Positions 1-64,000 of a stretch of 64,000 nt of DNA are shown in pieces. The stretch's first letter is position 1, and the number at the start of each line of letters is the position of its first letter. This DNA comes from Mycolicibacterium goodii (GTDB lineage Bacteria; Actinomycetota; Actinomycetes; Mycobacteriales; Mycobacteriaceae). Below the pieces are notes generated by a model. That model was given only the letters and a program-made list of their open reading frames with translations, ran no database searches and was not told the origin of the DNA. The stretch spans positions 3,720,001 through 3,784,000 of the forward strand of contig NZ_CP092364.2 of NCBI RefSeq assembly GCF_022370755.2, written 5' to 3'. A program made the translations under genes and the position numbers.

Positions 1-264
1 CTGCAAGACGGTGAGCCGCATCTGGCCGGCACCGCCCCGCGGCCGGTGGCACGGATGTCGGCGGCGACCTCCGCGGAGATCGGGGCGACCGACGGCGCCG
101 CAGTGATCGTCAGCACCGAGCGCGGCGCGATCACGTTGCCGCTCGCGGTCACCGACATGCCCGACCGGGTCGTCTGGCTGCCGATGAACTCGCCCGGATC
201 GGCGCTCCACCAACGCCTCGGTGTGACGGCGGGCGCCGTGGTGTCGATCGGAGCCGGCGCATGA
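1..264 (+). CDS. nuoG: NADH-quinone oxidoreductase subunit G, C-terminal end (partial)
   Basis: Only the last 87 codons are present; the gene enters from the left edge in frame 1 and stops at TGA 262-264. NuoG is the large iron-sulfur/molybdopterin-fold subunit of the peripheral arm of complex I, carrying electrons from NADH towards the quinone site. The visible part is the C-terminal beta-rich domain ([19 protein letters not shown], then [16 protein letters not shown]), typical of the molybdopterin dinucleotide-binding-like tail of this family. It overlaps the nuoH start codon by 4 bases (ATGA), implying translational coupling. The assignment rests mainly on the nuoH-N genes that follow directly. 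Confidence 0.9.
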
Positions 265-1487
265 CACATCCGGATCCGACGCTGTTCGGACACGATCCGT
301 GGTGGCTGATGCTTGCCAAGGCCATCGCGATCTTCGGCTTCCTGGTGTTGACCGTCCTCTCGGCGATCCTGATCGAGCGCAAACTGCTGGGCCGCATGCA
401 GATGCGGTTCGGCCCGAACCGGGTGGGCCCGGCCGGCCTGCTGCAGTCGTTGGCCGACGGGATCAAACTCGCGCTCAAAGAGGGCCTTGTCCCGGCCGGG
501 GTCGACAAACCGATCTACCTTCTGGCCCCGATCATCTCGGTGATCCCCGCGTTCATGGCGTTCGCGGTCATACCGATGGGCGGCGCGGTGTCGGTGTTCG
601 GCCACCGCACACCACTGCAACTCACCGACCTGCCTGTCGCGGTGCTCTACATCCTGGCCGTGACGTCGATCGGCGTCTACGGCATCGTGCTCGCCGGGTG
701 GGCGTCCGGATCCACCTACCCCCTGCTGGGCGGCCTGCGATCGAGCGCGCAGGTGATCTCCTACGAGATCGCGATGGGACTGTCGTTCGTGGCGGTCTTC
801 CTCTACGCAGGCACGATGTCGACGTCGGGCATCGTCGCCGGGCAGGACCGCACCTGGTACGTGTTCCTGCTGCTGCCGTCGTTTCTGGTGTACGTGGTGT
901 CCATGGTCGGCGAGACCAACCGCGCCCCTTTCGATCTGCCCGAGGCCGAAGGCGAGCTGGTCGGCGGATTCCACACCGAGTACTCGTCGCTGAAGTTCGC
1001 GATGTTCATGCTCGCCGAGTACGTCAACATGACCACGGTGTCGGCACTGGCCACCACGATGTTCCTGGGTGGATGGCACGCACCGTTCCCGTTCAACATG
1101 ATCGACGGCGCCAACAGCGGGTGGTGGCCGCTTCTGTGGTTCACCGCCAAGGTGTGGACGTTCATGTTCCTGTACTTCTGGCTGCGTGCCACGCTGCCGC
1201 GGTTGCGCTACGACCAGTTCATGGCGCTGGGCTGGAAGGTCCTGATCCCGGTGTCGTTGGTGTGGATCATGGTCGTCGCGATCACCCGTAGCCTGCGCCA
1301 ACACGGTGAGGGAACCTGGGCGGCGTGGCTCGTCACCGCCGCCGTGCTCGCCGTCGTGGTCCTGGCCTGGGGTCTGTGGAAGTCCCTGCGCCGCAGAACC
1401 GCTCAACCGCCGCCTGAGCAGAGCACCGGTGCATACCCGGTACCGCCCCTGCCGACCGCCGGCAAGAAGGAGACCGCTGATGCCTAA
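261..1487 (+). CDS. nuoH: NADH-quinone oxidoreductase subunit H
   Basis: 408-residue membrane subunit of complex I that joins the peripheral arm to the proton-pumping arm and forms part of the quinone channel. About eight hydrophobic segments are visible. The family hallmark [20 protein letters not shown] lies at residues 217-236, and the early loop [18 protein letters not shown] lies at about 45-62. The protein is longer than the roughly 330-residue E. coli NuoH: the extra C-terminal tail (Arg- and Pro-rich, from about residue 370) is common in actinobacteria. The ATG overlaps the nuoG stop, and the 3' end overlaps nuoI by 8 bases. Confidence 0.97.
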
Positions 1488-2013
1488 ATTCCTCGACGCG
1501 CTGGCCGGTTTCGCGGTCACGTTGGGCTCGATGTTCAAGAAACCCATCACCGAGGGGTACCCGGAGAAACCGGGGCCGGTCGCGCCGCGCTACCACGGCC
1601 GTCACCAGCTCAACCGTTATCCCGACGGCCTGGAGAAGTGCATCGGCTGCGAATTGTGCGCGTGGGCATGCCCCGCCGACGCCATCTACGTCGAAGGCGC
1701 CGACAACACACCCGGGGAACGCTATTCGCCCGGGGAGCGCTACGGGCGTGTCTACCAGATCAACTATCTGAGGTGCATCGGATGCGGTCTGTGCATCGAG
1801 GCCTGCCCCACGCGGGCATTGACGATGACGAACGACTACGAGATGGCCGACGACAACCGGGCCGACCTGATCTGGGGTAAGGACAAGCTGCTGGCACCGC
1901 TGCAGCCCGGTATGCAGGCCCCGCCGCACGACATGGCACCGGGCAGCACCGACGACGACTACTACCTGGGCAACATCGCCCCCATCACACCCGTGGCCGA
2001 GGACGCCCGATGA
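1480..2013 (+). CDS. nuoI: NADH-quinone oxidoreductase subunit I (2x[4Fe-4S])
   Basis: 177-residue ferredoxin-like subunit that carries clusters N6a and N6b and passes electrons towards N2. Two CxxCxxCxxxCP motifs are visible: Cys54/57/60/64 ([12 protein letters not shown]) and Cys99/102/105/109 ([12 protein letters not shown]). The same reading frame is open further upstream, to position 1306. The ATG at 1480 is preferred because it gives [19 protein letters not shown], a normal NuoI N-terminus, and follows an AGAAGGAG Shine-Dalgarno about 5 bases upstream. It overlaps nuoH by 8 bases and nuoJ by 4. Confidence 0.97.
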
Positions 2014-2768
2014 ACCCGGACCTGGCACTACTGGCCGCCGAGGGCGCCAGGACGTCGACCGGTGAGGCCGTGTTGTTCTGGATCGTCGGCACGGTGGCAC
2101 TGCTCGGTGCGATCGGTGTCGTCGCCGCCCGAAAGGCCGTGTACTCGGCAGTGTTCCTGGCCTGCACCATGATCGCGCTGGCCGTGCTCTACATCGCGCA
2201 GGACGCCCCGTTCCTCGGTGTGGTGCAGGTCGTGGTCTACACCGGCGCGGTGATGATGCTGTTCCTGTTCGTGCTGATGCTCATCGGCGTCGACCTCACC
2301 GAGTCGTTCGTCGAGACGATCCGGGGTCACCGGATCGCGGCGCTGGTCGCCGGTATCGGGTTCGGGATCCTGGTGATCGCGGGAATCGGCAACGTGTCGG
2401 TCAGCGGGTTCAGCGGTCTCACCGCGGCCAACGGCGGCGGCAACGTCGAGGGATTGGCGGCGCTGATCTTCACGCGGTACCTGTGGGCGTTCGAGTTGAC
2501 CAGCACGCTGTTGATCACCGCCGCGCTCGGCGCGATGGTGCTCGCGCACCGGGAGCGCTTCGAACGCCGCAAGACCCAAAGGGAACTGGCCATCGAACGT
2601 TTCCAGGGCGGTGGGCATCCGACCCCGCTGCCGAACCCCGGGGTCTACGCCAGGCACAACTCCGTCGACGTCCCGGCCCGCCTGCCCGACGGGTCGGATT
2701 CCCCATTGTCGGTGAGCACGATCCTGCCGCACCGCACAGTCGGCAGCGCAACCAACGGGAAGAGGTGA
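2010..2768 (+). CDS. nuoJ: NADH-quinone oxidoreductase subunit J
   Basis: 252-residue membrane subunit of the proton-pumping arm. Five hydrophobic segments are readable. The conserved TM3 region reads [21 protein letters not shown] (about residues 70-90), where the pi-bulge helix of complex I sits. The C-terminal third (from about 185) is a hydrophilic Arg- and Pro-rich extension absent from E. coli NuoJ (184 aa) but usual in mycobacteria. The ATG overlaps the nuoI stop by 4 bases. Its stop lies 5 bases before the chosen nuoK start. Confidence 0.96.
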
Positions 2769-2773
2769 CACGG

Positions 2774-3073
<300 letters not shown>

Positions 3074-3080
3074 AGGCGCG

Positions 3081-4970
3081 ATGATAACTGACTGGCTACC
3101 TGTCTGGCTGCTGATCGCCCTGCCCGCCGCAGGGGCGACGATCCTGCTGCTCGGCGGCCGACGCACCGACCGCTGGGGGCACCTGCTGGGGTGCGCGATG
3201 TCCTTGGCCGCGTTCGCCGTCGGAGCTGTGCTGTTCGCCGGCATGCTGGGCCGCGCCGGCGAGGAACGGGCCGTGCACGAAGCGTTGTTCTCCTGGGTGC
3301 CGGTGGCCGGCCTGCAGGTCGACTTCGGTCTGCAACTCGACCAGTTGTCGATGTGCTTCGTGCTGCTGATCACCGGGGTCGGCTCGCTGATCCACATCTA
3401 TTCGATCGGCTACATGGCCCACGATCCGGACCGTAGAAGGTTCTTCGCCTATCTCAACCTGTTCCTGGCGGCGATGCTGCTGCTCGTCCTGGCCGACAAC
3501 TACCTGGGCCTCTACGCGGGCTGGGAAGGCGTGGGCCTCGCGTCATACCTGTTGATCGGCTTCTGGTCGCACAAACCCTCTGCCGCGACAGCGGCCAAGA
3601 AGGCATTCATCGTCAACCGCGTCGGCGACATGGGTCTTGCGATCGCGCTCATGATCATGTTCGCCTCGATCGGGTCGATCTCCTTCGCGGGCGTCTTCGG
3701 CGCCGCACCCGCGCTCAGCGAGGCCACACTCACCGCCATCGGCCTGTTGCTGTTGCTCGGGGCGTGCGGTAAGTCCGCGCAGGTGCCGCTGCAGTCCTGG
3801 CTCGGTGACGCCATGGAGGGCCCGACGCCGGTGTCGGCCCTCATCCACGCCGCCACCATGGTGACCGCAGGTGTGTACCTGATCGTGCGGTCCGGCCCGA
3901 TCTTCGACCTCGCACCCACCGCGCAGACCGGTGTTGTGGTCGTCGGCGCGGTGACGCTGTTGTTCGGCGCGATCATCGGCTGTGCGAAAGACGACATCAA
4001 GAAGGCGCTCGCCGCGTCGACCATGAGCCAGATCGGCTACATGGTGCTCGCGGCCGGTTTGGGGCCTGCCGGTTACGCATTCGCGATCATGCACCTGCTC
4101 ACCCACGGTTTCTTCAAGGCCGGGCTGTTCCTCGGGGCGGGTTCGGTGATGCACGCCATGAACGACGAGGTCAACATGCGCCGCTACGGTGGTCTGCGCA
4201 CGGTTTTGCCGGTGACGTTCGCGACGTTCGGGCTCGGGTATCTCGCGATCATCGGTGTACCGCCGCTCGCCGGGTTCTTCTCCAAAGACGGCATCATCGA
4301 GGCCGCGCTTGGCGAGGGGGGTGCCCGCGGCGTGATCCTCGGCGGCGCAGCGATCCTGGGCGCGGGCATCACCGCGTTCTACATGACCCGCGTGATGCTG
4401 ATGACGTTCTTCGGTGAAAAGCGTTGGGCGGCAGACGCACACCCGCACGAGGCGCCTGCGGTGATGACCTGGCCGATGATCCTGCTGGCGGTCGGATCTG
4501 TGGTCTCCGGCGGGGCACTGGCCATCGGCGGCACGCTGACGCACTGGCTCGAACCCGTCGTGGGCAGGCACGAGGCCCACCACGCCGTACCGGTGTGGGT
4601 GGTCACCGCCATCGTGCTCGCGGTGGTGGCGCTCGGCATCCTCGTCGCCTACCGCATGTACGCGCAGCAGACGGTTCCCGACGAGGTACCCGACGGTTCG
4701 GCACTGACCGTGGCCGCACGCAACGACCTCTACGGGGACGCGTTCAACGAGGCCGTGTTCATGCGCGGAGGCCAGGCATTGACCGCCGCCATGGTCGCCG
4801 TCGACGACAAGGCCGTCGACGGCACCGCGGGAGGTCTCGCGGCGCTGGTGAGCCGAACATCGGACGGGTTGCGCCAGGTACAGACCGGCTTCGCCCGCTC
4901 GTACGCACTGTCGATGCTCGGAGGTACGGCTCTGGTGGTGGCGGCGATCCTGGCGGTGCAACTGTGGTGA
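3081..4970 (+). CDS. nuoL: NADH-quinone oxidoreductase subunit L
   Basis: 629-residue antiporter-like proton pump at the distal end of the complex I membrane arm. About 15 transmembrane helices are visible. Conserved family segments include [16 protein letters not shown] near residue 147 and [20 protein letters not shown] near 231, with the key lysine, followed by [18 protein letters not shown]. The C-terminal part contains the lateral helix typical of NuoL. It starts with ATG 7 bases after nuoK and ends overlapping the nuoM GTG. Length and order are normal for the family. Confidence 0.97.
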
Positions 4971-6553
4971 GTTCATTTCCCTGGCTGACGGTGTTGTGGG
5001 CGGTGCCGGTCGTGGGCGCCGCGGTGGTGATCCTGCTGCCCGCCGCGCAGCGAGCCGTCGCCAAGTGGCTGGCGCTCGCGGTTTCTGTCGTGACCCTCGG
5101 GATCACCGCGGTGATCGCAGTCGGGTTCGACCCGTCCGGCGAGCAGTTCCAGTTCGTCGAATCACACCGCTGGATACCATCTTTCGGCACCGGCTACATC
5201 CTCGGCGTCGACGGCATCGCCCTGGCGCTGGTGGTCCTCACCGCGGTGCTGGTGCCGATACTGATCGTCGCGGGCTGGAACGACGCGAGCAGGCAGACCG
5301 GTCTGGCGGGTCGCTCCGTGCAGGCCTACCTGGCGCTCATGCTGGCGGTCGAGGGCATGGTGCTCATATCCCTGGTGGCCCTGGACATCCTGCTGTTCTA
5401 CGTGTTCTTCGAGGCCATGCTCATCCCGATGTACTTCCTCATCGGTGGTTTCGGCGGCGAGAACCGCTCACGCGCGGCCGTGAAGTTCCTGCTGTACAAC
5501 CTGTTCGGCGGTCTGATCATGCTCGCCGCGGTGATCGGCCTGTATGTCGTCACCGCGGGCAGCGACGCATTCGCGGCAGGCACGTTCGACTTCCGCGAGA
5601 TCGTCGCGGCGGTGTCTTCCGGGCAGTTGGTGGTCAACCCGGCGATCATGAACTTCCTGTTCCTCGGGTTCATGTTCGCGTTCGCGGTCAAGGCGCCGCT
5701 GTGGCCGTTCCACCGCTGGCTGCCCGATGCCGCCGTGGAGGCGACGCCCGCCTCGGCCGTGCTCATGATGGCGGTGATGGACAAGGTGGGCACCTTCGGC
5801 ATGCTGCGGTACTGCCTGCAGTTGTTCCCCGACGCATCAACGTATTTCCGGCCGGTGGTGATCACGCTGGCCGCGATCGGGATCGTGTACGGTGCCGTGC
5901 TGGCGATCGGGCAGACCGATGTCATGCGGTTGATCGCCTACACGTCGATCTCGCACTTCGGGTTCATCATCCTCGGCATCTTCGTGATGACCAGCCAGGG
6001 ACAATCCGGGTCGACGCTGTACATGATCAACCACGGCATCTCCACGGCCGCGCTGTTCCTCGTCGCCGGATTCCTGGTGTCGCGGCGCGGCAGCAGGCTC
6101 ATCGACTCCTACGGCGGGGTCCAGAAGGTCGCGCCGGTGCTGGCGGGCACCTTCCTGGTCGCAGGCCTTGCGACGTTGTCGCTGCCCGGGCTCGCGCCGT
6201 TCATCAGCGAATTTCTGGTGCTGATCGGCACGTTCACGCGGTATCCGGTGGCGGCGGTGTTCGCGGCGACCGCGCTGGTGCTGTCGGCGGTCTACATCCT
6301 GTGGACGTATCAACGGATGATGACCGGCCCCGTGCGCGACGGGATTGCCGACGGTGACAGTCCGGTGCGCGACCTCGTACCGCGCGAACTCGTGGTGGTG
6401 GCCCCGCTGATCGCGCTGCTGTTGGTACTCGGCATCTACCCGAAACCCGCACTGGACGTGATCGACCCGGCGGTCGAGCACACGTTGACCACGATCGGCC
6501 AAACCGATCCCGAACCGGCTGTGCCACCGACGATCGCAGAGGGGGCACGCTGA
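4967..6553 (+). CDS. nuoM: NADH-quinone oxidoreductase subunit M
   Basis: 528-residue antiporter-like proton-pumping subunit. Family marks: [20 protein letters not shown] (conserved Glu and Pro in TM5), [20 protein letters not shown] with the pumping lysine, and [21 protein letters not shown]. The start is set at GTG 4967, overlapping the nuoL TGA by 3 bases ([18 protein letters not shown]). The frame is open for another 540 bases upstream, but that reading is arginine-rich shadow of nuoL. The stop is followed immediately by the nuoN start. Confidence 0.96.
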
Positions 6554-6554
6554 C

Positions 6555-8120
6555 ATGGTGACACCCAGCATCGAATACGGACTGCTGTCGCCGATGCTCA
6601 TCGTGTTCGGCGCGGCAGTGCTCGGCGTGCTGATCGAGGCGTTCGCACCGCGGCAGAGCCGCTACCCGCTCCAGGTCACCGTCGCCCTCGGCGGTCTCGT
6701 CGCGGCCGTGGTCGCGGTGGTGTTCGTCGCCGGCGACCTGCGCGGCACACCGGGACAACCGGCGGTGCTGGGCGCCGTCGTGCTCGATGCGCCTGCGGTG
6801 TTCCTGCAGGGCACCATCGCGCTCGTCGGCATCCTCGGCATCATGCTCATCGCCGAACGCCAGAAGGCCACCGTGTCGGCCGGCGAGGCACGCGGTTTGG
6901 AGGGCTTCACACCGCAGGCGTCGGCAGTGGCGGGCAGTGTCGCCGAGCAGCTGGCGACCAAAGCAGGCATCATGCAGACCGAGGTCTTCCCGCTCACGAT
7001 GTTCGCGATCGGGGGCATGCTGTTGTTCCCGGCGTCCGACGATCTGCTGACGATGTTCGTGGCGCTTGAGGTTCTCTCGCTGCCGCTGTACCTGCTGTGC
7101 GGGCTCGCGCGTCGGCGTCGTCTGTTATCGCAAGAGGCCGCGCTGAAGTACTTCCTGCTGGGCGCCTTCTCGTCGGCGTTCTTCCTGTACGGCGCAGCCA
7201 TGCTGTACGGCTCCGCCGGCACGCTCGACCTGTCGGGCATCGCCGAGGCGATCTCGGCGGGCAGCGGCAACCGCTCGCTGGCACTGCTCGGCGTTGCGCT
7301 CCTGCTCGTCGGCGTGCTGTTCAAAGTCGGTGCGGTGCCGTTCCATTCGTGGATTCCCGACGTCTATCAGGGCGCGCCGACCTCGATCACGGCGTTCATG
7401 GCGGCCGCCACCAAGATCGCGGCGTTCGGCGCGATGCTGCGGATCTTCTACGTCGCGGTGCCCGCGATGCGCGACGATTGGCGTCCGGTGCTGTGGGTGA
7501 TCGCCATCCTGACCATGGTGATCGGGACCGTCACGGCCGTCACGCAAACCGACGTCAAACGCATGCTCGCGTACTCGGCCGTGGCGCACTCGGGTTTCAT
7601 CCTCACCGGTGTCATCGCCGCCAACCCGGCCGGTGTGTCGTCCACTCTGTTCTATCTGTTCGCGTACGGGTTCAGCACGCTCGGCGCGTTCGCGGTAGTG
7701 GGGTTGATCCGTAACTCCGCCGGCGACGAGGAGACGTCGATGGCGCAGTGGGCCGGCCTCGGCCGGCGCTATCCGATTGTGGGCGTGGTGTTCTCACTGT
7801 TCTTGCTGGCGTTCGCCGGTATCCCGTTGACCAGCGGGTTCGTGAGCAAATTCGCGGTGTTCAAGGCCGCGGGCGAAGGTGGCGCGATTCCACTGGTGAT
7901 CGTCGGCGTGGTCGCCAGCGCGGTCGCGGCGTACTTCTACGTGCGCGTGATCGTGCTGATGTTCTTCACCGAACCGCCCGACGATGCACCCGAGCTCGTG
8001 GTGCCCAGCGGGTTGTCCACCGCGGTTGTCGCCGTCACCGCAGTCGTCACCTTCGCCCTCGGTGCGCTCCCCCAGCCGCTGCTCGATCTGGCCCACAATG
8101 CAGAGACCTTCCTGCACTAG
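6555..8120 (+). CDS. nuoN: NADH-quinone oxidoreductase subunit N
   Basis: 521-residue antiporter-like proton-pumping subunit, the last gene of the nuo operon. It has about 14 transmembrane helices. Conserved motifs are FVALEVLSLPLYLLCGLARR (TM5 Glu region), LLLVGVLFKVGAVPFHSWIPD with the lysine of the proton path, and YQGAPTSITAFMAAATKIAAFG. ATG 6555 lies one base after the nuoM stop. The gene is followed within 10 bases by a long palindrome that probably ends the operon. Nothing is missing relative to the family. Confidence 0.97.
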   Translation: MVTPSIEYGLLSPMLIVFGAAVLGVLIEAFAPRQSRYPLQVTVALGGLVAAVVAVVFVAGDLRGTPGQPAVLGAVVLDAPAVFLQGTIALVGILGIMLIAERQKATVSAGEARGLEGFTPQASAVAGSVAEQLATKAGIMQTEVFPLTMFAIGGMLLFPASDDLLTMFVALEVLSLPLYLLCGLARRRRLLSQEAALKYFLLGAFSSAFFLYGAAMLYGSAGTLDLSGIAEAISAGSGNRSLALLGVALLLVGVLFKVGAVPFHSWIPDVYQGAPTSITAFMAAATKIAAFGAMLRIFYVAVPAMRDDWRPVLWVIAILTMVIGTVTAVTQTDVKRMLAYSAVAHSGFILTGVIAANPAGVSSTLFYLFAYGFSTLGAFAVVGLIRNSAGDEETSMAQWAGLGRRYPIVGVVFSLFLLAFAGIPLTSGFVSKFAVFKAAGEGGAIPLVIVGVVASAVAAYFYVRVIVLMFFTEPPDDAPELVVPSGLSTAVVAVTAVVTFALGALPQPLLDLAHNAETFLH

Positions 8121-8128
8121 GTTCTTCC

Positions 8129-8190
8129 CGCGAGCAGACGCGAAAGTACCCATTTCGGCGCCAAAATAGGCACTTTCGCGTCTGCTCGCG
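8129..8190. terminator. Long palindrome between convergent genes, probable bidirectional terminator
   Basis: Two perfect 19-base arms (8129-8147 and 8172-8190; outer part CGCGAGCAGACGCGAAAGT) enclose a 24-base middle that is itself roughly palindromic around GGCGCC. It lies between the ends of nuoN and the minus-strand alcohol dehydrogenase, exactly where a shared terminator is expected. There is no long T-tract. A related element occurs at 15656-15717. Confidence 0.65.
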
Positions 8191-8218
8191 AAGGAAACGG
8201 GACCCGCTGAATTCGAAA

Positions 8219-9253
8219 CTAGGGCTCGATGATGGTCATCCCGGAGCCCGCGTAGCTGTCCATGCCCGCCAACGCAGCCGGCGCATCGTCGAGGCCGACC
8301 CGGCGCGTCACCAACTGCTCCGGTTGCAATGCCCCGCTCGCCAGCATGTCGAGCATCGCGGGATAGTCGACGGCGGGCATGCCGTGGGAACCGAGGATGG
8401 CGAGTTCCTGGGCGATGACCCGGTCCATCGGAAACGCGGGAAAAGCGTCGGCACCGAACAGCAGCCCCACCTGCACGTGGCGACCACGGCGGCGCAGCGA
8501 CGCGACGGACGCGGCCGCCGAGGCGGGGTTACCCACCGCGTCGACGCCGACGTGCGCACCGCCGTCGGTGCGCCGCACGATCTCGGTTGCGACGTCGTCG
8601 GTCTCGGTACTGTGGATAATTTCGTCGGCACCCAGACGGTCAGCGGCCGCCAACGCGTCGGCGGTGACGTCGACCGCAACCACGTTGGCGCCAAGCGCCT
8701 TTGCGATCATCACCGCCGACAGCCCGACACCACCGCAGCCGTGCACCACCACCCACTGGCCGGCCCGCACCTCGCCGTGGGTGACGATCGCCCGAAACGC
8801 GGTCGCGAACCGGCACCCCAACGAGGCCGCGGCGACGAACGTCACCGCGTCGGGTAGACGCACCAGATTGGCGGCAGCGCGTGGCACCGCGACCAGCTGC
8901 GCGAACGAGCCCGGCAGCGTGAACCCGGGCTGCTCCTGATGTGGGCACACCTGCGCGTCGCCGGCCACGCAGAATTCGCAACGGCCGCAGCCGAGCACGA
9001 AGGGCGTCGTCACCCGATCGCCCACCCGCCAACCCGTCACGCCGGCACCGACCGCGGCGATGACGCCGGCGAACTCGTGGCCGGGGATGATCGGCAACTG
9101 CACCGGGTCGTGGCCGCGCCAGGCGTGCCAATCGGATCGGCACACCCCGGTCGCCGCGACCGCGACGAGCACACCGTCGGCAGGACACTCGGGGTCGGGA
9201 ACCTCCCTCACCCCGGGTAGGACACCGACCGCGGAACAGACAACAGCGCGCAC
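8219..9253 (-). CDS. Zinc-dependent alcohol dehydrogenase (MDR family)
   Basis: 344-residue medium-chain dehydrogenase. Catalytic zinc ligands are readable: Cys38 (GVCRSDWH) and His59-Glu60 (GHEFAG). Structural zinc ligands are Cys89, 92, 95 and 103 (CGRCEFCVAGDAQVC). The Rossmann fold GCGGVGLSAVMIAKALG followed by VVAVD suggests NAD(H) preference, because the Asp disfavours NADPH. It is the last gene of a four-gene minus-strand operon (MFS, monooxygenase, PIG-L deacetylase, ADH), 19 bases after the PIG-L gene. It probably oxidises an alcohol produced by the upstream enzymes; the substrate is unknown. Confidence 0.9.
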   Translation of the reverse strand: MRAVVCSAVGVLPGVREVPDPECPADGVLVAVAATGVCRSDWHAWRGHDPVQLPIIPGHEFAGVIAAVGAGVTGWRVGDRVTTPFVLGCGRCEFCVAGDAQVCPHQEQPGFTLPGSFAQLVAVPRAAANLVRLPDAVTFVAAASLGCRFATAFRAIVTHGEVRAGQWVVVHGCGGVGLSAVMIAKALGANVVAVDVTADALAAADRLGADEIIHSTETDDVATEIVRRTDGGAHVGVDAVGNPASAAASVASLRRRGRHVQVGLLFGADAFPAFPMDRVIAQELAILGSHGMPAVDYPAMLDMLASGALQPEQLVTRRVGLDDAPAALAGMDSYAGSGMTIIEP

Positions 9254-9272
9254 GTGCCCATCGTAGGCGGGC

Positions 9273-9947
9273 TCAGCGCTGACGCTTCAGGATGAACTCC
9301 GCGACGCGGCCACCGAGGTCGTCACGCACGGGTGTCGCCATCTCGACCTGTTTTCGGGCCTGTTCGACGACGGGGGTCTGCGGATCGAGTACCGACAGGT
9401 AAACCTCGTGCGCGGCGAGGGCATCGATCGCGGCGTCGGTGTAGCCGTCGATCACCTCGAAGTGGGTTGCCGCAGGCCCGTTCTCGAACAGGTACCGCGG
9501 TGGACGTGTGAGCCCGTCGTACGCGTCGGCGACCGCATGCGCGAACTCGATGTGGTCGGTCTGGTTCGGCGCGTCCGGCGCCCAACTCGGGCCGCTGTAG
9601 ATCGTGATGACGATGTCGGGCTCGAGGTCCTCGATCGTCTCGGCGATGCGCGCCCGCAACTGCGGCGTGTTGCGGATATTGCTGTCCGGGAAATCCCAGA
9701 ACACGACATCGTCGACACCGACGATCGCCGCCGACCGGCGCTGCTCGCCTTCACGCAGCGGACCTGCCTGCTCGGGCGGCATCCCGGCGATACCGGCCTC
9801 ACCCCGGGAGGCGAACGCGTAGCGCACCGTCTTGCCTGCCGCGGTCCATTTGGCCACCGCGGCGCCGATGCCGTACTCGGGATCGTCGGGATGCGGCACC
9901 AGCACGAGGGCGCTGTGCCAGTCCGTGGGGAATGGCTGCTCGGTCAT
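9273..9947 (-). CDS. PIG-L (LmbE-like) family deacetylase
   Basis: 224-residue zinc hydrolase of the family that includes MshB and Mca of mycothiol metabolism and GlcNAc-PI de-N-acetylases. The metal motif PHPDD is at residues 18-22 (LVLVPHPDDPEYGIG), and a later histidine sits in QTDHIEFAHAVADAY. Length is typical of the shorter stand-alone members; MshB and Mca are nearer 300 aa and are encoded elsewhere in mycobacteria, so this is probably a substrate-specific paralogue. It lies between a flavin monooxygenase and an alcohol dehydrogenase in one operon, suggesting removal of an N-acyl group from a catabolic substrate (inference). Confidence 0.88.
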   Translation of the reverse strand: MTEQPFPTDWHSALVLVPHPDDPEYGIGAAVAKWTAAGKTVRYAFASRGEAGIAGMPPEQAGPLREGEQRRSAAIVGVDDVVFWDFPDSNIRNTPQLRARIAETIEDLEPDIVITIYSGPSWAPDAPNQTDHIEFAHAVADAYDGLTRPPRYLFENGPAATHFEVIDGYTDAAIDALAAHEVYLSVLDPQTPVVEQARKQVEMATPVRDDLGGRVAEFILKRQR

Positions 9948-9962
9948 GCCGATCAGTGTGAC

Positions 9963-11330
9963 TCAGTACCACCCCGCGGGCCGGTAGGCGGCGCCGGGAT
10001 GGTCGGCAGCCAGCAACGGCCCGGCGCCACCGAGCCGCTCCCGCAAGGTGACCCGCTCACCGGCAGCGGGAACCCGACCACGGCGCCGCAACTCGGGCAC
10101 GACATGACGGGCGAAATCGACGAAGGTGCCCGGCGTCGTGACATAGGCGAGATTGAACCCGTCCACGTCGGCCTCGTCGACCCACCGTTCGAGCTCGTCG
10201 GCCACCTCGGACGGTGACCCCACCAGCAGCGGGCCGCGACCACCGAGACCGATCTCGTGGGCCAACTCCCTTGCAGTCCACGGTCGTTCAGCCGTCGTGA
10301 ACGAGGCCAGCGCCGAACGGTTCGCCTCGGTCTGGACGTACCTGAGGGGTTCGTCGGGACCGAGCTCGGCCAGATCGACGCCGGTCCAGCCACCGAACAA
10401 TGCGAGCGCACCCTCCGGGCTGACGTACTTCCGGTATTCGTCGAGCTTGGCGACGGCCTCGTCGTGGGTTTCCGCGACGATCGGGGTGACCATCGTGAAG
10501 ACCTTGATGGCCCGCGGATCTCTGCCCTGCTCTGCGGCGGCGTCGCGCAGCGCCTTGACGGGTTTGGCGACGATCTCGGGCGTCGGACCCGACACGAACA
10601 CCGCTTCGGCATGCCCCGCGGCGAACCGCACACCGCGCGGCGAGGCGCCGGCCTGGAACAGCACGGGCGTGCGCTGCGGCGACGGTTCGCACAGGAACGG
10701 GCCGGGGACGCTGAAGTACCGGCCCTTGTGCTCGATGTCGTGAACCTTCGCCGGATCGGTGAAGACCCCGCGTTCGGCATCACGGACGACGGCGTCGGGC
10801 TCCCACGACGCCTCCCACAGCTTGTAGCAGACCTCGAGGTACTCCTCGGCGATCTCGTAACGCTCGTCGTGCGGGATCTGCGCATCGAGCCCGAGGTTGC
10901 GGGCGGCGCTGTCGAGATAGGACGTGACGATGTTCCACGCCACACGGCCTTCGGTGAGGTGGTCGAGCGTCGCGAACCGCCGTGCCAGCGCATACGGCTG
11001 CTCATAGGTCAAAGACACCGTGACGCCGAAGCCGAGGGACTCTGTGACCGCGGCCATGGCCGAGACCGCCAACGTCGGATCGTTGACCGGGAACTGCGCG
11101 GCGTCGGCCACTGCCGCGTCCCGGGAACCGCCGTAGATGTCGTACACGCCGAGGATGTCGGCGAGGAACAGCGCGTCGAACCCACCGGCTTCGAGAGTGC
11201 GCGCCAGGTCCGTCCAGTACCCGAGCTCGCGGTAGCGATGCCCCTGATCATCCGGATGCCGCCACAGGCCCGCGGACTGGTGCCCGACACAGGCCATGTC
11301 GAAGGCATTGAGATAGATCCTGGTCATCAC
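9963..11330 (-). CDS. FMN-dependent monooxygenase of the NtaA/SnaA/DszA type
   Basis: 455-residue bacterial luciferase-like flavoprotein. The start MTRIYLNAFDMACVGHQSAGLWRHP and the segments FDALFLADILGVYD, ATLDHLTEGRVAWNIVTSYLDSAARN and VLFQAGASPRG are typical of the nitrilotriacetate/dibenzothiophene-sulfone monooxygenase subgroup, which uses FMNH2 supplied by a separate reductase and cleaves C-N or C-S bonds. No reductase gene is adjacent. The start overlaps the stop of the upstream MFS gene by 4 bases (translational coupling). A methionine one codon downstream is an equal alternative start. The substrate is unknown; co-transcription with a transporter and deacetylase points to scavenging. 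Confidence 0.9.
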   Translation of the reverse strand: MMTRIYLNAFDMACVGHQSAGLWRHPDDQGHRYRELGYWTDLARTLEAGGFDALFLADILGVYDIYGGSRDAAVADAAQFPVNDPTLAVSAMAAVTESLGFGVTVSLTYEQPYALARRFATLDHLTEGRVAWNIVTSYLDSAARNLGLDAQIPHDERYEIAEEYLEVCYKLWEASWEPDAVVRDAERGVFTDPAKVHDIEHKGRYFSVPGPFLCEPSPQRTPVLFQAGASPRGVRFAAGHAEAVFVSGPTPEIVAKPVKALRDAAAEQGRDPRAIKVFTMVTPIVAETHDEAVAKLDEYRKYVSPEGALALFGGWTGVDLAELGPDEPLRYVQTEANRSALASFTTAERPWTARELAHEIGLGGRGPLLVGSPSEVADELERWVDEADVDGFNLAYVTTPGTFVDFARHVVPELRRRGRVPAAGERVTLRERLGGAGPLLAADHPGAAYRPAGWY

Positions 11331-12640
11331 CCGTCCCCGATTTCATCCTTGTGCGTCTCGCGTGCGAAATACGCGGCGGCGACGGTGATCACCGTGAGCA
11401 CGACGAAGTACCCGACGATCAGCCAGGGTCTGCCGCCACCGGCGACCAACAGCGACGCTGCGATCAGCGGTGCGAACCCACCGGAGAGCACCGCGCCGAT
11501 CGAGTATCCCAGCGACGCGCCGCTGTAGCGCACGCGGGTGTCGAACAACTCACCGAACCACGCTGCCTGCGGGCCGTACATGGCGTCGTGCGCAATGTTC
11601 ACCCCGAACACGATCGCCAGCACGATCGCGACATGCGATCCGGTGTCGGCCGCGACGAAGAACAGGACGAGTGCCACCACACCCGCGACCGCGCCGAACA
11701 GATACGGTGGACGCCTGCCGATCCGGTCCGACACCATCGCCCAGACCGGTGTGGTGACCAGGCCGATCGCCGATGCGATGAGCACCGCCGCGAGCCCGAC
11801 ACCTCCGCCGGCCGAGGTCGAGTCCTGCAGGTAGGTCAGTGAATACGTGGTGAGCAGCACGAACAGTGCGATCTGCGAGATCCGCAGCCCGGTGGTGATC
11901 ACGACACCGCGCGGTTGTGTGCGCAGCACCTCCAGCACCGGCATCCGCGCGACCTCGCCGCGCTCTTTGACCCGGGTGAACACCTCGGCGTCGGTGAGCC
12001 GCAACCGGATCACCAACCCGACGATCACGAGAACCGCGCTGAGCAGGAACGGGATTCGCCACCCGTAGGCGAGGAAAGCCTCAGGCCCGGTGACAGTCCT
12101 GGTTACGTAGAAAACGCCGGTCGACAGCAACATACCCGCGGGTGATCCCAATTGGGTGAAGCTGCCGAACAGTCCGCGCCGTCCCGGCGGGGCGTGCTCG
12201 ACCGAGAGCAACGCCGCACCGCCCCATTCGGCGCCGACCGCGAGACCTTGCGCCAACCGCAGGATCACCAGCAGCGCGGGGGCCAGCAGCCCGACCTGCG
12301 CGTAGGTGGGCAACAGGCCGATCGCAAAGGTGCTCACCCCCATGCCGACCAGGGCAGCGACCAGGACGGTCTTGCGTCCCAGCCGGTCTCCGTAGTGGCC
12401 CGAGATCAACGCTCCCAGCGGTCTGGCCCCGAAGCCCGCGGCATAGGTCGCGAACGCGGCGAGCGTACCGGCCGTCGACGAGACGTTCGGAAAGAACAAC
12501 GGTTTGAACACGAGCGCCGCCGCCGTGGCGTACAGATAGAAGTCGTACCACTCGATGGTGGTTCCGACCGCACTGCCCAGCGCGACGGTGCGCGCGCTCG
12601 GCTTGGAAGCGGACGCTGAGCGTAGGTCAGCAAGAGTCAC
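11327..12640 (-). CDS. MFS transporter, metabolite:H+ symporter (MHS) type
   Basis: 437-residue, 12-helix secondary transporter. Near the N-terminus it has GTTIEWYDFYLYATAAALVF, a signature of the ShiA/ProP/KgtP (MHS) branch that imports small organic acids, betaines or aromatics. The loop motifs GHYGDRLGRKTVLV and SDRIGRRPPYLFGAV are also present. An ATG exists 60 bases upstream (12700), but the GTG at 12640 (VTLADLRSA) is preferred: a TAGGCT -10 box ends 8 bases before it, which fits a leaderless mycobacterial transcript. It is the first gene of the four-gene operon running down to 8219. Confidence 0.88.
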   Translation of the reverse strand: MTLADLRSASASKPSARTVALGSAVGTTIEWYDFYLYATAAALVFKPLFFPNVSSTAGTLAAFATYAAGFGARPLGALISGHYGDRLGRKTVLVAALVGMGVSTFAIGLLPTYAQVGLLAPALLVILRLAQGLAVGAEWGGAALLSVEHAPPGRRGLFGSFTQLGSPAGMLLSTGVFYVTRTVTGPEAFLAYGWRIPFLLSAVLVIVGLVIRLRLTDAEVFTRVKERGEVARMPVLEVLRTQPRGVVITTGLRISQIALFVLLTTYSLTYLQDSTSAGGGVGLAAVLIASAIGLVTTPVWAMVSDRIGRRPPYLFGAVAGVVALVLFFVAADTGSHVAIVLAIVFGVNIAHDAMYGPQAAWFGELFDTRVRYSGASLGYSIGAVLSGGFAPLIAASLLVAGGGRPWLIVGYFVVLTVITVAAAYFARETHKDEIGDG

Positions 12641-12712
12641 GTGGCCGTAGCCTATACACCTGCAGGAGCGCTGAGGAGAGTTAACTTCACCGCGATGCAA
12701 AAGGTGTTCAGG

Positions 12713-14503
<1,791 letters not shown>

Positions 14504-14504
14504 C

Positions 14505-15647
14505 ATGCTCGGCCCGATGGACGAATTCCCGGTTCACCAACTTCCGCAACCGATCGCGTGGCCGGGATCGTCCGACCGCAACTTCTACGACCGCTCCTAT
14601 TTCAACGCGCACGACCGCACGGGCGACATCTTCGTCATCACCGGCATCGGCTACTACCCCAACCTCGGGGTGAAGGACGCGTTCTTGTTGGTGTCGCGCC
14701 GCGGCAGTGGCAAATTCGGCGGTGGCGGCGACACCCAGACCGCGGTGCACCTGTCCGACGCCATCGACCAGGACCGCCTCAACCAGCACGTCATGGGATA
14801 CCGCGTCGACGTCGTCGAGCCGCTGCACACGCTTCGGATCACCCTCGACGACACCCACGGCATCGAGGCGGATCTCACGTGGAACGGCCTGTTCGACGTC
14901 GTGCCGGAACAACCCCACGTCCTGCGCACCGGCAACCGCGTCACCCTCAACGCGCAACGGTTCGCCCAACTCGGGACCTGGAGCGGGCATCTCACCATCG
15001 ACGGCCAACGCATCGACATCGACCCGGACACCTGGATCGGCTCACGCGACCGGTCGTGGGGCATCCGGCCCATCGGCGAGGCCGAACCGGCAGGCCGGCC
15101 CGCTGATCCGCCGTTCGAGGGGATGTGGTGGCTCTACGTGCCGATGGCGTTCGAAGAGTTCTCGATCGTGCTCATCATCCAGGAGGAACCCAGCGGGTTC
15201 CGTTCCCTCAATGACTGCACGCGGATCTGGAAGGACGGTCGCATCGAGCAGCTGGGCTGGCCGCGGATCAACATCCACTACCGGTCCGGCACCCGCATCC
15301 CGACCGGGGCCACCATCGATGCGACCGCGGCCGACGGTTCTCCGGTGCGGTTCGACGTGGAATCCAAACTGCCGGTCCCGATCCACGTGGGCGGCGGCTA
15401 CGGCGGCGATCCGGACTGGCTGCACGGGGTGTGGAAGGGCGAGAAGTTCACCGAGCGGCTCACCTACGACATGACCGATCCGGCGATCGTCGGCCGGGCC
15501 GGGTTCGGCGTGATCGACCACGTCGGCCGCGCGGTGTGCACCGAGGGTGGCGCCGCGCCCGCGGAGGGGTGGGGCCTTTTCGAGCACGGCGCCCTCGGCC
15601 GTCACGACCCGTCCGGTTTCACCGACTGGCTCACCGTCGCACCGTAG
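14505..15647 (+). CDS. Conserved actinobacterial protein of unknown function
   Basis: 380-residue soluble protein without signal peptide or membrane segments. It is rich in aromatic residues and beta-prone stretches: RNFYDRSYFNAHDRTGDIFV near the N-terminus, WIGSRDRSWGIRPIGEAE near residue 175 and a Gly-rich HVGGGYGGDPDWLHGVWKG near 300. The run of Trp/Tyr-rich strands resembles lipocalin-like (AttH/CrtC-type) two-barrel proteins, a weak inference. GAGGAGG lies 6 bases before ATG 14505. It is co-transcribed with the phosphotransferase-like gene, so it probably binds or acts on the same small molecule. I do not recognise a specific function. Confidence 0.75.
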   Translation: MLGPMDEFPVHQLPQPIAWPGSSDRNFYDRSYFNAHDRTGDIFVITGIGYYPNLGVKDAFLLVSRRGSGKFGGGGDTQTAVHLSDAIDQDRLNQHVMGYRVDVVEPLHTLRITLDDTHGIEADLTWNGLFDVVPEQPHVLRTGNRVTLNAQRFAQLGTWSGHLTIDGQRIDIDPDTWIGSRDRSWGIRPIGEAEPAGRPADPPFEGMWWLYVPMAFEEFSIVLIIQEEPSGFRSLNDCTRIWKDGRIEQLGWPRINIHYRSGTRIPTGATIDATAADGSPVRFDVESKLPVPIHVGGGYGGDPDWLHGVWKGEKFTERLTYDMTDPAIVGRAGFGVIDHVGRAVCTEGGAAPAEGWGLFEHGALGRHDPSGFTDWLTVAP

Positions 15648-15655
15648 GTTTCTCC

Positions 15656-15717
15656 CGCGAGCAGACGCAAAACTGCCGGTTTTGCCGCGAAATTGCGCAG
15701 TTTTGTGTCTGCTCGCG
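15656..15717. terminator. Long palindrome, second copy of the 8129-8190 type
   Basis: 20-base arms at 15656-15675 and 15698-15717 pair with a single G:T-type mismatch. The outer arm begins CGCGAGCAGACGCAAAAC, sharing its first 13 bases with the nuoN-distal palindrome. It again sits between two convergent genes, 8 bases beyond the stops on either side, and so probably ends both transcripts. Confidence 0.6.
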
Positions 15718-15725
15718 CAAGACAG

Positions 15726-16100
15726 TCAGCCGGCCCAGAACAGAACGCCGGCGCCGACCGCCTCGACCAGGAAGTAGAACCAGTTGGGGTAGAACGGTGT
15801 TCGCTCGTCGAACACCGCCGAGACCGCCCGGCCCACCGCCATCCCCGCCAGTGCGGCCCCGACCGTGAGCAGCACGCCGGTGCGCACCTGTGCCGGCGCG
15901 ACGGTTGCATACGCCAGCACCGCGGCGATCGCCAGGCCGAAACCGCCGTAGACCCCGCGCACCTCGGCACGCGACGACGCCGACGTGAGCACGTAGTCGA
16001 ACGGTCGCAGGATCGCCTGCGGTGCGGCCAGCGCATAGATGCCCATGCCGAGGAAGAACATCCCGACGATGGCGATGACAACGGTGATCCCGGTGCTCAA
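15726..16100 (-). CDS. DUF4345-like small integral membrane protein
   Basis: 124-residue protein with four predicted hydrophobic helices: GITVVIAIVGMFFLGMGIYA, FGLAIAAVLAYATVAPAQ, GVLLTVGAALAGMAVGRAVS and WFYFLVEAVGAGVLFW. This matches small four-helix DUF4345-type membrane proteins of unknown role. TTG 16100 is the preferred start because AGGAGG lies 5 bases upstream on the minus strand (16106-16111). An in-frame ATG at 16136 would add 12 residues but overlap the divergent AraC gene start. No function is assigned. Confidence 0.75.
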   Translation of the reverse strand: MSTGITVVIAIVGMFFLGMGIYALAAPQAILRPFDYVLTSASSRAEVRGVYGGFGLAIAAVLAYATVAPAQVRTGVLLTVGAALAGMAVGRAVSAVFDERTPFYPNWFYFLVEAVGAGVLFWAG

Positions 16101-16134
16101 GGTAACCTCCTGCTCAGGTGATGAGGAGGCCAGC

Positions 16135-16890
16135 ATGCCGACCCCGATACCCGCGCCGCTTCCACAAACCTGCTATCCGGCGGTGTGGCTGTGGCCTGGA
16201 CAGGGCCTGTATTCGGGTCCGGCCCTGGGCCTGCAACCGCATTCGGGTTCGGTGTGGTGCCTGGCGGTCGGGATCGCCGCACCGTTGACGGTCGACGTCG
16301 AAGGTCATCGGATCCGTGCCCGTACCGCTCTGATCCCGCCGCGCGTGACGCATCATCTGGTGATGACGGGTCCGCTGGTGTCGTGCTATCTGGATCCGGC
16401 GTCGCACCGCACGGGGTCGTGCCGCAGGCAGTTCGACAGCGTCGTCCACGGCATCGGTATCGGGCACCGCCGCGAGGAGCACTTGCTCACCCCACCGGCC
16501 GACGATCTTTCGGCCGTGCGCTGGCTGGACACCGCCGCGCCGTCGATGATCCACGAGGTCGACACGCGGATCGAACTGGCAGCCAAGCAGATCCGTGAGG
16601 ACCCGGGCACCGTGGTGCCCGCCGGTGATCTGGCCGCCGCAGCCGGGTTGTCCGAATCCCGCTTCCTGCACCTGTTCCGAGCCGAAGTGGGCACAAGCCT
16701 GCGGCGCTACCGGATGTGGTGCAGGCTGCTTCGCGCCGGAGCACTGCTGGCGGCGGGCCACGATCTGACGACGGCGGCCGTCGACTCGGGATTCGCCAGT
16801 CCGTCGCACCTCGCCGACCGGTTCAAGTCCACATTTGGGCTGTCTGCGTCCCGGTTGCTGGCGACGGGACTGCAGATCCGGGTTCCGTAG
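16135..16890 (+). CDS. AraC family transcriptional regulator
   Basis: 251-residue regulator with a C-terminal AraC double HTH. The first helix pair is at about residues 163-185 (DLAAAAGLSESRFLHLFRAE), and the second at about 210-240 (DLTTAAVDSGFASPSHLADRF followed by KSTFGLSASRLL). The N-terminal half is cupin-like (PLTVDVEGHRIRARTALIPP). The start is set at ATG 16135 because a strong GAGGAGG (16123-16129) precedes it by 5 bases; the frame is open to 16039 but that part overlaps the divergent membrane gene. It probably controls that neighbour, with only 34 bases between the starts. Confidence 0.88.
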   Translation: MPTPIPAPLPQTCYPAVWLWPGQGLYSGPALGLQPHSGSVWCLAVGIAAPLTVDVEGHRIRARTALIPPRVTHHLVMTGPLVSCYLDPASHRTGSCRRQFDSVVHGIGIGHRREEHLLTPPADDLSAVRWLDTAAPSMIHEVDTRIELAAKQIREDPGTVVPAGDLAAAAGLSESRFLHLFRAEVGTSLRRYRMWCRLLRAGALLAAGHDLTTAAVDSGFASPSHLADRFKSTFGLSASRLLATGLQIRVP

Positions 16891-16916
16891 TGCACGCGAG
16901 CGTGCGCCGACTGCTG

Positions 16917-18452
16917 CTAACTCGCGGCGGGTTCAGTGGCAGACGCGCGCGCTCGCGGTGCAGAGGTGGGCACCTGGACCGCGGCGGGGGCGCGGCCGAA
17001 CACCATCGACTCGTCGATCCGGTCGAACCGGTGGTCGATGGCGTCGAGCAGATAGTTGTGCCGCACGTGCCAGGGCCGCCTGGTGCCCGAGCGCGGCAGG
17101 GCATGCTCGGAACGCCGGATGTACCCGGCCTCCAGATCCCACGTGCGCTTCTCGGCGATCGGCGTGGAGCCCTTGTGCGGATAGGCATGGGTGTATCCGT
17201 GAGATCCCATGTACGCCAGTAGCTTCGCGACGGCCTTGGCGGTCATGTCGGCACGCAGCGTCCACGAGGCGTTCGTGTATCCGATGCACCACGCCATGTT
17301 CGGCACGTCCTCGAGCAGGAACTCCTTGTAGACGAACCGTTCGGTGGGCCTGACCTCGTCGCCGTCGACGCGCAGCGTGATGCCGCCGAGCGCCTGCAGT
17401 TGCAGGCCGGTGGCCGTGACGATCACGTCGGCATCGACCCGGTTGCCGGACCTCAGCACGATGCCGTCGGCGTCGAAATGATCGATGTGGTCGGTGACGA
17501 TTTCCACCCGCCCCCGGGTGATCTCGTCGAAGATGTCCTTGTCCAGCACGAGGCACATCCGCTGATCCCAGGGGTCGTACTTCGGCTTGAAGTGCACGTC
17601 GACCGGATAGCCCTCGGGCAGCACACCGATGGTGGCATTGCGGATCACCCACCGGCCGAGCCTCGGTGCCGCGCGGAAGAAGTTGTACGCCGCATACTGC
17701 ACCATGGCGTTTCGGACCCGTACCACCTGATGGGCCACCTTGCGGGGCAACACTTTCCGGATCGCTTGCACCGTCGGGTTGATTCGCGGTGAAGACATCA
17801 TGTAGGTCGGCGAGCGCTGCAGCATCGTGACGTGGCCCGCGGTGCGCGCCAATGCGGGCACCAGGCTGATCGCGGTCGCGCCGCTGCCGATCACCACGAC
17901 GCGCTTGCCGGTGTGGTCGAGCGATTCGGGCCAGAACTGCGGGTGCACGATCTCCCCGCGGAAGTCCGAGATGCCGGGGAATTCGGGCGTGTAGGGCTCG
18001 TCGTAGTTGTAGTAGCCGGTGCCGAAGAAGACGAACCGCGACCGGTAGGCCCTGGCCTGCCCGTACTGCTCGGTGTGCAATGTCCAGGTGTCGGTCGTCG
18101 AATCCCAATCCGCCGACAGCACATGGGTGTTGAACTCGATGTGACGGTCGATGCCGTGCTTGCGTGCGGTGTCGGTGAGGTAAGCGCGGATGTCACCGCC
18201 GTCGGCCACGTTCTCCGGACGCGTCCACGGTTCGTACGGGTAGCTCAGCGTGAAGATGTCGCTGTCGGAACGTATGCCGGGATACCGGAACAAATCCCAG
18301 GTCCCGCCGATGCGTGCACGTCGCTCCAGGAGCGTGTACGTGAGCCCAGGGCATTTCTCGTGGATGCGGTATGCCGCGTTGATCCCGGAAATGCCCGCAC
18401 CGATGATGAGCACGTCGGTGTATTCCGGGTCGACAGACTCCGTGGCACCCAT
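16917..18452 (-). CDS. Flavin-containing monooxygenase, Baeyer-Villiger type (EthA/MymA-like)
   Basis: 511-residue two-Rossmann flavoprotein. The FAD site is GAGISGINA at residues 18-26. The Baeyer-Villiger fingerprint FxGxxxHxxxWP appears as FRGEIVHPQFWP (164-175). The NADPH site GSGATA lies at about 189-194. Overall it resembles mycobacterial EthA-type enzymes, which insert oxygen into ketones or oxidise thioamides. The C-terminus is extended by about 20 Ala/Pro-rich residues. It converges with the AraC gene and lies 44 bases downstream of an F420-type oxidoreductase on the same strand. Which ketone it acts on cannot be told; it should not be assumed to be the ethionamide activator itself. 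Confidence 0.9.
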   Translation of the reverse strand: MGATESVDPEYTDVLIIGAGISGINAAYRIHEKCPGLTYTLLERRARIGGTWDLFRYPGIRSDSDIFTLSYPYEPWTRPENVADGGDIRAYLTDTARKHGIDRHIEFNTHVLSADWDSTTDTWTLHTEQYGQARAYRSRFVFFGTGYYNYDEPYTPEFPGISDFRGEIVHPQFWPESLDHTGKRVVVIGSGATAISLVPALARTAGHVTMLQRSPTYMMSSPRINPTVQAIRKVLPRKVAHQVVRVRNAMVQYAAYNFFRAAPRLGRWVIRNATIGVLPEGYPVDVHFKPKYDPWDQRMCLVLDKDIFDEITRGRVEIVTDHIDHFDADGIVLRSGNRVDADVIVTATGLQLQALGGITLRVDGDEVRPTERFVYKEFLLEDVPNMAWCIGYTNASWTLRADMTAKAVAKLLAYMGSHGYTHAYPHKGSTPIAEKRTWDLEAGYIRRSEHALPRSGTRRPWHVRHNYLLDAIDHRFDRIDESMVFGRAPAAVQVPTSAPRARASATEPAAS

Positions 18453-18496
18453 CGCGAACCTCCCCTGGTCCCGCCGCGTACCACCACATTAGGTGG

Positions 18497-19486
18497 TCAG
18501 GTGCGCAGCGTGTCAACGATCTGGGCAAGCGATTCCAACGAAATGGGAGATGGCTGGTAGAGACATATGCGGTCACCCACGCCTGCGACCCGGTCGGCGA
18601 TGTGCGCGGCGATCTCGGCGGGGCTGCCGCAGGCCGCGACGGTGTGCAGGACGTCGTCGTCGATCAACGCACTCACCTCCTGCCAACGGCCCTGCTTGGA
18701 CATCGCATTGAGCTCGGGCTGCAGGTCGCCCCATCCGTGCGCGTCGAGAACCGGTCGGTACGCCGGCGTCGACCCGTAGAACGCCAGCAGGCGCCGGGTG
18801 GCCTCGTGGTCGCGATCGTCCTCACCGACCGACACGATGATCTCCGGCACGACGGCGAAGCCGTCCGCGGACCGCCCTGCGGCGTTCAACCCGGCCCGCA
18901 CAGCGGGCATGGTCACGTCGTGGAGAAACCGCTTCGAGCCGAACGGCATCACCAGCAGACCGTCGGCCAACTCTGCGGCGGCCCGGGTCAGCTGCGGGCC
19001 GAGCGCGCCGACGTATATCGGCGGCGGCCCGTACGGCGAGGGTCCCGGACTGAACGTCGGCGTCATGAGCGTATGCCGGTAGAACTCGCCGCGGAAGTCG
19101 AGACGTTCACCGGTCTGCCACGCCGAGAAGATCGCCCGCAGCGCCCCGAGAAGTTCACGCATCCGGGCGACCGGCCGGTCGAACTCCGCGCCGAACCGCT
19201 TCTCGATCTGCGTGCGGATCTGCGTGCCGAGGCCCAGCGTGAAGCGTCCACCCGACAACAGCTGGTGGTCGATCGCCTGGTGGGCCAGGTGAATCGGATT
19301 GCGAGGAAAGGCGATCGCCACGTTGGTCATGAGGTCGGCCCCTCTGACGGTGGACGCCAGCGTGAGCGGGGCGAACACGTCATGTGGCCCTTCGAAGGTG
19401 AAGACACCCGCGGCACCGGCCTCCACGAGTGCCTCGGTGCGTTCAATCGCATCGGTGGGCCCGAACAAGGCCGTCATGATCTTCAC
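18497..19486 (-). CDS. LLM-class, probably F420-dependent oxidoreductase
   Basis: 329-residue TIM-barrel flavin/F420 enzyme of the luciferase-like family. Diagnostic stretches are AGAAGVFTFEGPHDVFAPL, VAIAFPRNPIHLAHQAIDHQ, LLSGGRFTLGLGTQIRTQIEKRF and PPPIYVGALGPQLTRAAAELADG. This layout matches the mycobacterial F420 subfamily of about 320-350 residues. The start codon is GTG 19486 (MKIMTALFG); ATG 19477 is possible. Only 19 bases separate it from the divergent amine oxidase, so both promoters must overlap one or both genes. Substrate unknown. Confidence 0.87.
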   Translation of the reverse strand: MKIMTALFGPTDAIERTEALVEAGAAGVFTFEGPHDVFAPLTLASTVRGADLMTNVAIAFPRNPIHLAHQAIDHQLLSGGRFTLGLGTQIRTQIEKRFGAEFDRPVARMRELLGALRAIFSAWQTGERLDFRGEFYRHTLMTPTFSPGPSPYGPPPIYVGALGPQLTRAAAELADGLLVMPFGSKRFLHDVTMPAVRAGLNAAGRSADGFAVVPEIIVSVGEDDRDHEATRRLLAFYGSTPAYRPVLDAHGWGDLQPELNAMSKQGRWQEVSALIDDDVLHTVAACGSPAEIAAHIADRVAGVGDRICLYQPSPISLESLAQIVDTLRT

Positions 19487-19505
19487 GGCGTGAGAGCCTA
19501 GTCAC

Positions 19506-20882
19506 ATGAGCATCCCGACGAATGCCGACGTTGTGGTGGTTGGTGCCGGATTCGCCGGGCTGACGGCAGCGCGCAGGCTGGTGCAGCGCGGGTACGACGT
19601 CGTGGTCCTGGAAGGCCGTGACCGGGTCGGGGGTCGGTCGTCGACCGCGACGATCGCCGGGGTGCCGGTCGATCTAGGCGGCACGTTCGTCGGGCCGACA
19701 CAGGACGCGGTGCTTGGCCTTGCGGCCGAACTCGGCTGTGCCACGGTCCCCACGTACAACCGCGGCAAGAACCTGATCCGGTGGCACGGGCGCGTGCGGT
19801 CCTACCGCAGCACCATCCCCCGGTTGTCGATCATCGAACTGCTCGACGTGTCGCGTATCCAGTGGCGGTTCGAGCGGTTGTTCCGCCACGTCGATGTCGC
19901 CGAACCGTGGGCCGGGCCACTCTCGCACAAGCTCGACCAGTACAGCATGGAGCGGTGGCTGCGGTACGTGCACGCGAACGCCTCGACCCGCAACCTCATG
20001 GCGATCATGTCGCGGGTGACGTGGGGCGCCGAACCCGATCAGGTGTCGATGCTGCACGCGGTGCGGTACGTGAAGGCCGCAGGTGGGCTGAACCGGCTGC
20101 TCGACGTCCAAGGAGGCGCCCAGCAGGACCGGTTTTCCGAGGGCACCCAGCAGATCGCGCTCCGAATGGCCGATGAACTCGGCGATCGCGTCGCGGTCGA
20201 CGCACCGGTGCAGCGCATCGAACGTCAACCCGACGGCACCATCGGGGTCACCTTCACCACGGGGCACGTGGAGGCCCGCGCGGTGATCGTCGCGATCGCG
20301 CCCCAACACCGGGGCGGCATCGAGTTCGACCCGCCGCTGCCCTCGGAGTACACCGAACTGGCCGCGCACTGGCCACAGGGGCGACTGAGCAAGGCGTATG
20401 CGGCCTACGACCGCCCATTCTGGCGGCCCAACGGCTGTTCGGGCGAGGCGTTGAGCGACGAAGGCCCGGTGTTCATCACATTCGACGTGAGCCCCGGCAG
20501 CGGGGTCTCCGACGGTCCCGGAATCCTGCTCGGCTTCACCGATGCCCGCGTCTTCGACGCACTGCCGCCGACACAACGGCGAGAACAGGCACTCGCCGGG
20601 TTCGCGACATTCTTCGGCGACGCCGCCCGCAACCCCATCGACTACCTCGACCACTGTTGGGGCACAGAGCCGTTCGCGCCGGGCGGCCCCACCGCGGCGG
20701 TGCCGCCGGAGGCCTGGACCGCCTACGGACCGTGGTTGCGCAGACCGATCGACGGAATCTACTGGGCCGGCACCGAAACGGCCGACGTGTGGACCGGATT
20801 CCTCGACGGTGCCGTGCGATCCGGGCAGCGGGCGGCCAACGAGGTGGCCGAGGCACTCAAGAGCTCAACCGCTGCGGGCTGA
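19506..20882 (+). CDS. Flavin monoamine oxidase family protein
   Basis: 458-residue FAD enzyme. The N-terminal dinucleotide motif [16 protein letters not shown] (about residues 9-24) is followed by [16 protein letters not shown] and [12 protein letters not shown], the usual MAO/putrescine-oxidase start. The C-terminal FAD contact is seen in [20 protein letters not shown] followed by [15 protein letters not shown]. Such enzymes oxidise amines to aldehydes with H2O2 release. Start ATG 19506 lies 5 bases after an in-frame region without another good start. Its last 26 bases overlap the convergent hydrolase gene, so antisense 3' ends are expected. Confidence 0.9.
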
Positions 20883-21783
20883 TCACCGATTCGGTGAGCT
20901 TCCGCAGGTGCGCGTTGACCTCGTCGGGTCGCTCGAGGATGCCGCAGTGCCCACCGCGCAGTTCGACGAACGACGCGAGGTTCGGCACACCGTCGGCGAT
21001 GCGGCGTGAGGCGTTGAACGGCAGCAGCCGGTCCTGCGTGCTGCCGATGACGAGCGTCGGCACCGTGAGGTTGCGCAGCGGGATGTGTTTGGGACCGAGG
21101 TTGTCCACGAGGACGCGGGCCCATGCTCCGCGGCCGGCCGGAGACGTCGTGGCGAAGAGCTTGTAGACGAAGTCGGCGACCCACGGGTCGGCGTCGCGCC
21201 CTACCGCGAGATGTGCGACGAATCGCTTGTTGGGTCCGTCGGCCACCTTGGGCACCGGGGTGCTGCCGAACGCCTTGAGGATCGTGCCTGCGGTCCGGAT
21301 TCGCGTGGTGGCCAGCCGGGCCGGCACCTGCGCGAGCTGAACATCCCGCAACAGGTCGCCGGTGCTCGTGTTGATCAAGGCGACCCCGTCGGCGCAGCTC
21401 TGCACACGGCTCGGGTAACGCTGCGCCCAGGACGTGATCGCGATGCCGCCCATCGAGTGCCCGGCGATGACGGCCCGCTCGCCGGGATGCAGCGTCGCGT
21501 CGAGGACCGCGTCGAGGTCGGCCGCGAGGTGGTTGAGGCTGTAGCGGTTGCGGCCGCGCGGTGTCTCGCTGCGTCCGTGGCCGCGGTGGTCATAGGCGAT
21601 GACGCGGTAGTCGCCGGCGAGATCGGCGATCTGGTGGGCCCACACCTCGATGGCGCACGTGATGCCGTGGGCGAGCACGATCGGATAACCGTCGTCGGGC
21701 CCGAATGTTTGCGCGTGTAGCCGCACACCGTCGACCGCGCGGACTTCGACGGTACGTCCCGGAGGTAACTGCGGAAGGGTCAT
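20857..21783 (-). CDS. Alpha/beta hydrolase
   Basis: 308-residue hydrolase. The oxyanion region reads [15 protein letters not shown], the nucleophile elbow GHSMGG puts Ser at residue 110, and the catalytic His is in [16 protein letters not shown] near 283. [16 protein letters not shown] is typical of esterase/C-C hydrolase members. No signal peptide is seen. It overlaps the amine oxidase gene tail to tail. Upstream lies a broken alcohol dehydrogenase gene on the same strand, so the locus may be what remains of a longer catabolic operon. Substrate unknown. Confidence 0.88.
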
Positions 21784-21824
21784 CTTGCTCCTGTCATCGG
21801 CATCGTCGCCAGGTGGTGCCGAGC

Positions 21825-22191
21825 CTACCGCCCGGCGAGGAGGACCGGTTTCACCACTTCACCGGCCTTGGCAGCGGTCCAGGCCCGATTGAAGTCCTCC
21901 AACGGGTACGTGGTCACCAGCTTGTCCACCGGAAGTTCGCCACGACGGTGGTGCCTCAGCAGCCGATCGATGAAGGTACGCGGTTCGCTGTCGCCTTCCA
22001 CCACGCCGCGCACCGTCAGGCCCTTGCCCAAGATCAGCGCGACCGGCAGCTCGGCGGTCAGTGGCCCGAGACCGAGCAGCGCGAGGGTTCCGCGCGAGCA
22101 CCTCGTCGTCGACCGGCCGGCGAATCTGCACGTCGGTGAGCTGCGGGTCGCTTCCCGCGTCGAGCAGCACCGCGGCGCGCGCATTGAGCAT
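21825..22191 (-). pseudogene. Zinc alcohol dehydrogenase remnant with internal deletion
   Basis: The minus strand starts with a normal MDR N-terminus at ATG 22191 (LNARAAVLLDAGSDPQLTD, then VQIRRPVDDEVLA). Near 22090-22105 the reading frame must change to continue into a normal C-terminus: LALLGLGPLTAELPVALILG, then TVRGVVEGDSEPRTFIDRLL and an end at FNRAWTAAKAGEVVKPVLL. Only about 115 codons remain of a protein that should be about 365 residues in the aryl-alcohol dehydrogenase group. The zinc sites and most of the Rossmann fold are missing. An internal deletion of about 750 bases plus a frame change explains this. The product cannot be active. Confidence 0.78.
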
Positions 22192-22308
22192 TCGGCGATC
22201 GTAAGCGACAAACTTGACACGTGTCACGACGGGACCGGGCGAGGGGCCTCGTGGTCCCGACACCGCCCGCGGCGCAGAATTGTGCCGACTACTCGAAGAG
22301 AGGCCTCC

Positions 22309-23280
22309 ATGCGTGCAGCACAGATAACCCGGCTCGACGGTCCCGACGCGGTGGAAGTGGTCGAGGTCGACGAACCGTCCGGTGATGATGTCGTCCTGAT
22401 CGATGTCCACGCGGCGGGAGTGGCGTTTCCCGACGCGCTGCTGACGCGGGGTCTCTACCAGTACAAGCCGGATCTGCCCTTCTCGCCCGGCGCCGAGGTC
22501 GCCGGCGTCGTGCGGAGTGCTCCGGCGGGGGCGCCGGTCACGGCGGGCGACCGCGTGCTCGGCCTGACGATGTTGTCCGGCGCGATGGCGGAAGTGGTTG
22601 CACTGCCAGAGGATCGGGTGTTCAAGCTGCCAGATGCGGTGCCGTTCGAGGCCGGTGCGGGCATCCTGTTCAACGACATGACCGTGCATTTCACCCTGCG
22701 GACCCGCGGCCGGCTCACCGGGGGTGAGACGGTACTGGTGCACGGCGCGGCGGGCGGCATCGGTTCGTCGGTGCTGCGCCTGGCGCCCGCGTTGGGCGCG
22801 GCCCGCACCATCGCGGTGGTATCGACCGAGGAGAAGGCCGAGATCGCCAGGGCGGCAGGCGCATCCGATGTGGTGCTCGCCGACGGTTTCCGGGACACGG
22901 TCAAGCAGCTGACCGACGGTCGCGGCGTCGACATGGTCGTCGACCCCGTCGGCGGTGACCGTTTCACCGATTCGCTGCGTTCGCTGGCCGTGGGTGGGCG
23001 CCTGCTCGTGGTCGGGTTCACCGGCGGCGAGATCCCGCAGGTGAAGGTGAACCGGTTGCTGCTCAACAACATCGAGGTGATCGGGGCCGGCTGGGGCGCA
23101 TGGACGTTCTCGCATCCGGGCTACCTGCAGGAACAGTGGGCGGAACTGGAGCCGCTCCTGGCCTCCGGCGCGGTGGCCCCGCCGCAGGTCGACGTCTACC
23201 CGTTGGAGCGGGCCGCGCAGGCCATCGCGTCGCTGGAGAATCGCAGCGCCAAGGGCAAGGTGGTGCTGAAACTGCGCTGA
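22309..23280 (+). CDS. NADPH:quinone reductase-like (zinc-free MDR) oxidoreductase
   Basis: 323-residue medium-chain reductase lacking the structural zinc cysteines. Visible marks are VAFPDALLTRGLYQYKPDLP, PFSPGAEVAGVV and the cofactor loop VLVHGAAGGIGSSVLRLAPA, then GRGVDMVVDPVGGDRFTDSL. This fits QOR/zeta-crystallin-like NADPH enzymes that reduce quinones or enones. The start is ATG 22309 (MRAAQITRLDGPDAVEVVEV), with GAAGAGAGG upstream; the frame is open further 5' but overlaps the pseudogene antisense. It ends two bases before the convergent YggS gene. Confidence 0.9.
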   Translation: MRAAQITRLDGPDAVEVVEVDEPSGDDVVLIDVHAAGVAFPDALLTRGLYQYKPDLPFSPGAEVAGVVRSAPAGAPVTAGDRVLGLTMLSGAMAEVVALPEDRVFKLPDAVPFEAGAGILFNDMTVHFTLRTRGRLTGGETVLVHGAAGGIGSSVLRLAPALGAARTIAVVSTEEKAEIARAAGASDVVLADGFRDTVKQLTDGRGVDMVVDPVGGDRFTDSLRSLAVGGRLLVVGFTGGEIPQVKVNRLLLNNIEVIGAGWGAWTFSHPGYLQEQWAELEPLLASGAVAPPQVDVYPLERAAQAIASLENRSAKGKVVLKLR

Positions 23281-23282
23281 CG

Positions 23283-24041
23283 TCAGCTTCCCGGCCAGTA
23301 GTGGCTGTCCGGTGTCGCGCGGGCCCCGAAGATGGCCTGGCCCACCCGCACACACGTGGAGCCCTCGGCGATCGCGAGCTCGTAGTCACCGGACATGCCC
23401 ATGGACAGTTCGCCCGGGCCGACGAGGTCGAGGTCGCGGGCCTCGTCGCGTAGCGCGCGCAACAACCGGAAGCACTCCCTGACGCGGTCGGCGTCGGAAC
23501 TGAACACCGCGATGGTCATGAGCCCGCGCACCCGCAGTGCCGTGTAGGCGGGCAAAGTCTTCAGGAACGCGATCACGTCGTCGGGCCCGAGGCCGTACTT
23601 CGATTCCTCACCTGAGGTGTTGACCTGCACGTACACGTCGAGCTGGCGGCCGACGGCCTGCAGCCTGCGGTCCAGAGCCGCTGCAGCGCGCAGATTGTCG
23701 AGGGCCTGGAATTCGGTGGCGAACTCCGCGACGTCTTTGGCCTTGTTGGTCTGCAGGTGGCCGATCACCGACCACCGCACGTCGAGGTCGGACAGGTTGC
23801 GCCACTTGCGCATCGCCTCCTGCACCTTGTTCTCGCCGAACATCGTGCAACCCGCGGCGACCGCGAGCCGCAGCCGGTCCTCGTCGACGGTCTTGCTCAC
23901 CGGCAGCAGCCGCACCTCGCCGGGGCTGCGGCCGGCCCGCTGCAGCGCGGCCTCGATTCGCGCGTTGACGGCCCGCAGGTTGTGCGTGAAGTCTTCGACG
24001 GTACGTGCGGCGGGGTAATCGGTCGCGTCGATGCCGGTCAT
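23283..24041 (-). CDS. yggS: YggS/PLPBP family pyridoxal phosphate homeostasis protein
   Basis: 252-residue single-domain PLP-binding protein. The Schiff-base lysine is Lys50 in RLLPVSKTVDEDRLRLA. It is followed by MFGENKVQEAMRKW, WSVIGHLQTNKAKDVAEF, LDVYVQVNTSGEESKYGL and LRVRGLMTIA, then LSMGMSGDYELAIAEGSTCV with the phosphate-binding region. Length is slightly above the usual 230. The role of the family is PLP buffering and amino/keto acid balance, not catalysis. In many actinobacteria a yggS gene lies in the ftsZ-sepF cluster; this one does not, so it may be a second paralogue. Confidence 0.92.
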   Translation of the reverse strand: MTGIDATDYPAARTVEDFTHNLRAVNARIEAALQRAGRSPGEVRLLPVSKTVDEDRLRLAVAAGCTMFGENKVQEAMRKWRNLSDLDVRWSVIGHLQTNKAKDVAEFATEFQALDNLRAAAALDRRLQAVGRQLDVYVQVNTSGEESKYGLGPDDVIAFLKTLPAYTALRVRGLMTIAVFSSDADRVRECFRLLRALRDEARDLDLVGPGELSMGMSGDYELAIAEGSTCVRVGQAIFGARATPDSHYWPGS

Positions 24042-24160
24042 GGATCAATTGTCCATCGTCGTCCGGACGGCTCGCCGCGCGCGTGCGCGCATTGCTGCTG
24101 TTTCGCGGCGTGGCGGGCAGCAGACCGGAGGGGCCGTCACACTCACCGGCGGTGCCCGGT

Positions 24161-24772
24161 TCAGTTCTCGGGTGGCGGCGGCCAGGCGCGCAGCGCGATC
24201 GCCGCGACCTTCTCGAGCCGCGCGCGGGGTATGCGGTCGCGCGCGGCCTGCGCGATGCCGCTCAGCGTCGACATGACGTACTGTGCGAGCGCCCGCGCAT
24301 CGGTGTCGGCGGGCAGTTCCCCCGCGGCGATGTCGGCGCGGATCTTGTCGGCGACCGTCTCGGTCTTCTTTTCCCGGATCCGTCGCAGCGCGACGCCGAC
24401 GGTTTCATCGGCGCTGCCGTCGTCACCGCTGACGATCAGGCATCCGCTGGGCAGGCCGCGGCGCGTGTACCTGCCCGGGGCCTGCGCCAGGATCCGTGCC
24501 ACCGCCGCGCGTGCCGTGGGTTCTTCGGCCAGCGCCGCGTCGATGAACCCGCCGTACCGCGCGTCGTAGACCTCGACGGCCTCGGTGAAAAGTTGGCGCT
24601 TGTCCCCGAATGCCGAATAGATGCTCGGCATCCCGATGCCGAGAGTTCGGCTGAGGTCGCGCGTCGACGTCGCTTCGAAACCACGCTCCCAGAACAACCG
24701 GATCGCCTTGTCGAGCGCTTCGTCGCGGTCGAAGGAGCGGGGACGCCCACGCACTGTTGCCATGACCCCCAT
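24161..24772 (-). CDS. TetR family transcriptional regulator
   Basis: 203-residue regulator with an N-terminal HTH: GRPRSFDRDEALDKAIRLFW, then ERGFEATSTRDLSRTLGIG and MPSIYSAFGDKRQLFTEAVE. The C-terminal half resembles TetR_C_16/AcrR-like ligand domains. Starts at ATG 24772 or 24763 differ by three residues. It is divergent from an SDR gene. The 69-base gap contains two 12-base palindromic boxes (24777-24788 and 24814-24825), one directly beside this start, so autorepression and control of the SDR-MFS pair are likely. Confidence 0.9.
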   Translation of the reverse strand: MGVMATVRGRPRSFDRDEALDKAIRLFWERGFEATSTRDLSRTLGIGMPSIYSAFGDKRQLFTEAVEVYDARYGGFIDAALAEEPTARAAVARILAQAPGRYTRRGLPSGCLIVSGDDGSADETVGVALRRIREKKTETVADKIRADIAAGELPADTDARALAQYVMSTLSGIAQAARDRIPRARLEKVAAIALRAWPPPPEN

Positions 24773-24776
24773 TCTA

Positions 24777-24825
24777 TAGCGACCGCTAGGTAATGTGCTA
24801 GCTTCTCATTCTGTATCGACCGCTA
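24777..24825. promoter_or_regulatory. Two TetR-type operator boxes in a divergent promoter
   Basis: Box 1 is TAGCGACCGCTA (24777-24788), a perfect palindrome with a 2-base centre. Box 2 is TATCGACCGCTA (24814-24825), one base different. The box starts are 37 bases apart and flank a candidate -10 (TAATGT, 24791-24796). The boxes lie between the divergent tetR and SDR genes, the normal place for TetR operators. Binding is inferred from position and symmetry only. Confidence 0.65.
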
Positions 24826-24841
24826 AAGAAAGGATGGGCAC

Positions 24842-25594
24842 ATGTCCGCTCTCGACGGGAAGACAGCGCTGGTCACCGGCGGCGGGCGCGGTATCGGCCG
24901 CGCCATCGCGATCCGACTGGCCGGCGACGGGGCACGCGTCGGCGTGCACTACGGCGCCAATGCCGACACCGCCGAACAGACCGTGCAGCAGATCCGGGAC
25001 TCAGGCGGTGACGCGTTCGCGATCCAGGCCCGACTCGGCGTCCCAGGCGACGCCGCCGCGCTGTGGAAAGCCTTCGACGACCATGCCGACGGTCTGGACA
25101 TCCTGGTGAACAACGCCGGAATACTCGGCGGTCGAATCCCGTTCGGCGACCTCACCGAGTCGATATACGACGAGGTGTTCGCGGTGAACACCCGCGCGCC
25201 GGTCTTCATCACCCAGCACGGATTGTCCCGCCTGCGAGACCACGGGCGGATCATCAACCTGTCCACCCGATTCACCCACGGCGCGCGGGTGCCAGAACTC
25301 ATGGCCTACGCGATGTCGAAGGCCGCAATCGATTCGTTCACCGCGACCCTTGCGAAAGCGGTTGCCTCACGTGGTATCACGGTGAACGCGGTCGGACCCG
25401 GCACCACGGACACCGACATGAACGCCGAACGGCTGTCGACTCCCGAGGGCCGTACCGCGGCGGCCTCTCAGTCACCGTTCGGCCGCGTCGCGCAGGCCGA
25501 CGACATCGCCGGCGTGGTCGCGTTCCTCGCCTCCGATGACGCTCGGTGGATCACGGGCCAGTGGCTCGATGCCAGCGGAGGATCGATGCTCTGA
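24842..25594 (+). CDS. Short-chain dehydrogenase/reductase
   Basis: 250-residue classical SDR with the NAD(P) motif TGGGRGIG at residues 12-19, NNAGILGGRIPF near 90, the active-site YAMSK near 155 and a PG motif GPGTTDTDMNAERL. The ending DDARWITGQWLDASGGSML is the typical C-terminus of FabG-like enzymes. AAAGGA lies 8 bases before ATG 24842. Its TGA overlaps the ATG of the following MFS gene (ATGA), and both are probably repressed by the adjacent TetR. Confidence 0.92.
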   Translation: MSALDGKTALVTGGGRGIGRAIAIRLAGDGARVGVHYGANADTAEQTVQQIRDSGGDAFAIQARLGVPGDAAALWKAFDDHADGLDILVNNAGILGGRIPFGDLTESIYDEVFAVNTRAPVFITQHGLSRLRDHGRIINLSTRFTHGARVPELMAYAMSKAAIDSFTATLAKAVASRGITVNAVGPGTTDTDMNAERLSTPEGRTAAASQSPFGRVAQADDIAGVVAFLASDDARWITGQWLDASGGSML

Positions 25595-26792
25595 TGCCGG
25601 TCGCGATCTGGGTCCTCGGTGTGGCGATATTCGCCCAGGGGACAAGTGAACTCATGCTCGCCGGCCTGCTGCCCGAGCTGTCCGCCGACTTTGCGGTGAG
25701 CATCCCCCGCGCAGGCCTGGCGGTGTCGGTGTTCGCGCTCGGCATGCTCGTCGGCGCACCGATCCTGGCGATCCTGACGCTGCGGTGGCCCCGCCGCCGC
25801 GCCCTGCTGGCGTTCCTGGGCGTGTTCATCGCCGCGCACGCCGTCGGCGCGGTGACCGACTCGTTCCCGGTGCTGCTGAGCACGCGCTTCGTCGGGGCGT
25901 TCGTGTACGCCGCTTCTGGGCCGTCGGCGCCAGTACCGCGATGACCCTCGTCTCCCCCGACCGGCGCGGCCGCGCGATGAGCGTTGTCGCGGGCGGACTC
26001 ACCGTGGCCATGGTGATCGGACTGCCCGCAGGCACCTGGATCGGCCAGCAGTTCGGCTGGCGCGTTGCCCTCTGGGCGGTCACCGCGTTGACGATCGTTG
26101 CCGCGGGCGCAGTGCTCGCCGCGGTCCCCGACACCCGCTCACAAACCGTGATACATACGCGCGACGAGATCCGCGGCGTTGCCGTACCTCGCCTGTGGCT
26201 GTCGTATGCCCTCACAGCGACGTCCACCGCGGCCCTGTTGGGCACCTTCACATATCTGAGTGCCATGCTGATCACCACCACCGGTGTGCAGGCCGGATTG
26301 GTGCCGTTGGTTCTGCTCGGGTACGGCCTCGGCGCGCTCGTCGGCATGGCCTGCGGCGGACACGCCGCCGACCGGTGGCCGCGGGCTGTCCTGGCGACCG
26401 GATTCGGGATCCTGACGGTCGTCCTGGTCCTCCTTGCGCTCACCGTGCACAGCGCCGCGGCCGTGGTCGCGCTGGTGCTCCTGCTCGGGTTCGCCGGCTT
26501 CGGCACCAATCCGGCGCTGAACTCGCGGGTGTTCGGGATCGCCCCCGAGGCCCCGACCCTGGCACCGGCAGGCAACATCTCGGCGTTCAACGTCGGCATC
26601 AGTGCTGGTCCATGGCTGTCCGGTCTCGCCTTGACCGCCGGTCAGGGTTATCCGTCGGTTCCGTGGATCGGCGCCGGACTCGGCGCGTGTGCGCTGGTGC
26701 TGCTCGCCGTTGACGTGTGGGTGAGCCGGGCGCGGCGCGGCACACCCGAGCCGGTGGACGTCGGCACCACCGAGGTGGTCGCCTGCCGGTGA
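25594..26792 (+). pseudogene. Cmx/CmrA-like MFS exporter, interrupted by a one-base frameshift
   Basis: The first part (25594-25944) encodes the N-terminal helices of a chloramphenicol-exporter-like MFS protein (IFAQGTSELMLAGLLPELSA, then LGMLVGAPILAILTLRWPRR). Near 25909-25913 the frame is lost: VYAA should continue into FWAVGASTAMTLVSPDRRG, which is found in the next frame and runs to 26792. One missing G (gccGGCttc to gccGCttc) explains the break. Together the parts make about 399 residues, normal for the family. The premature TGA overlaps an in-frame ATG (ATGA, 25941-25944) of the second part, so a split but coupled product is conceivable. A sequencing error is also possible. Confidence 0.8.
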
Positions 26793-26834
26793 ACCCCGGG
26801 AATACCCCCGGCGCCTGCCGGCGTTGCTCACAGA

Positions 26835-27257
26835 ATGACTGATGCCGAATTGAGCCCAACCGACTGGGTACGCGAACAGACCCAACGCATTCTCGAGCAG
26901 GGCACCACCGATGGTGTCCAGGTGCTGGACCGCCCGATCGTGCTGTTCACCACGACCGGCGCCAAGTCCGGGAAGAAGCGTTACGTCCCGCTGATGCGTG
27001 TCGAGGAGAACGGCAAGTACGCGATGGTCGCGTCGAAGGGCGGCGATCCCAAGCACCCGTCGTGGTACTTCAACGTCAAGGCCAATCCGACGGTCAGCGT
27101 GCAGGACGGCGACAAGGTACTGCCCGACCGCACCGCCCGCGAGCTCGAGGGCGAGGAGCGCGAGCACTGGTGGAAGCTCGCGGTCGAGGCCTACCCGCCG
27201 TACGCGGAGTACCAGACGAAGACCGACCGGCTGATCCCGGTATTCGTCGTCGAGTAG
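26835..27257 (+). CDS. Ddn-like deazaflavin (F420)-dependent nitroreductase family protein
   Basis: 140-residue split-barrel protein of the mycobacterial/actinobacterial Ddn family. Family marks: IVLFTTTGAKSGKKRYVPLM near residues 35-54, ASKGGDPKHPSWYFNVKANP near 70-90, and a C-terminal PPYAEYQTKTDRLIPVFVV. Members bind F420 and reduce quinones or nitro compounds at the membrane. ATG 26835 gives MTDAELSPTDWVREQTQ, a usual N-terminus. A strong hairpin terminator follows 12 bases after the stop. The gene stands alone between the broken MFS gene and the convergent SDR operon. Confidence 0.92.
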   Translation: MTDAELSPTDWVREQTQRILEQGTTDGVQVLDRPIVLFTTTGAKSGKKRYVPLMRVEENGKYAMVASKGGDPKHPSWYFNVKANPTVSVQDGDKVLPDRTARELEGEEREHWWKLAVEAYPPYAEYQTKTDRLIPVFVVE

Positions 27258-27269
27258 TTCATGACCACA

Positions 27270-27299
27270 GCGGCCCCGGTGCAGACCGGGGCCGCTTTC
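27270..27299. terminator. Intrinsic-type hairpin between convergent genes
   Basis: A 10-base perfect stem (GCGGCCCCGG / CCGGGGCCGC, 27270-27279 and 27286-27295) with a 6-base loop is followed by TTTCGT. It lies between the Ddn-like gene and the end of the five-gene minus-strand operon and could end both. Confidence 0.75.
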
Positions 27300-27302
27300 G
27301 TG

Positions 27303-28133
27303 TCAGGAATCGAAATCGGTGCTGGTGGTGAGCTCTTCCCACGTGTCGATCTCCGCGGCGCGCGCCTGTGCGACACGGCGGTAGGCCGACAACGCGTCGG
27401 ATCCGAGCAGCAGGAACGCCGGCGGCTCGGGTGATTCGACGACCTCGATGATCGCCGCGGCGGCCCTGGCCGGGTCGCCCGGTTGCGTGCCGTGCACGGT
27501 GTCGTGTTCCTTGCGGCGTTTCCCCGCGGTGTCGGCGTAGTCGTCGATCACCGCCGCCGACTGGGTGAGCGACCGCCCGGCGAAGTCGGTGCGGAAGCCG
27601 CCGGGCTCCACGACCGTGACAGAGATGCCCAACGGGGCGAGTTCGGTGCGCAACGAACCACTGAGGCCCTCGACCGCGGCCTTTGCCGCCGCGTAGTAGC
27701 CTGACCCGGGCGGGGTGATCTGCGCCCCGATCGACGAGATGTTGACGATGGCTCCGCTTCTGCGGGTCCGCATCCCCGGCAACACGGCCTTGATCGTGGC
27801 CACTGTGCCGAAGAAATGGGTGTCGAAAAGCGTTCGTACATCACCGTCGTCGCCTTCCTCGACCGCCGCGCGATAGCCGTAGCCCGCGTTGTTCACGAGC
27901 ACATCGACGCCGCCGAACCGAGCGTTGGCCTGTTGCACGGCCGCGGAGACCTGCTCGGGGCGGGTGACGTCGAGCGGGGCGGCCACCACACGCTCCGGTG
28001 CGGTCTCGGCGATGTCGGTGACCGTGCCGACATCACGGGCCGTGACCACCAGATTGTGGCCTGCCGCCGCGACCGCTTCGGCGAGCGTGCGCCCGATTCC
28101 TGTGGAACATCCGGTGATCAGCCATGTCGTCAT
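27303..28133 (-). CDS. Short-chain dehydrogenase/reductase (oxidoreductase of the DltE/YdaD-like group)
   Basis: 276-residue SDR with the cofactor site LITGCSTGIGRTLAEAV at residues 5-21, NNAGYGYRAAVEEGDD near 87, a serine in NISSIGAQITPPGSGYY and the catalytic YYAAAK. The motif EPGGFRTDF after the active site is typical of this group. It is the last gene of the operon GntP-CaiB-HMGL-IclR-SDR, 18 bases after the IclR gene, and ends at the hairpin terminator. Its link to the rest of the operon's pathway is by position only. Confidence 0.88.
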   Translation of the reverse strand: MTTWLITGCSTGIGRTLAEAVAAAGHNLVVTARDVGTVTDIAETAPERVVAAPLDVTRPEQVSAAVQQANARFGGVDVLVNNAGYGYRAAVEEGDDGDVRTLFDTHFFGTVATIKAVLPGMRTRRSGAIVNISSIGAQITPPGSGYYAAAKAAVEGLSGSLRTELAPLGISVTVVEPGGFRTDFAGRSLTQSAAVIDDYADTAGKRRKEHDTVHGTQPGDPARAAAAIIEVVESPEPPAFLLLGSDALSAYRRVAQARAAEIDTWEELTTSTDFDS

Positions 28134-28151
28134 GACGCCACCCTAACGACA

Positions 28152-28934
28152 TCACAGCGGCGGGCGGCCGCCGAGACTTCTCGTGATCTGTTCGGCGTAG
28201 CCGACCACGAGGTCGACCCACTCCTCGCACTTCTCGAGGGGCATGCGGACCGTGGGGCCACTGACCGTGAGTGCACCGAGAACGTCACCCGCGGAATCGA
28301 ATACGGGCGCCGACAATCCGGATGCGGAGTCCTCGCGTTCACCGGTGGTGATCGCGTATCCGTCTGCCTTGGCCTTGGCGATCAGACCCGCGAGTTCGTC
28401 GGCATTGGTGACGGTGCCCTCGGTCATGGGTTCCAGCGGCGCACTGAGGACGCGCCCGGCGAGCTCGGGATTCCAGGCCAGCAACACCCGCGATGCCGAA
28501 CCCACGTGCAGCGGAATGACTTTGCCGACGTACATGTGCCTGCGCAGGGCATGGTGGGTCTCGGCGACCGCGACGCACACCCGGAAGTTCTGTTCCACGG
28601 TGAAAAAGCATGCGGTTTCACCGATCTTGTCGCGGATCTCCTTGAGCACCGGGGTGACGATCGCCAGGACATCGAGGTCCTTGCGCGCGGCGGCCGCCCA
28701 ATACGACATGCGGATGCCGACGCGGATCTGTTCGCCGACGCGGTCCAGCATGCCTTGGGCCACCATGTTGCTGACGAGGCGCTGCACCGTCGAGGTCGGC
28801 AGGCCGGTGGCCTGTTGGATTTCTCCGAGGGTCATTGCCGGGCGCGCGAGGGTGAACGCGTTGAGGATCTCGACGATCTTCGCCAGCACCAGCAGGGTCT
28901 GCTGTTTGCCCGAGTCCCCATCTCCCTTTGCCAT
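28152..28934 (-). CDS. IclR family transcriptional regulator
   Basis: 260-residue regulator. The N-terminal winged HTH is at residues 12-75 (ALAKIVEILNAFTLA region, then MTLGEIQQATGLPTSTVQRL and VSNMVAQGMLDRVGEQIRVG). The IclR effector domain follows, with typical GSASRVLLAWNPELA and REDSASGLSAPVFDSAGDVL. It sits inside an operon with a permease, CoA-transferase and lyase-like gene, the usual place for a pathway-specific IclR sensor of an organic acid. The most likely target is the promoter at 32633-32660. Confidence 0.92.
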   Translation of the reverse strand: MAKGDGDSGKQQTLLVLAKIVEILNAFTLARPAMTLGEIQQATGLPTSTVQRLVSNMVAQGMLDRVGEQIRVGIRMSYWAAAARKDLDVLAIVTPVLKEIRDKIGETACFFTVEQNFRVCVAVAETHHALRRHMYVGKVIPLHVGSASRVLLAWNPELAGRVLSAPLEPMTEGTVTNADELAGLIAKAKADGYAITTGEREDSASGLSAPVFDSAGDVLGALTVSGPTVRMPLEKCEEWVDLVVGYAEQITRSLGGRPPL

Positions 28935-28950
28935 GGCGCAAATCTACCGT

Positions 28951-29895
28951 TCAGGTGGTGATGACCCACGGGAACGCGGTGGCCTTGGATCTCGCGCCCT
29001 GCGCGGCCTTGGACCGGTTGGGCTCCCCCAATTCGGCGAGGATCTTCTCCGACAGTCGCACCAGCGATTCGAACGCAGCCGGTGTGAGCCAGTCCGGCCG
29101 CAGCGCGAACAGGAGATCCTCACTGGAGGTGTTGCCGCTGGCGCCGGGCGCGAACGGGCAGCCCCCGAGACCGCCTAGTGAGCCGTCGACCATCGTCGCG
29201 CCGGCGTCGATGGCGGCCAGGGTGTTGGCCACTCCGAGCCCCCACGTGTCGTGGCCGTGAAAGACGATGCGCCGCTCACCAATCACCGGATGCAGTCCGT
29301 GGATGAGTTCACTGACCTGTGTGGGGACCGCCTGGCCGATGGTGTCACACACGACGACGTCGACCGTTCCCGTCGTCCGCGGATCCGCCACGATTCCCCA
29401 CACCCGTCTGGGATCCATGAGCCCCTCGAACGGGCAGGTGAACGCCGTGGCGATGCACAGCTGGACCGCGCCGCCGGCATCGGCGGCGATCCGGATCGCA
29501 TCGGGCAGCGCCGCGACGCTGGTCTCGGTGTCGCGACCGACGTTGGCCAAGTTGTGCGAGTCCGACGCCGACAGGCAGTACTGGAACTTTCTGGCTCCCG
29601 CCGCGGCGGCCTTCTCGACGTGCCGTGGGGTGGCAACCCAGATCCAGCACCGCTCAAGCTCCTCGGGCGTCAGGGCCGCCACGACGTCGAGGGTGTCGGC
29701 CAGGGTCGGCACCAGGTCGGCGCGGGCCATCGACCCGATCTCCAACGCAGGCACACCGATACGCAGCAGCTCACGGATGACCTCGACCTTGAGCTCGGTC
29801 GGCAGCGTCTTGGCGGTCAGTTGCAGCCCGTCGCGCAGGGTGACGTCGCGCAACTCGGCACGTGGGGTGTAGGCGCGGGGCTCCCGAACGATCAT
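28951..29895 (-). CDS. Hydroxymethylglutaryl-CoA lyase-like (HMGL/DRE-TIM) enzyme
   Basis: 314-residue DRE-TIM metallolyase. The start of the barrel is LRDVTLRDGLQLTAKTLPTE, where RDG supplies the catalytic Arg and metal-binding Asp. The metal histidines appear in IVFHGHDTWGLGVANTLAA, and GSLGGLGGCPFAPGASGNTS is the flexible loop with the catalytic Cys of HMG-CoA lyases (GCPFAPGA). Members cleave 3-hydroxy-3-methylglutaryl-CoA to acetoacetate and acetyl-CoA, or related branched hydroxyacyl-CoAs. It overlaps the CoA-transferase gene by 4 bases, so the CoA ester made there is the likely substrate. Confidence 0.9.
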   Translation of the reverse strand: MIVREPRAYTPRAELRDVTLRDGLQLTAKTLPTELKVEVIRELLRIGVPALEIGSMARADLVPTLADTLDVVAALTPEELERCWIWVATPRHVEKAAAAGARKFQYCLSASDSHNLANVGRDTETSVAALPDAIRIAADAGGAVQLCIATAFTCPFEGLMDPRRVWGIVADPRTTGTVDVVVCDTIGQAVPTQVSELIHGLHPVIGERRIVFHGHDTWGLGVANTLAAIDAGATMVDGSLGGLGGCPFAPGASGNTSSEDLLFALRPDWLTPAAFESLVRLSEKILAELGEPNRSKAAQGARSKATAFPWVITT

Positions 29896-31115
29896 GCCAG
29901 CGCCTCGATTTCGTCGTCGGTGAAGCCGAGCAGCGTCGACAGCACCTCGTGGGTGTGCTCACCGAGATCGGGGCCCACGTTGCGGATCGGCAGCGACGCA
30001 CCGCCGATGACCGGGACGATCCCCGGAAAACCGACCGGCTGCGGCTCGGCGCCGCCGGTGTCGACGTCGAATTGCTGGATCATGTTCCGCGCCTCGTACT
30101 GTTGGTCTTCGCAGATGTCGGCGGCGGTGTAGATCGGTCCGGACGGCACGCCGGCCTCGTCGAGCAGTTTGAGCGCCTCGTCGCGGGTGTGCCTGCTGGT
30201 CCACGCCGAGATCGCCTCGTCGAGTTCGTCGCGGCGGGCCCAGCGCCCGGCGTTGGTCTGCAGTTCCGGATCCGTTGCCAGATCCGGGCGGCCGATGATG
30301 CGCATGTACCGCTGATAGATCGCGTCGCCGTTGCCGGCGACGATGATGCTGGTGCCGTCGGCGCACGGGTAGGCATTGCTGGGGGCGATCCCTTCCATGC
30401 GGCCGCCGACCCGTCGACGCTGAACGCCGTAGGCGAGGTAGTCGGGGATCAGCGATTCCATCACCGAGAGGATCGACTCGTTCAATGCGACGTCGATGAT
30501 CCGTTGCGGCAGTGGGACTTCGGCGGGCACGCTGGCGCGCTCACGCTGGAACAACGCCATCACCGTACCGAAGGCCGCGTAGATGCCTGCGATCGAATCA
30601 CCGATGGACACGCCGGTGCGCACCGGCGGACGGTCAGGGTCACCGACCAGTTCGCGCAGCCCGCCGTACGCTTCGGCGACCGCGGCGAAGCCCGGGCGGT
30701 CCGACATCGGGCCGGTCTGCCCGAAGGCCGAGATGCGCGTGATCACCAGGTTCGGATTCACCTCATTGAGCCGGTCCGGCCCCAGCCCCCACTTCTCGAG
30801 TGTTCCGGGCCGGAAATTCTCCAGCAGTACGTCACAGTGGCGCAACAGGTCCAACACGACGGCGCGGCCGGCATCGGACTTGAGGTCGAGCACGATCGAT
30901 TTCTTGTTGCGGTTGATGGTGCGGTACAGCATCGACGTGCTGCCCGCGTAGAGGCGCCAGTTTCGCAGCTCGTCACCGGTGCCCGGACGCTCGACCTTGA
31001 TCACCTCGGCGCCGAAGTCGGCGAGCATACGTCCCGCGGTGGGTGCGGCGATGTAGTTGCCGAGTTCGAGTACGCGAATCCCGGCCAGTGGACGAATATC
31101 TTTGTCAGTCATCAA
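29892..31115 (-). CDS. CaiB/BaiF (family III) CoA-transferase
   Basis: 407-residue family III transferase. GIRVLELGNYIAAPTAGRMLA and DFGAEVIKVERPGTGDELRN start the N-terminal fold, NRNKKSIVLDLKSDAGRAVV follows, and the catalytic Asp region lies in TGVSIGDSIAGIYAAFGTVM. The C-terminal part (EHTHEVLSTLLGFTDDEIEAL) is complete. These enzymes move CoA from a donor such as succinyl-CoA to an organic acid. It lies 12 bases after the permease gene and 4-base overlapped with the lyase gene, so it probably activates the imported acid before cleavage. Confidence 0.92.
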   Translation of the reverse strand: MMTDKDIRPLAGIRVLELGNYIAAPTAGRMLADFGAEVIKVERPGTGDELRNWRLYAGSTSMLYRTINRNKKSIVLDLKSDAGRAVVLDLLRHCDVLLENFRPGTLEKWGLGPDRLNEVNPNLVITRISAFGQTGPMSDRPGFAAVAEAYGGLRELVGDPDRPPVRTGVSIGDSIAGIYAAFGTVMALFQRERASVPAEVPLPQRIIDVALNESILSVMESLIPDYLAYGVQRRRVGGRMEGIAPSNAYPCADGTSIIVAGNGDAIYQRYMRIIGRPDLATDPELQTNAGRWARRDELDEAISAWTSRHTRDEALKLLDEAGVPSGPIYTAADICEDQQYEARNMIQQFDVDTGGAEPQPVGFPGIVPVIGGASLPIRNVGPDLGEHTHEVLSTLLGFTDDEIEALA

Positions 31116-31127
31116 TTTTCCCCGAGA

Positions 31128-32558
31128 TCAGAAGAGCAGGCTGGCAGGCAGCAGGAGCAGGATCGCGACCACCGAGGCCACCGACACCCCCACCGTGACG
31201 GTCTTGAGGGCACCGCGAGTGGACTGTCCCATCAGCGACTGCAGCAGCCAGAAGGTGTTGCTGGTGACGTGAACGGCGAACAGGGAACCGGCACCGGCGG
31301 CGAGCGCGATCAGCACGGGATCCAAGCCGATGATCGGCGCGACGGGAGCCAGGATGCCGGCCGAGGTGATCGCCGAGATCGTGACCGATCCGACGGCCAC
31401 GTGCAGCGCCGCGGCGATGACCCACACCACGAGCAGCGGTGCGGCGGTGCTGGCCGTGAAGTACTCGCCGAGGATGTCGCCGAGACCGGCGGCCTTGATC
31501 GTGGCGGCCAGTGATCCGCCGACACCCGTGAGGATCAGGATCTGCCCACTCTCTTTGAACCCCGTGGCGATGGCGGTCTCGATGGCCTTGGCACCCTGGA
31601 CGCGGCGGCCGACGAAGCTGGTCCCGATGAGGCCGATCAACAGCGCGATCACCGGTGACGAGATGAATTTGACGACGGGGATCTCGATTTCGGCCGCGTC
31701 GAGGATCGCACCGGTGGCGATCAGCACCAGCGATGCCAGCATCGGGCCGAACAGGACCAGCAGCGGTGTCTGGGTCTTGGTGTCGCCCTTGGGTTTCACG
31801 GCCGTCGTCGCGGTGGCCGAAGCACCGGTCGGTGTCGACGTCGGCTCCGTGGCGGCAGACCCGCCGACAGCATCGGAACCATCGGTTTCCACGGTGGGTT
31901 CGGCACCGAGGAACGGCTGTTCGTCGCGCTCGGGATCCCACCAGCCGTGGTTGAACAGGAACGACATGATGGCCACCGAGATCGCCACGGTCGGGATCAC
32001 CAGACACAGGCCGAACAGCAGCATCTTGCCGAGCGGAACACCCAGCAGGCCGGCAAGCGCGAGCGCACCCACACCCGGCACGGTCAGCACGATGCCGCAC
32101 TCCAGCCCGATCGCCATGGCCGCGGCCATCCGCGCGGTGCCGTTCTTCCCGATCCGCGTGGCGAGGTTGCGCGCCAACGGCGCCGAGATGACCAGCAGCA
32201 CGTCGAGGAAGATCGATTGCAGCGCGGTCGCGATCGTCAGCGACATGGCGTACGGCATCCGTTTGGGGCCGAACCAGCGCAACAGGGTCTCCACCAACCG
32301 CTCGATCGCGCCGGTCTGCTGCAGGATCGCCCCCATCAGCACGCCGAAGGCGATCAGCAGGCCGACCTCGGCCATGATGTCGCCGAATCCCGTGGTGATC
32401 GCCTCGATGGTTTTCTCGACACCCAGACCGACGGCCAGGCCGAGATATGCGGACCCGACCACGAGGGAGACCACGGGGTTGAACTTGAACCTCACGATCA
32501 TCACGACCACCGCGAGGATTGCGACCGCAGTGTTGATCACTATTGCGGTTTCTGACAT
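31128..32558 (-). CDS. GntP family organic acid:H+ symporter
   Basis: 476-residue inner-membrane transporter with about 12 helices. It starts with VINTAVAILAVVVMIVRFKF and carries the family segments GFGDIMAEVGLLIAFGVLMG, ALQSIFLDVLLVISAPLARN and AAMAIGLECGIVLTVPGVG. GntP members carry gluconate and similar hydroxy- or dicarboxylic acids. Odd feature: residues about 208-264 form a long hydrophilic Thr/Ala/Ser/Pro-rich loop (from DPERDEQPFL to KPKGDTKTQTP) splitting the two halves. It is the first gene of the five-gene operon; the promoter lies 75-100 bases upstream. Confidence 0.9.
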   Translation of the reverse strand: MSETAIVINTAVAILAVVVMIVRFKFNPVVSLVVGSAYLGLAVGLGVEKTIEAITTGFGDIMAEVGLLIAFGVLMGAILQQTGAIERLVETLLRWFGPKRMPYAMSLTIATALQSIFLDVLLVISAPLARNLATRIGKNGTARMAAAMAIGLECGIVLTVPGVGALALAGLLGVPLGKMLLFGLCLVIPTVAISVAIMSFLFNHGWWDPERDEQPFLGAEPTVETDGSDAVGGSAATEPTSTPTGASATATTAVKPKGDTKTQTPLLVLFGPMLASLVLIATGAILDAAEIEIPVVKFISSPVIALLIGLIGTSFVGRRVQGAKAIETAIATGFKESGQILILTGVGGSLAATIKAAGLGDILGEYFTASTAAPLLVVWVIAAALHVAVGSVTISAITSAGILAPVAPIIGLDPVLIALAAGAGSLFAVHVTSNTFWLLQSLMGQSTRGALKTVTVGVSVASVVAILLLLPASLLF

Positions 32559-32632
32559 GAGCGGAACTCCTAGGACAGCTGAGGGCGGTCAGCGGGCTCG
32601 CACCGCTTGTGGTGCGCGTCACGCGTACACCC

Positions 32633-32660
32633 ACATTATGAGCACGAACCCACGATGCAA
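32633..32660 (-). promoter_or_regulatory. Promoter of the GntP-CaiB-HMGL-IclR-SDR operon
   Basis: On the minus strand a -35 TTGCAT (32655-32660) is separated by 16 bases from a -10 TAATGT (32633-32638). Spacing and sequence suit the mycobacterial housekeeping sigma factor. Transcription would start near 32626, leaving a leader of about 70 bases before the permease ATG at 32558. Confidence 0.6.
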
Positions 32661-32743
32661 ACAAGTCTGCGGCCGAAAATGGGGGTGCTGACGAATCAGC
32701 CCAGGTGAGCGGCGCGAGTCGTCAGCGGCGCATTTGGTGAGCA

Positions 32744-32780
32744 CCGTTTCGTCGAGCGCCGGTGCGGCTCGACGAAACGG
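32744..32780. terminator. Perfect 14-bp hairpin downstream of the acyltransferase gene
   Basis: Arms CCGTTTCGTCGAGC (32744-32757) and its exact complement (32767-32780) enclose a 9-base loop. The stem lies 10 bases past the stop of the minus-strand acyltransferase gene and upstream of the GntP operon promoter, so a terminator is the simplest reading. No T-run follows. Confidence 0.6.
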
Positions 32781-32790
32781 GAAAGGAAGG

Positions 32791-34830
32791 TCACCACCAA
32801 CCGGTGGCGTCGGAGAGTTGCCTCGCGAGTTCATCGGCGAGGGTCCGGACGTAGGTCGCGGACAGGTGATGGATGTCGTGGTAGATCAGCACGTTGCCTT
32901 CGACCGCTCGGCAGCGGTCGGGCCGACACACCGCATCGCTGAGATCGAGCACGTCCATCAGCGGGTAGTCGGCCAGATGATCCAGGGTCGGGTTGCGCTG
33001 GGCCAGCGCCTCGTGACGTGGCATCCCGCACGAGTCCGCGTCGCCGCCGTCGGACAGGCAGTCCACGGGCGCGAAGAAGCGCCCGTCGCGGATCATCCAC
33101 GGCGTATCGCGGATCCCGAGCATGCGAATCCCGTTGGCCGACAACTCGTCCCAGATGCCCAGATAGTAGTCCGGGACATAATCACCAGGCCCGTTGAGTA
33201 CCGGGCGCGTCGTGGTGAAGAAGACGTAGTCGGGCCGGTCGTCGATGATGCGCCGCATCGCCGCGTCCGCCCACGTACGGCACGCCGGATACGGCTCGAA
33301 CGGTCCGGCGATCAGCGGCACCTCTTTGGTGGTGAGCGGACATCCCATCTTTAGATACGTGGTGACCCGGAAGCCATGTTGGCGACCCAAGGTATGCAGC
33401 GCGGTCAGCCAGTGCTCGGAGTGGGAGCCACCCGCAAGCGCGATCGTGCGCTGGGCCTTCGGATCTCCGTACACGCACACGTTGACGTCGGTGTCGGGAA
33501 AGTTGGTGACACACCCATCGAGAGTCGACGGCGGCACGTCGTGGGAGGCCTCCAGCGCCGAGGGACGCATCGGCAGTTTGGCGACCTTGCGATTCTCGAC
33601 GAGCGCCAGCCCACCTGGATAGTCGCGCAGCGGCAGCGTGCTCAGATCGGCTCCGCCGGCGCGGGCGCCGGCGACGTGTCCCCGCCACGCGAACGATGTC
33701 ACCGTCAGCGTCACCATCATCAGCACAATGAGCGAGCCGCCCAACCAACCGCGGTGGGTGTGCGGCGCCGGTTCGGCCTGGCGCCGTTCGGCGCACCGCC
33801 GCGTGAGCCATGCGAGGCCGACGGACACCAGCACCACGATCGTCCCCGCGGTCACGCCGACGGCGTCGTCGTTGGTGTAGGCGAACCAGAAGATCAGCAG
33901 CGGCCAGTGCCACAGGTACAGCGAGTAGGCCATGGCACCGAGACCGGCCGCCGGCGCACAGCTCAACACCCTGTGCGCCCAGGTCGGTGCGTTCGCGGCG
34001 GCAAGGATGATCAGCACGGTCGCGCCGACCGGGATGAGCGCCCACGGGCCGGGGTACTGCTGCATTCCGCCGAGCAACGTGCCCGACGCCACAAGCGTCG
34101 CCACCCCGACGAGGACGGTCGGCGAACGCAGCCACCGCGGCCAGTGCACCCTCGTGACACACGCCGCGGCCAGCACCCCGGCCAGCAGTTCCCACGCCCG
34201 CGCGAGGCTGCTGTAGTAGGTCAACAACTCGTTGTCGGTGCTCGTGATGGTCGCGTAGACCAGGGAGGCAACCGTCGCGATCGCGACCGACGCCACCAGG
34301 ATCGTGCGCCGACGCTTTTGCGCGGCACGGCGGGCCCCGAGGCCGGACAATCCGGCGAGCACCAGCACGATGAGCAGGATCTGGGCCGCGGCCGAGACCA
34401 CCCACAGGTGATACAGCGGCGTCACCGCCTCACTGGCCTGCAGGTAGTCCTCGGCGGATCCGAGGATCTGCCAGTTCTGGTAGAAGCCCAAACTGGCGAG
34501 CGTCTGATCGGCGAAGTCCTCCCACCGGGTCTGCGGTTGGATCAGCACGGTCAGCACCGCGCACGCGGCGATCACGACGATCAGGGCGGGCATCCACCGC
34601 CGAACCAGCCACCGCGCCGTGGCCCGCGCGTCACACGTGCGCAGCAGACGACGGCCGAAGACGAATCCCACGACCACCAGGAGAATGTCGACACCGCCGT
34701 CGACCTGACCGAACCAGACCTGGCCGATCATCACCCACGCGATCGCAATGCCGACCAGCCCGGTGAGATCATCGGGGGCCCGCCGCTCGACTGCGGCCGC
34801 GAGGACCGGATCGCTCTGTGTTATCTGCAC
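32791..34830 (-). CDS. Membrane O-acyltransferase with C-terminal SGNH domain (OafA/YrhL-like, divergent)
   Basis: 679-residue protein. The N-terminal half has about ten hydrophobic helices and the acyltransferase-3-like signature GGVDILLVVVGFVFGRRLL. A soluble C-terminal domain has GGSHSEHW as the SGNH block I variant and DIHHLSATYVR as the Asp-x-x-His block V. Such proteins O-acylate cell-envelope glycans or lipids. Odd: the usual Arg-x10-His of acyltransferase-3 helix 1 is not seen (RAPDDLTGLVGIAIAWVMIG has no His). Start GTG 34830 (VQITQSDPVLAA) is preferred. ATG 34884 and the open frame to 34983 add an Arg-rich, unlikely leader. It is divergent from the P450 gene. Confidence 0.8.
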   Translation of the reverse strand: MQITQSDPVLAAAVERRAPDDLTGLVGIAIAWVMIGQVWFGQVDGGVDILLVVVGFVFGRRLLRTCDARATARWLVRRWMPALIVVIAACAVLTVLIQPQTRWEDFADQTLASLGFYQNWQILGSAEDYLQASEAVTPLYHLWVVSAAAQILLIVLVLAGLSGLGARRAAQKRRRTILVASVAIATVASLVYATITSTDNELLTYYSSLARAWELLAGVLAAACVTRVHWPRWLRSPTVLVGVATLVASGTLLGGMQQYPGPWALIPVGATVLIILAAANAPTWAHRVLSCAPAAGLGAMAYSLYLWHWPLLIFWFAYTNDDAVGVTAGTIVVLVSVGLAWLTRRCAERRQAEPAPHTHRGWLGGSLIVLMMVTLTVTSFAWRGHVAGARAGGADLSTLPLRDYPGGLALVENRKVAKLPMRPSALEASHDVPPSTLDGCVTNFPDTDVNVCVYGDPKAQRTIALAGGSHSEHWLTALHTLGRQHGFRVTTYLKMGCPLTTKEVPLIAGPFEPYPACRTWADAAMRRIIDDRPDYVFFTTTRPVLNGPGDYVPDYYLGIWDELSANGIRMLGIRDTPWMIRDGRFFAPVDCLSDGGDADSCGMPRHEALAQRNPTLDHLADYPLMDVLDLSDAVCRPDRCRAVEGNVLIYHDIHHLSATYVRTLADELARQLSDATGWW

Positions 34831-35029
34831 GAATGAATCCCCTGGGCGGTTACGCCTCGACGCCGACAAGACCGCAGAGAGCATAGCCGTCCCGCGGCCC
34901 TCACCTGACAGCTGTCGATTCTGCTCAGGCCCGCGGCTGCGTCGCCGCCGCGAACGATCCGGTCGATCGACGCGTTTGCACATTCAGGGACAGCCCGATC
35001 CCGAAAGATCACGACTGGGCGGAGAAACG

Positions 35030-36262
35030 TTGATCGACAACATCATTCTGGACGAACAGTTCACCCAGGATCCCGAGGCGCTCTACCGGAAGCTGCGATC
35101 GACGGCGCCGGTGTGCGAAGTCGAGCTCGTCGGGGGAGTGCGCGGATGGCTGGTCACCCGGTACGCCGACGCGATGGCGCTGCTGAAGGACCCACGCGTG
35201 ATCAAGGATCACGCCAAAGCGCTCCCCCGGTTACCGCAAGATCAGGCGCGGCCGTACAGCTCACCGCTGTTGCACAGGCACATGTTGAACCTCGACCCAC
35301 CCGAACACACGCGTCTACGCCGGTTCGTGGTGCAGGCATTCACCCCGCGGGCGGTGGCACGTATGCAACCGATCATCGACGCGATCGCTGACGAGTTGCT
35401 CGACGACATCGACCTCAGGAGCGCAGACGCATCGGTCGACCTCATCGCCCACTATGCCGAACCGCTGCCGATCCAGGTCATCGGCGAACTGCTCGGCGTC
35501 GCCATGGAATACGCCAGGCCTTTCCGGGCCGCGGTCACGCCGCTGCTGACCAGTACCACCCATGACGAGAAGGCGGATGCCGAACAGACGACCGTCGAGA
35601 TCCTCAACGACCTCATCGAGCAGAAGACCCGCGCGCCCGGCGAGGACCTGTTGTCGGCGATGATCCAAGCTTCCGTCGACGGAGGCGGGTTGACCCACAA
35701 CGAACTGGTGTCGATGTGCTTCCTGCTGATCGTCGCCGGATACGAGACGACCGTGAATCTCATCGGCAACGGAACGCTCGCGTTGCTCAACAATCCGCCA
35801 CAACTCGACAAGGTCCGCGCCGATCCGGAGTTGACGGCCAACACCATCGAGGAGATCCTGCGCTTCGACGGTCCGGTCAACATCGCGACGATGCGGTTCA
35901 CCACGGCCGACGTCGACGTCGACGGTGTCGTCATCCCGGCCAACGAAACGGTGCTCATCTCACTGCTCTCGGCCAATCGGGACCAGGCCCGCTTCGATGA
36001 CGCGGACCACTTCGACGTCGAGCGAAACACCCGCGGCCACATCGCATTCGGTCACGGCATCCACTACTGTCTCGGTGCGCCCCTGGCTCGCATGGAGGGA
36101 ATCACGGCCATCGGCCGCCTGATCCAGCGGTACGACCGCATCAGCCTCGATCGCACCGCAGAACTCCGGTATCACAACGGCACGCTGATGCACGGTCTCA
36201 AGTCGCTGCCCGTTCGGCTGTCCAGGCCGCCGGTGACGGCCGTGTCTCAGCCGCGACCGTAG
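35030..36262 (+). CDS. Cytochrome P450
   Basis: 410-residue bacterial class I P450. The I-helix is LLIVAGYETTVNLIGNG (acidic-Thr pair as ET), the ExxR motif is EEILR (helix K, followed by FDGPVNIATMRF), and the haem loop is IAFGHGIHYCLGAPLARMEG with the cysteine ligand. The N-terminal LRRFVVQAFTPRAVARM and LNLDPPEHTRLRR are typical of the CYP107/CYP105-like actinobacterial group. TTG 35030 is the preferred start (GGCGGAG about 6 bases upstream), giving the usual length; upstream sequence in frame is Arg-rich. No ferredoxin gene is adjacent. Overlaps the convergent SDR by 16 bases. Confidence 0.92.
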   Translation: MIDNIILDEQFTQDPEALYRKLRSTAPVCEVELVGGVRGWLVTRYADAMALLKDPRVIKDHAKALPRLPQDQARPYSSPLLHRHMLNLDPPEHTRLRRFVVQAFTPRAVARMQPIIDAIADELLDDIDLRSADASVDLIAHYAEPLPIQVIGELLGVAMEYARPFRAAVTPLLTSTTHDEKADAEQTTVEILNDLIEQKTRAPGEDLLSAMIQASVDGGGLTHNELVSMCFLLIVAGYETTVNLIGNGTLALLNNPPQLDKVRADPELTANTIEEILRFDGPVNIATMRFTTADVDVDGVVIPANETVLISLLSANRDQARFDDADHFDVERNTRGHIAFGHGIHYCLGAPLARMEGITAIGRLIQRYDRISLDRTAELRYHNGTLMHGLKSLPVRLSRPPVTAVSQPRP

Positions 36263-36984
36263 AACGGCATCTCGCGGGCCATCACGGTCAGCGACGGCAC
36301 CGCGACTTCGAGCGGCAGATCCACGAGGTGGGCCACCGCACGCGCCACGTGCACCACGTCGAACGTCGGCTCTGCCGCCAGTGCGCCGTTCGCCTGGAGG
36401 GTCTGGTGACTGAAGCCCGCCGTCATCGTCGTTGCGGCGTTGCCGATGTCGATTTGGGTCACGCAGATGTCGACGCTGCGTAGATCCAACAACATCGACG
36501 CCGTCAGACCGCTGATGGCGTGCTTGGTGACGGTGTAGGCGAGGCTCTTGGGGCGTGGCCGGTGGGCCGACAACGAACCGTTGTTGATGATCCGGCCGCC
36601 GCGCGGCAACTGTTCGGCCATGACACGCGCCGCCTCCCGTGCACAGAACACCGCACCGTCGACGTTGGTGCGCCACGTGCGCTGCCACTGCTCGTCGTCG
36701 ATCTCGGCAACCGACGCGGCGGGCCCGAACACACCGGCGTTGTTGAACAGCACGTCGACTCGCCCGAAGGCCGTCACCGCGTCGGCGAACAACGCGCGCA
36801 CCGACGCCGGATCGGCGACGTCGGTGGGCACCACCCGTGCGTTCGGACGTCCCCGCGCGGTGTCACGCAGCGGATCGGCTCGACGACCGGCAAGTACCAC
36901 GTGATGGCCCGCGTCCAGCAACACCTGCGCGGTCGCCTGGCCGATTCCACTGCCGGCTCCGGTGATGATCACGACTTTCTGCAC
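36247..36984 (-). CDS. Short-chain dehydrogenase/reductase
   Basis: 245-residue SDR with TGAGSGIGQATAQVL near residues 8-22, NNAGVFGPAASVAEID near 84 and a NNGSLSAHRPRPKSLAYTVTK active-site segment (Ser and YxxxK). The start is GTG 36984 (VQKVVIITGAG); the frame stays open to 37086 but passes through the mod operon promoter, making that unlikely. It overlaps the P450 3' end and is divergent from the molybdate regulator gene. Substrate unknown. Confidence 0.88.
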   Translation of the reverse strand: MQKVVIITGAGSGIGQATAQVLLDAGHHVVLAGRRADPLRDTARGRPNARVVPTDVADPASVRALFADAVTAFGRVDVLFNNAGVFGPAASVAEIDDEQWQRTWRTNVDGAVFCAREAARVMAEQLPRGGRIINNGSLSAHRPRPKSLAYTVTKHAISGLTASMLLDLRSVDICVTQIDIGNAATTMTAGFSHQTLQANGALAAEPTFDVVHVARAVAHLVDLPLEVAVPSLTVMAREMPFYGRG

Positions 36985-37040
36985 GGACCCATTGTCGTTG
37001 CATGTCGCGCCCGCGGCGATTCGGCCGGATTGAGATCGCA

Positions 37041-37080
37041 TATGCTGTCCAAACAGGCACAGACATCCGCATTTGCGGAT
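37041..37080 (+). promoter_or_regulatory. mod operon promoter with palindromic operator
   Basis: A -10 candidate TATGCT (37041-37046) is followed at 37065-37080 by the perfect palindrome ATCCGCATTTGCGGAT (7-base arms, 2-base centre), just downstream of the expected start of transcription. A repressor bound there would block transcription. The nearest candidate is the HTH-TOBE protein encoded directly downstream. Confidence 0.6.
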
Positions 37081-37101
37081 AGACACGCAGGGAGGTCACC
37101 G

Positions 37102-37506
37102 GTGTCGACGATCCGGATCCGGGACGCCGCGGCCCTGCTGGGCGTCAGCGACGACACGGTGCGCCGCTGGATCGACAGCGGCGCACTACCGGCGAGCAAG
37201 GACGATGCCGGCCGCAAGGTCATCGCCGGCGATGTCCTTGCCGCATTCGCGCAGGAGCACGCCACTCCCCCGCCAGACCCGACCGGTATCGCCAGTTCGG
37301 CCCGCAACCGGTTCGTCGGTCTTGTCACGAAGGTGACCGCCGAGGGAGTGATGGCTGAGGTCCAGATGCAGTGCGGACCGTTTCAGGTCGTGTCACTGAT
37401 GAGCAGTGAATCGGTTTCATCGCTCGGTCTGGAACCCGGGAAGGTGGCCGTGGCGGTCGTCAAGGCGACCACGGTGATCGTCGAAACCCCGGGAGGCAGT
37501 TCATGA
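37102..37506 (+). CDS. HTH-TOBE molybdate-responsive regulator (short ModE-like)
   Basis: 134-residue two-domain protein. Residues 1-55 are a MerR/excisionase-like HTH (IRIRDAAALLGVSDDTVRRW, then IDSGALPASKDDAGRKVIAG). After a Pro-rich linker, residues 65-130 form one Mop/TOBE domain (ARNRFVGLVTKVTAEGVMAE, ending VAVAVVKATTVIVETPG) that binds molybdate. GTG 37102 has GGGAGG 7 bases before it. It overlaps modA by 4 bases, so it is the first gene of a mod operon and probably an autoregulated molybdate sensor. It is much smaller than E. coli ModE and uses another HTH type. Confidence 0.88.
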   Translation: MSTIRIRDAAALLGVSDDTVRRWIDSGALPASKDDAGRKVIAGDVLAAFAQEHATPPPDPTGIASSARNRFVGLVTKVTAEGVMAEVQMQCGPFQVVSLMSSESVSSLGLEPGKVAVAVVKATTVIVETPGGSS

Positions 37507-38249
37507 TACGGATGATCAGCGCACTACTGTGCCTCCTACTGGTCGCCGGATGCACACCGGCTCGAGAAGACAACGGTGGTCACCTCACGGTCTTTGCGGC
37601 CGCCTCACTCAAATCGGTGTTCACCGAACTCGGCGAGCAGTTCGAAAGCGACAACCCCGGTACCACGGTCGAGTTCAACTTCGCGGGCTCCTCCGATCTC
37701 GTCACGCAACTGACCCAGGGCGCCCCCGCGGACGTGTTCGCGTCGGCCGACACGCCCAACATGGACAAGGCGATCGATGCCGGACTGGTCCACGGCGACC
37801 CCGTGGACTTCGCCACCAACACGTTGACGATCGTCACAGCACCGGGAAACCCCAAGAACATCAGGACCTTCGCTGACCTGGCGAGGCCCGGTATCTCGAT
37901 CGTCGTGTGCGCGCCGCAGGTGCCGTGCGGATCGGCGACCGAGAAGATCGAGACGGCGACCGGGGTCACGCTGTCGCCGGTCAGCGAGGAGTCCGCGGTC
38001 ACCGATGTACTGGGCAAGGTGACCTCGGGGCAGGCCGACGCGGGCCTGGTGTACGTGACCGACGCCAAGGGCGCCGGCGATGATGTCACCGCGATCGGTT
38101 TCCCGGAAGCCGCGGCCGCCGTGAACACCTACCCCATCGCCACGCTGAAGGACTCCGCCCACCGCGAGGCCGCGCAGCGGTTCGTGGCCCTCGTCGTCAG
38201 CCCCGATGGCCGAAAGGTGCTTTCCGGCAAGGGTTTCGTCGCGCCGTGA
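37503..38249 (+). CDS. modA: Molybdate ABC transporter substrate-binding lipoprotein
   Basis: 248-residue exported binding protein. The N-terminus is a lipoprotein signal ([10 protein letters not shown], lipidated Cys at residue 17). The mature part starts [20 protein letters not shown] and contains [20 protein letters not shown] and [19 protein letters not shown], the oxyanion-binding loops of ModA. It captures molybdate or tungstate outside the membrane and passes it to ModB. ATG overlaps the regulator stop by 4 bases; the stop overlaps the modB start by 4. Confidence 0.95.
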
Positions 38250-39052
38250 CCCGGCGGACCGGTGAACCGGTCCAGGTCGGACTACCGGCCTGGATCTTCG
38301 TTCCGGCGGCGATCGGAGCGATGTTCGTCGTCGTCCCGCTGATCGCGATCCTGCTCAAGATCGAGTGGCCTCGATTCCTCTCACTGATCACAGCGGAATC
38401 CTCCCGTGCCGCACTGCTGTTGAGCCTCCAGACCTCAGCCGCGAGCACCGCGGTGTGCGTGTTGTTGGGGGTTCCGATGGCGGTTGTGCTGGCGCGGGCG
38501 CGGTTTCGCGGCCGAGCGGTGCTGCGTGCCCTGGTGTTGTTACCGTTGGTGCTGCCTCCGGTGGTCGGCGGCATCGCACTGCTCTACACATTCGGCCGCA
38601 TCGGCTTGGTGGGCCAGTACCTCGAACTTGCCGGCATGCGGATCGCGTTCACGACGACCGCGGTGGTACTGGCCCAGTCGTTCGTGTCGTTGCCGTTCCT
38701 CGTGGTGAGCCTCGAAGGCGCGTTGCGGTCGGCGGGTGACCGGTACGAGGCGATCGCCGCCACACTCGGGGCACGACCCACCACCGTGCTGCGTACGGTG
38801 ACGCTGCCTCTCGTGCTGCCGGGAATCTTGTCGGGCGCGGTGCTCGCGTTCGCCCGCTCGCTCGGCGAGTTCGGTGCGACGCTGACGTTCGCCGGGTCAC
38901 TGCAGGGCGTCACGCGCACGTTGCCGCTGGAGATCTACCTGCAGCGTGAGACCGATCCCGATGCGGCGGTGGCACTTTCGCTGGTGCTAATCGTCGTGGC
39001 CGCGGCCGTCGTGGTCGCGTCGGCGTCGCGCAAGATCGCGGGGCCGGTGTGA
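38246..39052 (+). CDS. modB: Molybdate ABC transporter permease
   Basis: 268-residue permease with about six helices. It starts from GTG 38246. The EAA loop that contacts ModC is visible as [20 protein letters not shown], followed by [40 protein letters not shown] is the ModB/CysT-type ending. It is coupled by 4-base overlaps to modA and modC. Slightly longer than E. coli ModB (229 aa) but complete. Confidence 0.95.
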
Positions 39053-40128
39053 GTGGACTCCAGGTGCACGCGCGCGTCGATACGCGCGATGCGGAATTCG
39101 ATCTGACGGTCGATGACGGCGAGGTGGTCGCGGTTCTCGGACCGAACGGCGCGGGCAAGTCGACGCTGCTGGGCCTGATCGCCGGGCTGTTGCGCCCCGA
39201 CGCGGGCCGCATCGTCGTCGGCGGCACCACGGTGGTCGACACGTCCCATGGCACGTTCGTGCCTCCGCACTCCCGTGGTGTGGCGATGCTCGCCCAGGAC
39301 CCGTTGCTCTTCCCGCACATGACTGTCGCCGCCAACGTCGCCTACGCACCGCGCTGCAGGGGGCACAACAGATCCCAGGCACGATCCGTCGCGCAGCACT
39401 GGTTGCGTGCGGTCGGCTCGGCAGATCTCGCCGACCGCAGGCCGTCGCAGTTGTCGGGTGGGCAGGCGCAACGGATCGCGCTCGCCAGGGCACTGGCCGC
39501 CGAACCCAAGGTGCTGCTGCTCGACGAACCGATGTCGGCGCTCGACGTCACCGCCGCACCCGCGATGCGTCGACTGCTGCGCGACATGCTCACGGCCGAC
39601 CGCCGCACCGCCGTCGTCGTCACCCACGATCTGCTGGATGCGTTGGCGATGGCCAACACAGTCATCGTCGTCGAGAACGGCCGCATCGTCCAAAAAGGCC
39701 CGGTCCGAGAGGTTCTGGCGGCCCCGCGCAGCGCGTTCGCCGCCCGTATCGCCGGGACCAATCTCGTGACGGGCACGGTCACCGCGCCGGGCGTCCTCGA
39801 AACCGCATGGAACACCACCATTTCGGGCACCGGCGACGTACCCGTCGGAACCTCGGCGGTGGCGCTGTTCACCCCGGCCACGGTGTCGGTGCACCTCGAT
39901 GCGCCCCACGCCAGCCCCCGCAACGTGATCGCCGTGACCATCGCCGAGATGGACGTCCACGGCAGCACGGTCCGCATCCGCGGTGCGGACCAACCCGACG
40001 GCAGCGCCGGGCTCAGTGCCGACGTCACCGCGGCCGCCGCCACCGACCTCGACCTCGCTCCCGGACGCCAGGTGTACTTCGTGGTCAAGGCCCACGAGGT
40101 CGCGATCCACCCGGCACTCACGCCGTGA
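39049..40128 (+). CDS. modC: Molybdate ABC transporter ATPase
   Basis: 359-residue ATPase: Walker [10 protein letters not shown] (31-39), Q-loop [12 protein letters not shown], signature [15 protein letters not shown], Walker [12 protein letters not shown], and H-loop [11 protein letters not shown]. The C-terminal 110 residues form a TOBE/Mop domain ([20 protein letters not shown] region) that senses molybdate. GTG 39049 overlaps the modB stop by 4 bases. It is the last gene of the regulator-modABC operon, which supplies molybdate for molybdenum cofactor. Confidence 0.95.
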
Positions 40129-40307
40129 GGTGATCGCGCGCTTTTACAAGCCTAAATGTGACGGCACACACTTCTATTCGCAGTAAACTCTTCGCCTGTA
40201 GCCAAACTCACACCGAAAAATTTGCGTTACACAGAATTAACAAGCAGGATTGAGGCGTTCCAACAAGCGGGTGATCCTCGACTTGTGGACGCCAGAAAAT
40301 CAAAAGT

Positions 40308-40322
40308 CCCCGCAATCCGGGG
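40308..40322. other. Small hairpin in the leader of the 47-codon gene
   Basis: CCCCG (40308-40312) and CGGGG (40318-40322) can pair around a 5-base loop, 9 bases before the GAGGAG ribosome site of the small gene at 40345. The 216 bases between modC and that gene are clearly more AT-rich than the surroundings and hold possible -10 boxes such as TAAACT. A leader-control role is possible but unproven. Confidence 0.35.
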
Positions 40323-40344
40323 CACTTGACGAGGAGTGAGAAAA

Positions 40345-40488
40345 ATGGCCTTCGCGCAGTTCCGCGCCAACCTCAAGCGCGCCAACAGCCGGCGGCGTTT
40401 GTACGCAAAGATCAATGCGCTCCCCGATTCGACCGTGCGCGAAGAGTTGATTGCGATCGCTCAGCGCCACGAATTCCAGGACCGCTGA
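40345..40488 (+). CDS. 47-residue basic small protein
   Basis: ATG 40345 is preceded by GAGGAG (40331-40336) at 8 bases and the stop TGA 40486-40488 is followed 20 bases later by a canonical hairpin-plus-T terminator. The product starts MAFAQFRANLKRANSRRRLY and ends RHEFQDR: an Arg/Lys-rich amphipathic helix followed by an acidic helical segment (DSTVREELIAIAQR), no signal peptide. It stands alone between modC and a convergent flavoenzyme, with its own AT-rich leader. A small RNA- or ribosome-associated role is conceivable; I know of no function. Confidence 0.75.
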   Translation: MAFAQFRANLKRANSRRRLYAKINALPDSTVREELIAIAQRHEFQDR

Positions 40489-40508
40489 CAAAAACGGATC
40501 CGAAGTCC

Positions 40509-40544
40509 AGAGCCGGTGCCTACAGGCCCGGCTCTGTTGTTTTT
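40509..40544 (+). terminator. Canonical intrinsic terminator
   Basis: AGAGCCGG (40509-40516) pairs perfectly with CCGGCTCT (40528-40535) and is followed by GTTGTTTTT. A textbook rho-independent terminator of this kind is not common in mycobacteria. It supports expression of the small gene ending at 40488. Confidence 0.85.
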
Positions 40545-40564
40545 CACCGCAAATTCAGCGGCGA

Positions 40565-41395
40565 TCAACCGCGGTAATTTTGCACCTGATTTGCATAGTC
40601 ATCGAGGATCCGTAGCGATTCGTCGGTCGGGACCGACGGGAGCATCAAGGCGACCTGACCGAAACCGAGGTCTTCGACCGCATGCCAGTACTGCGGATCG
40701 GCCGGGGTGCCGAACTGTGCGAGCGGAACGTCGTGGCCGAGGCCATCGCGCATCTGGGTGACGAACTTGCCCAAGAAGTCCACAGGTAGTGGGTTGGAGA
40801 TCCAGCCGGCATCGTGGCGGATCACCCGCTTGATGGTCGCCTCGGACGCGCCGCCGATGTAGATCGGCGGATGCGGCTTCTGCACCGGCTTGGGACGCAT
40901 GTACGACGATTCGATGTCGATGTACTTGCCGTGATACTCGGCAGGTTCCTCGGTCCACAACGCCTTGATCGCCTCGATCTGTTCGTCGAGCAGGCGTCCG
41001 CGGGTCTTCGGTTCGGTGCCGTGGTTACGCATCTCCTCCAGGTTCCACCCGGCGCCCACGCCGAAGACGAACCGTCCGTTGGAGATGAGGTCAACGCTGG
41101 CGGCCTCCTTGGCGGTGTGGATGACATCACGCTGGATCAGCAGGGCCACGCCTGTGAACAACTCGATGGTCGTGGTCACCGCGGCGGCCGCGGCCAGGGT
41201 GACGAACGGGTCGAGGGTGCGGTAGTACATCGCAGGCAGCTCACCGCCGCCCGGATAAGCCGACTCACGGCTGGCCGGGATATGTGAGTGCTCGGCGATC
41301 ACCAGGGAGTGGAAGCCGCGCTCCTCCGTCGCGCGGGCCAGCGTCACCGCATCGATGGTGTCGTCATTGACGAAAGTCGAGATGCCGATTTTCAT
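40565..41395 (-). CDS. LLM-class F420-dependent oxidoreductase
   Basis: 276-residue luciferase-like enzyme. MKIGISTFVNDDTIDAVTLA, GFHSLVIAEHSHIPASRESA, TTTIELFTGVALLIQRDVIH and VFGVGAGWNLEEMRNHGTEP mark the TIGR03619-type F420 subfamily of about 275-290 residues. ATG 41395 is chosen over 41428 because it gives the standard MKIGI start with AGGGGA upstream. It lies convergent to the 47-codon gene. Substrate unknown. Confidence 0.9.
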   Translation of the reverse strand: MKIGISTFVNDDTIDAVTLARATEERGFHSLVIAEHSHIPASRESAYPGGGELPAMYYRTLDPFVTLAAAAAVTTTIELFTGVALLIQRDVIHTAKEAASVDLISNGRFVFGVGAGWNLEEMRNHGTEPKTRGRLLDEQIEAIKALWTEEPAEYHGKYIDIESSYMRPKPVQKPHPPIYIGGASEATIKRVIRHDAGWISNPLPVDFLGKFVTQMRDGLGHDVPLAQFGTPADPQYWHAVEDLGFGQVALMLPSVPTDESLRILDDYANQVQNYRG

Positions 41396-41600
41396 GCGTG
41401 TCCCCTGACTGTTGCGCATCGTGTGCATCGCCCGATGACCTCTGGTTATTCCAGGTACCCGAAATCTCGGTGCTTATCACCGTCGACCCCGTCGGAGCAG
41501 CGGTCGGGCGGACGGGCGACGTCCGCAAGATGCTGTCCGATCCGCCCAGACCTCGGCGAGCGGCACGGTCAGCTGCGCGCGCCGGCCGTCTCCTGGCCCA

Positions 41601-42755
41601 TCAGATGTCGAGGCCACCGCGCGCGACGAGCTGTTTGGCGATCACATTACGCTGGATCTCGTTGGTTCCCTCGCCGACGATCATCAACGGCGCATCACGG
41701 AAATAGCGCTCGACGTCGTACTCGGTGGAATAGCCATAACCACCGTGCACGCGCACCGCATCGAGCGCGATCTGCATCGCGGTCTCGGAAGCGAACAGCT
41801 TGGCCATGCCGGCCTCCATGTCGCAGCGCTCCCCCGAATCGAACTTCTCGGCCGCGCTCAACAGCAGTGACCGCGCCGCATACAGCTTGGTTCCCATGTC
41901 CGCCAACATGTTTCCGACGGATTGGTGTTGCCAGATCGGCTTGCCGAAGCTCTCGCGTTCCTGCGCGTACCGCAGCGCATCCTCGAACGCCGCTCGCGCG
42001 ACGCCTGTCGCTCGCGCTGCGACCTGCAACCGCCCCACCTCGAGGCCTTTCATCATCTGTGCGAACCCGCGCCCCTCCTCGTCACCTAGCAGCGACGCGA
42101 CCGGCACGCGGCAGTCGGTGAAGTTGAGCTCGCAACTCTCCACCCCCTTGTAGCCCAGCTTCGGCAGATCTCTCGACACGTCGAATCCAGGTGCCTTCTC
42201 CACCAAGAGAATCGAAACGCCCTTGTGGGGCGGCTGCGCTTCCGGATCGGTCTTGCACAGCAACGCCACGAGGTCCGAGCGGCGCGCGTTCGAGATCCAG
42301 GTCTTGCTGCCGTTGATCACGTACTCGTCGCCGTCACGGCGCGCGACCGTGCGCATGGCTTGCAGATCTGACCCACCGCCGGGCTCGGTGAGGGCCATCG
42401 TCGCGCGCAGTTCACCGGTGGCCATGCGCGGCAGATAACGTTGCTTCTGCTCCTCGGTGCCGAACTGCAACAGCAGCTTCGACACCACCGTGTGGCCGCC
42501 CATCGCGCCGGCCAGGCTCATCCAGCCCCGCGCCAATTCCTCGGCGACCTGGACGTAACAGGGCATCGACACGGCGCCGAACCCGTAGGGTTCCGGAATC
42601 GCGAGCCCGAAGATCCCGATTTCCTTCATGGTCTCGATCAGCGCTTCCGGATAGGTGTTGGCATGCTCCAACTCCCGGACCACGGGCTTGACCTGCTTTT
42701 CCACAAACTCGTGCACCGTACTCACGATGCTCACCTCTTCGGCCGTCAGCGCCAT
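41601..42755 (-). CDS. Acyl-CoA dehydrogenase
   Basis: 384-residue FAD enzyme of the ACAD family. MALTEPGGGSDLQAMRTVAR and YVINGSKTWISNARRSDLV are the two FAD/substrate signature regions, QHQSVGNMLADMGTKLYAAR is the C-terminal FAD contact, and the catalytic Glu region lies in RVHGGYGYSTEYDVERYFRD with EIQRNVIAKQLV at the end. ATG 42755 gives a normal start; the frame is open to 42944 but Arg- and Pro-rich. Next to an acyl-CoA ligase on the same strand, so the pair probably degrades or modifies a carboxylic acid. Confidence 0.93.
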   Translation of the reverse strand: MALTAEEVSIVSTVHEFVEKQVKPVVRELEHANTYPEALIETMKEIGIFGLAIPEPYGFGAVSMPCYVQVAEELARGWMSLAGAMGGHTVVSKLLLQFGTEEQKQRYLPRMATGELRATMALTEPGGGSDLQAMRTVARRDGDEYVINGSKTWISNARRSDLVALLCKTDPEAQPPHKGVSILLVEKAPGFDVSRDLPKLGYKGVESCELNFTDCRVPVASLLGDEEGRGFAQMMKGLEVGRLQVAARATGVARAAFEDALRYAQERESFGKPIWQHQSVGNMLADMGTKLYAARSLLLSAAEKFDSGERCDMEAGMAKLFASETAMQIALDAVRVHGGYGYSTEYDVERYFRDAPLMIVGEGTNEIQRNVIAKQLVARGGLDI

Positions 42756-42921
42756 GCCGTTCTCCCATCGTCTACAGGAAGTATCTACAGACACCTTCGA
42801 CCACTGCCAACCACCGGCCAAGTCGGCACATCCTGCCGGGCGGCGGTCCTCGGGTGGTCCCCACGATGGTCGGTCAGACCTCGAACACTCGGCGTACGGC
42901 TGTCGCGCAGGACGGGACGGA

Positions 42922-44466
42922 TCAGTCCTCCTTCTGCGCGGCACGGGCGCGCAGTACGTTTTTCTGGATCTTGCCCGTGGAGGTCTTCGGCAGATGGTCG
43001 AACACCATCGTGCGTGGAACCTTGAAGCCGGCGAGGTGTTCGCGCACGAACCGGGTGAGTTCCTCGGGCGTCACTGCGGAACCGTCGCGCGGCGTGATGA
43101 ACGCGACGGGCACCTCACCCCACTTCTCGTCGGCCACACCGACAACCGCCGACTCCAGCACCTCGGGATGGCTGTCGATGACCTTCTCGACCTCGATCGA
43201 CGCGATGTTCTCCCCGCCGGAGATGATCACATCCTTTGCTCGGTCCCGAATCTCGACATACCCGTCGGGATGCATGACGGCAAGGTCACCGGTCAGGAAG
43301 TATCCGGACCGCGTCGCAGCGGCCGTGGCGGCGTCGTCGTTGTAATAACCCAGCATGACATCGTTGCCCCGAACCGCGATCTCCCCGATCGTCGACCCGT
43401 CCCGCGGCACGTCGGCACCGTCGATGTCCACGACCCGCAGGGGGTTGGCGATGATGTTGCCCACGCCCTGCCGGGCCCGCAACCCAGCCGCCTCCGCCGG
43501 TGGCAGCTCATCCCACTCCGGTTGCCAGACATTCACCGCGACCGGGCCATACGTCTCGGTCAACCCGTAGAGGTGTGTGACGTCGAAGCCCAGCGGCGTG
43601 AGGCGGGCGAGCAACACCGGTGACGGCGGGGCACCGCCCGTGTCTACGTGCACCCGCGCAGGCAGTGGCCGCGCCGCCGGATGCTCGGCGATCATGGTCA
43701 ACACCGTTGGCGCAGCGCTGAAATGAGTGATGCCGCCTTCCCGCAACAACCGCCAGATCTCGGCCGGATCGATCGTGCGCAGACACACGTGGGTGCCGCC
43801 GGCCGCGCCGACCGCCCACGTGAAACACCAACCGTTGCAATGGAACATCGGCAACGTCCACAGATATCCCGTCGCGGGGTCCAGACGCGTGTGATAGGCC
43901 ATCGCGACTGCCTGCAGATACGCGCCGCGATGGTGGTACATCACGCCTTTGGGCCTGCCGGTGGTGCCCGAGGTGTAGTTGATGGCGAGCAGATCGCGTT
44001 CGTCGACCTCGAGCTGATCCTCTGGCGACTCCACGTCCGGCAGCCACGCGTCGTACCCTTCGCCTTCGATCACCACATCGATCCCGGCGTCGCAGGCGAG
44101 GTCACGGGCACGGTCGGCGAACTCGCGGGTGGCGATCACCATCCGGGCGCCGGAATGCCCGATGATGTACTGCATCTCCTCGAAGGCCAACCGCGTGTTG
44201 AGCGGCACCAGCACCGCCCCACGTGCCGGTACCGCTTGGTGCAGTTCCAACATGATGTGGCTGTTGGCGCACAGCGCGGCCACCCTGTCCCCTCGACACA
44301 CACCCGAAGCCGCCAGTGCCGAGGTGACGCGATCACATCTCTGTGAAAAATCCGAGTAGGTCAGTCTCAGCTCACCGTCGACGACGGCGAGACGATCGGG
44401 AAACGCCTGGGCAGACCGCTGTAGGAGGCTGGTCGGCGAGAGCGAAGCGAAGGTGAAGACCGCCAT
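42922..44466 (-). CDS. Acyl-CoA synthetase (AMP-forming, FadD-like)
   Basis: 514-residue adenylate-forming ligase. The P-loop is INYTSGTTGRPKGVMYHHRG, followed by TLPMFHCNGWCFTWAVGAAG, the YGLTETYG A5 motif, YFLTGDLAVMHPDGYVEIRD (A7) and GGENIASIEVEKVI (A8). The catalytic Lys is in LPKTSTGKIQKNVLRA near the C-terminus. This is the medium-chain/malonyl-like ACS group. It starts the ligase-dehydrogenase pair on the minus strand; about 166 bases separate them, so they may have separate promoters. Confidence 0.93.
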   Translation of the reverse strand: MAVFTFASLSPTSLLQRSAQAFPDRLAVVDGELRLTYSDFSQRCDRVTSALAASGVCRGDRVAALCANSHIMLELHQAVPARGAVLVPLNTRLAFEEMQYIIGHSGARMVIATREFADRARDLACDAGIDVVIEGEGYDAWLPDVESPEDQLEVDERDLLAINYTSGTTGRPKGVMYHHRGAYLQAVAMAYHTRLDPATGYLWTLPMFHCNGWCFTWAVGAAGGTHVCLRTIDPAEIWRLLREGGITHFSAAPTVLTMIAEHPAARPLPARVHVDTGGAPPSPVLLARLTPLGFDVTHLYGLTETYGPVAVNVWQPEWDELPPAEAAGLRARQGVGNIIANPLRVVDIDGADVPRDGSTIGEIAVRGNDVMLGYYNDDAATAAATRSGYFLTGDLAVMHPDGYVEIRDRAKDVIISGGENIASIEVEKVIDSHPEVLESAVVGVADEKWGEVPVAFITPRDGSAVTPEELTRFVREHLAGFKVPRTMVFDHLPKTSTGKIQKNVLRARAAQKED

Positions 44467-44538
44467 TCCTGGACGGTACCCCGGTCAGCGTGCGTCGCGG
44501 CGGCGATGCGGTCTTGGCAGCGTGCGGTGAGGGCCCGA

Positions 44539-46362
44539 TCAACTCGTGAGGTCCATGGCCGCCCCGACCAATCCGAGATGGCTCAGGCCCTGCGGCAGAT
44601 TGCCCAGGAAGGCATTGTCCGCCGGGTCGATCATCTCGGGCAGCACACCCACATCGTTGGTCAGCTCGAGCAACTCCTCCAGCAACGCTCGGGCCTCGTC
44701 CGAGCGTCCGACGTGGTGCAGCGCCGAGACCTTCCAGAACGCACAGGCGACGAAAGCGCCCTCGCCCTCCTCGCGTGCGCCACTGAAGCGATAGAGCAAC
44801 GGCCCGTTCCCGAGGTCCTTGGTCAGGGCGTCGATCGTCGCCGACATACGTGGCCCCCGATCGAAGCCGCTGCCGGCGTGCAGCAGGATCGACGCATCGA
44901 GCAGACCGCTGCCGGGATACCATTCGTAGCTGCCCAATCGGTCCGACCAGCAATGGGTGTGCACCCAATCGCGAATGCGTTCCGCTTCCCGAGCCCAACG
45001 TTCCGGGTCACCGGGCATCTGGCCGACCTCGGCCAGATGTACAGCACATCGCAACGCCTGCCAGCAGCCGATCTTCGAACTGGTGTAGTGCTCGTACCGG
45101 GGAAGTTCCCACATGCCGGCGTCACGCTGACGCCATGCATCGCACGCCCGGTCGGCGAAACCGGTCAGAAGATGACCGGTCTCGGTGTCGAGCACATGTC
45201 CACTGTCGGCGTAGAGCCGCACCGTGTCGAAGAGATCGGCGAACACGCTGAGTTGCAGTTGGTCGTCGGCGCGATTGCCGGTGACCACCGGGCCGATTCC
45301 GCGCCACCCCGTCATCTCATACTCGCGAATGGGGTCCGGAGCGGACCCGTCGAGCCGGTAGAACACCCCGAACCGGCGATCATGCCTGCGTGCACTACGC
45401 AGCAACCAACTCACCGCGGCATGCGTTTCCGATCGAATTCCGAAGCGCCGCAACACGGCAAGTGTGTACGCGGTGTCGCGGATCCACGCATACCGGTAAT
45501 CCCAGTTCTTGTCGCCGGCATATCGCTCAGGCAACGACGTCGTCGCCGCGGCGGCTATTGCGCCGCTCGGATGCTGGAACAACAACTTGAGGATCAGCAC
45601 GCTGCGCTGCACCGCCTCGTTCCACGGCCCCGCGCAGTCGAATTGCCCTGCCCAGCTTTGCCACACCTCGATCGTGCGGTCCAGGTCGACGTCGATGTCG
45701 GTCGCCGAGGAAAGCATGAGCGGTTCGCCATGTGAAGCCGTCACACCGACCATTCGCCGCTCACCGGCGCGAACGGTGAACGTCCCGTGCAGCGCCTGAT
45801 CGGTGACATCGACATTCAACCCGTCTGAGACCGACACCCCGAGGGTCAGCTCACCGACCCGCAGCACCTTTCCGTGTTGAGTGGCTCGGGCCCACGGCGC
45901 GACGGTGTTGAAACATGTTCCCGGCGCAACAAGCCAGCGCATCCCGACTTCACCGTCGATGCCCTCCACCCTCCGGGCCAGCTCCGTCCATGGCAGTGGA
46001 CCATCGATGCCCACGTTGATCGCGTCGGTGACTCGGATCGAACCGGTCTCGGTGCGAAACGTCGTCTCCAGCACATTGGTGTTCGGCAGGTACCGACGGG
46101 TCACCGAGAACGGCGCATCCGGTGCCAATTCCAGCCGGCCCCCGTTCGAGACGTCCAGCATCGTCGCGAACACCGGGATGGAGTCGAGGCGGGGTAACGG
46201 GAACCAGTCGATCGAACCATCCTCGGCGACAAGCGCGATGGTTCGGCCGTCTCCGATCGGCGCGTAGCTGCGCAGGTCGACGAAGCCGTCGGTGCGATAC
46301 GGGGAGTTCCCCGGTATCGAGGTCTCCGGATCCAGTTCGGGTGCCGACACGTTCTCGTTCAC
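44539..46362 (-). CDS. Glycoside hydrolase family 15 (glucoamylase/trehalase-like)
   Basis: 607-residue (alpha/alpha)6-barrel enzyme. The N-terminal beta-domain begins FVDLRSYAPIGDGRTIALVA, then EDGSIDWFPLPRLDSIPVFA. The barrel shows LPERYAGDKNWDYRYAWIRD and TAYTLAVLRRFGIRSETHAA, the GH15 catalytic pocket; LSYEWYPGSG-type sequence and LPQGLSHLGLVGAAMDLT close it. No signal peptide, so it acts inside the cell, consistent with trehalose or maltodextrin metabolism in mycobacteria. Start: GTG 46362; ATG 46434 is possible and would add 24 residues. Confidence 0.9.
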   Translation of the reverse strand: MNENVSAPELDPETSIPGNSPYRTDGFVDLRSYAPIGDGRTIALVAEDGSIDWFPLPRLDSIPVFATMLDVSNGGRLELAPDAPFSVTRRYLPNTNVLETTFRTETGSIRVTDAINVGIDGPLPWTELARRVEGIDGEVGMRWLVAPGTCFNTVAPWARATQHGKVLRVGELTLGVSVSDGLNVDVTDQALHGTFTVRAGERRMVGVTASHGEPLMLSSATDIDVDLDRTIEVWQSWAGQFDCAGPWNEAVQRSVLILKLLFQHPSGAIAAAATTSLPERYAGDKNWDYRYAWIRDTAYTLAVLRRFGIRSETHAAVSWLLRSARRHDRRFGVFYRLDGSAPDPIREYEMTGWRGIGPVVTGNRADDQLQLSVFADLFDTVRLYADSGHVLDTETGHLLTGFADRACDAWRQRDAGMWELPRYEHYTSSKIGCWQALRCAVHLAEVGQMPGDPERWAREAERIRDWVHTHCWSDRLGSYEWYPGSGLLDASILLHAGSGFDRGPRMSATIDALTKDLGNGPLLYRFSGAREEGEGAFVACAFWKVSALHHVGRSDEARALLEELLELTNDVGVLPEMIDPADNAFLGNLPQGLSHLGLVGAAMDLTS

Positions 46363-46465
46363 GGTCCCTTCGCCGAGGTGGTACCGAGACTGGTTCCCGG
46401 GACCGCGATCGATAAACCCCCGACAACAGTGCATAAGTCCGGCCGGGGCGGGTAGCCCCGCTGAC

Positions 46466-47422
46466 ATGGCGAAGATCGGATATTTCCTGTCCAGTGAGCA
46501 GTTCGGTCCCAAGGAGCTCGTCGAGCAGGCGAAACGGGCCGAGGACGCCGGATTCGACGCCCTATGGATCTCGGACCACTTCCATCCCTGGCTCGGCGAA
46601 CAGGGGCAGAGCCCGTTCGTCTGGGGAGTGATCGGCGCGCTGTCGGAAGCGACGTCGCTGCCGGTGTCCACCGCCGTGACATGCCCGACGATGCGGACAC
46701 ATCCGGCGATCATCGCTCAGGCCGCCGCGACCGCTGCCGTACAGCTGGACGGCAAGTTCGTCCTGGGAGTGGGCAGCGGCGAAGCACTGAACGAACACAT
46801 TCTCGGTGACCCGTGGCCATCAGTCGGTGTGCGGCTGGAAATGCTCGAGGAGGCCGTCGACGTCATCCGATTGCTGCACCGGGGCGAAGAGGTCAGCCAC
46901 CACGGACTCCACTACGAGGTGCAGGACGCACGCATCTACACGTTGCCGAGCGAGCCCGTACCCATCTATGTGTCCGGCTTCGGCCCCCAGGCGGTGACCC
47001 TGGCGGGACGCATCGGTGACGGCTACACGCTGGCGATGCCCGATGGCGAGCTCGTGAAGACCTTCCGCGATTCCGGTGGCGGCGACAAACCCGTCCAAGC
47101 CGGCACCAAGGTCAACTGGGACGCCGATGCCGACGCCGCGCTCGACACCGCCCACCGGTTGTGGGGAAACGAAGGTCTGCCCGGCCAGACGGCCCAGATC
47201 CTGCCGCGTCCACAGGACTTCGAGGCCCTGACGCCGCTGGTCCCCAAGAGCACCATCGCCGAGTCCATCGCATGCGGCCCCGATCCCGACAAGCATGCCG
47301 CGCAGGTACGCTCGTATCTCGACGCCGACATCGACGAGGTCTATGTCCAGCAGATCGGCCCGGACCTGGACGGCTTCTTCAGCACCTGGGCCAGGGACGT
47401 GCTGCCGCAGTTGCGAAGGTAA
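46466..47422 (+). CDS. F420-dependent LLM enzyme, G6PD-like subgroup
   Basis: 318-residue luciferase-like F420 enzyme. MAKIGYFLSSEQFGPKELVE, then AGFDALWISDHFHPWLGEQG, VSTAVTCPTMRTHPAIIAQA, FVLGVGSGEALNEHILGDPW, and the C-terminal QIGPDLDGFFSTWARDVLPQ match the group related to F420 glucose-6-phosphate dehydrogenase. ATG 46466 is the natural start. It is divergent from GH15 and 46 bases ahead of a Ddn-like gene on the same strand. True Fgd is somewhat longer (about 336 aa), so the substrate may differ. Confidence 0.9.
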   Translation: MAKIGYFLSSEQFGPKELVEQAKRAEDAGFDALWISDHFHPWLGEQGQSPFVWGVIGALSEATSLPVSTAVTCPTMRTHPAIIAQAAATAAVQLDGKFVLGVGSGEALNEHILGDPWPSVGVRLEMLEEAVDVIRLLHRGEEVSHHGLHYEVQDARIYTLPSEPVPIYVSGFGPQAVTLAGRIGDGYTLAMPDGELVKTFRDSGGGDKPVQAGTKVNWDADADAALDTAHRLWGNEGLPGQTAQILPRPQDFEALTPLVPKSTIAESIACGPDPDKHAAQVRSYLDADIDEVYVQQIGPDLDGFFSTWARDVLPQLRR

Positions 47423-47468
47423 GTCGCGCCGAGCGGCTGCCGCCTCCGGCCGAAAGGACATCTGTGTT

Positions 47469-47954
47469 GTGAGGCGAATCAAGCCGGTGCGGCCACCGAC
47501 GGGTCTGACCCTGTTGCTCTTTCGCGCCCCGATCGCGATGTACAAAGCCAGATTCGGATGGGTGTTCGGCAACCGAATTCTGCTGTTGCACCACATCGGC
47601 CGGGTGACCGGCAAGGACCGCAAGGTGGTGCTCGAAGTCGTCGAGCACGATCCGTCGACCGGGGCCTACACGGTCGCCTCGGGATGGGGCACGTCGGCCG
47701 CCTGGTACCGCAACGTGCTCGCCAAACCTCAGGCGACGATCGAGGTGGGGCGCCGCACCGTCGCGGTCACGGCCGTGCCGTTGAGCCAGGCCGAAGGCGC
47801 CGACATCTTCGCCCGCTACGCCGTGCGCCACCGGATCCTCGCGCGGTACCTGCTGCCCCGATTGATGGGCTTCTCCGTCGACGGCTCGGTCGACGACTTC
47901 CGTGCGGCAGGCGAGCAGATACCGTTCATCCGGTTCGTTGCGCGAGCGGCATGA
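47469..47954 (+). CDS. Ddn-like F420-dependent nitroreductase family protein
   Basis: 161-residue split-barrel protein of the Ddn family: RILLLHHIGRVTGKDRKVVL, then EVVEHDPSTGAYTVASGWGT, SAAWYRNVLAKPQATIEVGR and a C-terminal DFRAAGEQIPFIRFVARA. The N-terminus (PPTGLTLLLFRAPIAMYKAR) is hydrophobic and basic, as in membrane-associated members. GTG 47469 is chosen with AAAGGA 10 bases upstream. Follows the F420 LLM gene by 46 bases; the two are probably co-transcribed. Confidence 0.88.
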   Translation: MRRIKPVRPPTGLTLLLFRAPIAMYKARFGWVFGNRILLLHHIGRVTGKDRKVVLEVVEHDPSTGAYTVASGWGTSAAWYRNVLAKPQATIEVGRRTVAVTAVPLSQAEGADIFARYAVRHRILARYLLPRLMGFSVDGSVDDFRAAGEQIPFIRFVARAA

Positions 47955-48123
47955 AGATCGCCGTCGACGTCGATTCGTTTTCGCCCCAGAGCCCCATACC
48001 CAGCATCACCTGGGTTGTCTGGTCGCACGGCCGTCGTCAGCGGATACCCCCAAGGGACGCCCTACGTCCTTGCCTCATCGCAGATAAACAGGCGAACGCC
48101 GACCCGCAGCTGCGACCTCTGCA

Positions 48124-49059
48124 TCATGAGGCATCTCCTGCCGTGAGATCGGTGGCGAGTTGCTGCCGAATCTCCTTGGGTACGCGCACGCCGCGCGCAC
48201 GCAGTTCGCCGATGAAGCGGGCGGCGAGTGGGTCAGGCGCCGAGGGAGTGATGGCAACGAGCTGGCGGAACCAACGGGGTGAGAAGGACCGTACGGCTCC
48301 GGGGAACCCCTCGCCGACCGCGCTGATCGGCGTGATGGCCACGCCGAGCCCCGTAGCGGCAAGCTGGGGGGCGGATGCTGTCACCGCGGTTCTCATCACC
48401 GGATCCGGACGGACGCCTGCCTCGGCGAGCGAGTAATCAAGCCAGGACACCAGACCATTCTCGGGAGCGAAGTGAACGATGGGGATGCCGTCGAGTTGAT
48501 CGAGTCGCACCGCGGGCTGTTTGGAGAGGAAATGATCGAATGTTGTTGTCAGAACGATTTCTTCGGACGCCACCGGAGTGACGGTGAACCGGTCAGGAAC
48601 AGATGTCGGGGCAGCGGCGAATGTCACGTCGACCTCATCGTCATCGAGCACTTGCAGTAGCACGTCCATCGATGTCGATTCCCGCAGGGTGAACATCACT
48701 GGGTTGTCGTTCTGGAGCCATCGTTGGATCACCGGGGCAAGGAACGTCACCGTGAGACTCTGCGCGCAGGCGAGCCGCAACGACCCGCTGGTACCTTCCC
48801 CGACGACGCGCGCCGAGCGTACCGCCGCCGCCGCCGCGTCGAGTGCCCGCCGGGCATCGGACAGTGCCGCACGACCGGCCGGCGTGAGCCTCACTCCGCG
48901 TCCTTCGCGATGAAGCAACTGCGTGCGTGTCTCACGTTCGAGTGCGGCGAGTTGTTGGGAGACTGCGGGCTGCGACGAATGCAGCGCTTCTGCGGCGCGG
49001 GTGATCGATCCGTGGTCAGCCACTGCCACCAGGGACTCCAGCGCCCGCAATGACACCAT
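48124..49059 (-). CDS. LysR family transcriptional regulator
   Basis: 311-residue LTTR. The HTH spans residues 1-60 (LESLVAVADHGSITRAAEAL, then HSSQPAVSQQLAALERETRT and LHREGRGVRLTPAGRAAL). The effector domain has SLRLACAQSLTVTFLAPVIQ. It is the third gene of a minus-strand set RraA, DUF3500, LysR (gap of 9 bases to DUF3500). The expected binding site is upstream of the rraA gene, where the symmetric TGGCAA-N4-TTGCCA lies (51177-51192). It would sense the substrate or an intermediate of that pathway. Confidence 0.92.
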   Translation of the reverse strand: MVSLRALESLVAVADHGSITRAAEALHSSQPAVSQQLAALERETRTQLLHREGRGVRLTPAGRAALSDARRALDAAAAAVRSARVVGEGTSGSLRLACAQSLTVTFLAPVIQRWLQNDNPVMFTLRESTSMDVLLQVLDDDEVDVTFAAAPTSVPDRFTVTPVASEEIVLTTTFDHFLSKQPAVRLDQLDGIPIVHFAPENGLVSWLDYSLAEAGVRPDPVMRTAVTASAPQLAATGLGVAITPISAVGEGFPGAVRSFSPRWFRQLVAITPSAPDPLAARFIGELRARGVRVPKEIRQQLATDLTAGDAS

Positions 49060-49068
49060 CTTCGCAGG

Positions 49069-50295
49069 CTACCTGCCGAGCGCCTCATTGCGACGGCGTT
49101 CCGTCAGCGCGCCATGGGCCGTGTGGTGGTGATGGGCGAGGGTGTCGACTCCGAAGTCGCCCGTTGGATCTCTCCAGACCGCATGGACGTGGTTGGCCCG
49201 GCGTTGGGTGTTGTCGTACTCGATCAGAATTCCTGGGCCTTGGACGCGGTAGTAGTGCGGTTCGCCGGCGGCCACGGCCCCGGCCCACGCGAGGTGCAGT
49301 GCGTCCAATTGGTCATCTCCCCGGTACCGGACCCGGTACGACTCGGCGATCGGTTCGGCCGCCCGGGTGAAGTACAGGTCGAGCAGGATCCGCAGTGCAT
49401 CCCGCTGCGTCGCTGTCATGGCGGCCGCCGGCAGACCTTTCGGCACCCCGGTCAACGCGACTTGGGCGTCGTCTTCCGCCGAGTAACCAGAGCCCGATTG
49501 CATCGCTTCGTTGACCTGTTCGAGCTGGGTTGCCACGACGCTGTCGGTGAACCGGCGGCGGAACACGTCGGGCAGGGGAAGCCGCTGATTTCCCTCGGAG
49601 ACCAAGGAACGGTTGGCTCCAACCAGATCCGAGACTGCCCGTGGATGAATCAGCGCACGCGACCGCTGGTCGCGATCGAAGGATCTCATCAGATCGAGGG
49701 CGACGTCCTGCACACTGGCCAGCGGTTGCAGAACACCGCCGATCAACGGTGCAGCGGCCGGGTCGGCGCCAAGGAACAGCGGGGTTGTGGACACGACACG
49801 CCCGTCCACAATCAATTGATTGACAGAGACATGATGGCCGCCGAATCGCCAGCCCCACAGCCGATCGCCCGGGGTTCCGAAGACGCTTACGTAGTACATG
49901 CCGGGGTCTCTGCCCCGCTCTCGCTCGAACGTCATCGACCACCCTTCCAAGCGGTCGAGCACGTTCTCCATTCCCATGACCGTGACCAGGGTGACGTACC
50001 CGGCCTCTGAGAGTCCGGCTGCGAGAATCTGCATTGCCAGGCGATGCTGCGCCGGGCGCTGGTCGACCAACGGGAGACCGCCGTGGTCCGTCGGGGTGTA
50101 GAACCACAGCAACCGCTCGTCCTCCGATTTTCCGGGAGGCGCAAAGGTGGCTCGAGCGCGTTGCTCGCTGGACAAACTGTCAAGCCATCCCGTGACTTTT
50201 GCGGCCAGCTCGACGGCGAGAGGTCGCGTCGCGTCGAGGGCACTCATCTCAGCGGGAGTGCGGGGTGGACGGAAGGTAAACGTATCGAGAGCCAT
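49069..50295 (-). CDS. DUF3500 family protein
   Basis: 408-residue soluble protein of the DUF3500 type: RLLWFYTPTDHGGLPLVDQR, then RDPGMYYVSVFGTPGDRLWG, WRFGGHHVSVNQLIVDGRVV, STTPLFLGADPAAAP and, near the C-terminus, EPHYYRVQGPGILIEYDNTQ followed by DFGVDTLAHHHHTAHG. The His-rich conserved parts suggest metal binding or hydrolysis, but no function is established for the family to my knowledge. ATG 50295 is chosen; the frame is open further upstream but only as a shadow of rraA. Gap to rraA is 16 bases, so both are in one operon with lysR. Confidence 0.85.
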   Translation of the reverse strand: MALDTFTFRPPRTPAEMSALDATRPLAVELAAKVTGWLDSLSSEQRARATFAPPGKSEDERLLWFYTPTDHGGLPLVDQRPAQHRLAMQILAAGLSEAGYVTLVTVMGMENVLDRLEGWSMTFERERGRDPGMYYVSVFGTPGDRLWGWRFGGHHVSVNQLIVDGRVVSTTPLFLGADPAAAPLIGGVLQPLASVQDVALDLMRSFDRDQRSRALIHPRAVSDLVGANRSLVSEGNQRLPLPDVFRRRFTDSVVATQLEQVNEAMQSGSGYSAEDDAQVALTGVPKGLPAAAMTATQRDALRILLDLYFTRAAEPIAESYRVRYRGDDQLDALHLAWAGAVAAGEPHYYRVQGPGILIEYDNTQRRANHVHAVWRDPTGDFGVDTLAHHHHTAHGALTERRRNEALGR

Positions 50296-51211
50296 TGTCG
50301 ATTCTGTGGTTTCAGTCTGTTTTGCCGTACAGGTAGTCGATAAGGCCGTCGACCGGCTCGTCGGCCTTGAGCAGGGCATCGAAACCGATCTCCGAGGACG
50401 CGATCTGCTCTGCGCGCTCCAGGACAGAGTCGATGAGATCACGAGGAATACAGCAAATCCCGGTCTCATCGGCGATGATGAGGTCGCCGGCGGCCACCTG
50501 AACACCGCACAGCCGGACCGTTCCGTTCACCTCAGTGGTGACGCTGCGCCACTTGCCGGTGATCGGAGTATGGTCGCGCGACCACACAGGAAAGTGCAAA
50601 GAGCGAGATCGTCCCAAATCGCGCACGCCACCGTCGACTATCGCACCCGCCAAACCCTGCCTCTTGGCCACCGACGCCATCAAGCCACCCATGTTCGACA
50701 CCTCGGCAAGACCTTCGATGACCAACACGTCCCCGGGACTCGCAGTCCTCAGCGCGAGGATCTCGGCCATGCGCCAATCCTTATCAGACACCGCGGCAAA
50801 CGCCGACCGCGACTGATCCACGTTCCGCACCGTCGTGGCGTTTCCGACAATCCTCTCCCTCGGCATAGACGGACCCAGACGAGACGCGGGAATGGCACCA
50901 CGAACGCCAAACTCGTCGAGCACATCGGACACCGTGCTCGACAGGTCATCGAGGGCGAGGAAACGCTGAATCGTCGCGGTATCGGTCGACGGGAGCGGAT
51001 CATGAATCGTCGCCCAGTCGAACCTCACGTTGACAGACCCCGCACGCCTCCGGTCCGACATTCACCTCTCCTCGCTAGACATGTTGTAATGCAAGCAGTT
51101 CCGGCACAATCACCGACATCCCACCAATCGCTCAACCGTATCCGAGGCAGCCCCCTCGTGCCCTTCGATCTTTGAATGGCAACCATTTGCCACCCTTCTG
51201 AATCACCGGCC
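50293..51211. repeat. 919-bp direct repeat, copy 1
   Basis: Matches 62057-62975 in the same orientation, offset 11,764 bases. All reading frames through it give identical proteins in both copies, so the DNA appears identical or nearly so. It begins inside the DUF3500 start codon, covers the whole rraA gene and ends 150 bases upstream of it, after the TGGCAA-N4-TTGCCA palindrome. No inverted repeats or transposase are attached to its ends. Confidence 0.95.
50312..51061 (-). CDS. RraA-fold aldolase-like protein, copy 1
   Basis: 249-residue member of the RraA/HMG-aldolase (former 'demethylmenaquinone methyltransferase') family. The conserved core is GDVLVIEGLAEVSNMGGLMA, then GLAGAIVDGGVRDLGRSRSL, where the GVRD Arg-Asp pair is catalytic/metal-binding in the aldolases, and HFPVWSRDHTPITGKWRSVT. 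Members cleave 4-hydroxy-4-methyl-2-oxoglutarate-like substrates to pyruvate, or simply regulate RNase E. Here the context (DUF3500, LysR, SDR, decarboxylase-like) favours catabolism. GGAGAGG precedes ATG 51061. An identical gene is at 62076-62825. Confidence 0.9.
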   Translation of the reverse strand: MSDRRRAGSVNVRFDWATIHDPLPSTDTATIQRFLALDDLSSTVSDVLDEFGVRGAIPASRLGPSMPRERIVGNATTVRNVDQSRSAFAAVSDKDWRMAEILALRTASPGDVLVIEGLAEVSNMGGLMASVAKRQGLAGAIVDGGVRDLGRSRSLHFPVWSRDHTPITGKWRSVTTEVNGTVRLCGVQVAAGDLIIADETGICCIPRDLIDSVLERAEQIASSEIGFDALLKADEPVDGLIDYLYGKTD

Positions 51212-51365
51212 GCGACTTGACGACCGGCGCTACGCATATCGCGACACTTGCCAACGCGTCCCAAATCACTTAGCTTTCAACGTGACTCGTTGATCACATG
51301 CGAGACCCCCAGTTCACGTTCGTCAGGACGTCATCGCATGACGGCACTATCAAGGGAGATAGCAC
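51062..51365. promoter_or_regulatory. Divergent control region between rraA and the SDR operon
   Basis: 304 bases without a gene. The rraA side carries the palindrome TGGCAA-CCAT-TTGCCA (51177-51192), suitable for the LysR protein. On the SDR side a promoter is readable: TTGCCA (51248-51253), 17 bases, TAGCTT (51271-51276). It is followed by an inverted repeat CAACG-TGACT-CGTTG (51278-51292) over the start of transcription. AGGGAGA precedes ATG 51366. The first half belongs to the 919-bp repeat, the second half does not. Confidence 0.6.
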
Positions 51366-52154
51366 ATGGACTACCTGCTTTCAGGGAAGACGGCAATCGT
51401 CACCGGCGGGGGGTCAGGCATCGGGCTCGAGACGGCGAACCAGTTGCTTGCCGAAGGCGCCAACGTCCTGGCGGTGGACCTTGACGTCGCTCCCCTGGCC
51501 TCCCGGCAGGAACCGCGGCTCCGGTCGTTCCAGTGCGACCTCACGGATTCGGACTCGGCGTCAGCTGTGACCGCTGCAGCGCTGGAGGAGTTCGGCTCCA
51601 TCGATATCCTGATCTCGTGTGCGGGGATCGCACCGGTGCGTACCAGCTCACTCGAAGGAACCGACGCCGACTGGCGGCGCACGCTCGATGTCAACTTCCT
51701 CAGCATCGTGCGAATGTGCCGCGAAGTGGTTCCTCACATGAAAGCCGCCAGCGGAGGATCGATCGTCAGCGTTGCTTCCGACGCCGGACGTATGCCTGAT
51801 CCCTTTTTCGCCGAATACAACGTGTCCAAAGCGGCGATCCTCATGTTCATGAAGGCACTGTCGATTGAGTTCGGTGGCGCGGGAATCCGCGCCAACACTG
51901 TCAGTCCGGGCCCGGTACGCACTCCGATGTGGGACCGGCCGGGTGGATTCGGCGATTCTGTCGCTGAGTCTTTCGGCATGGAGAAGGAGGCCGCGATCGA
52001 GCACTTCGCTGTCAATGTTCGCAAGCTTCCTCTTGCCAGACTCGGCACAGTGGCGGAGGTCGCCGCGGTCAACATATTCCTTGCGAGCCCGGTCAGCTCA
52101 TTTGTCACGGGTGCTGAGTACACCGTGAACGGCGGTAGCATTCCGACCGTATGA
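51366..52154 (+). CDS. Short-chain dehydrogenase/reductase
   Basis: 262-residue SDR: TGGGSGIGLETANQLL at residues 12-27, a DLDVAPL acidic residue after beta2 that favours NAD(H), SCAGIAPVRTSSLEGTDADW, SVASDAGRMPDPFFAEYNVS with the active-site YNVSK, and GPVRTPMWDRP. It ends with TGAEYTVNGGSIPTV. AGGGAGA lies 6 bases before ATG 51366. First gene of a plus-strand operon with the VOC and decarboxylase-like genes, divergent from rraA. Confidence 0.92.
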   Translation: MDYLLSGKTAIVTGGGSGIGLETANQLLAEGANVLAVDLDVAPLASRQEPRLRSFQCDLTDSDSASAVTAAALEEFGSIDILISCAGIAPVRTSSLEGTDADWRRTLDVNFLSIVRMCREVVPHMKAASGGSIVSVASDAGRMPDPFFAEYNVSKAAILMFMKALSIEFGGAGIRANTVSPGPVRTPMWDRPGGFGDSVAESFGMEKEAAIEHFAVNVRKLPLARLGTVAEVAAVNIFLASPVSSFVTGAEYTVNGGSIPTV

Positions 52155-52220
52155 CGTGAACACTGTTGTGTCGCAACTAGTTAAAATATCGCTCGGCGCG
52201 ATCGCCATCTGTGTTACGCG

Positions 52221-52829
52221 ATGTCGTCGGCGACAGAATTGGAATTGGATGTACATGTTGTGAACAAATCTATTCCTACCGCTACCAATGTCGACCATAT
52301 CGGTTGGTCGGTTCCAGACCTGGATGCCGCTGTGTCCTTCTGTGTCGAGGTTCTCGGGGGTCAAGAGATTCTCAGGGCCGGTCCCTTCTCCGATCCCTCC
52401 GGCGACTGGATGTCTACACATTTCGACGTCGATGCCCGGGCCTCGGCATCTCTTGCGCTCGTCCGACTCGGTGCGACGCAGGTGGTGGAGTTCATCGAAT
52501 GGAGCGCCGCGAATCGTGAAGTCGCGTGGCCGCTGAACAGTGATGTCGGGGCGTCACACCTGGCGATTCACGTGGGTGACATCGACCAGGCGATGCGGTA
52601 TCTGCAAGAGCACGGGTGCAGCGCCTGCGGTGACCCGATCCTGCTGGAAAATGTGCCTCACGCCGGCCTGACGATCCTGTATGTCCGAACGCCTGTCGGG
52701 CTGCTGTTGGAGCTCGTATCCCGTCCCGCCCATGACCTCCCCTACGAGGTCACCACCGATGCCCGACTGCTCGTCCCGACGCAGGAGTGGAACAACGGCC
52801 AAGCTGGGCCTCGAGAGGAAATGCCATGA
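52221..52829 (+). CDS. VOC (glyoxalase/dioxygenase) superfamily protein
   Basis: 202-residue protein with a VOC fold: NVDHIGWSVPDLDAAVSFCV (metal His in the first module), TQVVEFIEWSAANREVAWPL, then ASHLAIHVGDIDQAMRYLQE (second His) and TPVGLLLELVSRP (Glu ligand). Such proteins bind a divalent metal and act as epimerases, isomerases, lyases or extradiol dioxygenases; which one is not clear. ATG 52221 is used, though a start at GTG 52260 (MNKSIPTATNVDH) is also plausible. Stop overlaps the next gene by 4 bases. Confidence 0.82.
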   Translation: MSSATELELDVHVVNKSIPTATNVDHIGWSVPDLDAAVSFCVEVLGGQEILRAGPFSDPSGDWMSTHFDVDARASASLALVRLGATQVVEFIEWSAANREVAWPLNSDVGASHLAIHVGDIDQAMRYLQEHGCSACGDPILLENVPHAGLTILYVRTPVGLLLELVSRPAHDLPYEVTTDARLLVPTQEWNNGQAGPREEMP

Positions 52830-53560
52830 GTGCTGAAACTGTTGCCGGCCCGGATATCGTCCCGCTTCCACGAGAGATCATCAAGGACGCCCGAATGATG
52901 ATCATCGGGTATCGGCCGGCGGATCCAGGCGCGGCGCGGCGGGCCCTTCCGGGTCGGCTGGAACCCCATCCCGATGGAATTGTCCTTCTCAATCTCTGGG
53001 CCGCCGAGGATCCCGGCCTCTCGTCCGGGATGGGAACGTACGGGCGACTCTCGTGCGGGTATATCGCTCCGGAAGTCAGCGGATACGACACGAAGACAAG
53101 CGATGGCAATACAACTGGGCATGGCCGCTTCTTCGCACATCACTGGTTGGAGTCCGACGGCATGCGGTCCTTTGCCGAGGCATCATGTGGGAACCGCGCC
53201 GACGTCGGATGGGTCAAGCAAACCGAGCCCCGGCCCGGCGAACTGGTCCAGGAACTCTACGTCGACGACAAGGTTGTCGTGAGAACGACCTCGTATGTCG
53301 GCACCGACCGGTTGGCAACGGTCGGCGGGCACTTGAACTACTTCACGAGTTTCCCAGGCCCGGACGATCGCGAGCAGATCGCGCGGGTGGCGGTACCGTT
53401 CGTCGCCGACGTGAAGGAGGCGCAGGTCAAGTCGATCGAGTGGCTCTTCGATGCCGATCATCCCGCGGCGGCGCTCACCCCCGGAACGGACCCGGACGTA
53501 GCCAGCGTCCTCTATGGTGACATCACTTGGGCACCGTTCACGGTGGCCGAGGTGCTCTGA
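52826..53560 (+). CDS. Acetoacetate decarboxylase-like protein
   Basis: 244-residue protein resembling the ADC fold: ARMMIIGYRPADPGAARRAL, then PGRLEPHPDGIVLLNLWAAE, SCGYIAPEVSGYDTKTSDGN and the Gly-rich DRLATVGGHLNYFTSFPG. Members either decarboxylate beta-keto acids by a lysine Schiff base or catalyse aldol/dehydration reactions. Assignment of the catalytic Lys is not certain. ATG 52826 overlaps the VOC stop, making SDR-VOC-ADC one operon. The family level call is moderate confidence. Confidence 0.65.
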   Translation: MSAETVAGPDIVPLPREIIKDARMMIIGYRPADPGAARRALPGRLEPHPDGIVLLNLWAAEDPGLSSGMGTYGRLSCGYIAPEVSGYDTKTSDGNTTGHGRFFAHHWLESDGMRSFAEASCGNRADVGWVKQTEPRPGELVQELYVDDKVVVRTTSYVGTDRLATVGGHLNYFTSFPGPDDREQIARVAVPFVADVKEAQVKSIEWLFDADHPAAALTPGTDPDVASVLYGDITWAPFTVAEVL

Positions 53561-53760
53561 GGTCGTCGGTAGCATCAGATCAGTTCCCTTCCGACACGGT
53601 GGATCGTCTATAGGTCCACATGACTTGTGGATCACCACGGGAAATGCGAAGTCCACCAATCCTCGGGACACGATCGCGACCGCAGGCCGCGTCGGCCGGC
53701 CGAAGCGGGTCCGGTTACTGAGAACACACGTTAATTTCGTACGTCGAGAGGTAGACAAGG

Positions 53761-54213
53761 ATGGCTTTTGACCTTCATCCAGAGGCCCGCGCGCTCATCG
53801 AGTCACGCCCGTGCGCCCATCTGGTGACCATGCGACCGAACGGCCGCCCGCATGTGTCTTTCATCTGGATCGATGTGACTGATGACGGGCGCATCCAGTT
53901 CGGAACACCTCCGTGGCGGGTCAAGGGTAAGAACCTCGCACACGATCCGAAGTGCATCCTCTCCATCCAGGACAATCAAAAGCTGGAAAGCGGATTGACC
54001 CGACATCTCCTCATCGAGGGCATCGCCTCGATCGACGACGATGCCGAACGCGGCCAAAGATTCATGGACCAGCTGTTCCACAAGTACACAGGTGCGCCCC
54101 GTTTCGGGCTCAACGAAGATGGACATCTCCTCGTCACTGTTGACATCACGCGCGTTTCCGGCGTTGGCCCGTGGCACACCGGTAAGACGACAACTTATGG
54201 GACCCCTATCTGA
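53761..54213 (+). CDS. PPOX-class (probably F420-dependent) oxidoreductase
   Basis: 150-residue split-barrel protein: HPEARALIESRPCAHLVTMR, then PNGRPHVSFIWIDVTDDGRI, TPPWRVKGKNLAHDPKCILS and SGLTRHLLIEGIASIDDDAE. This is the pyridoxamine-5'-phosphate-oxidase-like fold; the short mycobacterial members of this length mostly bind F420. GAGAGGTAGACAAGG precedes ATG 53761. 200 bases separate it from the decarboxylase-like gene; in this gap a palindrome TCCACA-TGACT-TGTGGA (53615-53631) may be an operator, so the gene probably has its own promoter. Confidence 0.85.
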   Translation: MAFDLHPEARALIESRPCAHLVTMRPNGRPHVSFIWIDVTDDGRIQFGTPPWRVKGKNLAHDPKCILSIQDNQKLESGLTRHLLIEGIASIDDDAERGQRFMDQLFHKYTGAPRFGLNEDGHLLVTVDITRVSGVGPWHTGKTTTYGTPI

Positions 54214-55043
54214 GCTAGCGCGGATTCTCCGTGAATTGACGAGTGAGCGGCGAAAGTTCCTGCCCTGCATGGAATAGATGGGCTCCTCTCCAGAGGAGCG
54301 TTCCGCTGATGGTCGCTGAGCCGTCCCCTCATCGCTCCAATGAAATCCGGGCGAGCGGACAGGTTCCGCGAGTCTTCAACGCACCTCGAGACCTGGTCGG
54401 ACTCACACGGATCGGTGTTGGGCGCCGACACGGCAATGGCGCAGCCGGACGGATAGCTGTACCGGGACAGCTGCTTGAGCGTTGGCTGCGGTTGGTCCCG
54501 GTCGGCACCGTGTCGCGACGGGGTTCTGGTCGGCCGGAGCGCGTGGCGACGGTGGTTTTGTTGTGTGCAGCAACGAGCAGCGGCGAAACTCGGCCATCGT
54601 CATCGACGATCATCGATGACATCGGCCCGCCAAACGGACAATACGGAGTCGCGCCGATCTACAGTGTGCTGACGGCACATGCGGTCAAGATCGCGCGGTC
54701 CACCTACTGCGATGTCTGCGCTCGGCGCAATGAACCGTCCAAACGCCAGTGACGCCGAATTCACGGTCGAGATCGCCCGCGTGCACCGGAGAGGATGCGG
54801 CCCGAAGAGCCCGCATGGTGCGGCTGCAATATCACTGCGGCCGCTTGGCCTGAGTCGCGGATCGTCCGGCTGCCCGGGAGACGACCGATCGTGTGGACGG
54901 ATGCTGCCGAATGACATGCGGCGTTGACTTCCCGCCTACCAAACTTTCATGTCCATCTGTTCAGGTGGACAGATGTGGTCTAGCATTTTGTATCAAGAAC
55001 CCACACGTCGCACATGCGAACATGAGCCGAAAGTGGCCCACCC
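54214..55043. other. Gene-poor region with relic of IS3-type transposase; operon promoter at right end
   Basis: No intact gene in 830 bases. Around 54600-54750 one frame reads IDDIGPPNGQYGVAPIYSVL and TAHAVKIARSTYCDVCARRN, which looks like the start of IS3-family OrfB (normally FxxEHxxxFGVEPICRVLxxxG and IAPSTYYA). A shift of frame continues as SDAEFTVEIARVHRR up to about 54925, then decays. Towards the right end lies the inverted repeat CATCTGT-N8-ACAGATG (54954-54975) beside a -10 TAGCAT (54981-54986), the likely promoter/operator of the ABC operon. Confidence 0.55.
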
Positions 55044-56642
55044 TTGCATCTCAAGACGCGCCCTTTTGCCGTCCGCGTTGCACTGGCACTATTGATATTG
55101 GGCGCAACGATTGTCGGTTGTTCTCAATCATCCTCACCGAGGCAGTCACGCGACCAGATCACCCTCGCTGAAGCCCAGGAGCTGGGAAGCTACAGTCCGT
55201 TCGCGAGCTACGGCGAACTGGGTGTCTCCCCCATCTACGAGGGTCTGCTACGGCCGCAGGCCGACTCGGATGCCGAGATCCCAAATCTGGTTCCCGCCCT
55301 GGCTGCCGCAGCTCCCGAATCCATCGGCCCGGGCCGCTGGCGCCTACAGCTGCGTGAAGGAATCACGTTCTCTGATGGCAGCGCGTTCGACTCGGCCGAC
55401 GTGGTGGCCACCTATGCCGCGCTCAAGGATCCCACTGTCGCCTCGGAAATCGCGACCAACGTGGCTCCGATCACCGCCGTGACCGCCGATGGCCCCCACG
55501 CCGTGATCATCGACGTCGACACCGAGACCGACCCGTCACCGTATCTGCTGACCGGCATCGTGCCGTCGGAGAAGGTGGAACAGGTCCCGGCCGCAGACTG
55601 GGCGCTCAACGTCGCACCCGTGGGTACCGGCCCGTATCGATTGGACAGTCTGCGGCCCGACCAGGCGGTGATGGTGGCACGGGAAGACTACTGGGGGGAG
55701 AAGCCGCAGGTGACGCGCATCGTGTACACCCACACCCCGGATGACAACACCCGCGCTCAGCGCATCATTGCCGGTGAGGTGGACGGGGCGAACCTGCCGC
55801 CGAGGCTCATCCGGTCGGTGCAGAGTGGCGACGTCAGCACCGTCGCGGTGAAATCAGCGGACTGGCGCGGAGTTTCGTTCCCCGCCGGGCAGCCCTTCAC
55901 CGCCGATCCGCAAGCCCGGCTGGCGATGAACCTTGGCGTGGACCGCACCGCCGTCATCCGCGACGTGCTCGACGGCCACGGCCGCCCCGCCTACACCCCG
56001 ATCGGCGATGTCTACGGAGACGCGTATAACCCGGACGCGACATTCACCTTCGATGCCACGGCGGCAGCCGCGATCCTCGACCGTGCGGGCTGGCGCCCTG
56101 GTTCCGACGGCATCCGCGAGAAAGACGGCGCACGAGCTGAATTCGAGCTGCTGTACAACGCCTCGGACACACTGCGCCGTGACCTGTCCGTCGCGTTCGC
56201 CACCGCGATGAAGCCGCTTGGCATCCAGGTCGATCCGCGGGGTAGCAGCTGGGATGAGATCGACACGCGGTTCGACACGTCCGCAGTGCTGCTCGGTGGA
56301 GGCTCCACCCCATACAGCATCGACTCGCAGGTCTACGATACCCTGCACACCCGAGTTCCGGATTCCTCCCCGTACTCCAACCCCGGCAACTTCACCGCAC
56401 CCGGACTCGACGAGCTGCTCGAGCGAGCCCGTCAATCACCCTCCGGCGTGGACAAAGACGCGCTCTACCGCGATGTCCAGGCCAGCTACATCGCCCAGCC
56501 GTCGAACGTGTTTCTCGCGTTCCTGGACCACACCTACGCCTACCGCAACCTCGGTTGGAAACAGACCGCGCCGATCCTCGAGCCGCACTCCCACGGCGTG
56601 ACCTGGGGCCCATGGTGGCGACTGAACGCATGGACGCGCTGA
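55044..56642 (+). CDS. ABC transporter substrate-binding lipoprotein, peptide/nickel type
   Basis: 532-residue SBP_bac_5 family binding protein. Lipoprotein signal: RVALALLILGATIVGC with lipidated Cys at 26. The mature protein has SIGPGRWRLQLREGITFSDG, NVAPVGTGPYRLDSLRPDQA and VYTHTPDDNTRAQRIIAGEV, typical of DppA/OppA/NikA. The chosen start is TTG 55044 (MHLKTRPFAV), because no ATG or GTG lies suitably upstream in frame; the ribosome site is weak. It opens a five-gene importer operon. Peptides, opine-like compounds or metal chelates are possible ligands. Confidence 0.9.
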   Translation: MHLKTRPFAVRVALALLILGATIVGCSQSSSPRQSRDQITLAEAQELGSYSPFASYGELGVSPIYEGLLRPQADSDAEIPNLVPALAAAAPESIGPGRWRLQLREGITFSDGSAFDSADVVATYAALKDPTVASEIATNVAPITAVTADGPHAVIIDVDTETDPSPYLLTGIVPSEKVEQVPAADWALNVAPVGTGPYRLDSLRPDQAVMVAREDYWGEKPQVTRIVYTHTPDDNTRAQRIIAGEVDGANLPPRLIRSVQSGDVSTVAVKSADWRGVSFPAGQPFTADPQARLAMNLGVDRTAVIRDVLDGHGRPAYTPIGDVYGDAYNPDATFTFDATAAAAILDRAGWRPGSDGIREKDGARAEFELLYNASDTLRRDLSVAFATAMKPLGIQVDPRGSSWDEIDTRFDTSAVLLGGGSTPYSIDSQVYDTLHTRVPDSSPYSNPGNFTAPGLDELLERARQSPSGVDKDALYRDVQASYIAQPSNVFLAFLDHTYAYRNLGWKQTAPILEPHSHGVTWGPWWRLNAWTR

Positions 56643-57643
56643 CCACCGAGGCGCCGGACTGGCGCCGCGAGCGTCTGCGCCCCGCCGCGAGACTCCTCGG
56701 AATCCGTGCATTGATCGCGGTTCCGGTCACGTTGGCCGTCTCCGTGGGCATGTTCGGCGTGGCCGCACTCTCACCGTTGGACCCCCTGGCCGCCTATCTC
56801 GGTGACAACTATCAAATCGCCACCCAGTCGCAACGCGAGGCCATGCGAGCCGCTTACGACCTCGACCAACCCTGGTGGGAAGCGTGGTGGCACTGGCTCA
56901 CCGCGGCATTGCAGGGTGATCTGGGGTGGTCGTCCACCCAGTCACTGCCGGTGAGCACCGTGCTGGCCGAGCGGATGCCCTTCACTCTCGGCCTGTCGGG
57001 CACTGCACTGCTTCTCGGGGCGGTGATCGCTCTGGTGCTGGGATGTGTCGCCGGGATGAGTGGCGGGATCGTCGACCGGCTGTGCAACAGTTTCGCGGTG
57101 GCGTTCGCGGCGGTTCCGCCGTTTGTGATGTCGCTGGCCCTGGTGACCGTGTTCGCCGTCGGCCTGCGCTGGTTTCCCACCTCGGGGGCGCGGCCACCCG
57201 GCGGTGACTACACCGGCGCCGGCCTTCTGACCTATTCGGTGCTGCCGCTCAGCGCGCTGGTGGTCTCGCAGATTCCGTGGCTGCTGCTGGCGACCCGGGC
57301 CGCGGTGCTCGAGGCGCGTGACTCCGATGCGGTCCGGGCCGCCCGCGCCCGCGGTGTGCACGGCTGGCCGCTGTTGCGTGCCCACATCGCGCCGGTTTCC
57401 GTGCTGCCGACATTGGCCCTTACCGGCACCCGGCTGCCCGAGCTCATCGCCGGAGCTGCCATCGTCGAAACGGTCTTCGGCTGGCCCGGAGTGGCCGCCG
57501 TGCTGGTCGATTCGGCTGCGGCACTGGACTTTTCGTTGTCAGCTGCACTTACCGTCGGCGCCGCCCTGGCGGTGTTGCTCGGTTCGGCGTTCTCCGATGC
57601 CGCAGCGGTGGCTCTGGACCCCCGGATCGGACTGCGCGCATGA
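56630..57643 (+). CDS. ABC transporter permease (DppB/NikB type)
   Basis: 337-residue permease. After an N-terminal helix (LIAVPVTLAVSVGMFGVAAL) it has AYDLDQPWWEAWWHWLTAAL and QGDLGWSSTQSLPVSTVLAE, the characteristic DppB early loop. The EAA loop is DSDAVRAARARGVHGWPLLR, followed by GAAIVETVFGWPGVAAVLVD. Starts at 56612 or 56630 are both possible within the overlap with the binding protein gene; no clear ribosome site. Stop overlaps the next permease by 4 bases. Confidence 0.9.
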   Translation: MDALTTEAPDWRRERLRPAARLLGIRALIAVPVTLAVSVGMFGVAALSPLDPLAAYLGDNYQIATQSQREAMRAAYDLDQPWWEAWWHWLTAALQGDLGWSSTQSLPVSTVLAERMPFTLGLSGTALLLGAVIALVLGCVAGMSGGIVDRLCNSFAVAFAAVPPFVMSLALVTVFAVGLRWFPTSGARPPGGDYTGAGLLTYSVLPLSALVVSQIPWLLLATRAAVLEARDSDAVRAARARGVHGWPLLRAHIAPVSVLPTLALTGTRLPELIAGAAIVETVFGWPGVAAVLVDSAAALDFSLSAALTVGAALAVLLGSAFSDAAAVALDPRIGLRA

Positions 57644-58467
57644 GCACCCTCGTGCTGTCCCGGCGGGCCGTCACCGGTTGGCCCTGGTTGTTGCTGGCTG
57701 CCATCGTGGTGGCCGCGGTGGCGGTCCCGCTCGGCGCGGGCGAACAGCTGGCGGATTTCGGCCGGGCATTACAACCACCGAGCGCCGCGCACCCCGCCGG
57801 CACCGACCATTTCGGTTATGACCTGCTGATCAGAACTGCTCAGGGACTGCAGATCTCACTGTTGACGGCCGGATCATGCGCCGTGGTCGCGACCGTGCTC
57901 GGTGCGCTGATCGGTGTGGGTTCGGCCCTCGCCGGCGGGTGGGTCGACGCCGCAGTCATGCGTGTCGTGGACGGCGTGAATGCGCTTCCACATCTTGTGG
58001 TGGGCATCGTGATCGCGGCGATGTGGCGCGGCGAGACGCTGGCCATCATCGCGTCGATCGGGCTGACCCACTGGCCCGCCGTCGCCCGGGTGGTGCGCGC
58101 CGAACTGCTCGCAGTCACCGACGCCGGCTGGGTGCAAACCTCGCGTTTGGCAGGCGCGTCGCGGTGGTTCATCGCGCGGCACCATCTGGTGCCGACGGTG
58201 ACCGGTCAAGCCGTTGTCGCGATGGTGATGCTGTTGCCGCACGCGGTGTGGCACGAATCGACGCTGTCGTTCCTCGGTGTCGGGCTGTCCCCTGATCGCG
58301 CCAGCTTGGGCACGCTGCTGGGGCAGGCTCGCGGTGACATCCTGGCCGGGGCGTGGTGGACGCTGGTGGTCCCCGCCGGGTCCCTGATCCTCACTGCCCT
58401 GTCGTTCGCCGCCGCGGCCTCCGAGACGCGCCGTCGCAGCGAACCGCCCAGCGGACGGGTGTGGTGA
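57640..58467 (+). CDS. ABC transporter permease (DppC/NikC type)
   Basis: 275-residue permease, second of the pair. HPAGTDHFGYDLLIRTAQGL near residue 48 is the DppC hallmark, followed by GALIGVGSALAGGWVDAAVM. The EAA loop reads DAGWVQTSRLAGASRWFIAR, and SFLGVGLSPDRASLGTLLGQ near 205 is typical of the family C-terminus. ATG 57640 and the stop both overlap neighbours by 1-4 bases. It forms a heterodimer with the preceding permease. Confidence 0.92.
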   Translation: MSTLVLSRRAVTGWPWLLLAAIVVAAVAVPLGAGEQLADFGRALQPPSAAHPAGTDHFGYDLLIRTAQGLQISLLTAGSCAVVATVLGALIGVGSALAGGWVDAAVMRVVDGVNALPHLVVGIVIAAMWRGETLAIIASIGLTHWPAVARVVRAELLAVTDAGWVQTSRLAGASRWFIARHHLVPTVTGQAVVAMVMLLPHAVWHESTLSFLGVGLSPDRASLGTLLGQARGDILAGAWWTLVVPAGSLILTALSFAAAASETRRRSEPPSGRVW

Positions 58468-59234
58468 TGGCAGACGCTGCGCAGCTGCGCGAATTCAGCG
58501 TGGACATCGCCCTCCACCAGAGCGGGCATTCCCCCTTGGTCCGCACCCTCCACGACGTCAACCTGACGGTACCCACCGGCAAGCTGACCGCGCTGATCGG
58601 TGAATCCGGATGCGGCAAATCGCTTGTCGCCGCGACGTTGTGCGGCTTGCTTCCGCCGGGATCACGGGCGCGCGGCCAGATCCGTATCGGCGGACGGGAC
58701 CTGAGCGTAGCCGGCGAGCGGGATTGGCGTGAGGTCCGCGGCCACCACATCGGACTCGTTCCCCAGTCGGCGGCGACGTCGTTCACTCCGGTGCGTACGG
58801 TGGGCGCTCAGCTCACCGAGGTATGCCGCCGGCTCGGCGCCGACCGCAGCGCCGCCGAACTTCTCACCGCGGTGCACCTGCCGGTCGATGCCGGAGCACT
58901 GTATCCGCACGAGCTCTCCGGCGGCATGGCCCAGCGCGCCGCGATCGCCGCGGCCATAGCCGCCCGTCCGGCACTGCTGGTCGCCGATGAACCGACCTCC
59001 GCACTGGACCCCGCGCACGCGGCGGCGATCTGGCAGCTGCTCGGATCCATCGCCGAAGCGGGTGCGGGCGTCCTGGTCATCACCCATGATCTGAGGTCAC
59101 TCCTCGACGCCGCAGTGTGCGATGACGTGGCGCTGATGCGCGGCGGCACGATCATCCGTCAGGCGCCGCTGACGGAAATAGCCGACAGCGCCGACAATTA
59201 CATCGGCTTGTTCTTCGCCGGAGCGAACTCGTGA
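58467..59234 (+). CDS. ABC transporter ATPase (DppD/NikD type)
   Basis: 255-residue ATPase: Walker A GESGCGKS (about 42-49), Q-loop IGLVPQSAATSFTPVRTVGA, signature ELSGGMAQRAAIAAAIAARP, Walker B LLVADEPTSALD, and H-loop VLVITHDLRSLLDA. ATG 58467 shares a base with the upstream stop (TGATG). It is shorter than E. coli DppD (327 aa), lacking most of the C-terminal oligopeptide-binding extension, as in NikD-like proteins. Confidence 0.92.
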   Translation: MADAAQLREFSVDIALHQSGHSPLVRTLHDVNLTVPTGKLTALIGESGCGKSLVAATLCGLLPPGSRARGQIRIGGRDLSVAGERDWREVRGHHIGLVPQSAATSFTPVRTVGAQLTEVCRRLGADRSAAELLTAVHLPVDAGALYPHELSGGMAQRAAIAAAIAARPALLVADEPTSALDPAHAAAIWQLLGSIAEAGAGVLVITHDLRSLLDAAVCDDVALMRGGTIIRQAPLTEIADSADNYIGLFFAGANS

Positions 59235-59857
59235 GGACGTCAGGGCTTGTCGCCGAGAATGTCTGGGTGGCCTTCGGTGGCCGGCCCGTACTACGCGCGG
59301 TGAATCTCACCGTGCGCGCCGGCGATATCGTCGGCGTCACCGGTCCGTCGGGCTGCGGCAAGACCACACTGCTGCGCGTGTTGGCGGGTTTGCGCAGGCC
59401 CGATGCAGGCAACGTGCGCTACGACGACAAACCGGTGGCCCCGGCGGGTTCCATCGGCATGATCGCCCAGCACCCACGGTTGGTGTGCAATCCACGCTGG
59501 ACCCTGGGCGCCATCGTCACCGAGCCCGCCCGCATCCGCGGCACGTCAGCCGACATCGAGATCACCAGCGCCCGCGTTGGGTTGGACACCGCGCTCCTGC
59601 AGCGCCACCCCGCTCAGGTCAGCGACGGTCAGCTCCAGCGCGCCTGCATCGCCCGGGCCCTGCTCGCGGCACCGCAGTTCCTCTTGTGCGACGAGCCCAC
59701 CGCCATGCTGGATCCCATCGCGGCGAGGGACATCACCGACCTGCTCAAGCAGCTCGCAGCCGAGGGCACCGGAATCGTTCTGGTGAGCCACAATCCGCGG
59801 CTGGTCAGCGAACTTGCCGACTGCGTTTCGGTTCTTGGCGTCCCTCCTGGCAATTGA
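59231..59857 (+). CDS. ABC transporter ATPase (NikE/DppF type, short)
   Basis: 208-residue ATPase: Walker A GPSGCGKTT (about 38-46), a Q-loop IGMIAQHPRLVCNPRWTLGA, signature QVSDGQLQRACIARALLAAP (SDGQ instead of SGGQ, as in NikE/PhnK relatives), Walker B FLLCDEPTAMLD and H-loop IVLVSHNPRLVSE. GTG 59231 overlaps the previous gene by 4 bases. It ends just after the H-loop; there is no C-terminal extension. Last gene of the importer operon. Confidence 0.9.
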   Translation: MRTSGLVAENVWVAFGGRPVLRAVNLTVRAGDIVGVTGPSGCGKTTLLRVLAGLRRPDAGNVRYDDKPVAPAGSIGMIAQHPRLVCNPRWTLGAIVTEPARIRGTSADIEITSARVGLDTALLQRHPAQVSDGQLQRACIARALLAAPQFLLCDEPTAMLDPIAARDITDLLKQLAAEGTGIVLVSHNPRLVSELADCVSVLGVPPGN

Positions 59858-60149
59858 CCTGCGACCAGCCCGCTTGTCGCGCGCGCAGGGAGGTAGGCCA
59901 ACCGTCGGAACTAAAGCTGAGCGGCCAGCGAGAACGCCGCCGGCCGACCGCAGGTAACGTGTCGCCTTCGGCGGTGTCGATCCTGCTACGCAGCCGGTGG
60001 AACCGGGGCTGGGCAACAACCGTCGGCTGCCTGGGTTGCGCCATGCAGCAATGCGGTCTGAGGCGTTCAACGACATAGCCGCTGCCGCCAAAGGCCGCCT
60101 GTGCAAGCCACCGGCTCCACCGCACCACACCACTACTGGATCGCAAGCC

Positions 60150-60407
60150 CTAACAGGGCAGGGTCTCCCGTTTGTCACAGACGGTTGCTTTGAAAGTAGG
60201 GCTCGCCGACGGCGTGGACAGCTCCCTCGGTGCCTTTTTCACCGTGTAGGTGGCCAACGGGTAGTGGCCCATGCCTTCCGTGTACGCGGCAGCGTCATCC
60301 CCAGCGAAGGCAAAGGTACTGGCGCCCATGGCAATGAAGACACAAGCGCCCAAAGCGGCAGACGCCGTCTTCGTGCGCCACGCGAAACGACGTGAAATTC
60401 TCAGCAT
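60150..60407 (-). CDS. Small secreted protein (85 residues)
   Basis: ATG 60407 is preceded on the minus strand by AGGAGAT at 5-6 bases. The N-terminus MLRISRRFAWRTKTASAALG has an Arg/Lys start, a hydrophobic core ALGACVFIAMGASTFAF, and a likely cleavage AFA-GDD near residue 36. The mature part of about 50 residues contains YTEGMGHYPLATYTVKK and two cysteines (AVCDK-type VCDKRE and C-terminal LPC), which could form one disulfide bond. No family is recognised. It lies alone in a stretch of 900 bases between the ABC operon and an IclR gene. Confidence 0.7.
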   Translation of the reverse strand: MLRISRRFAWRTKTASAALGACVFIAMGASTFAFAGDDAAAYTEGMGHYPLATYTVKKAPRELSTPSASPTFKATVCDKRETLPC

Positions 60408-60774
60408 GTTCCATCTCCTAGCAACCAGCCGAACAGGTCAGGATCGCGCCCTATTGGAGCGACACATGCCACACTGCATCATCGAAGTGCCCTGAATCAC
60501 TTTCTGTTCGGATATATCGGAAGCCACTTCTAACCAAGGGGGTACGCGCTTCGACGTCGACAGCACACGACCCCCAACGCCGTCAGAGGCGCGCAGAGTA
60601 CGAAGTTCTAGCGGATGTCGCGTGGACCGATGCTTCTACGGTTCGTGCCGTTCTCGATGGATGGACCTGCCACGGCCTCATTTGATCGACGAAGCGGTTA
60701 AAATCCCTTCGATACCGAAGCTGCCAACATTGAGCTACATCGACCGCGCCACCGTGCGAACGCAGCCTTCGAAT
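60408..60774. other. Intergenic region without recognisable gene
   Basis: 367 bases. It includes the upstream region of the small secreted protein gene (ribosome site at 60411-60417) and the 3' flank of the IclR gene. A short symmetric GATATATC lies near 60512. I see no other coding or structural feature. Confidence 0.5.
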
Positions 60775-61524
60775 TTAGTTGGCCTGCTGCATCAACGCGC
60801 GCGCAGCACGTCGGGCGATACCGATGTACTCGTCGCAATTGCGCTGCAACCTCTCCGAAGGCATGCAAATGGAGAGTGCTGCCACCGCTCGCCGCTCTCG
60901 TCGATGTATGCCGACCGCAATACACGAGTGCCCGGTGATAGTCCTACCGTGTTCGATCGCCAGATCTTGGTCGCGCACCGACAACAGTTCCTCGCGAAGG
61001 ATGGTGGCATCGGTGACCGGCCCGTAGGCAAGAAGCGGGGCGCCATTCTGTGGCATCCGCTCCTTGACCTTGGTCCATGGCAGTTGTGCGATGAGCAACC
61101 TGCCCAGTGCCGAGGTATAACCGGGGAGATACACATCGTTAGGAAGATCGTGACCAACCCGGCCCGCTGCGGCAGAGACGATCGAGATCACCCCTTGACC
61201 ATCCCATACCCCGACGTTCACAGCAGCCTTGAGTCGCTTCGACAGCTCGGCGACCGCACGGTGGGTATGCAGACCGAAGCAGCTCGAGTTCATCAGACGA
61301 CGGCTGATGAGCAGTAGTCGCCAACCAAGCCGATATCGATCGTCAGAGGTTTGTTGCAGCAAACCGATTTCAGCGAGGCTGGCCACGATGTCAAACGTCG
61401 TTGATTTCGCCAGACCCAGCATCACCGCCATTTCGGTCACCCCCCACTCCGGGCGGTCCACGGTGAAAAGGTTGAGCACCATCCCGGCACGCTCAATCGT
61501 ATTCAGCACGTCACCGGCCTCCAA
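60775..61524 (-). CDS. IclR family transcriptional regulator
   Basis: 249-residue regulator: winged HTH at residues 5-70 (LNTIERAGMVLNLFTVDRPE, then WGVTEMAVMLGLAKSTTFDI, VASLAEIGLLQQTSDDRYRL) and an effector domain with VISIVSAAAGRVGHDLPNDV and GYTSALGRLLIAQLP. Ends ARRAARALMQQAN. It is a lone gene between the ABC importer and rraA copy 2. The likely targets are the ABC operon and/or the CaiB gene at 63551. The symmetric sites near 54954 and 63504 do not match each other, so I cannot tell which it binds. Confidence 0.9.
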   Translation of the reverse strand: MEAGDVLNTIERAGMVLNLFTVDRPEWGVTEMAVMLGLAKSTTFDIVASLAEIGLLQQTSDDRYRLGWRLLLISRRLMNSSCFGLHTHRAVAELSKRLKAAVNVGVWDGQGVISIVSAAAGRVGHDLPNDVYLPGYTSALGRLLIAQLPWTKVKERMPQNGAPLLAYGPVTDATILREELLSVRDQDLAIEHGRTITGHSCIAVGIHRRERRAVAALSICMPSERLQRNCDEYIGIARRAARALMQQAN

Positions 61525-62056
61525 CCAACGCGCGCGTCACTTATCCATGTCGGAGTTGCGTTCAGATCAGGACGAATCGGAAATTCACCGCTGCAACGAT
61601 CGCATCGACACGTCGGGTTCCAAATCGCTCGCATTCTCCAAATACTCTGCGCCAACTGCGATGAGGGGCTACCAACTTTAGCCAAGCCTGAGGCGATAAC
61701 CTCCACAAAGTCCGAGACCCAATTACGTTGAGACATAAGGTGAAATGAACGACCACACAGTTGGTATCCGGGGTGGGACGCATGGCGGCCGCCGATGAGG
61801 AGGACGTATCCGTCGGCAAGGAGCGAGCTGCCGGGCATGCCGACGGCGTGAGCCGATGACAATCACAAGCCGCGATACAAGTGCCGCTGCAGAGAATTTG
61901 GCTACGACTCCAGGCGCCAGACGACTCGCGAACAGTCATCGATGAGGCGTACCCGAGCAGATCAAGACCGACGGCCATGAACGGGCCGACGGTAGTAGCC
62001 GACCCACTTTACTGCGCCATGTCGGACACGAGTGCCTTCGCCTCGTCGACCCAAGT
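61525..62056. other. Intergenic region without intact gene
   Basis: 532 bases between the IclR start and the 919-bp repeat copy 2. Several short frames are open on both strands but none has good codon use, a ribosome site and a family resemblance. Directly after rraA copy 2, the ATG corresponding to the DUF3500 start reads into a 16-codon frame (MTWVDEAKALVSDMAQ). It replaces DUF3500 at the repeat edge. Confidence 0.5.
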
Positions 62057-62975
62057 CATTGTCGATTCTGTGGTTTCAGTCTGTTTTGCCGTACAGGTAG
62101 TCGATAAGGCCGTCGACCGGCTCGTCGGCCTTGAGCAGGGCATCGAAACCGATCTCCGAGGACGCGATCTGCTCTGCGCGCTCCAGGACAGAGTCGATGA
62201 GATCACGAGGAATACAGCAAATCCCGGTCTCATCGGCGATGATGAGGTCGCCGGCGGCCACCTGAACACCGCACAGCCGGACCGTTCCGTTCACCTCAGT
62301 GGTGACGCTGCGCCACTTGCCGGTGATCGGAGTATGGTCGCGCGACCACACAGGAAAGTGCAAAGAGCGAGATCGTCCCAAATCGCGCACGCCACCGTCG
62401 ACTATCGCACCCGCCAAACCCTGCCTCTTGGCCACCGACGCCATCAAGCCACCCATGTTCGACACCTCGGCAAGACCTTCGATGACCAACACGTCCCCGG
62501 GACTCGCAGTCCTCAGCGCGAGGATCTCGGCCATGCGCCAATCCTTATCAGACACCGCGGCAAACGCCGACCGCGACTGATCCACGTTCCGCACCGTCGT
62601 GGCGTTTCCGACAATCCTCTCCCTCGGCATAGACGGACCCAGACGAGACGCGGGAATGGCACCACGAACGCCAAACTCGTCGAGCACATCGGACACCGTG
62701 CTCGACAGGTCATCGAGGGCGAGGAAACGCTGAATCGTCGCGGTATCGGTCGACGGGAGCGGATCATGAATCGTCGCCCAGTCGAACCTCACGTTGACAG
62801 ACCCCGCACGCCTCCGGTCCGACATTCACCTCTCCTCGCTAGACATGTTGTAATGCAAGCAGTTCCGGCACAATCACCGACATCCCACCAATCGCTCAAC
62901 CGTATCCGAGGCAGCCCCCTCGTGCCCTTCGATCTTTGAATGGCAACCATTTGCCACCCTTCTGAATCACCGGCC
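62057..62975. repeat. 919-bp direct repeat, copy 2
   Basis: Second copy of 50293-51211, same orientation. The left boundary is base 62057, where upstream sequence (T instead of C) stops matching. The right boundary is 62975, after which 62976 (C instead of G) differs. It carries rraA, its ribosome site, the leader and the TGGCAA-N4-TTGCCA palindrome (62941-62956). Confidence 0.95.
62076..62825 (-). CDS. RraA-fold aldolase-like protein, copy 2
   Basis: 249 residues, identical to the product of 50312-51061, including GLAGAIVDGGVRDLGRSRSL with the catalytic Arg-Asp. It keeps the same ribosome site and upstream palindrome, so it could be transcribed under the same control as copy 1. Unlike copy 1 it is not followed by DUF3500 and lysR; the downstream sequence has no intact gene. 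Identical paralogues imply either a recent duplication or ongoing gene conversion. Confidence 0.9.
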   Translation of the reverse strand: MSDRRRAGSVNVRFDWATIHDPLPSTDTATIQRFLALDDLSSTVSDVLDEFGVRGAIPASRLGPSMPRERIVGNATTVRNVDQSRSAFAAVSDKDWRMAEILALRTASPGDVLVIEGLAEVSNMGGLMASVAKRQGLAGAIVDGGVRDLGRSRSLHFPVWSRDHTPITGKWRSVTTEVNGTVRLCGVQVAAGDLIIADETGICCIPRDLIDSVLERAEQIASSEIGFDALLKADEPVDGLIDYLYGKTD

Positions 62976-63550
62976 CGTCCACTCATTGCAGGGGCGGCGT
63001 TTGAACGATTCGGCCCGGCTGAGTTCACAGCCGAGACATCGTCGATACGATGACATACGCCGGTTCGGAGATGGCTCCGTCCTCGCGCAGATCGAGTACG
63101 ACACGACCCGGGACCGGCCCCGGCGATGATGCGCTTGCGGCCAGAAAAGCCGTCCGCCGCTGCCACATCTGGCATCCGACTTCACCGGAACGCAAGTCAT
63201 GCGTCATTACTTGTTCGACCACGGCATTCTCGACCGCTGATTCCTGCCGCCAGAAGGCGGCAGGACTTTACTCGCTGGATCGAGAGAGCGGGACCTCGCC
63301 GCCGCCACTGCCGCCTGGTCCAGACAGCATCGTCCTCCGATTCACCCGCCAGTGCTGCCGTTATGAAGCGGCCTCCACTTCCCGCGCGCGGCTCGGCACA
63401 AGTCGTGGCCCCAAGTCACCTCAGTCGACCCCGTTGTGTGTCTGCGAGTTGGCGTGTGCTCTGCCGCTTGGTTGACACAGACCGTGTTGAAGGTCGAGAC
63501 TGTCGTATATACGTACTTGATGTTCCAATATAAGACGGAGTAGTAGCCGC
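62976..63550. other. Intergenic region with a hairpin and the CaiB promoter region
   Basis: 575 bases without an intact gene. A perfect hairpin CCTGCCGCC-AGAA-GGCGGCAGG occurs at 63243-63264, followed by ACTTTA on the plus strand. Close to the CaiB gene lies the palindrome CGTATATACG (63504-63513) in an AT-rich stretch with possible -10 (ATATAAG near 63528), then GGAG at 63537-63540. Codon-like frames to the left of the hairpin could be gene debris but resemble nothing I know. Confidence 0.5.
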
Positions 63551-64000
63551 ATGAGTAATCGAAATGGGACAAGCGAAAGTCTCGTCGGGCTGCGAGTCCT
63601 CGATCTGTCACGTGTTCTGGCCGGCCCGCTGTGTTGTCAACTCCTCGGCGACCACGGAGCGGATGTGATCAAGGTCGAGTCGCCTGACGGGGACGACACA
63701 CGGCGGTGGGGTCCCCCGTTCGTGGCAGACGACATGAGCGCTTACTTCAACGCGATCAACCGCAACAAACGCAATATCTGCTTGGACCTGCAGACCTCGC
63801 GAGGACAGCAGGTGCTCGAGCGACTACTCGAGGACACCGATGTGGTCGTAGAGAACTTCAAGGCAGGAACCATGGCTCGGTGGGGGTTCTCCGACGAGCA
63901 GATTCTGGAGCGTCACCCACGTCTGATCGTCTGCCGTATCACCGGCTTTGGCACCGACGGACCAATGGGTGGGATGCCGGGCTACGATGCCGTCACTCAG
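63551..64000 (+). CDS. CaiB/BaiF (family III) CoA-transferase, N-terminal part
   Basis: 150 codons to the right edge; the gene continues beyond the window. GLRVLDLSRVLAGPLCCQLL and GDHGADVIKVESPDGDDTRR start the fold, followed by YFNAINRNKRNICLDLQTSR, DVVVENFKAGTMARWGF and CRITGFGTDGPMGGMPGYDA, all typical of formyl-/succinyl-CoA-type transferases; the catalytic Asp lies beyond the edge. GGAG lies 10 bases before ATG 63551. The family member in the 29-31 kb operon is only distantly similar. It probably activates an acid produced by the island's enzymes. Confidence 0.92.
   Translation, partial: MSNRNGTSESLVGLRVLDLSRVLAGPLCCQLLGDHGADVIKVESPDGDDTRRWGPPFVADDMSAYFNAINRNKRNICLDLQTSRGQQVLERLLEDTDVVVENFKAGTMARWGFSDEQILERHPRLIVCRITGFGTDGPMGGMPGYDAVTQ

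Follow-up and report, generated by a model that had tools for sequence, protein, structure and literature searches.

A recent case of coding DNA duplicated within a mycobacterial chromosome, with no mobile element needed, has been described in an outbreak of Mycobacterium tuberculosis, where, as far as the account in PMC12046097 extends, a unit of 7.3 kb involving PPE genes arose via homologous recombination between repeats. The locus presented here, found in a 64,000-nucleotide stretch of the genome of Mycolicibacterium goodii (hereafter, the window), very likely reflects a likewise recent event, a single ectopic duplication, but it departs from what is given in that account in that the unit is much smaller (919 bp), the copy lies apart from the original, and homology at the insertion site was not seen. 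The initial annotation of this DNA had proposed a direct repeat of 919 bp, from 50293 to 51211 (copy 1) and from 62057 to 62975 (copy 2), and the base-by-base comparison that it recommended bore this out: no mismatch was found among the 919 positions, the offset between the copies is 11,764, and the flanking base is unlike at both ends, which leaves no room to extend the match. The whole genome, when searched, had the repeat in these two places only, and chance cannot account for 919 identical bases. Perfect identity over such a length would also be compatible with an assembly error, in which case copy 2 would be absent from the cell, but the genome is a single contig of 6,741,306 bases (99.99% complete), the flanks of each copy differ on both sides, and a false join alone would not make an extra copy with two more unique flanks, which renders such an artefact very improbable.

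Each copy holds a complete RraA-like open reading frame of 249 aa together with the 150 bp upstream of it, in agreement with what had been annotated, and both genes lie on the minus strand, at 50312..51061 in copy 1 and at 62076..62825 in copy 2, the latter being intact and identical in translation to the former. When the minus strand is read, the order in each copy is the 150 bp of upstream sequence, the 249-codon gene, a 16-base spacer and the start codon belonging to a DUF3500 gene; in window coordinates, the repeat therefore begins, as first reported, in the DUF3500 start codon, which is itself read on the minus strand. The product matches Pfam family PF03737 with 112 bits, a family that it shares with RraA, the regulator of RNase E, and with the HMG/CHA aldolase/oxaloacetate decarboxylase of Pseudomonas putida F1 (3NOJ), as far as the latter is covered by PMC5065237. 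The name rraA in the sense of an RNase E regulator did not hold up, given that the curated NCBIfam models for this function, NF006875 and TIGR02998, gave 43 of 136 and 22 of 241 bits, below their cut-offs, and that the regulator models have a length of 161, against 249 aa here. The aldolase models NF006731 (77 of 179 bits) and TIGR02798 (69 of 304 bits) likewise stayed below their curated cut-offs, and the closest protein in a large database, an "RraA family protein" also from Mycolicibacterium goodii, differs at three of the 249 residues. In comparison with the P. putida enzyme, within what PMC5065237 describes, the Arg-Asp pair is kept, R147 and D148 aligning with Arg123 and Asp124 of 3NOJ, and a Glu at 224 falls in the position of Glu199 only by extrapolating two residues beyond the end of the alignment; the protein is, however, far under the curated cut-offs, its likeness to the aldolase being one of sequence, and the surrounding gene cluster has no recognisable gallate or protocatechuate pathway. 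The protein is predicted to be an RraA-fold, aldolase-like enzyme, presumably of the metal-dependent pyruvate-aldolase or decarboxylase type.

Relatives of this protein at 88-90% were found, in the genome collection, in four species (Mycobacterium sp. 852013-50091_SCH5140682, M. wolinskyi, M. canariasense and M. hippocampi), whose loci carry a LysR-DUF3500-RraA-SDR-VOC-ORF-PNPOx block with 82-87% DNA identity to positions 48134-54219 of the window. On the minus strand of the window, this block is made up of a conserved LysR-type regulator (48124..49059; PF00126, PF03466), the DUF3500 gene (49069..50295; PF12006), whose start codon is formed by the first three bases of the repeat, and the RraA-like gene of copy 1; on the plus strand, it continues with a conserved SDR dehydrogenase (51366..52154; PF13561/PF00106), a VOC/glyoxalase-like protein (52221..52829; PF13669), a conserved ORF (52826..53560, with a start at 52787 or 52826) and, as its last gene, a conserved PNPOx-like protein (53761..54213; PF01243). 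When the DNA from LysR to RraA was searched at 1e-100, with at most two places scored per genome, matches were obtained in six of 396 genomes of the genus, the source included, each of the other five having one match; four of these five are the species named above, by position or identity, and the fifth (G293) also has the block. The gene order around copy 1 is the same in the five loci of these relatives (L011-L014 and L058), the SDR, VOC, ORF and PNPOx genes adjoin rraA in all five, and in the loci of all four species it is to this one rraA that copy 2, too, aligns. Among the matches listed above 150 bases between the window and these loci, the only ones outside 48125-54222 were that of copy 2 and one of 154 bases at 24870-25020. 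Because the loci of five relatives carry the block with one rraA, copy 1 appears to be in the ancestral place and copy 2 to be derived. RraA relatives at 1e-60 were found in two of 197 other genomes of the genus, and the DNA of the repeat found matches in eight of 147 other relatives, all of them partial and the longest spanning 191 bases at 68%.

These conserved neighbours bear directly on an origin by Campbell-type integration, in which a circular molecule with both rraA and the 10.8 kb would have recombined with the resident rraA and left the island between direct repeats. The direct orientation and the perfect identity of the copies are what a single crossover would produce, but the genes just inside copy 1 are ancestral neighbours of rraA in 5/5 other loci, so that the model needs a prior loss of those genes from the host, and the interval is a patchwork whose parts have separate distributions; we therefore consider this origin improbable. 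For the same reason, the amplification or integration of the 10.8 kb by homologous recombination put forward in the initial annotation is not supported by the comparative data: since the SDR-VOC-ORF-PNPOx genes adjoin rraA in every one of the other loci, they did not arrive as an insert between the copies. The remaining contents of the interval include an ABC importer on the plus strand (55044..59857; PF00496, PF00528, PF00005), with a binding protein, two permeases and two ATPases, to which at least 19 of 197 other genomes of the genus have related DNA at 70-77%, and an IclR regulator on the minus strand (60775..61524; PF01614, PF09339), which has relatives at 58-60% in 5 of the 197. These comparisons show the interval to be a patchwork, each block having its own distribution within the genus. 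The contents were much as originally described, except that the ORF called decarboxylase-like (52787/52826-53560) is without a match at 1e-3 in either Pfam or NCBIfam, and that the "secreted protein", probably the ORF of 85 aa at 60150-60407 on the minus strand, has no match in Pfam or PHROGs. The ORF at 54243-54752 gave a weak PHROGs match (E 0.008). An origin from a plasmid was rejected, the plasmid collection having yielded, in a near search, a single match of 52 bases that lies within an ABC gene.

The surroundings of copy 2 are of another kind. The 532 bases to its left and the 575 bases to its right gave short matches only, in three and 11 of 197 other genomes of the genus, respectively, these matches being of about 25-60 bases, and neither Pfam nor PHROGs assigned a family to the fragments tried beside it; copy 2 thus sits in sequence without close relatives. 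About 470 bp to its right begins an operon whose first gene, a CoA-transferase on the plus strand (63551..64000; PF02515), continues past the window, and whose further members, by their best NCBIfam matches, all of them below cut-off, are an acyl-CoA synthetase, an acyl-CoA dehydrogenase and a CitE-like lyase; genes for an IclR regulator, a TRAP transporter and a flavin monooxygenase come further along. From position 63445 on, 106 bases before the CoA-transferase gene, a stretch of 5,966 bases is 89.2% identical to the DNA of G522, a genome of another family. The lyase of the operon was found in none of 197 other genomes of the genus at 1e-60 and, at 1e-70, in one of 253 other genomes drawn from the order, namely G522, with 86%. 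Copy 2 hence adjoins pathway genes that are common to a bacterium of another family. Had a diverged rraA homologue resided beside this operon, its conversion by copy 1 would account both for the identity of the copies and for a tract the size of a gene, but blastp and tblastn at 1e-3, applied to the 37 kb surrounding the operon in G522, the one other locus in which the operon was found, detected no RraA relative, and the flanks of copy 2 have no recognisable rraA-like remainder. Nothing in that locus, then, suggests that copy 2 overwrote a resident rraA; the replacement of such a gene was rejected, and gene conversion from copy 1 is hardly probable as the origin of copy 2.

A closer view of what was copied comes from the ends of the repeat. 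When the intergenic region between rraA and the SDR gene was aligned for the window and the four species, two conserved blocks emerged, one on the rraA side, consisting of a TTC-N7-GAA dyad followed by AATGG-N3-CCATT, and a second one nearer the SDR gene. T-N11-A, which the dyad fits, is a pattern of LysR-type sites, and the rraA-side block is a candidate operator, located at 51164..51187 in copy 1 and, by pattern match, at 62928..62951 in copy 2. The pattern is exact in L011, L012 and L014, its core is present with one change in L013, and the pattern search gave no match in L054. The LysR regulator of the ancestral block may well control the RraA-like gene. Since copy 2 holds the whole rraA-side block, ends 24 bases past it and does not include the second block, it comprises the gene in full along with the candidate operator proximal to it. 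At the opposite end, the copied DUF3500 start codon is followed by 15 unrelated in-frame codons and a stop, forming a mini-ORF at 62009..62059 on the minus strand that is a by-product of the joint. The bases at the junctions of the two copies have no common extension, and neither terminal inverted repeats nor a target-site duplication were seen by eye in them; likewise, a 22-mer scan of 83 kb (the window and the adjoining 19 kb) found no inverted repeat of 22 bp or more. A composite transposon or insertion sequence was rejected, the RraA-like gene being the sole gene of the unit and no transposase being present among the ORFs of the interval that were scanned, which did not include every small one. 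No integrase or transposase was found among the scanned part of the ORFs of the window, and the window has no tRNA genes.

In a single ectopic duplication, a copy would be made of the 919 bp that run from the DUF3500 start codon, through the spacer and the RraA-like gene, into the rraA-proximal portion of the divergent control region, and this copy would come to lie 11.76 kb from the ancestral locus, where acquired catabolic genes make up a patchy region. Such DNA may have been copied in by end joining or template switching; end joining via Ku/LigD is a studied subject in mycobacteria. Alternatively, a tandem duplication of 11.76 kb could have occurred, after which only the first 919 bp of the second unit were retained. 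Counting against random breakage is the location of both ends of the copy near functional borders, one at a start codon and the other just past the control block, which may nevertheless be due to chance, as there are only two ends. The suggestion in the initial annotation that identical copies indicate a recent duplication is supported, the alternative being copies that were freshly homogenised. When the three-residue difference to P0001 is scaled to 919 bp, about 3.7 differences are expected and the chance of none is about 0.025, a weak estimate of age that ignores synonymous changes and gene conversion; the identity of the copies could be kept by gene conversion, in which case any age is only a guess. 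The effect of the duplication would be more of the same enzyme.

It is also conceivable, if quite unlikely, that the duplication amounted to a capture by an existing regulon, with rraA and its candidate LysR-type operator copied so as to face the acquired CoA-transferase/acyl-CoA synthetase/dehydrogenase/lyase operon, putting the enzyme, and perhaps the operon, under the older regulator. If so, a laterally acquired pathway would have been wired to a resident signal, and recombination between the two copies would enable cells to shed the ABC/IclR block. As an event, the duplication is of an ordinary kind, neatly preserved, and leaves the general picture unchanged; it is notable chiefly for the position of copy 2 next to genes shared across families. 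Should it be real and fixed, it would capture cleanly an early stage of the duplication of a single gene, complete and with its proximal control sites, beside a laterally shared operon, and would allow gene dosage, the rate of deletion between natural repeats and rewiring to be tested directly in a mycobacterium.

As for the stability of the arrangement, in M. smegmatis chromosomal constructs, within the results given in PMC3519483, direct repeats raised the perfect deletion of the intervening sequence by about 1,000-fold above background. By analogy with these constructs, an occasional deletion of 11,764 bp by recombination between the two copies is plausible in M. goodii, and the loss of this length, which had already been foreseen for the locus, is supported as a prediction. 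In the same 22-mer scan of 83 kb, one further direct repeat was detected, with a length of 24 bp.

The catabolic operon to the right of copy 2, which encodes a CoA-transferase, an acyl-CoA synthetase, an acyl-CoA dehydrogenase and a CitE-like lyase, lies within window positions 63445-64000 and continues in L025 (G000:C1:3783900-3803000), the stretch of the same genome that runs past the window end. Since it shares 89% DNA identity across 5,966 bases with G522, a genome of another family, and a search with its CitE-like lyase gave no match at 1e-60 in the 197 other genomes of the genus, the sequence comparison points to a recent lateral transfer of this operon. Further to the right, gene order differs by rearrangement between the window's genome and G522.

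The LysR-DUF3500-RraA-SDR-VOC-ORF-PNPOx block (window 48134-54219) was found in at least five different chromosomal contexts, no two of which align (those of the window and of loci L011, L012, L013/L058, counted as one, and L014 in related genomes). Because the block keeps almost the same boundaries across these contexts, it may move as one unit. Within this span, the ORF at 52826-53560, named decarboxylase-like in the initial annotation, is conserved and had no Pfam or NCBIfam match at a threshold of 1e-3.

Between the block and the ABC importer lie approximately 250 bases (54580-54830) with no recognised gene, possibly a gene remnant, with DNA matches of 71-73% in the genus genomes G238, G236, G063, G160, G183 and G034. 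Downstream of IclR, a minus-strand ORF of 85 aa (60150-60407) has no family in Pfam or PHROGs, and its start, in our reading, resembles a signal peptide. In a noisy tblastx comparison, its matches, among those listed, adjoin IclR relatives in three loci (L046, L048 and L049).
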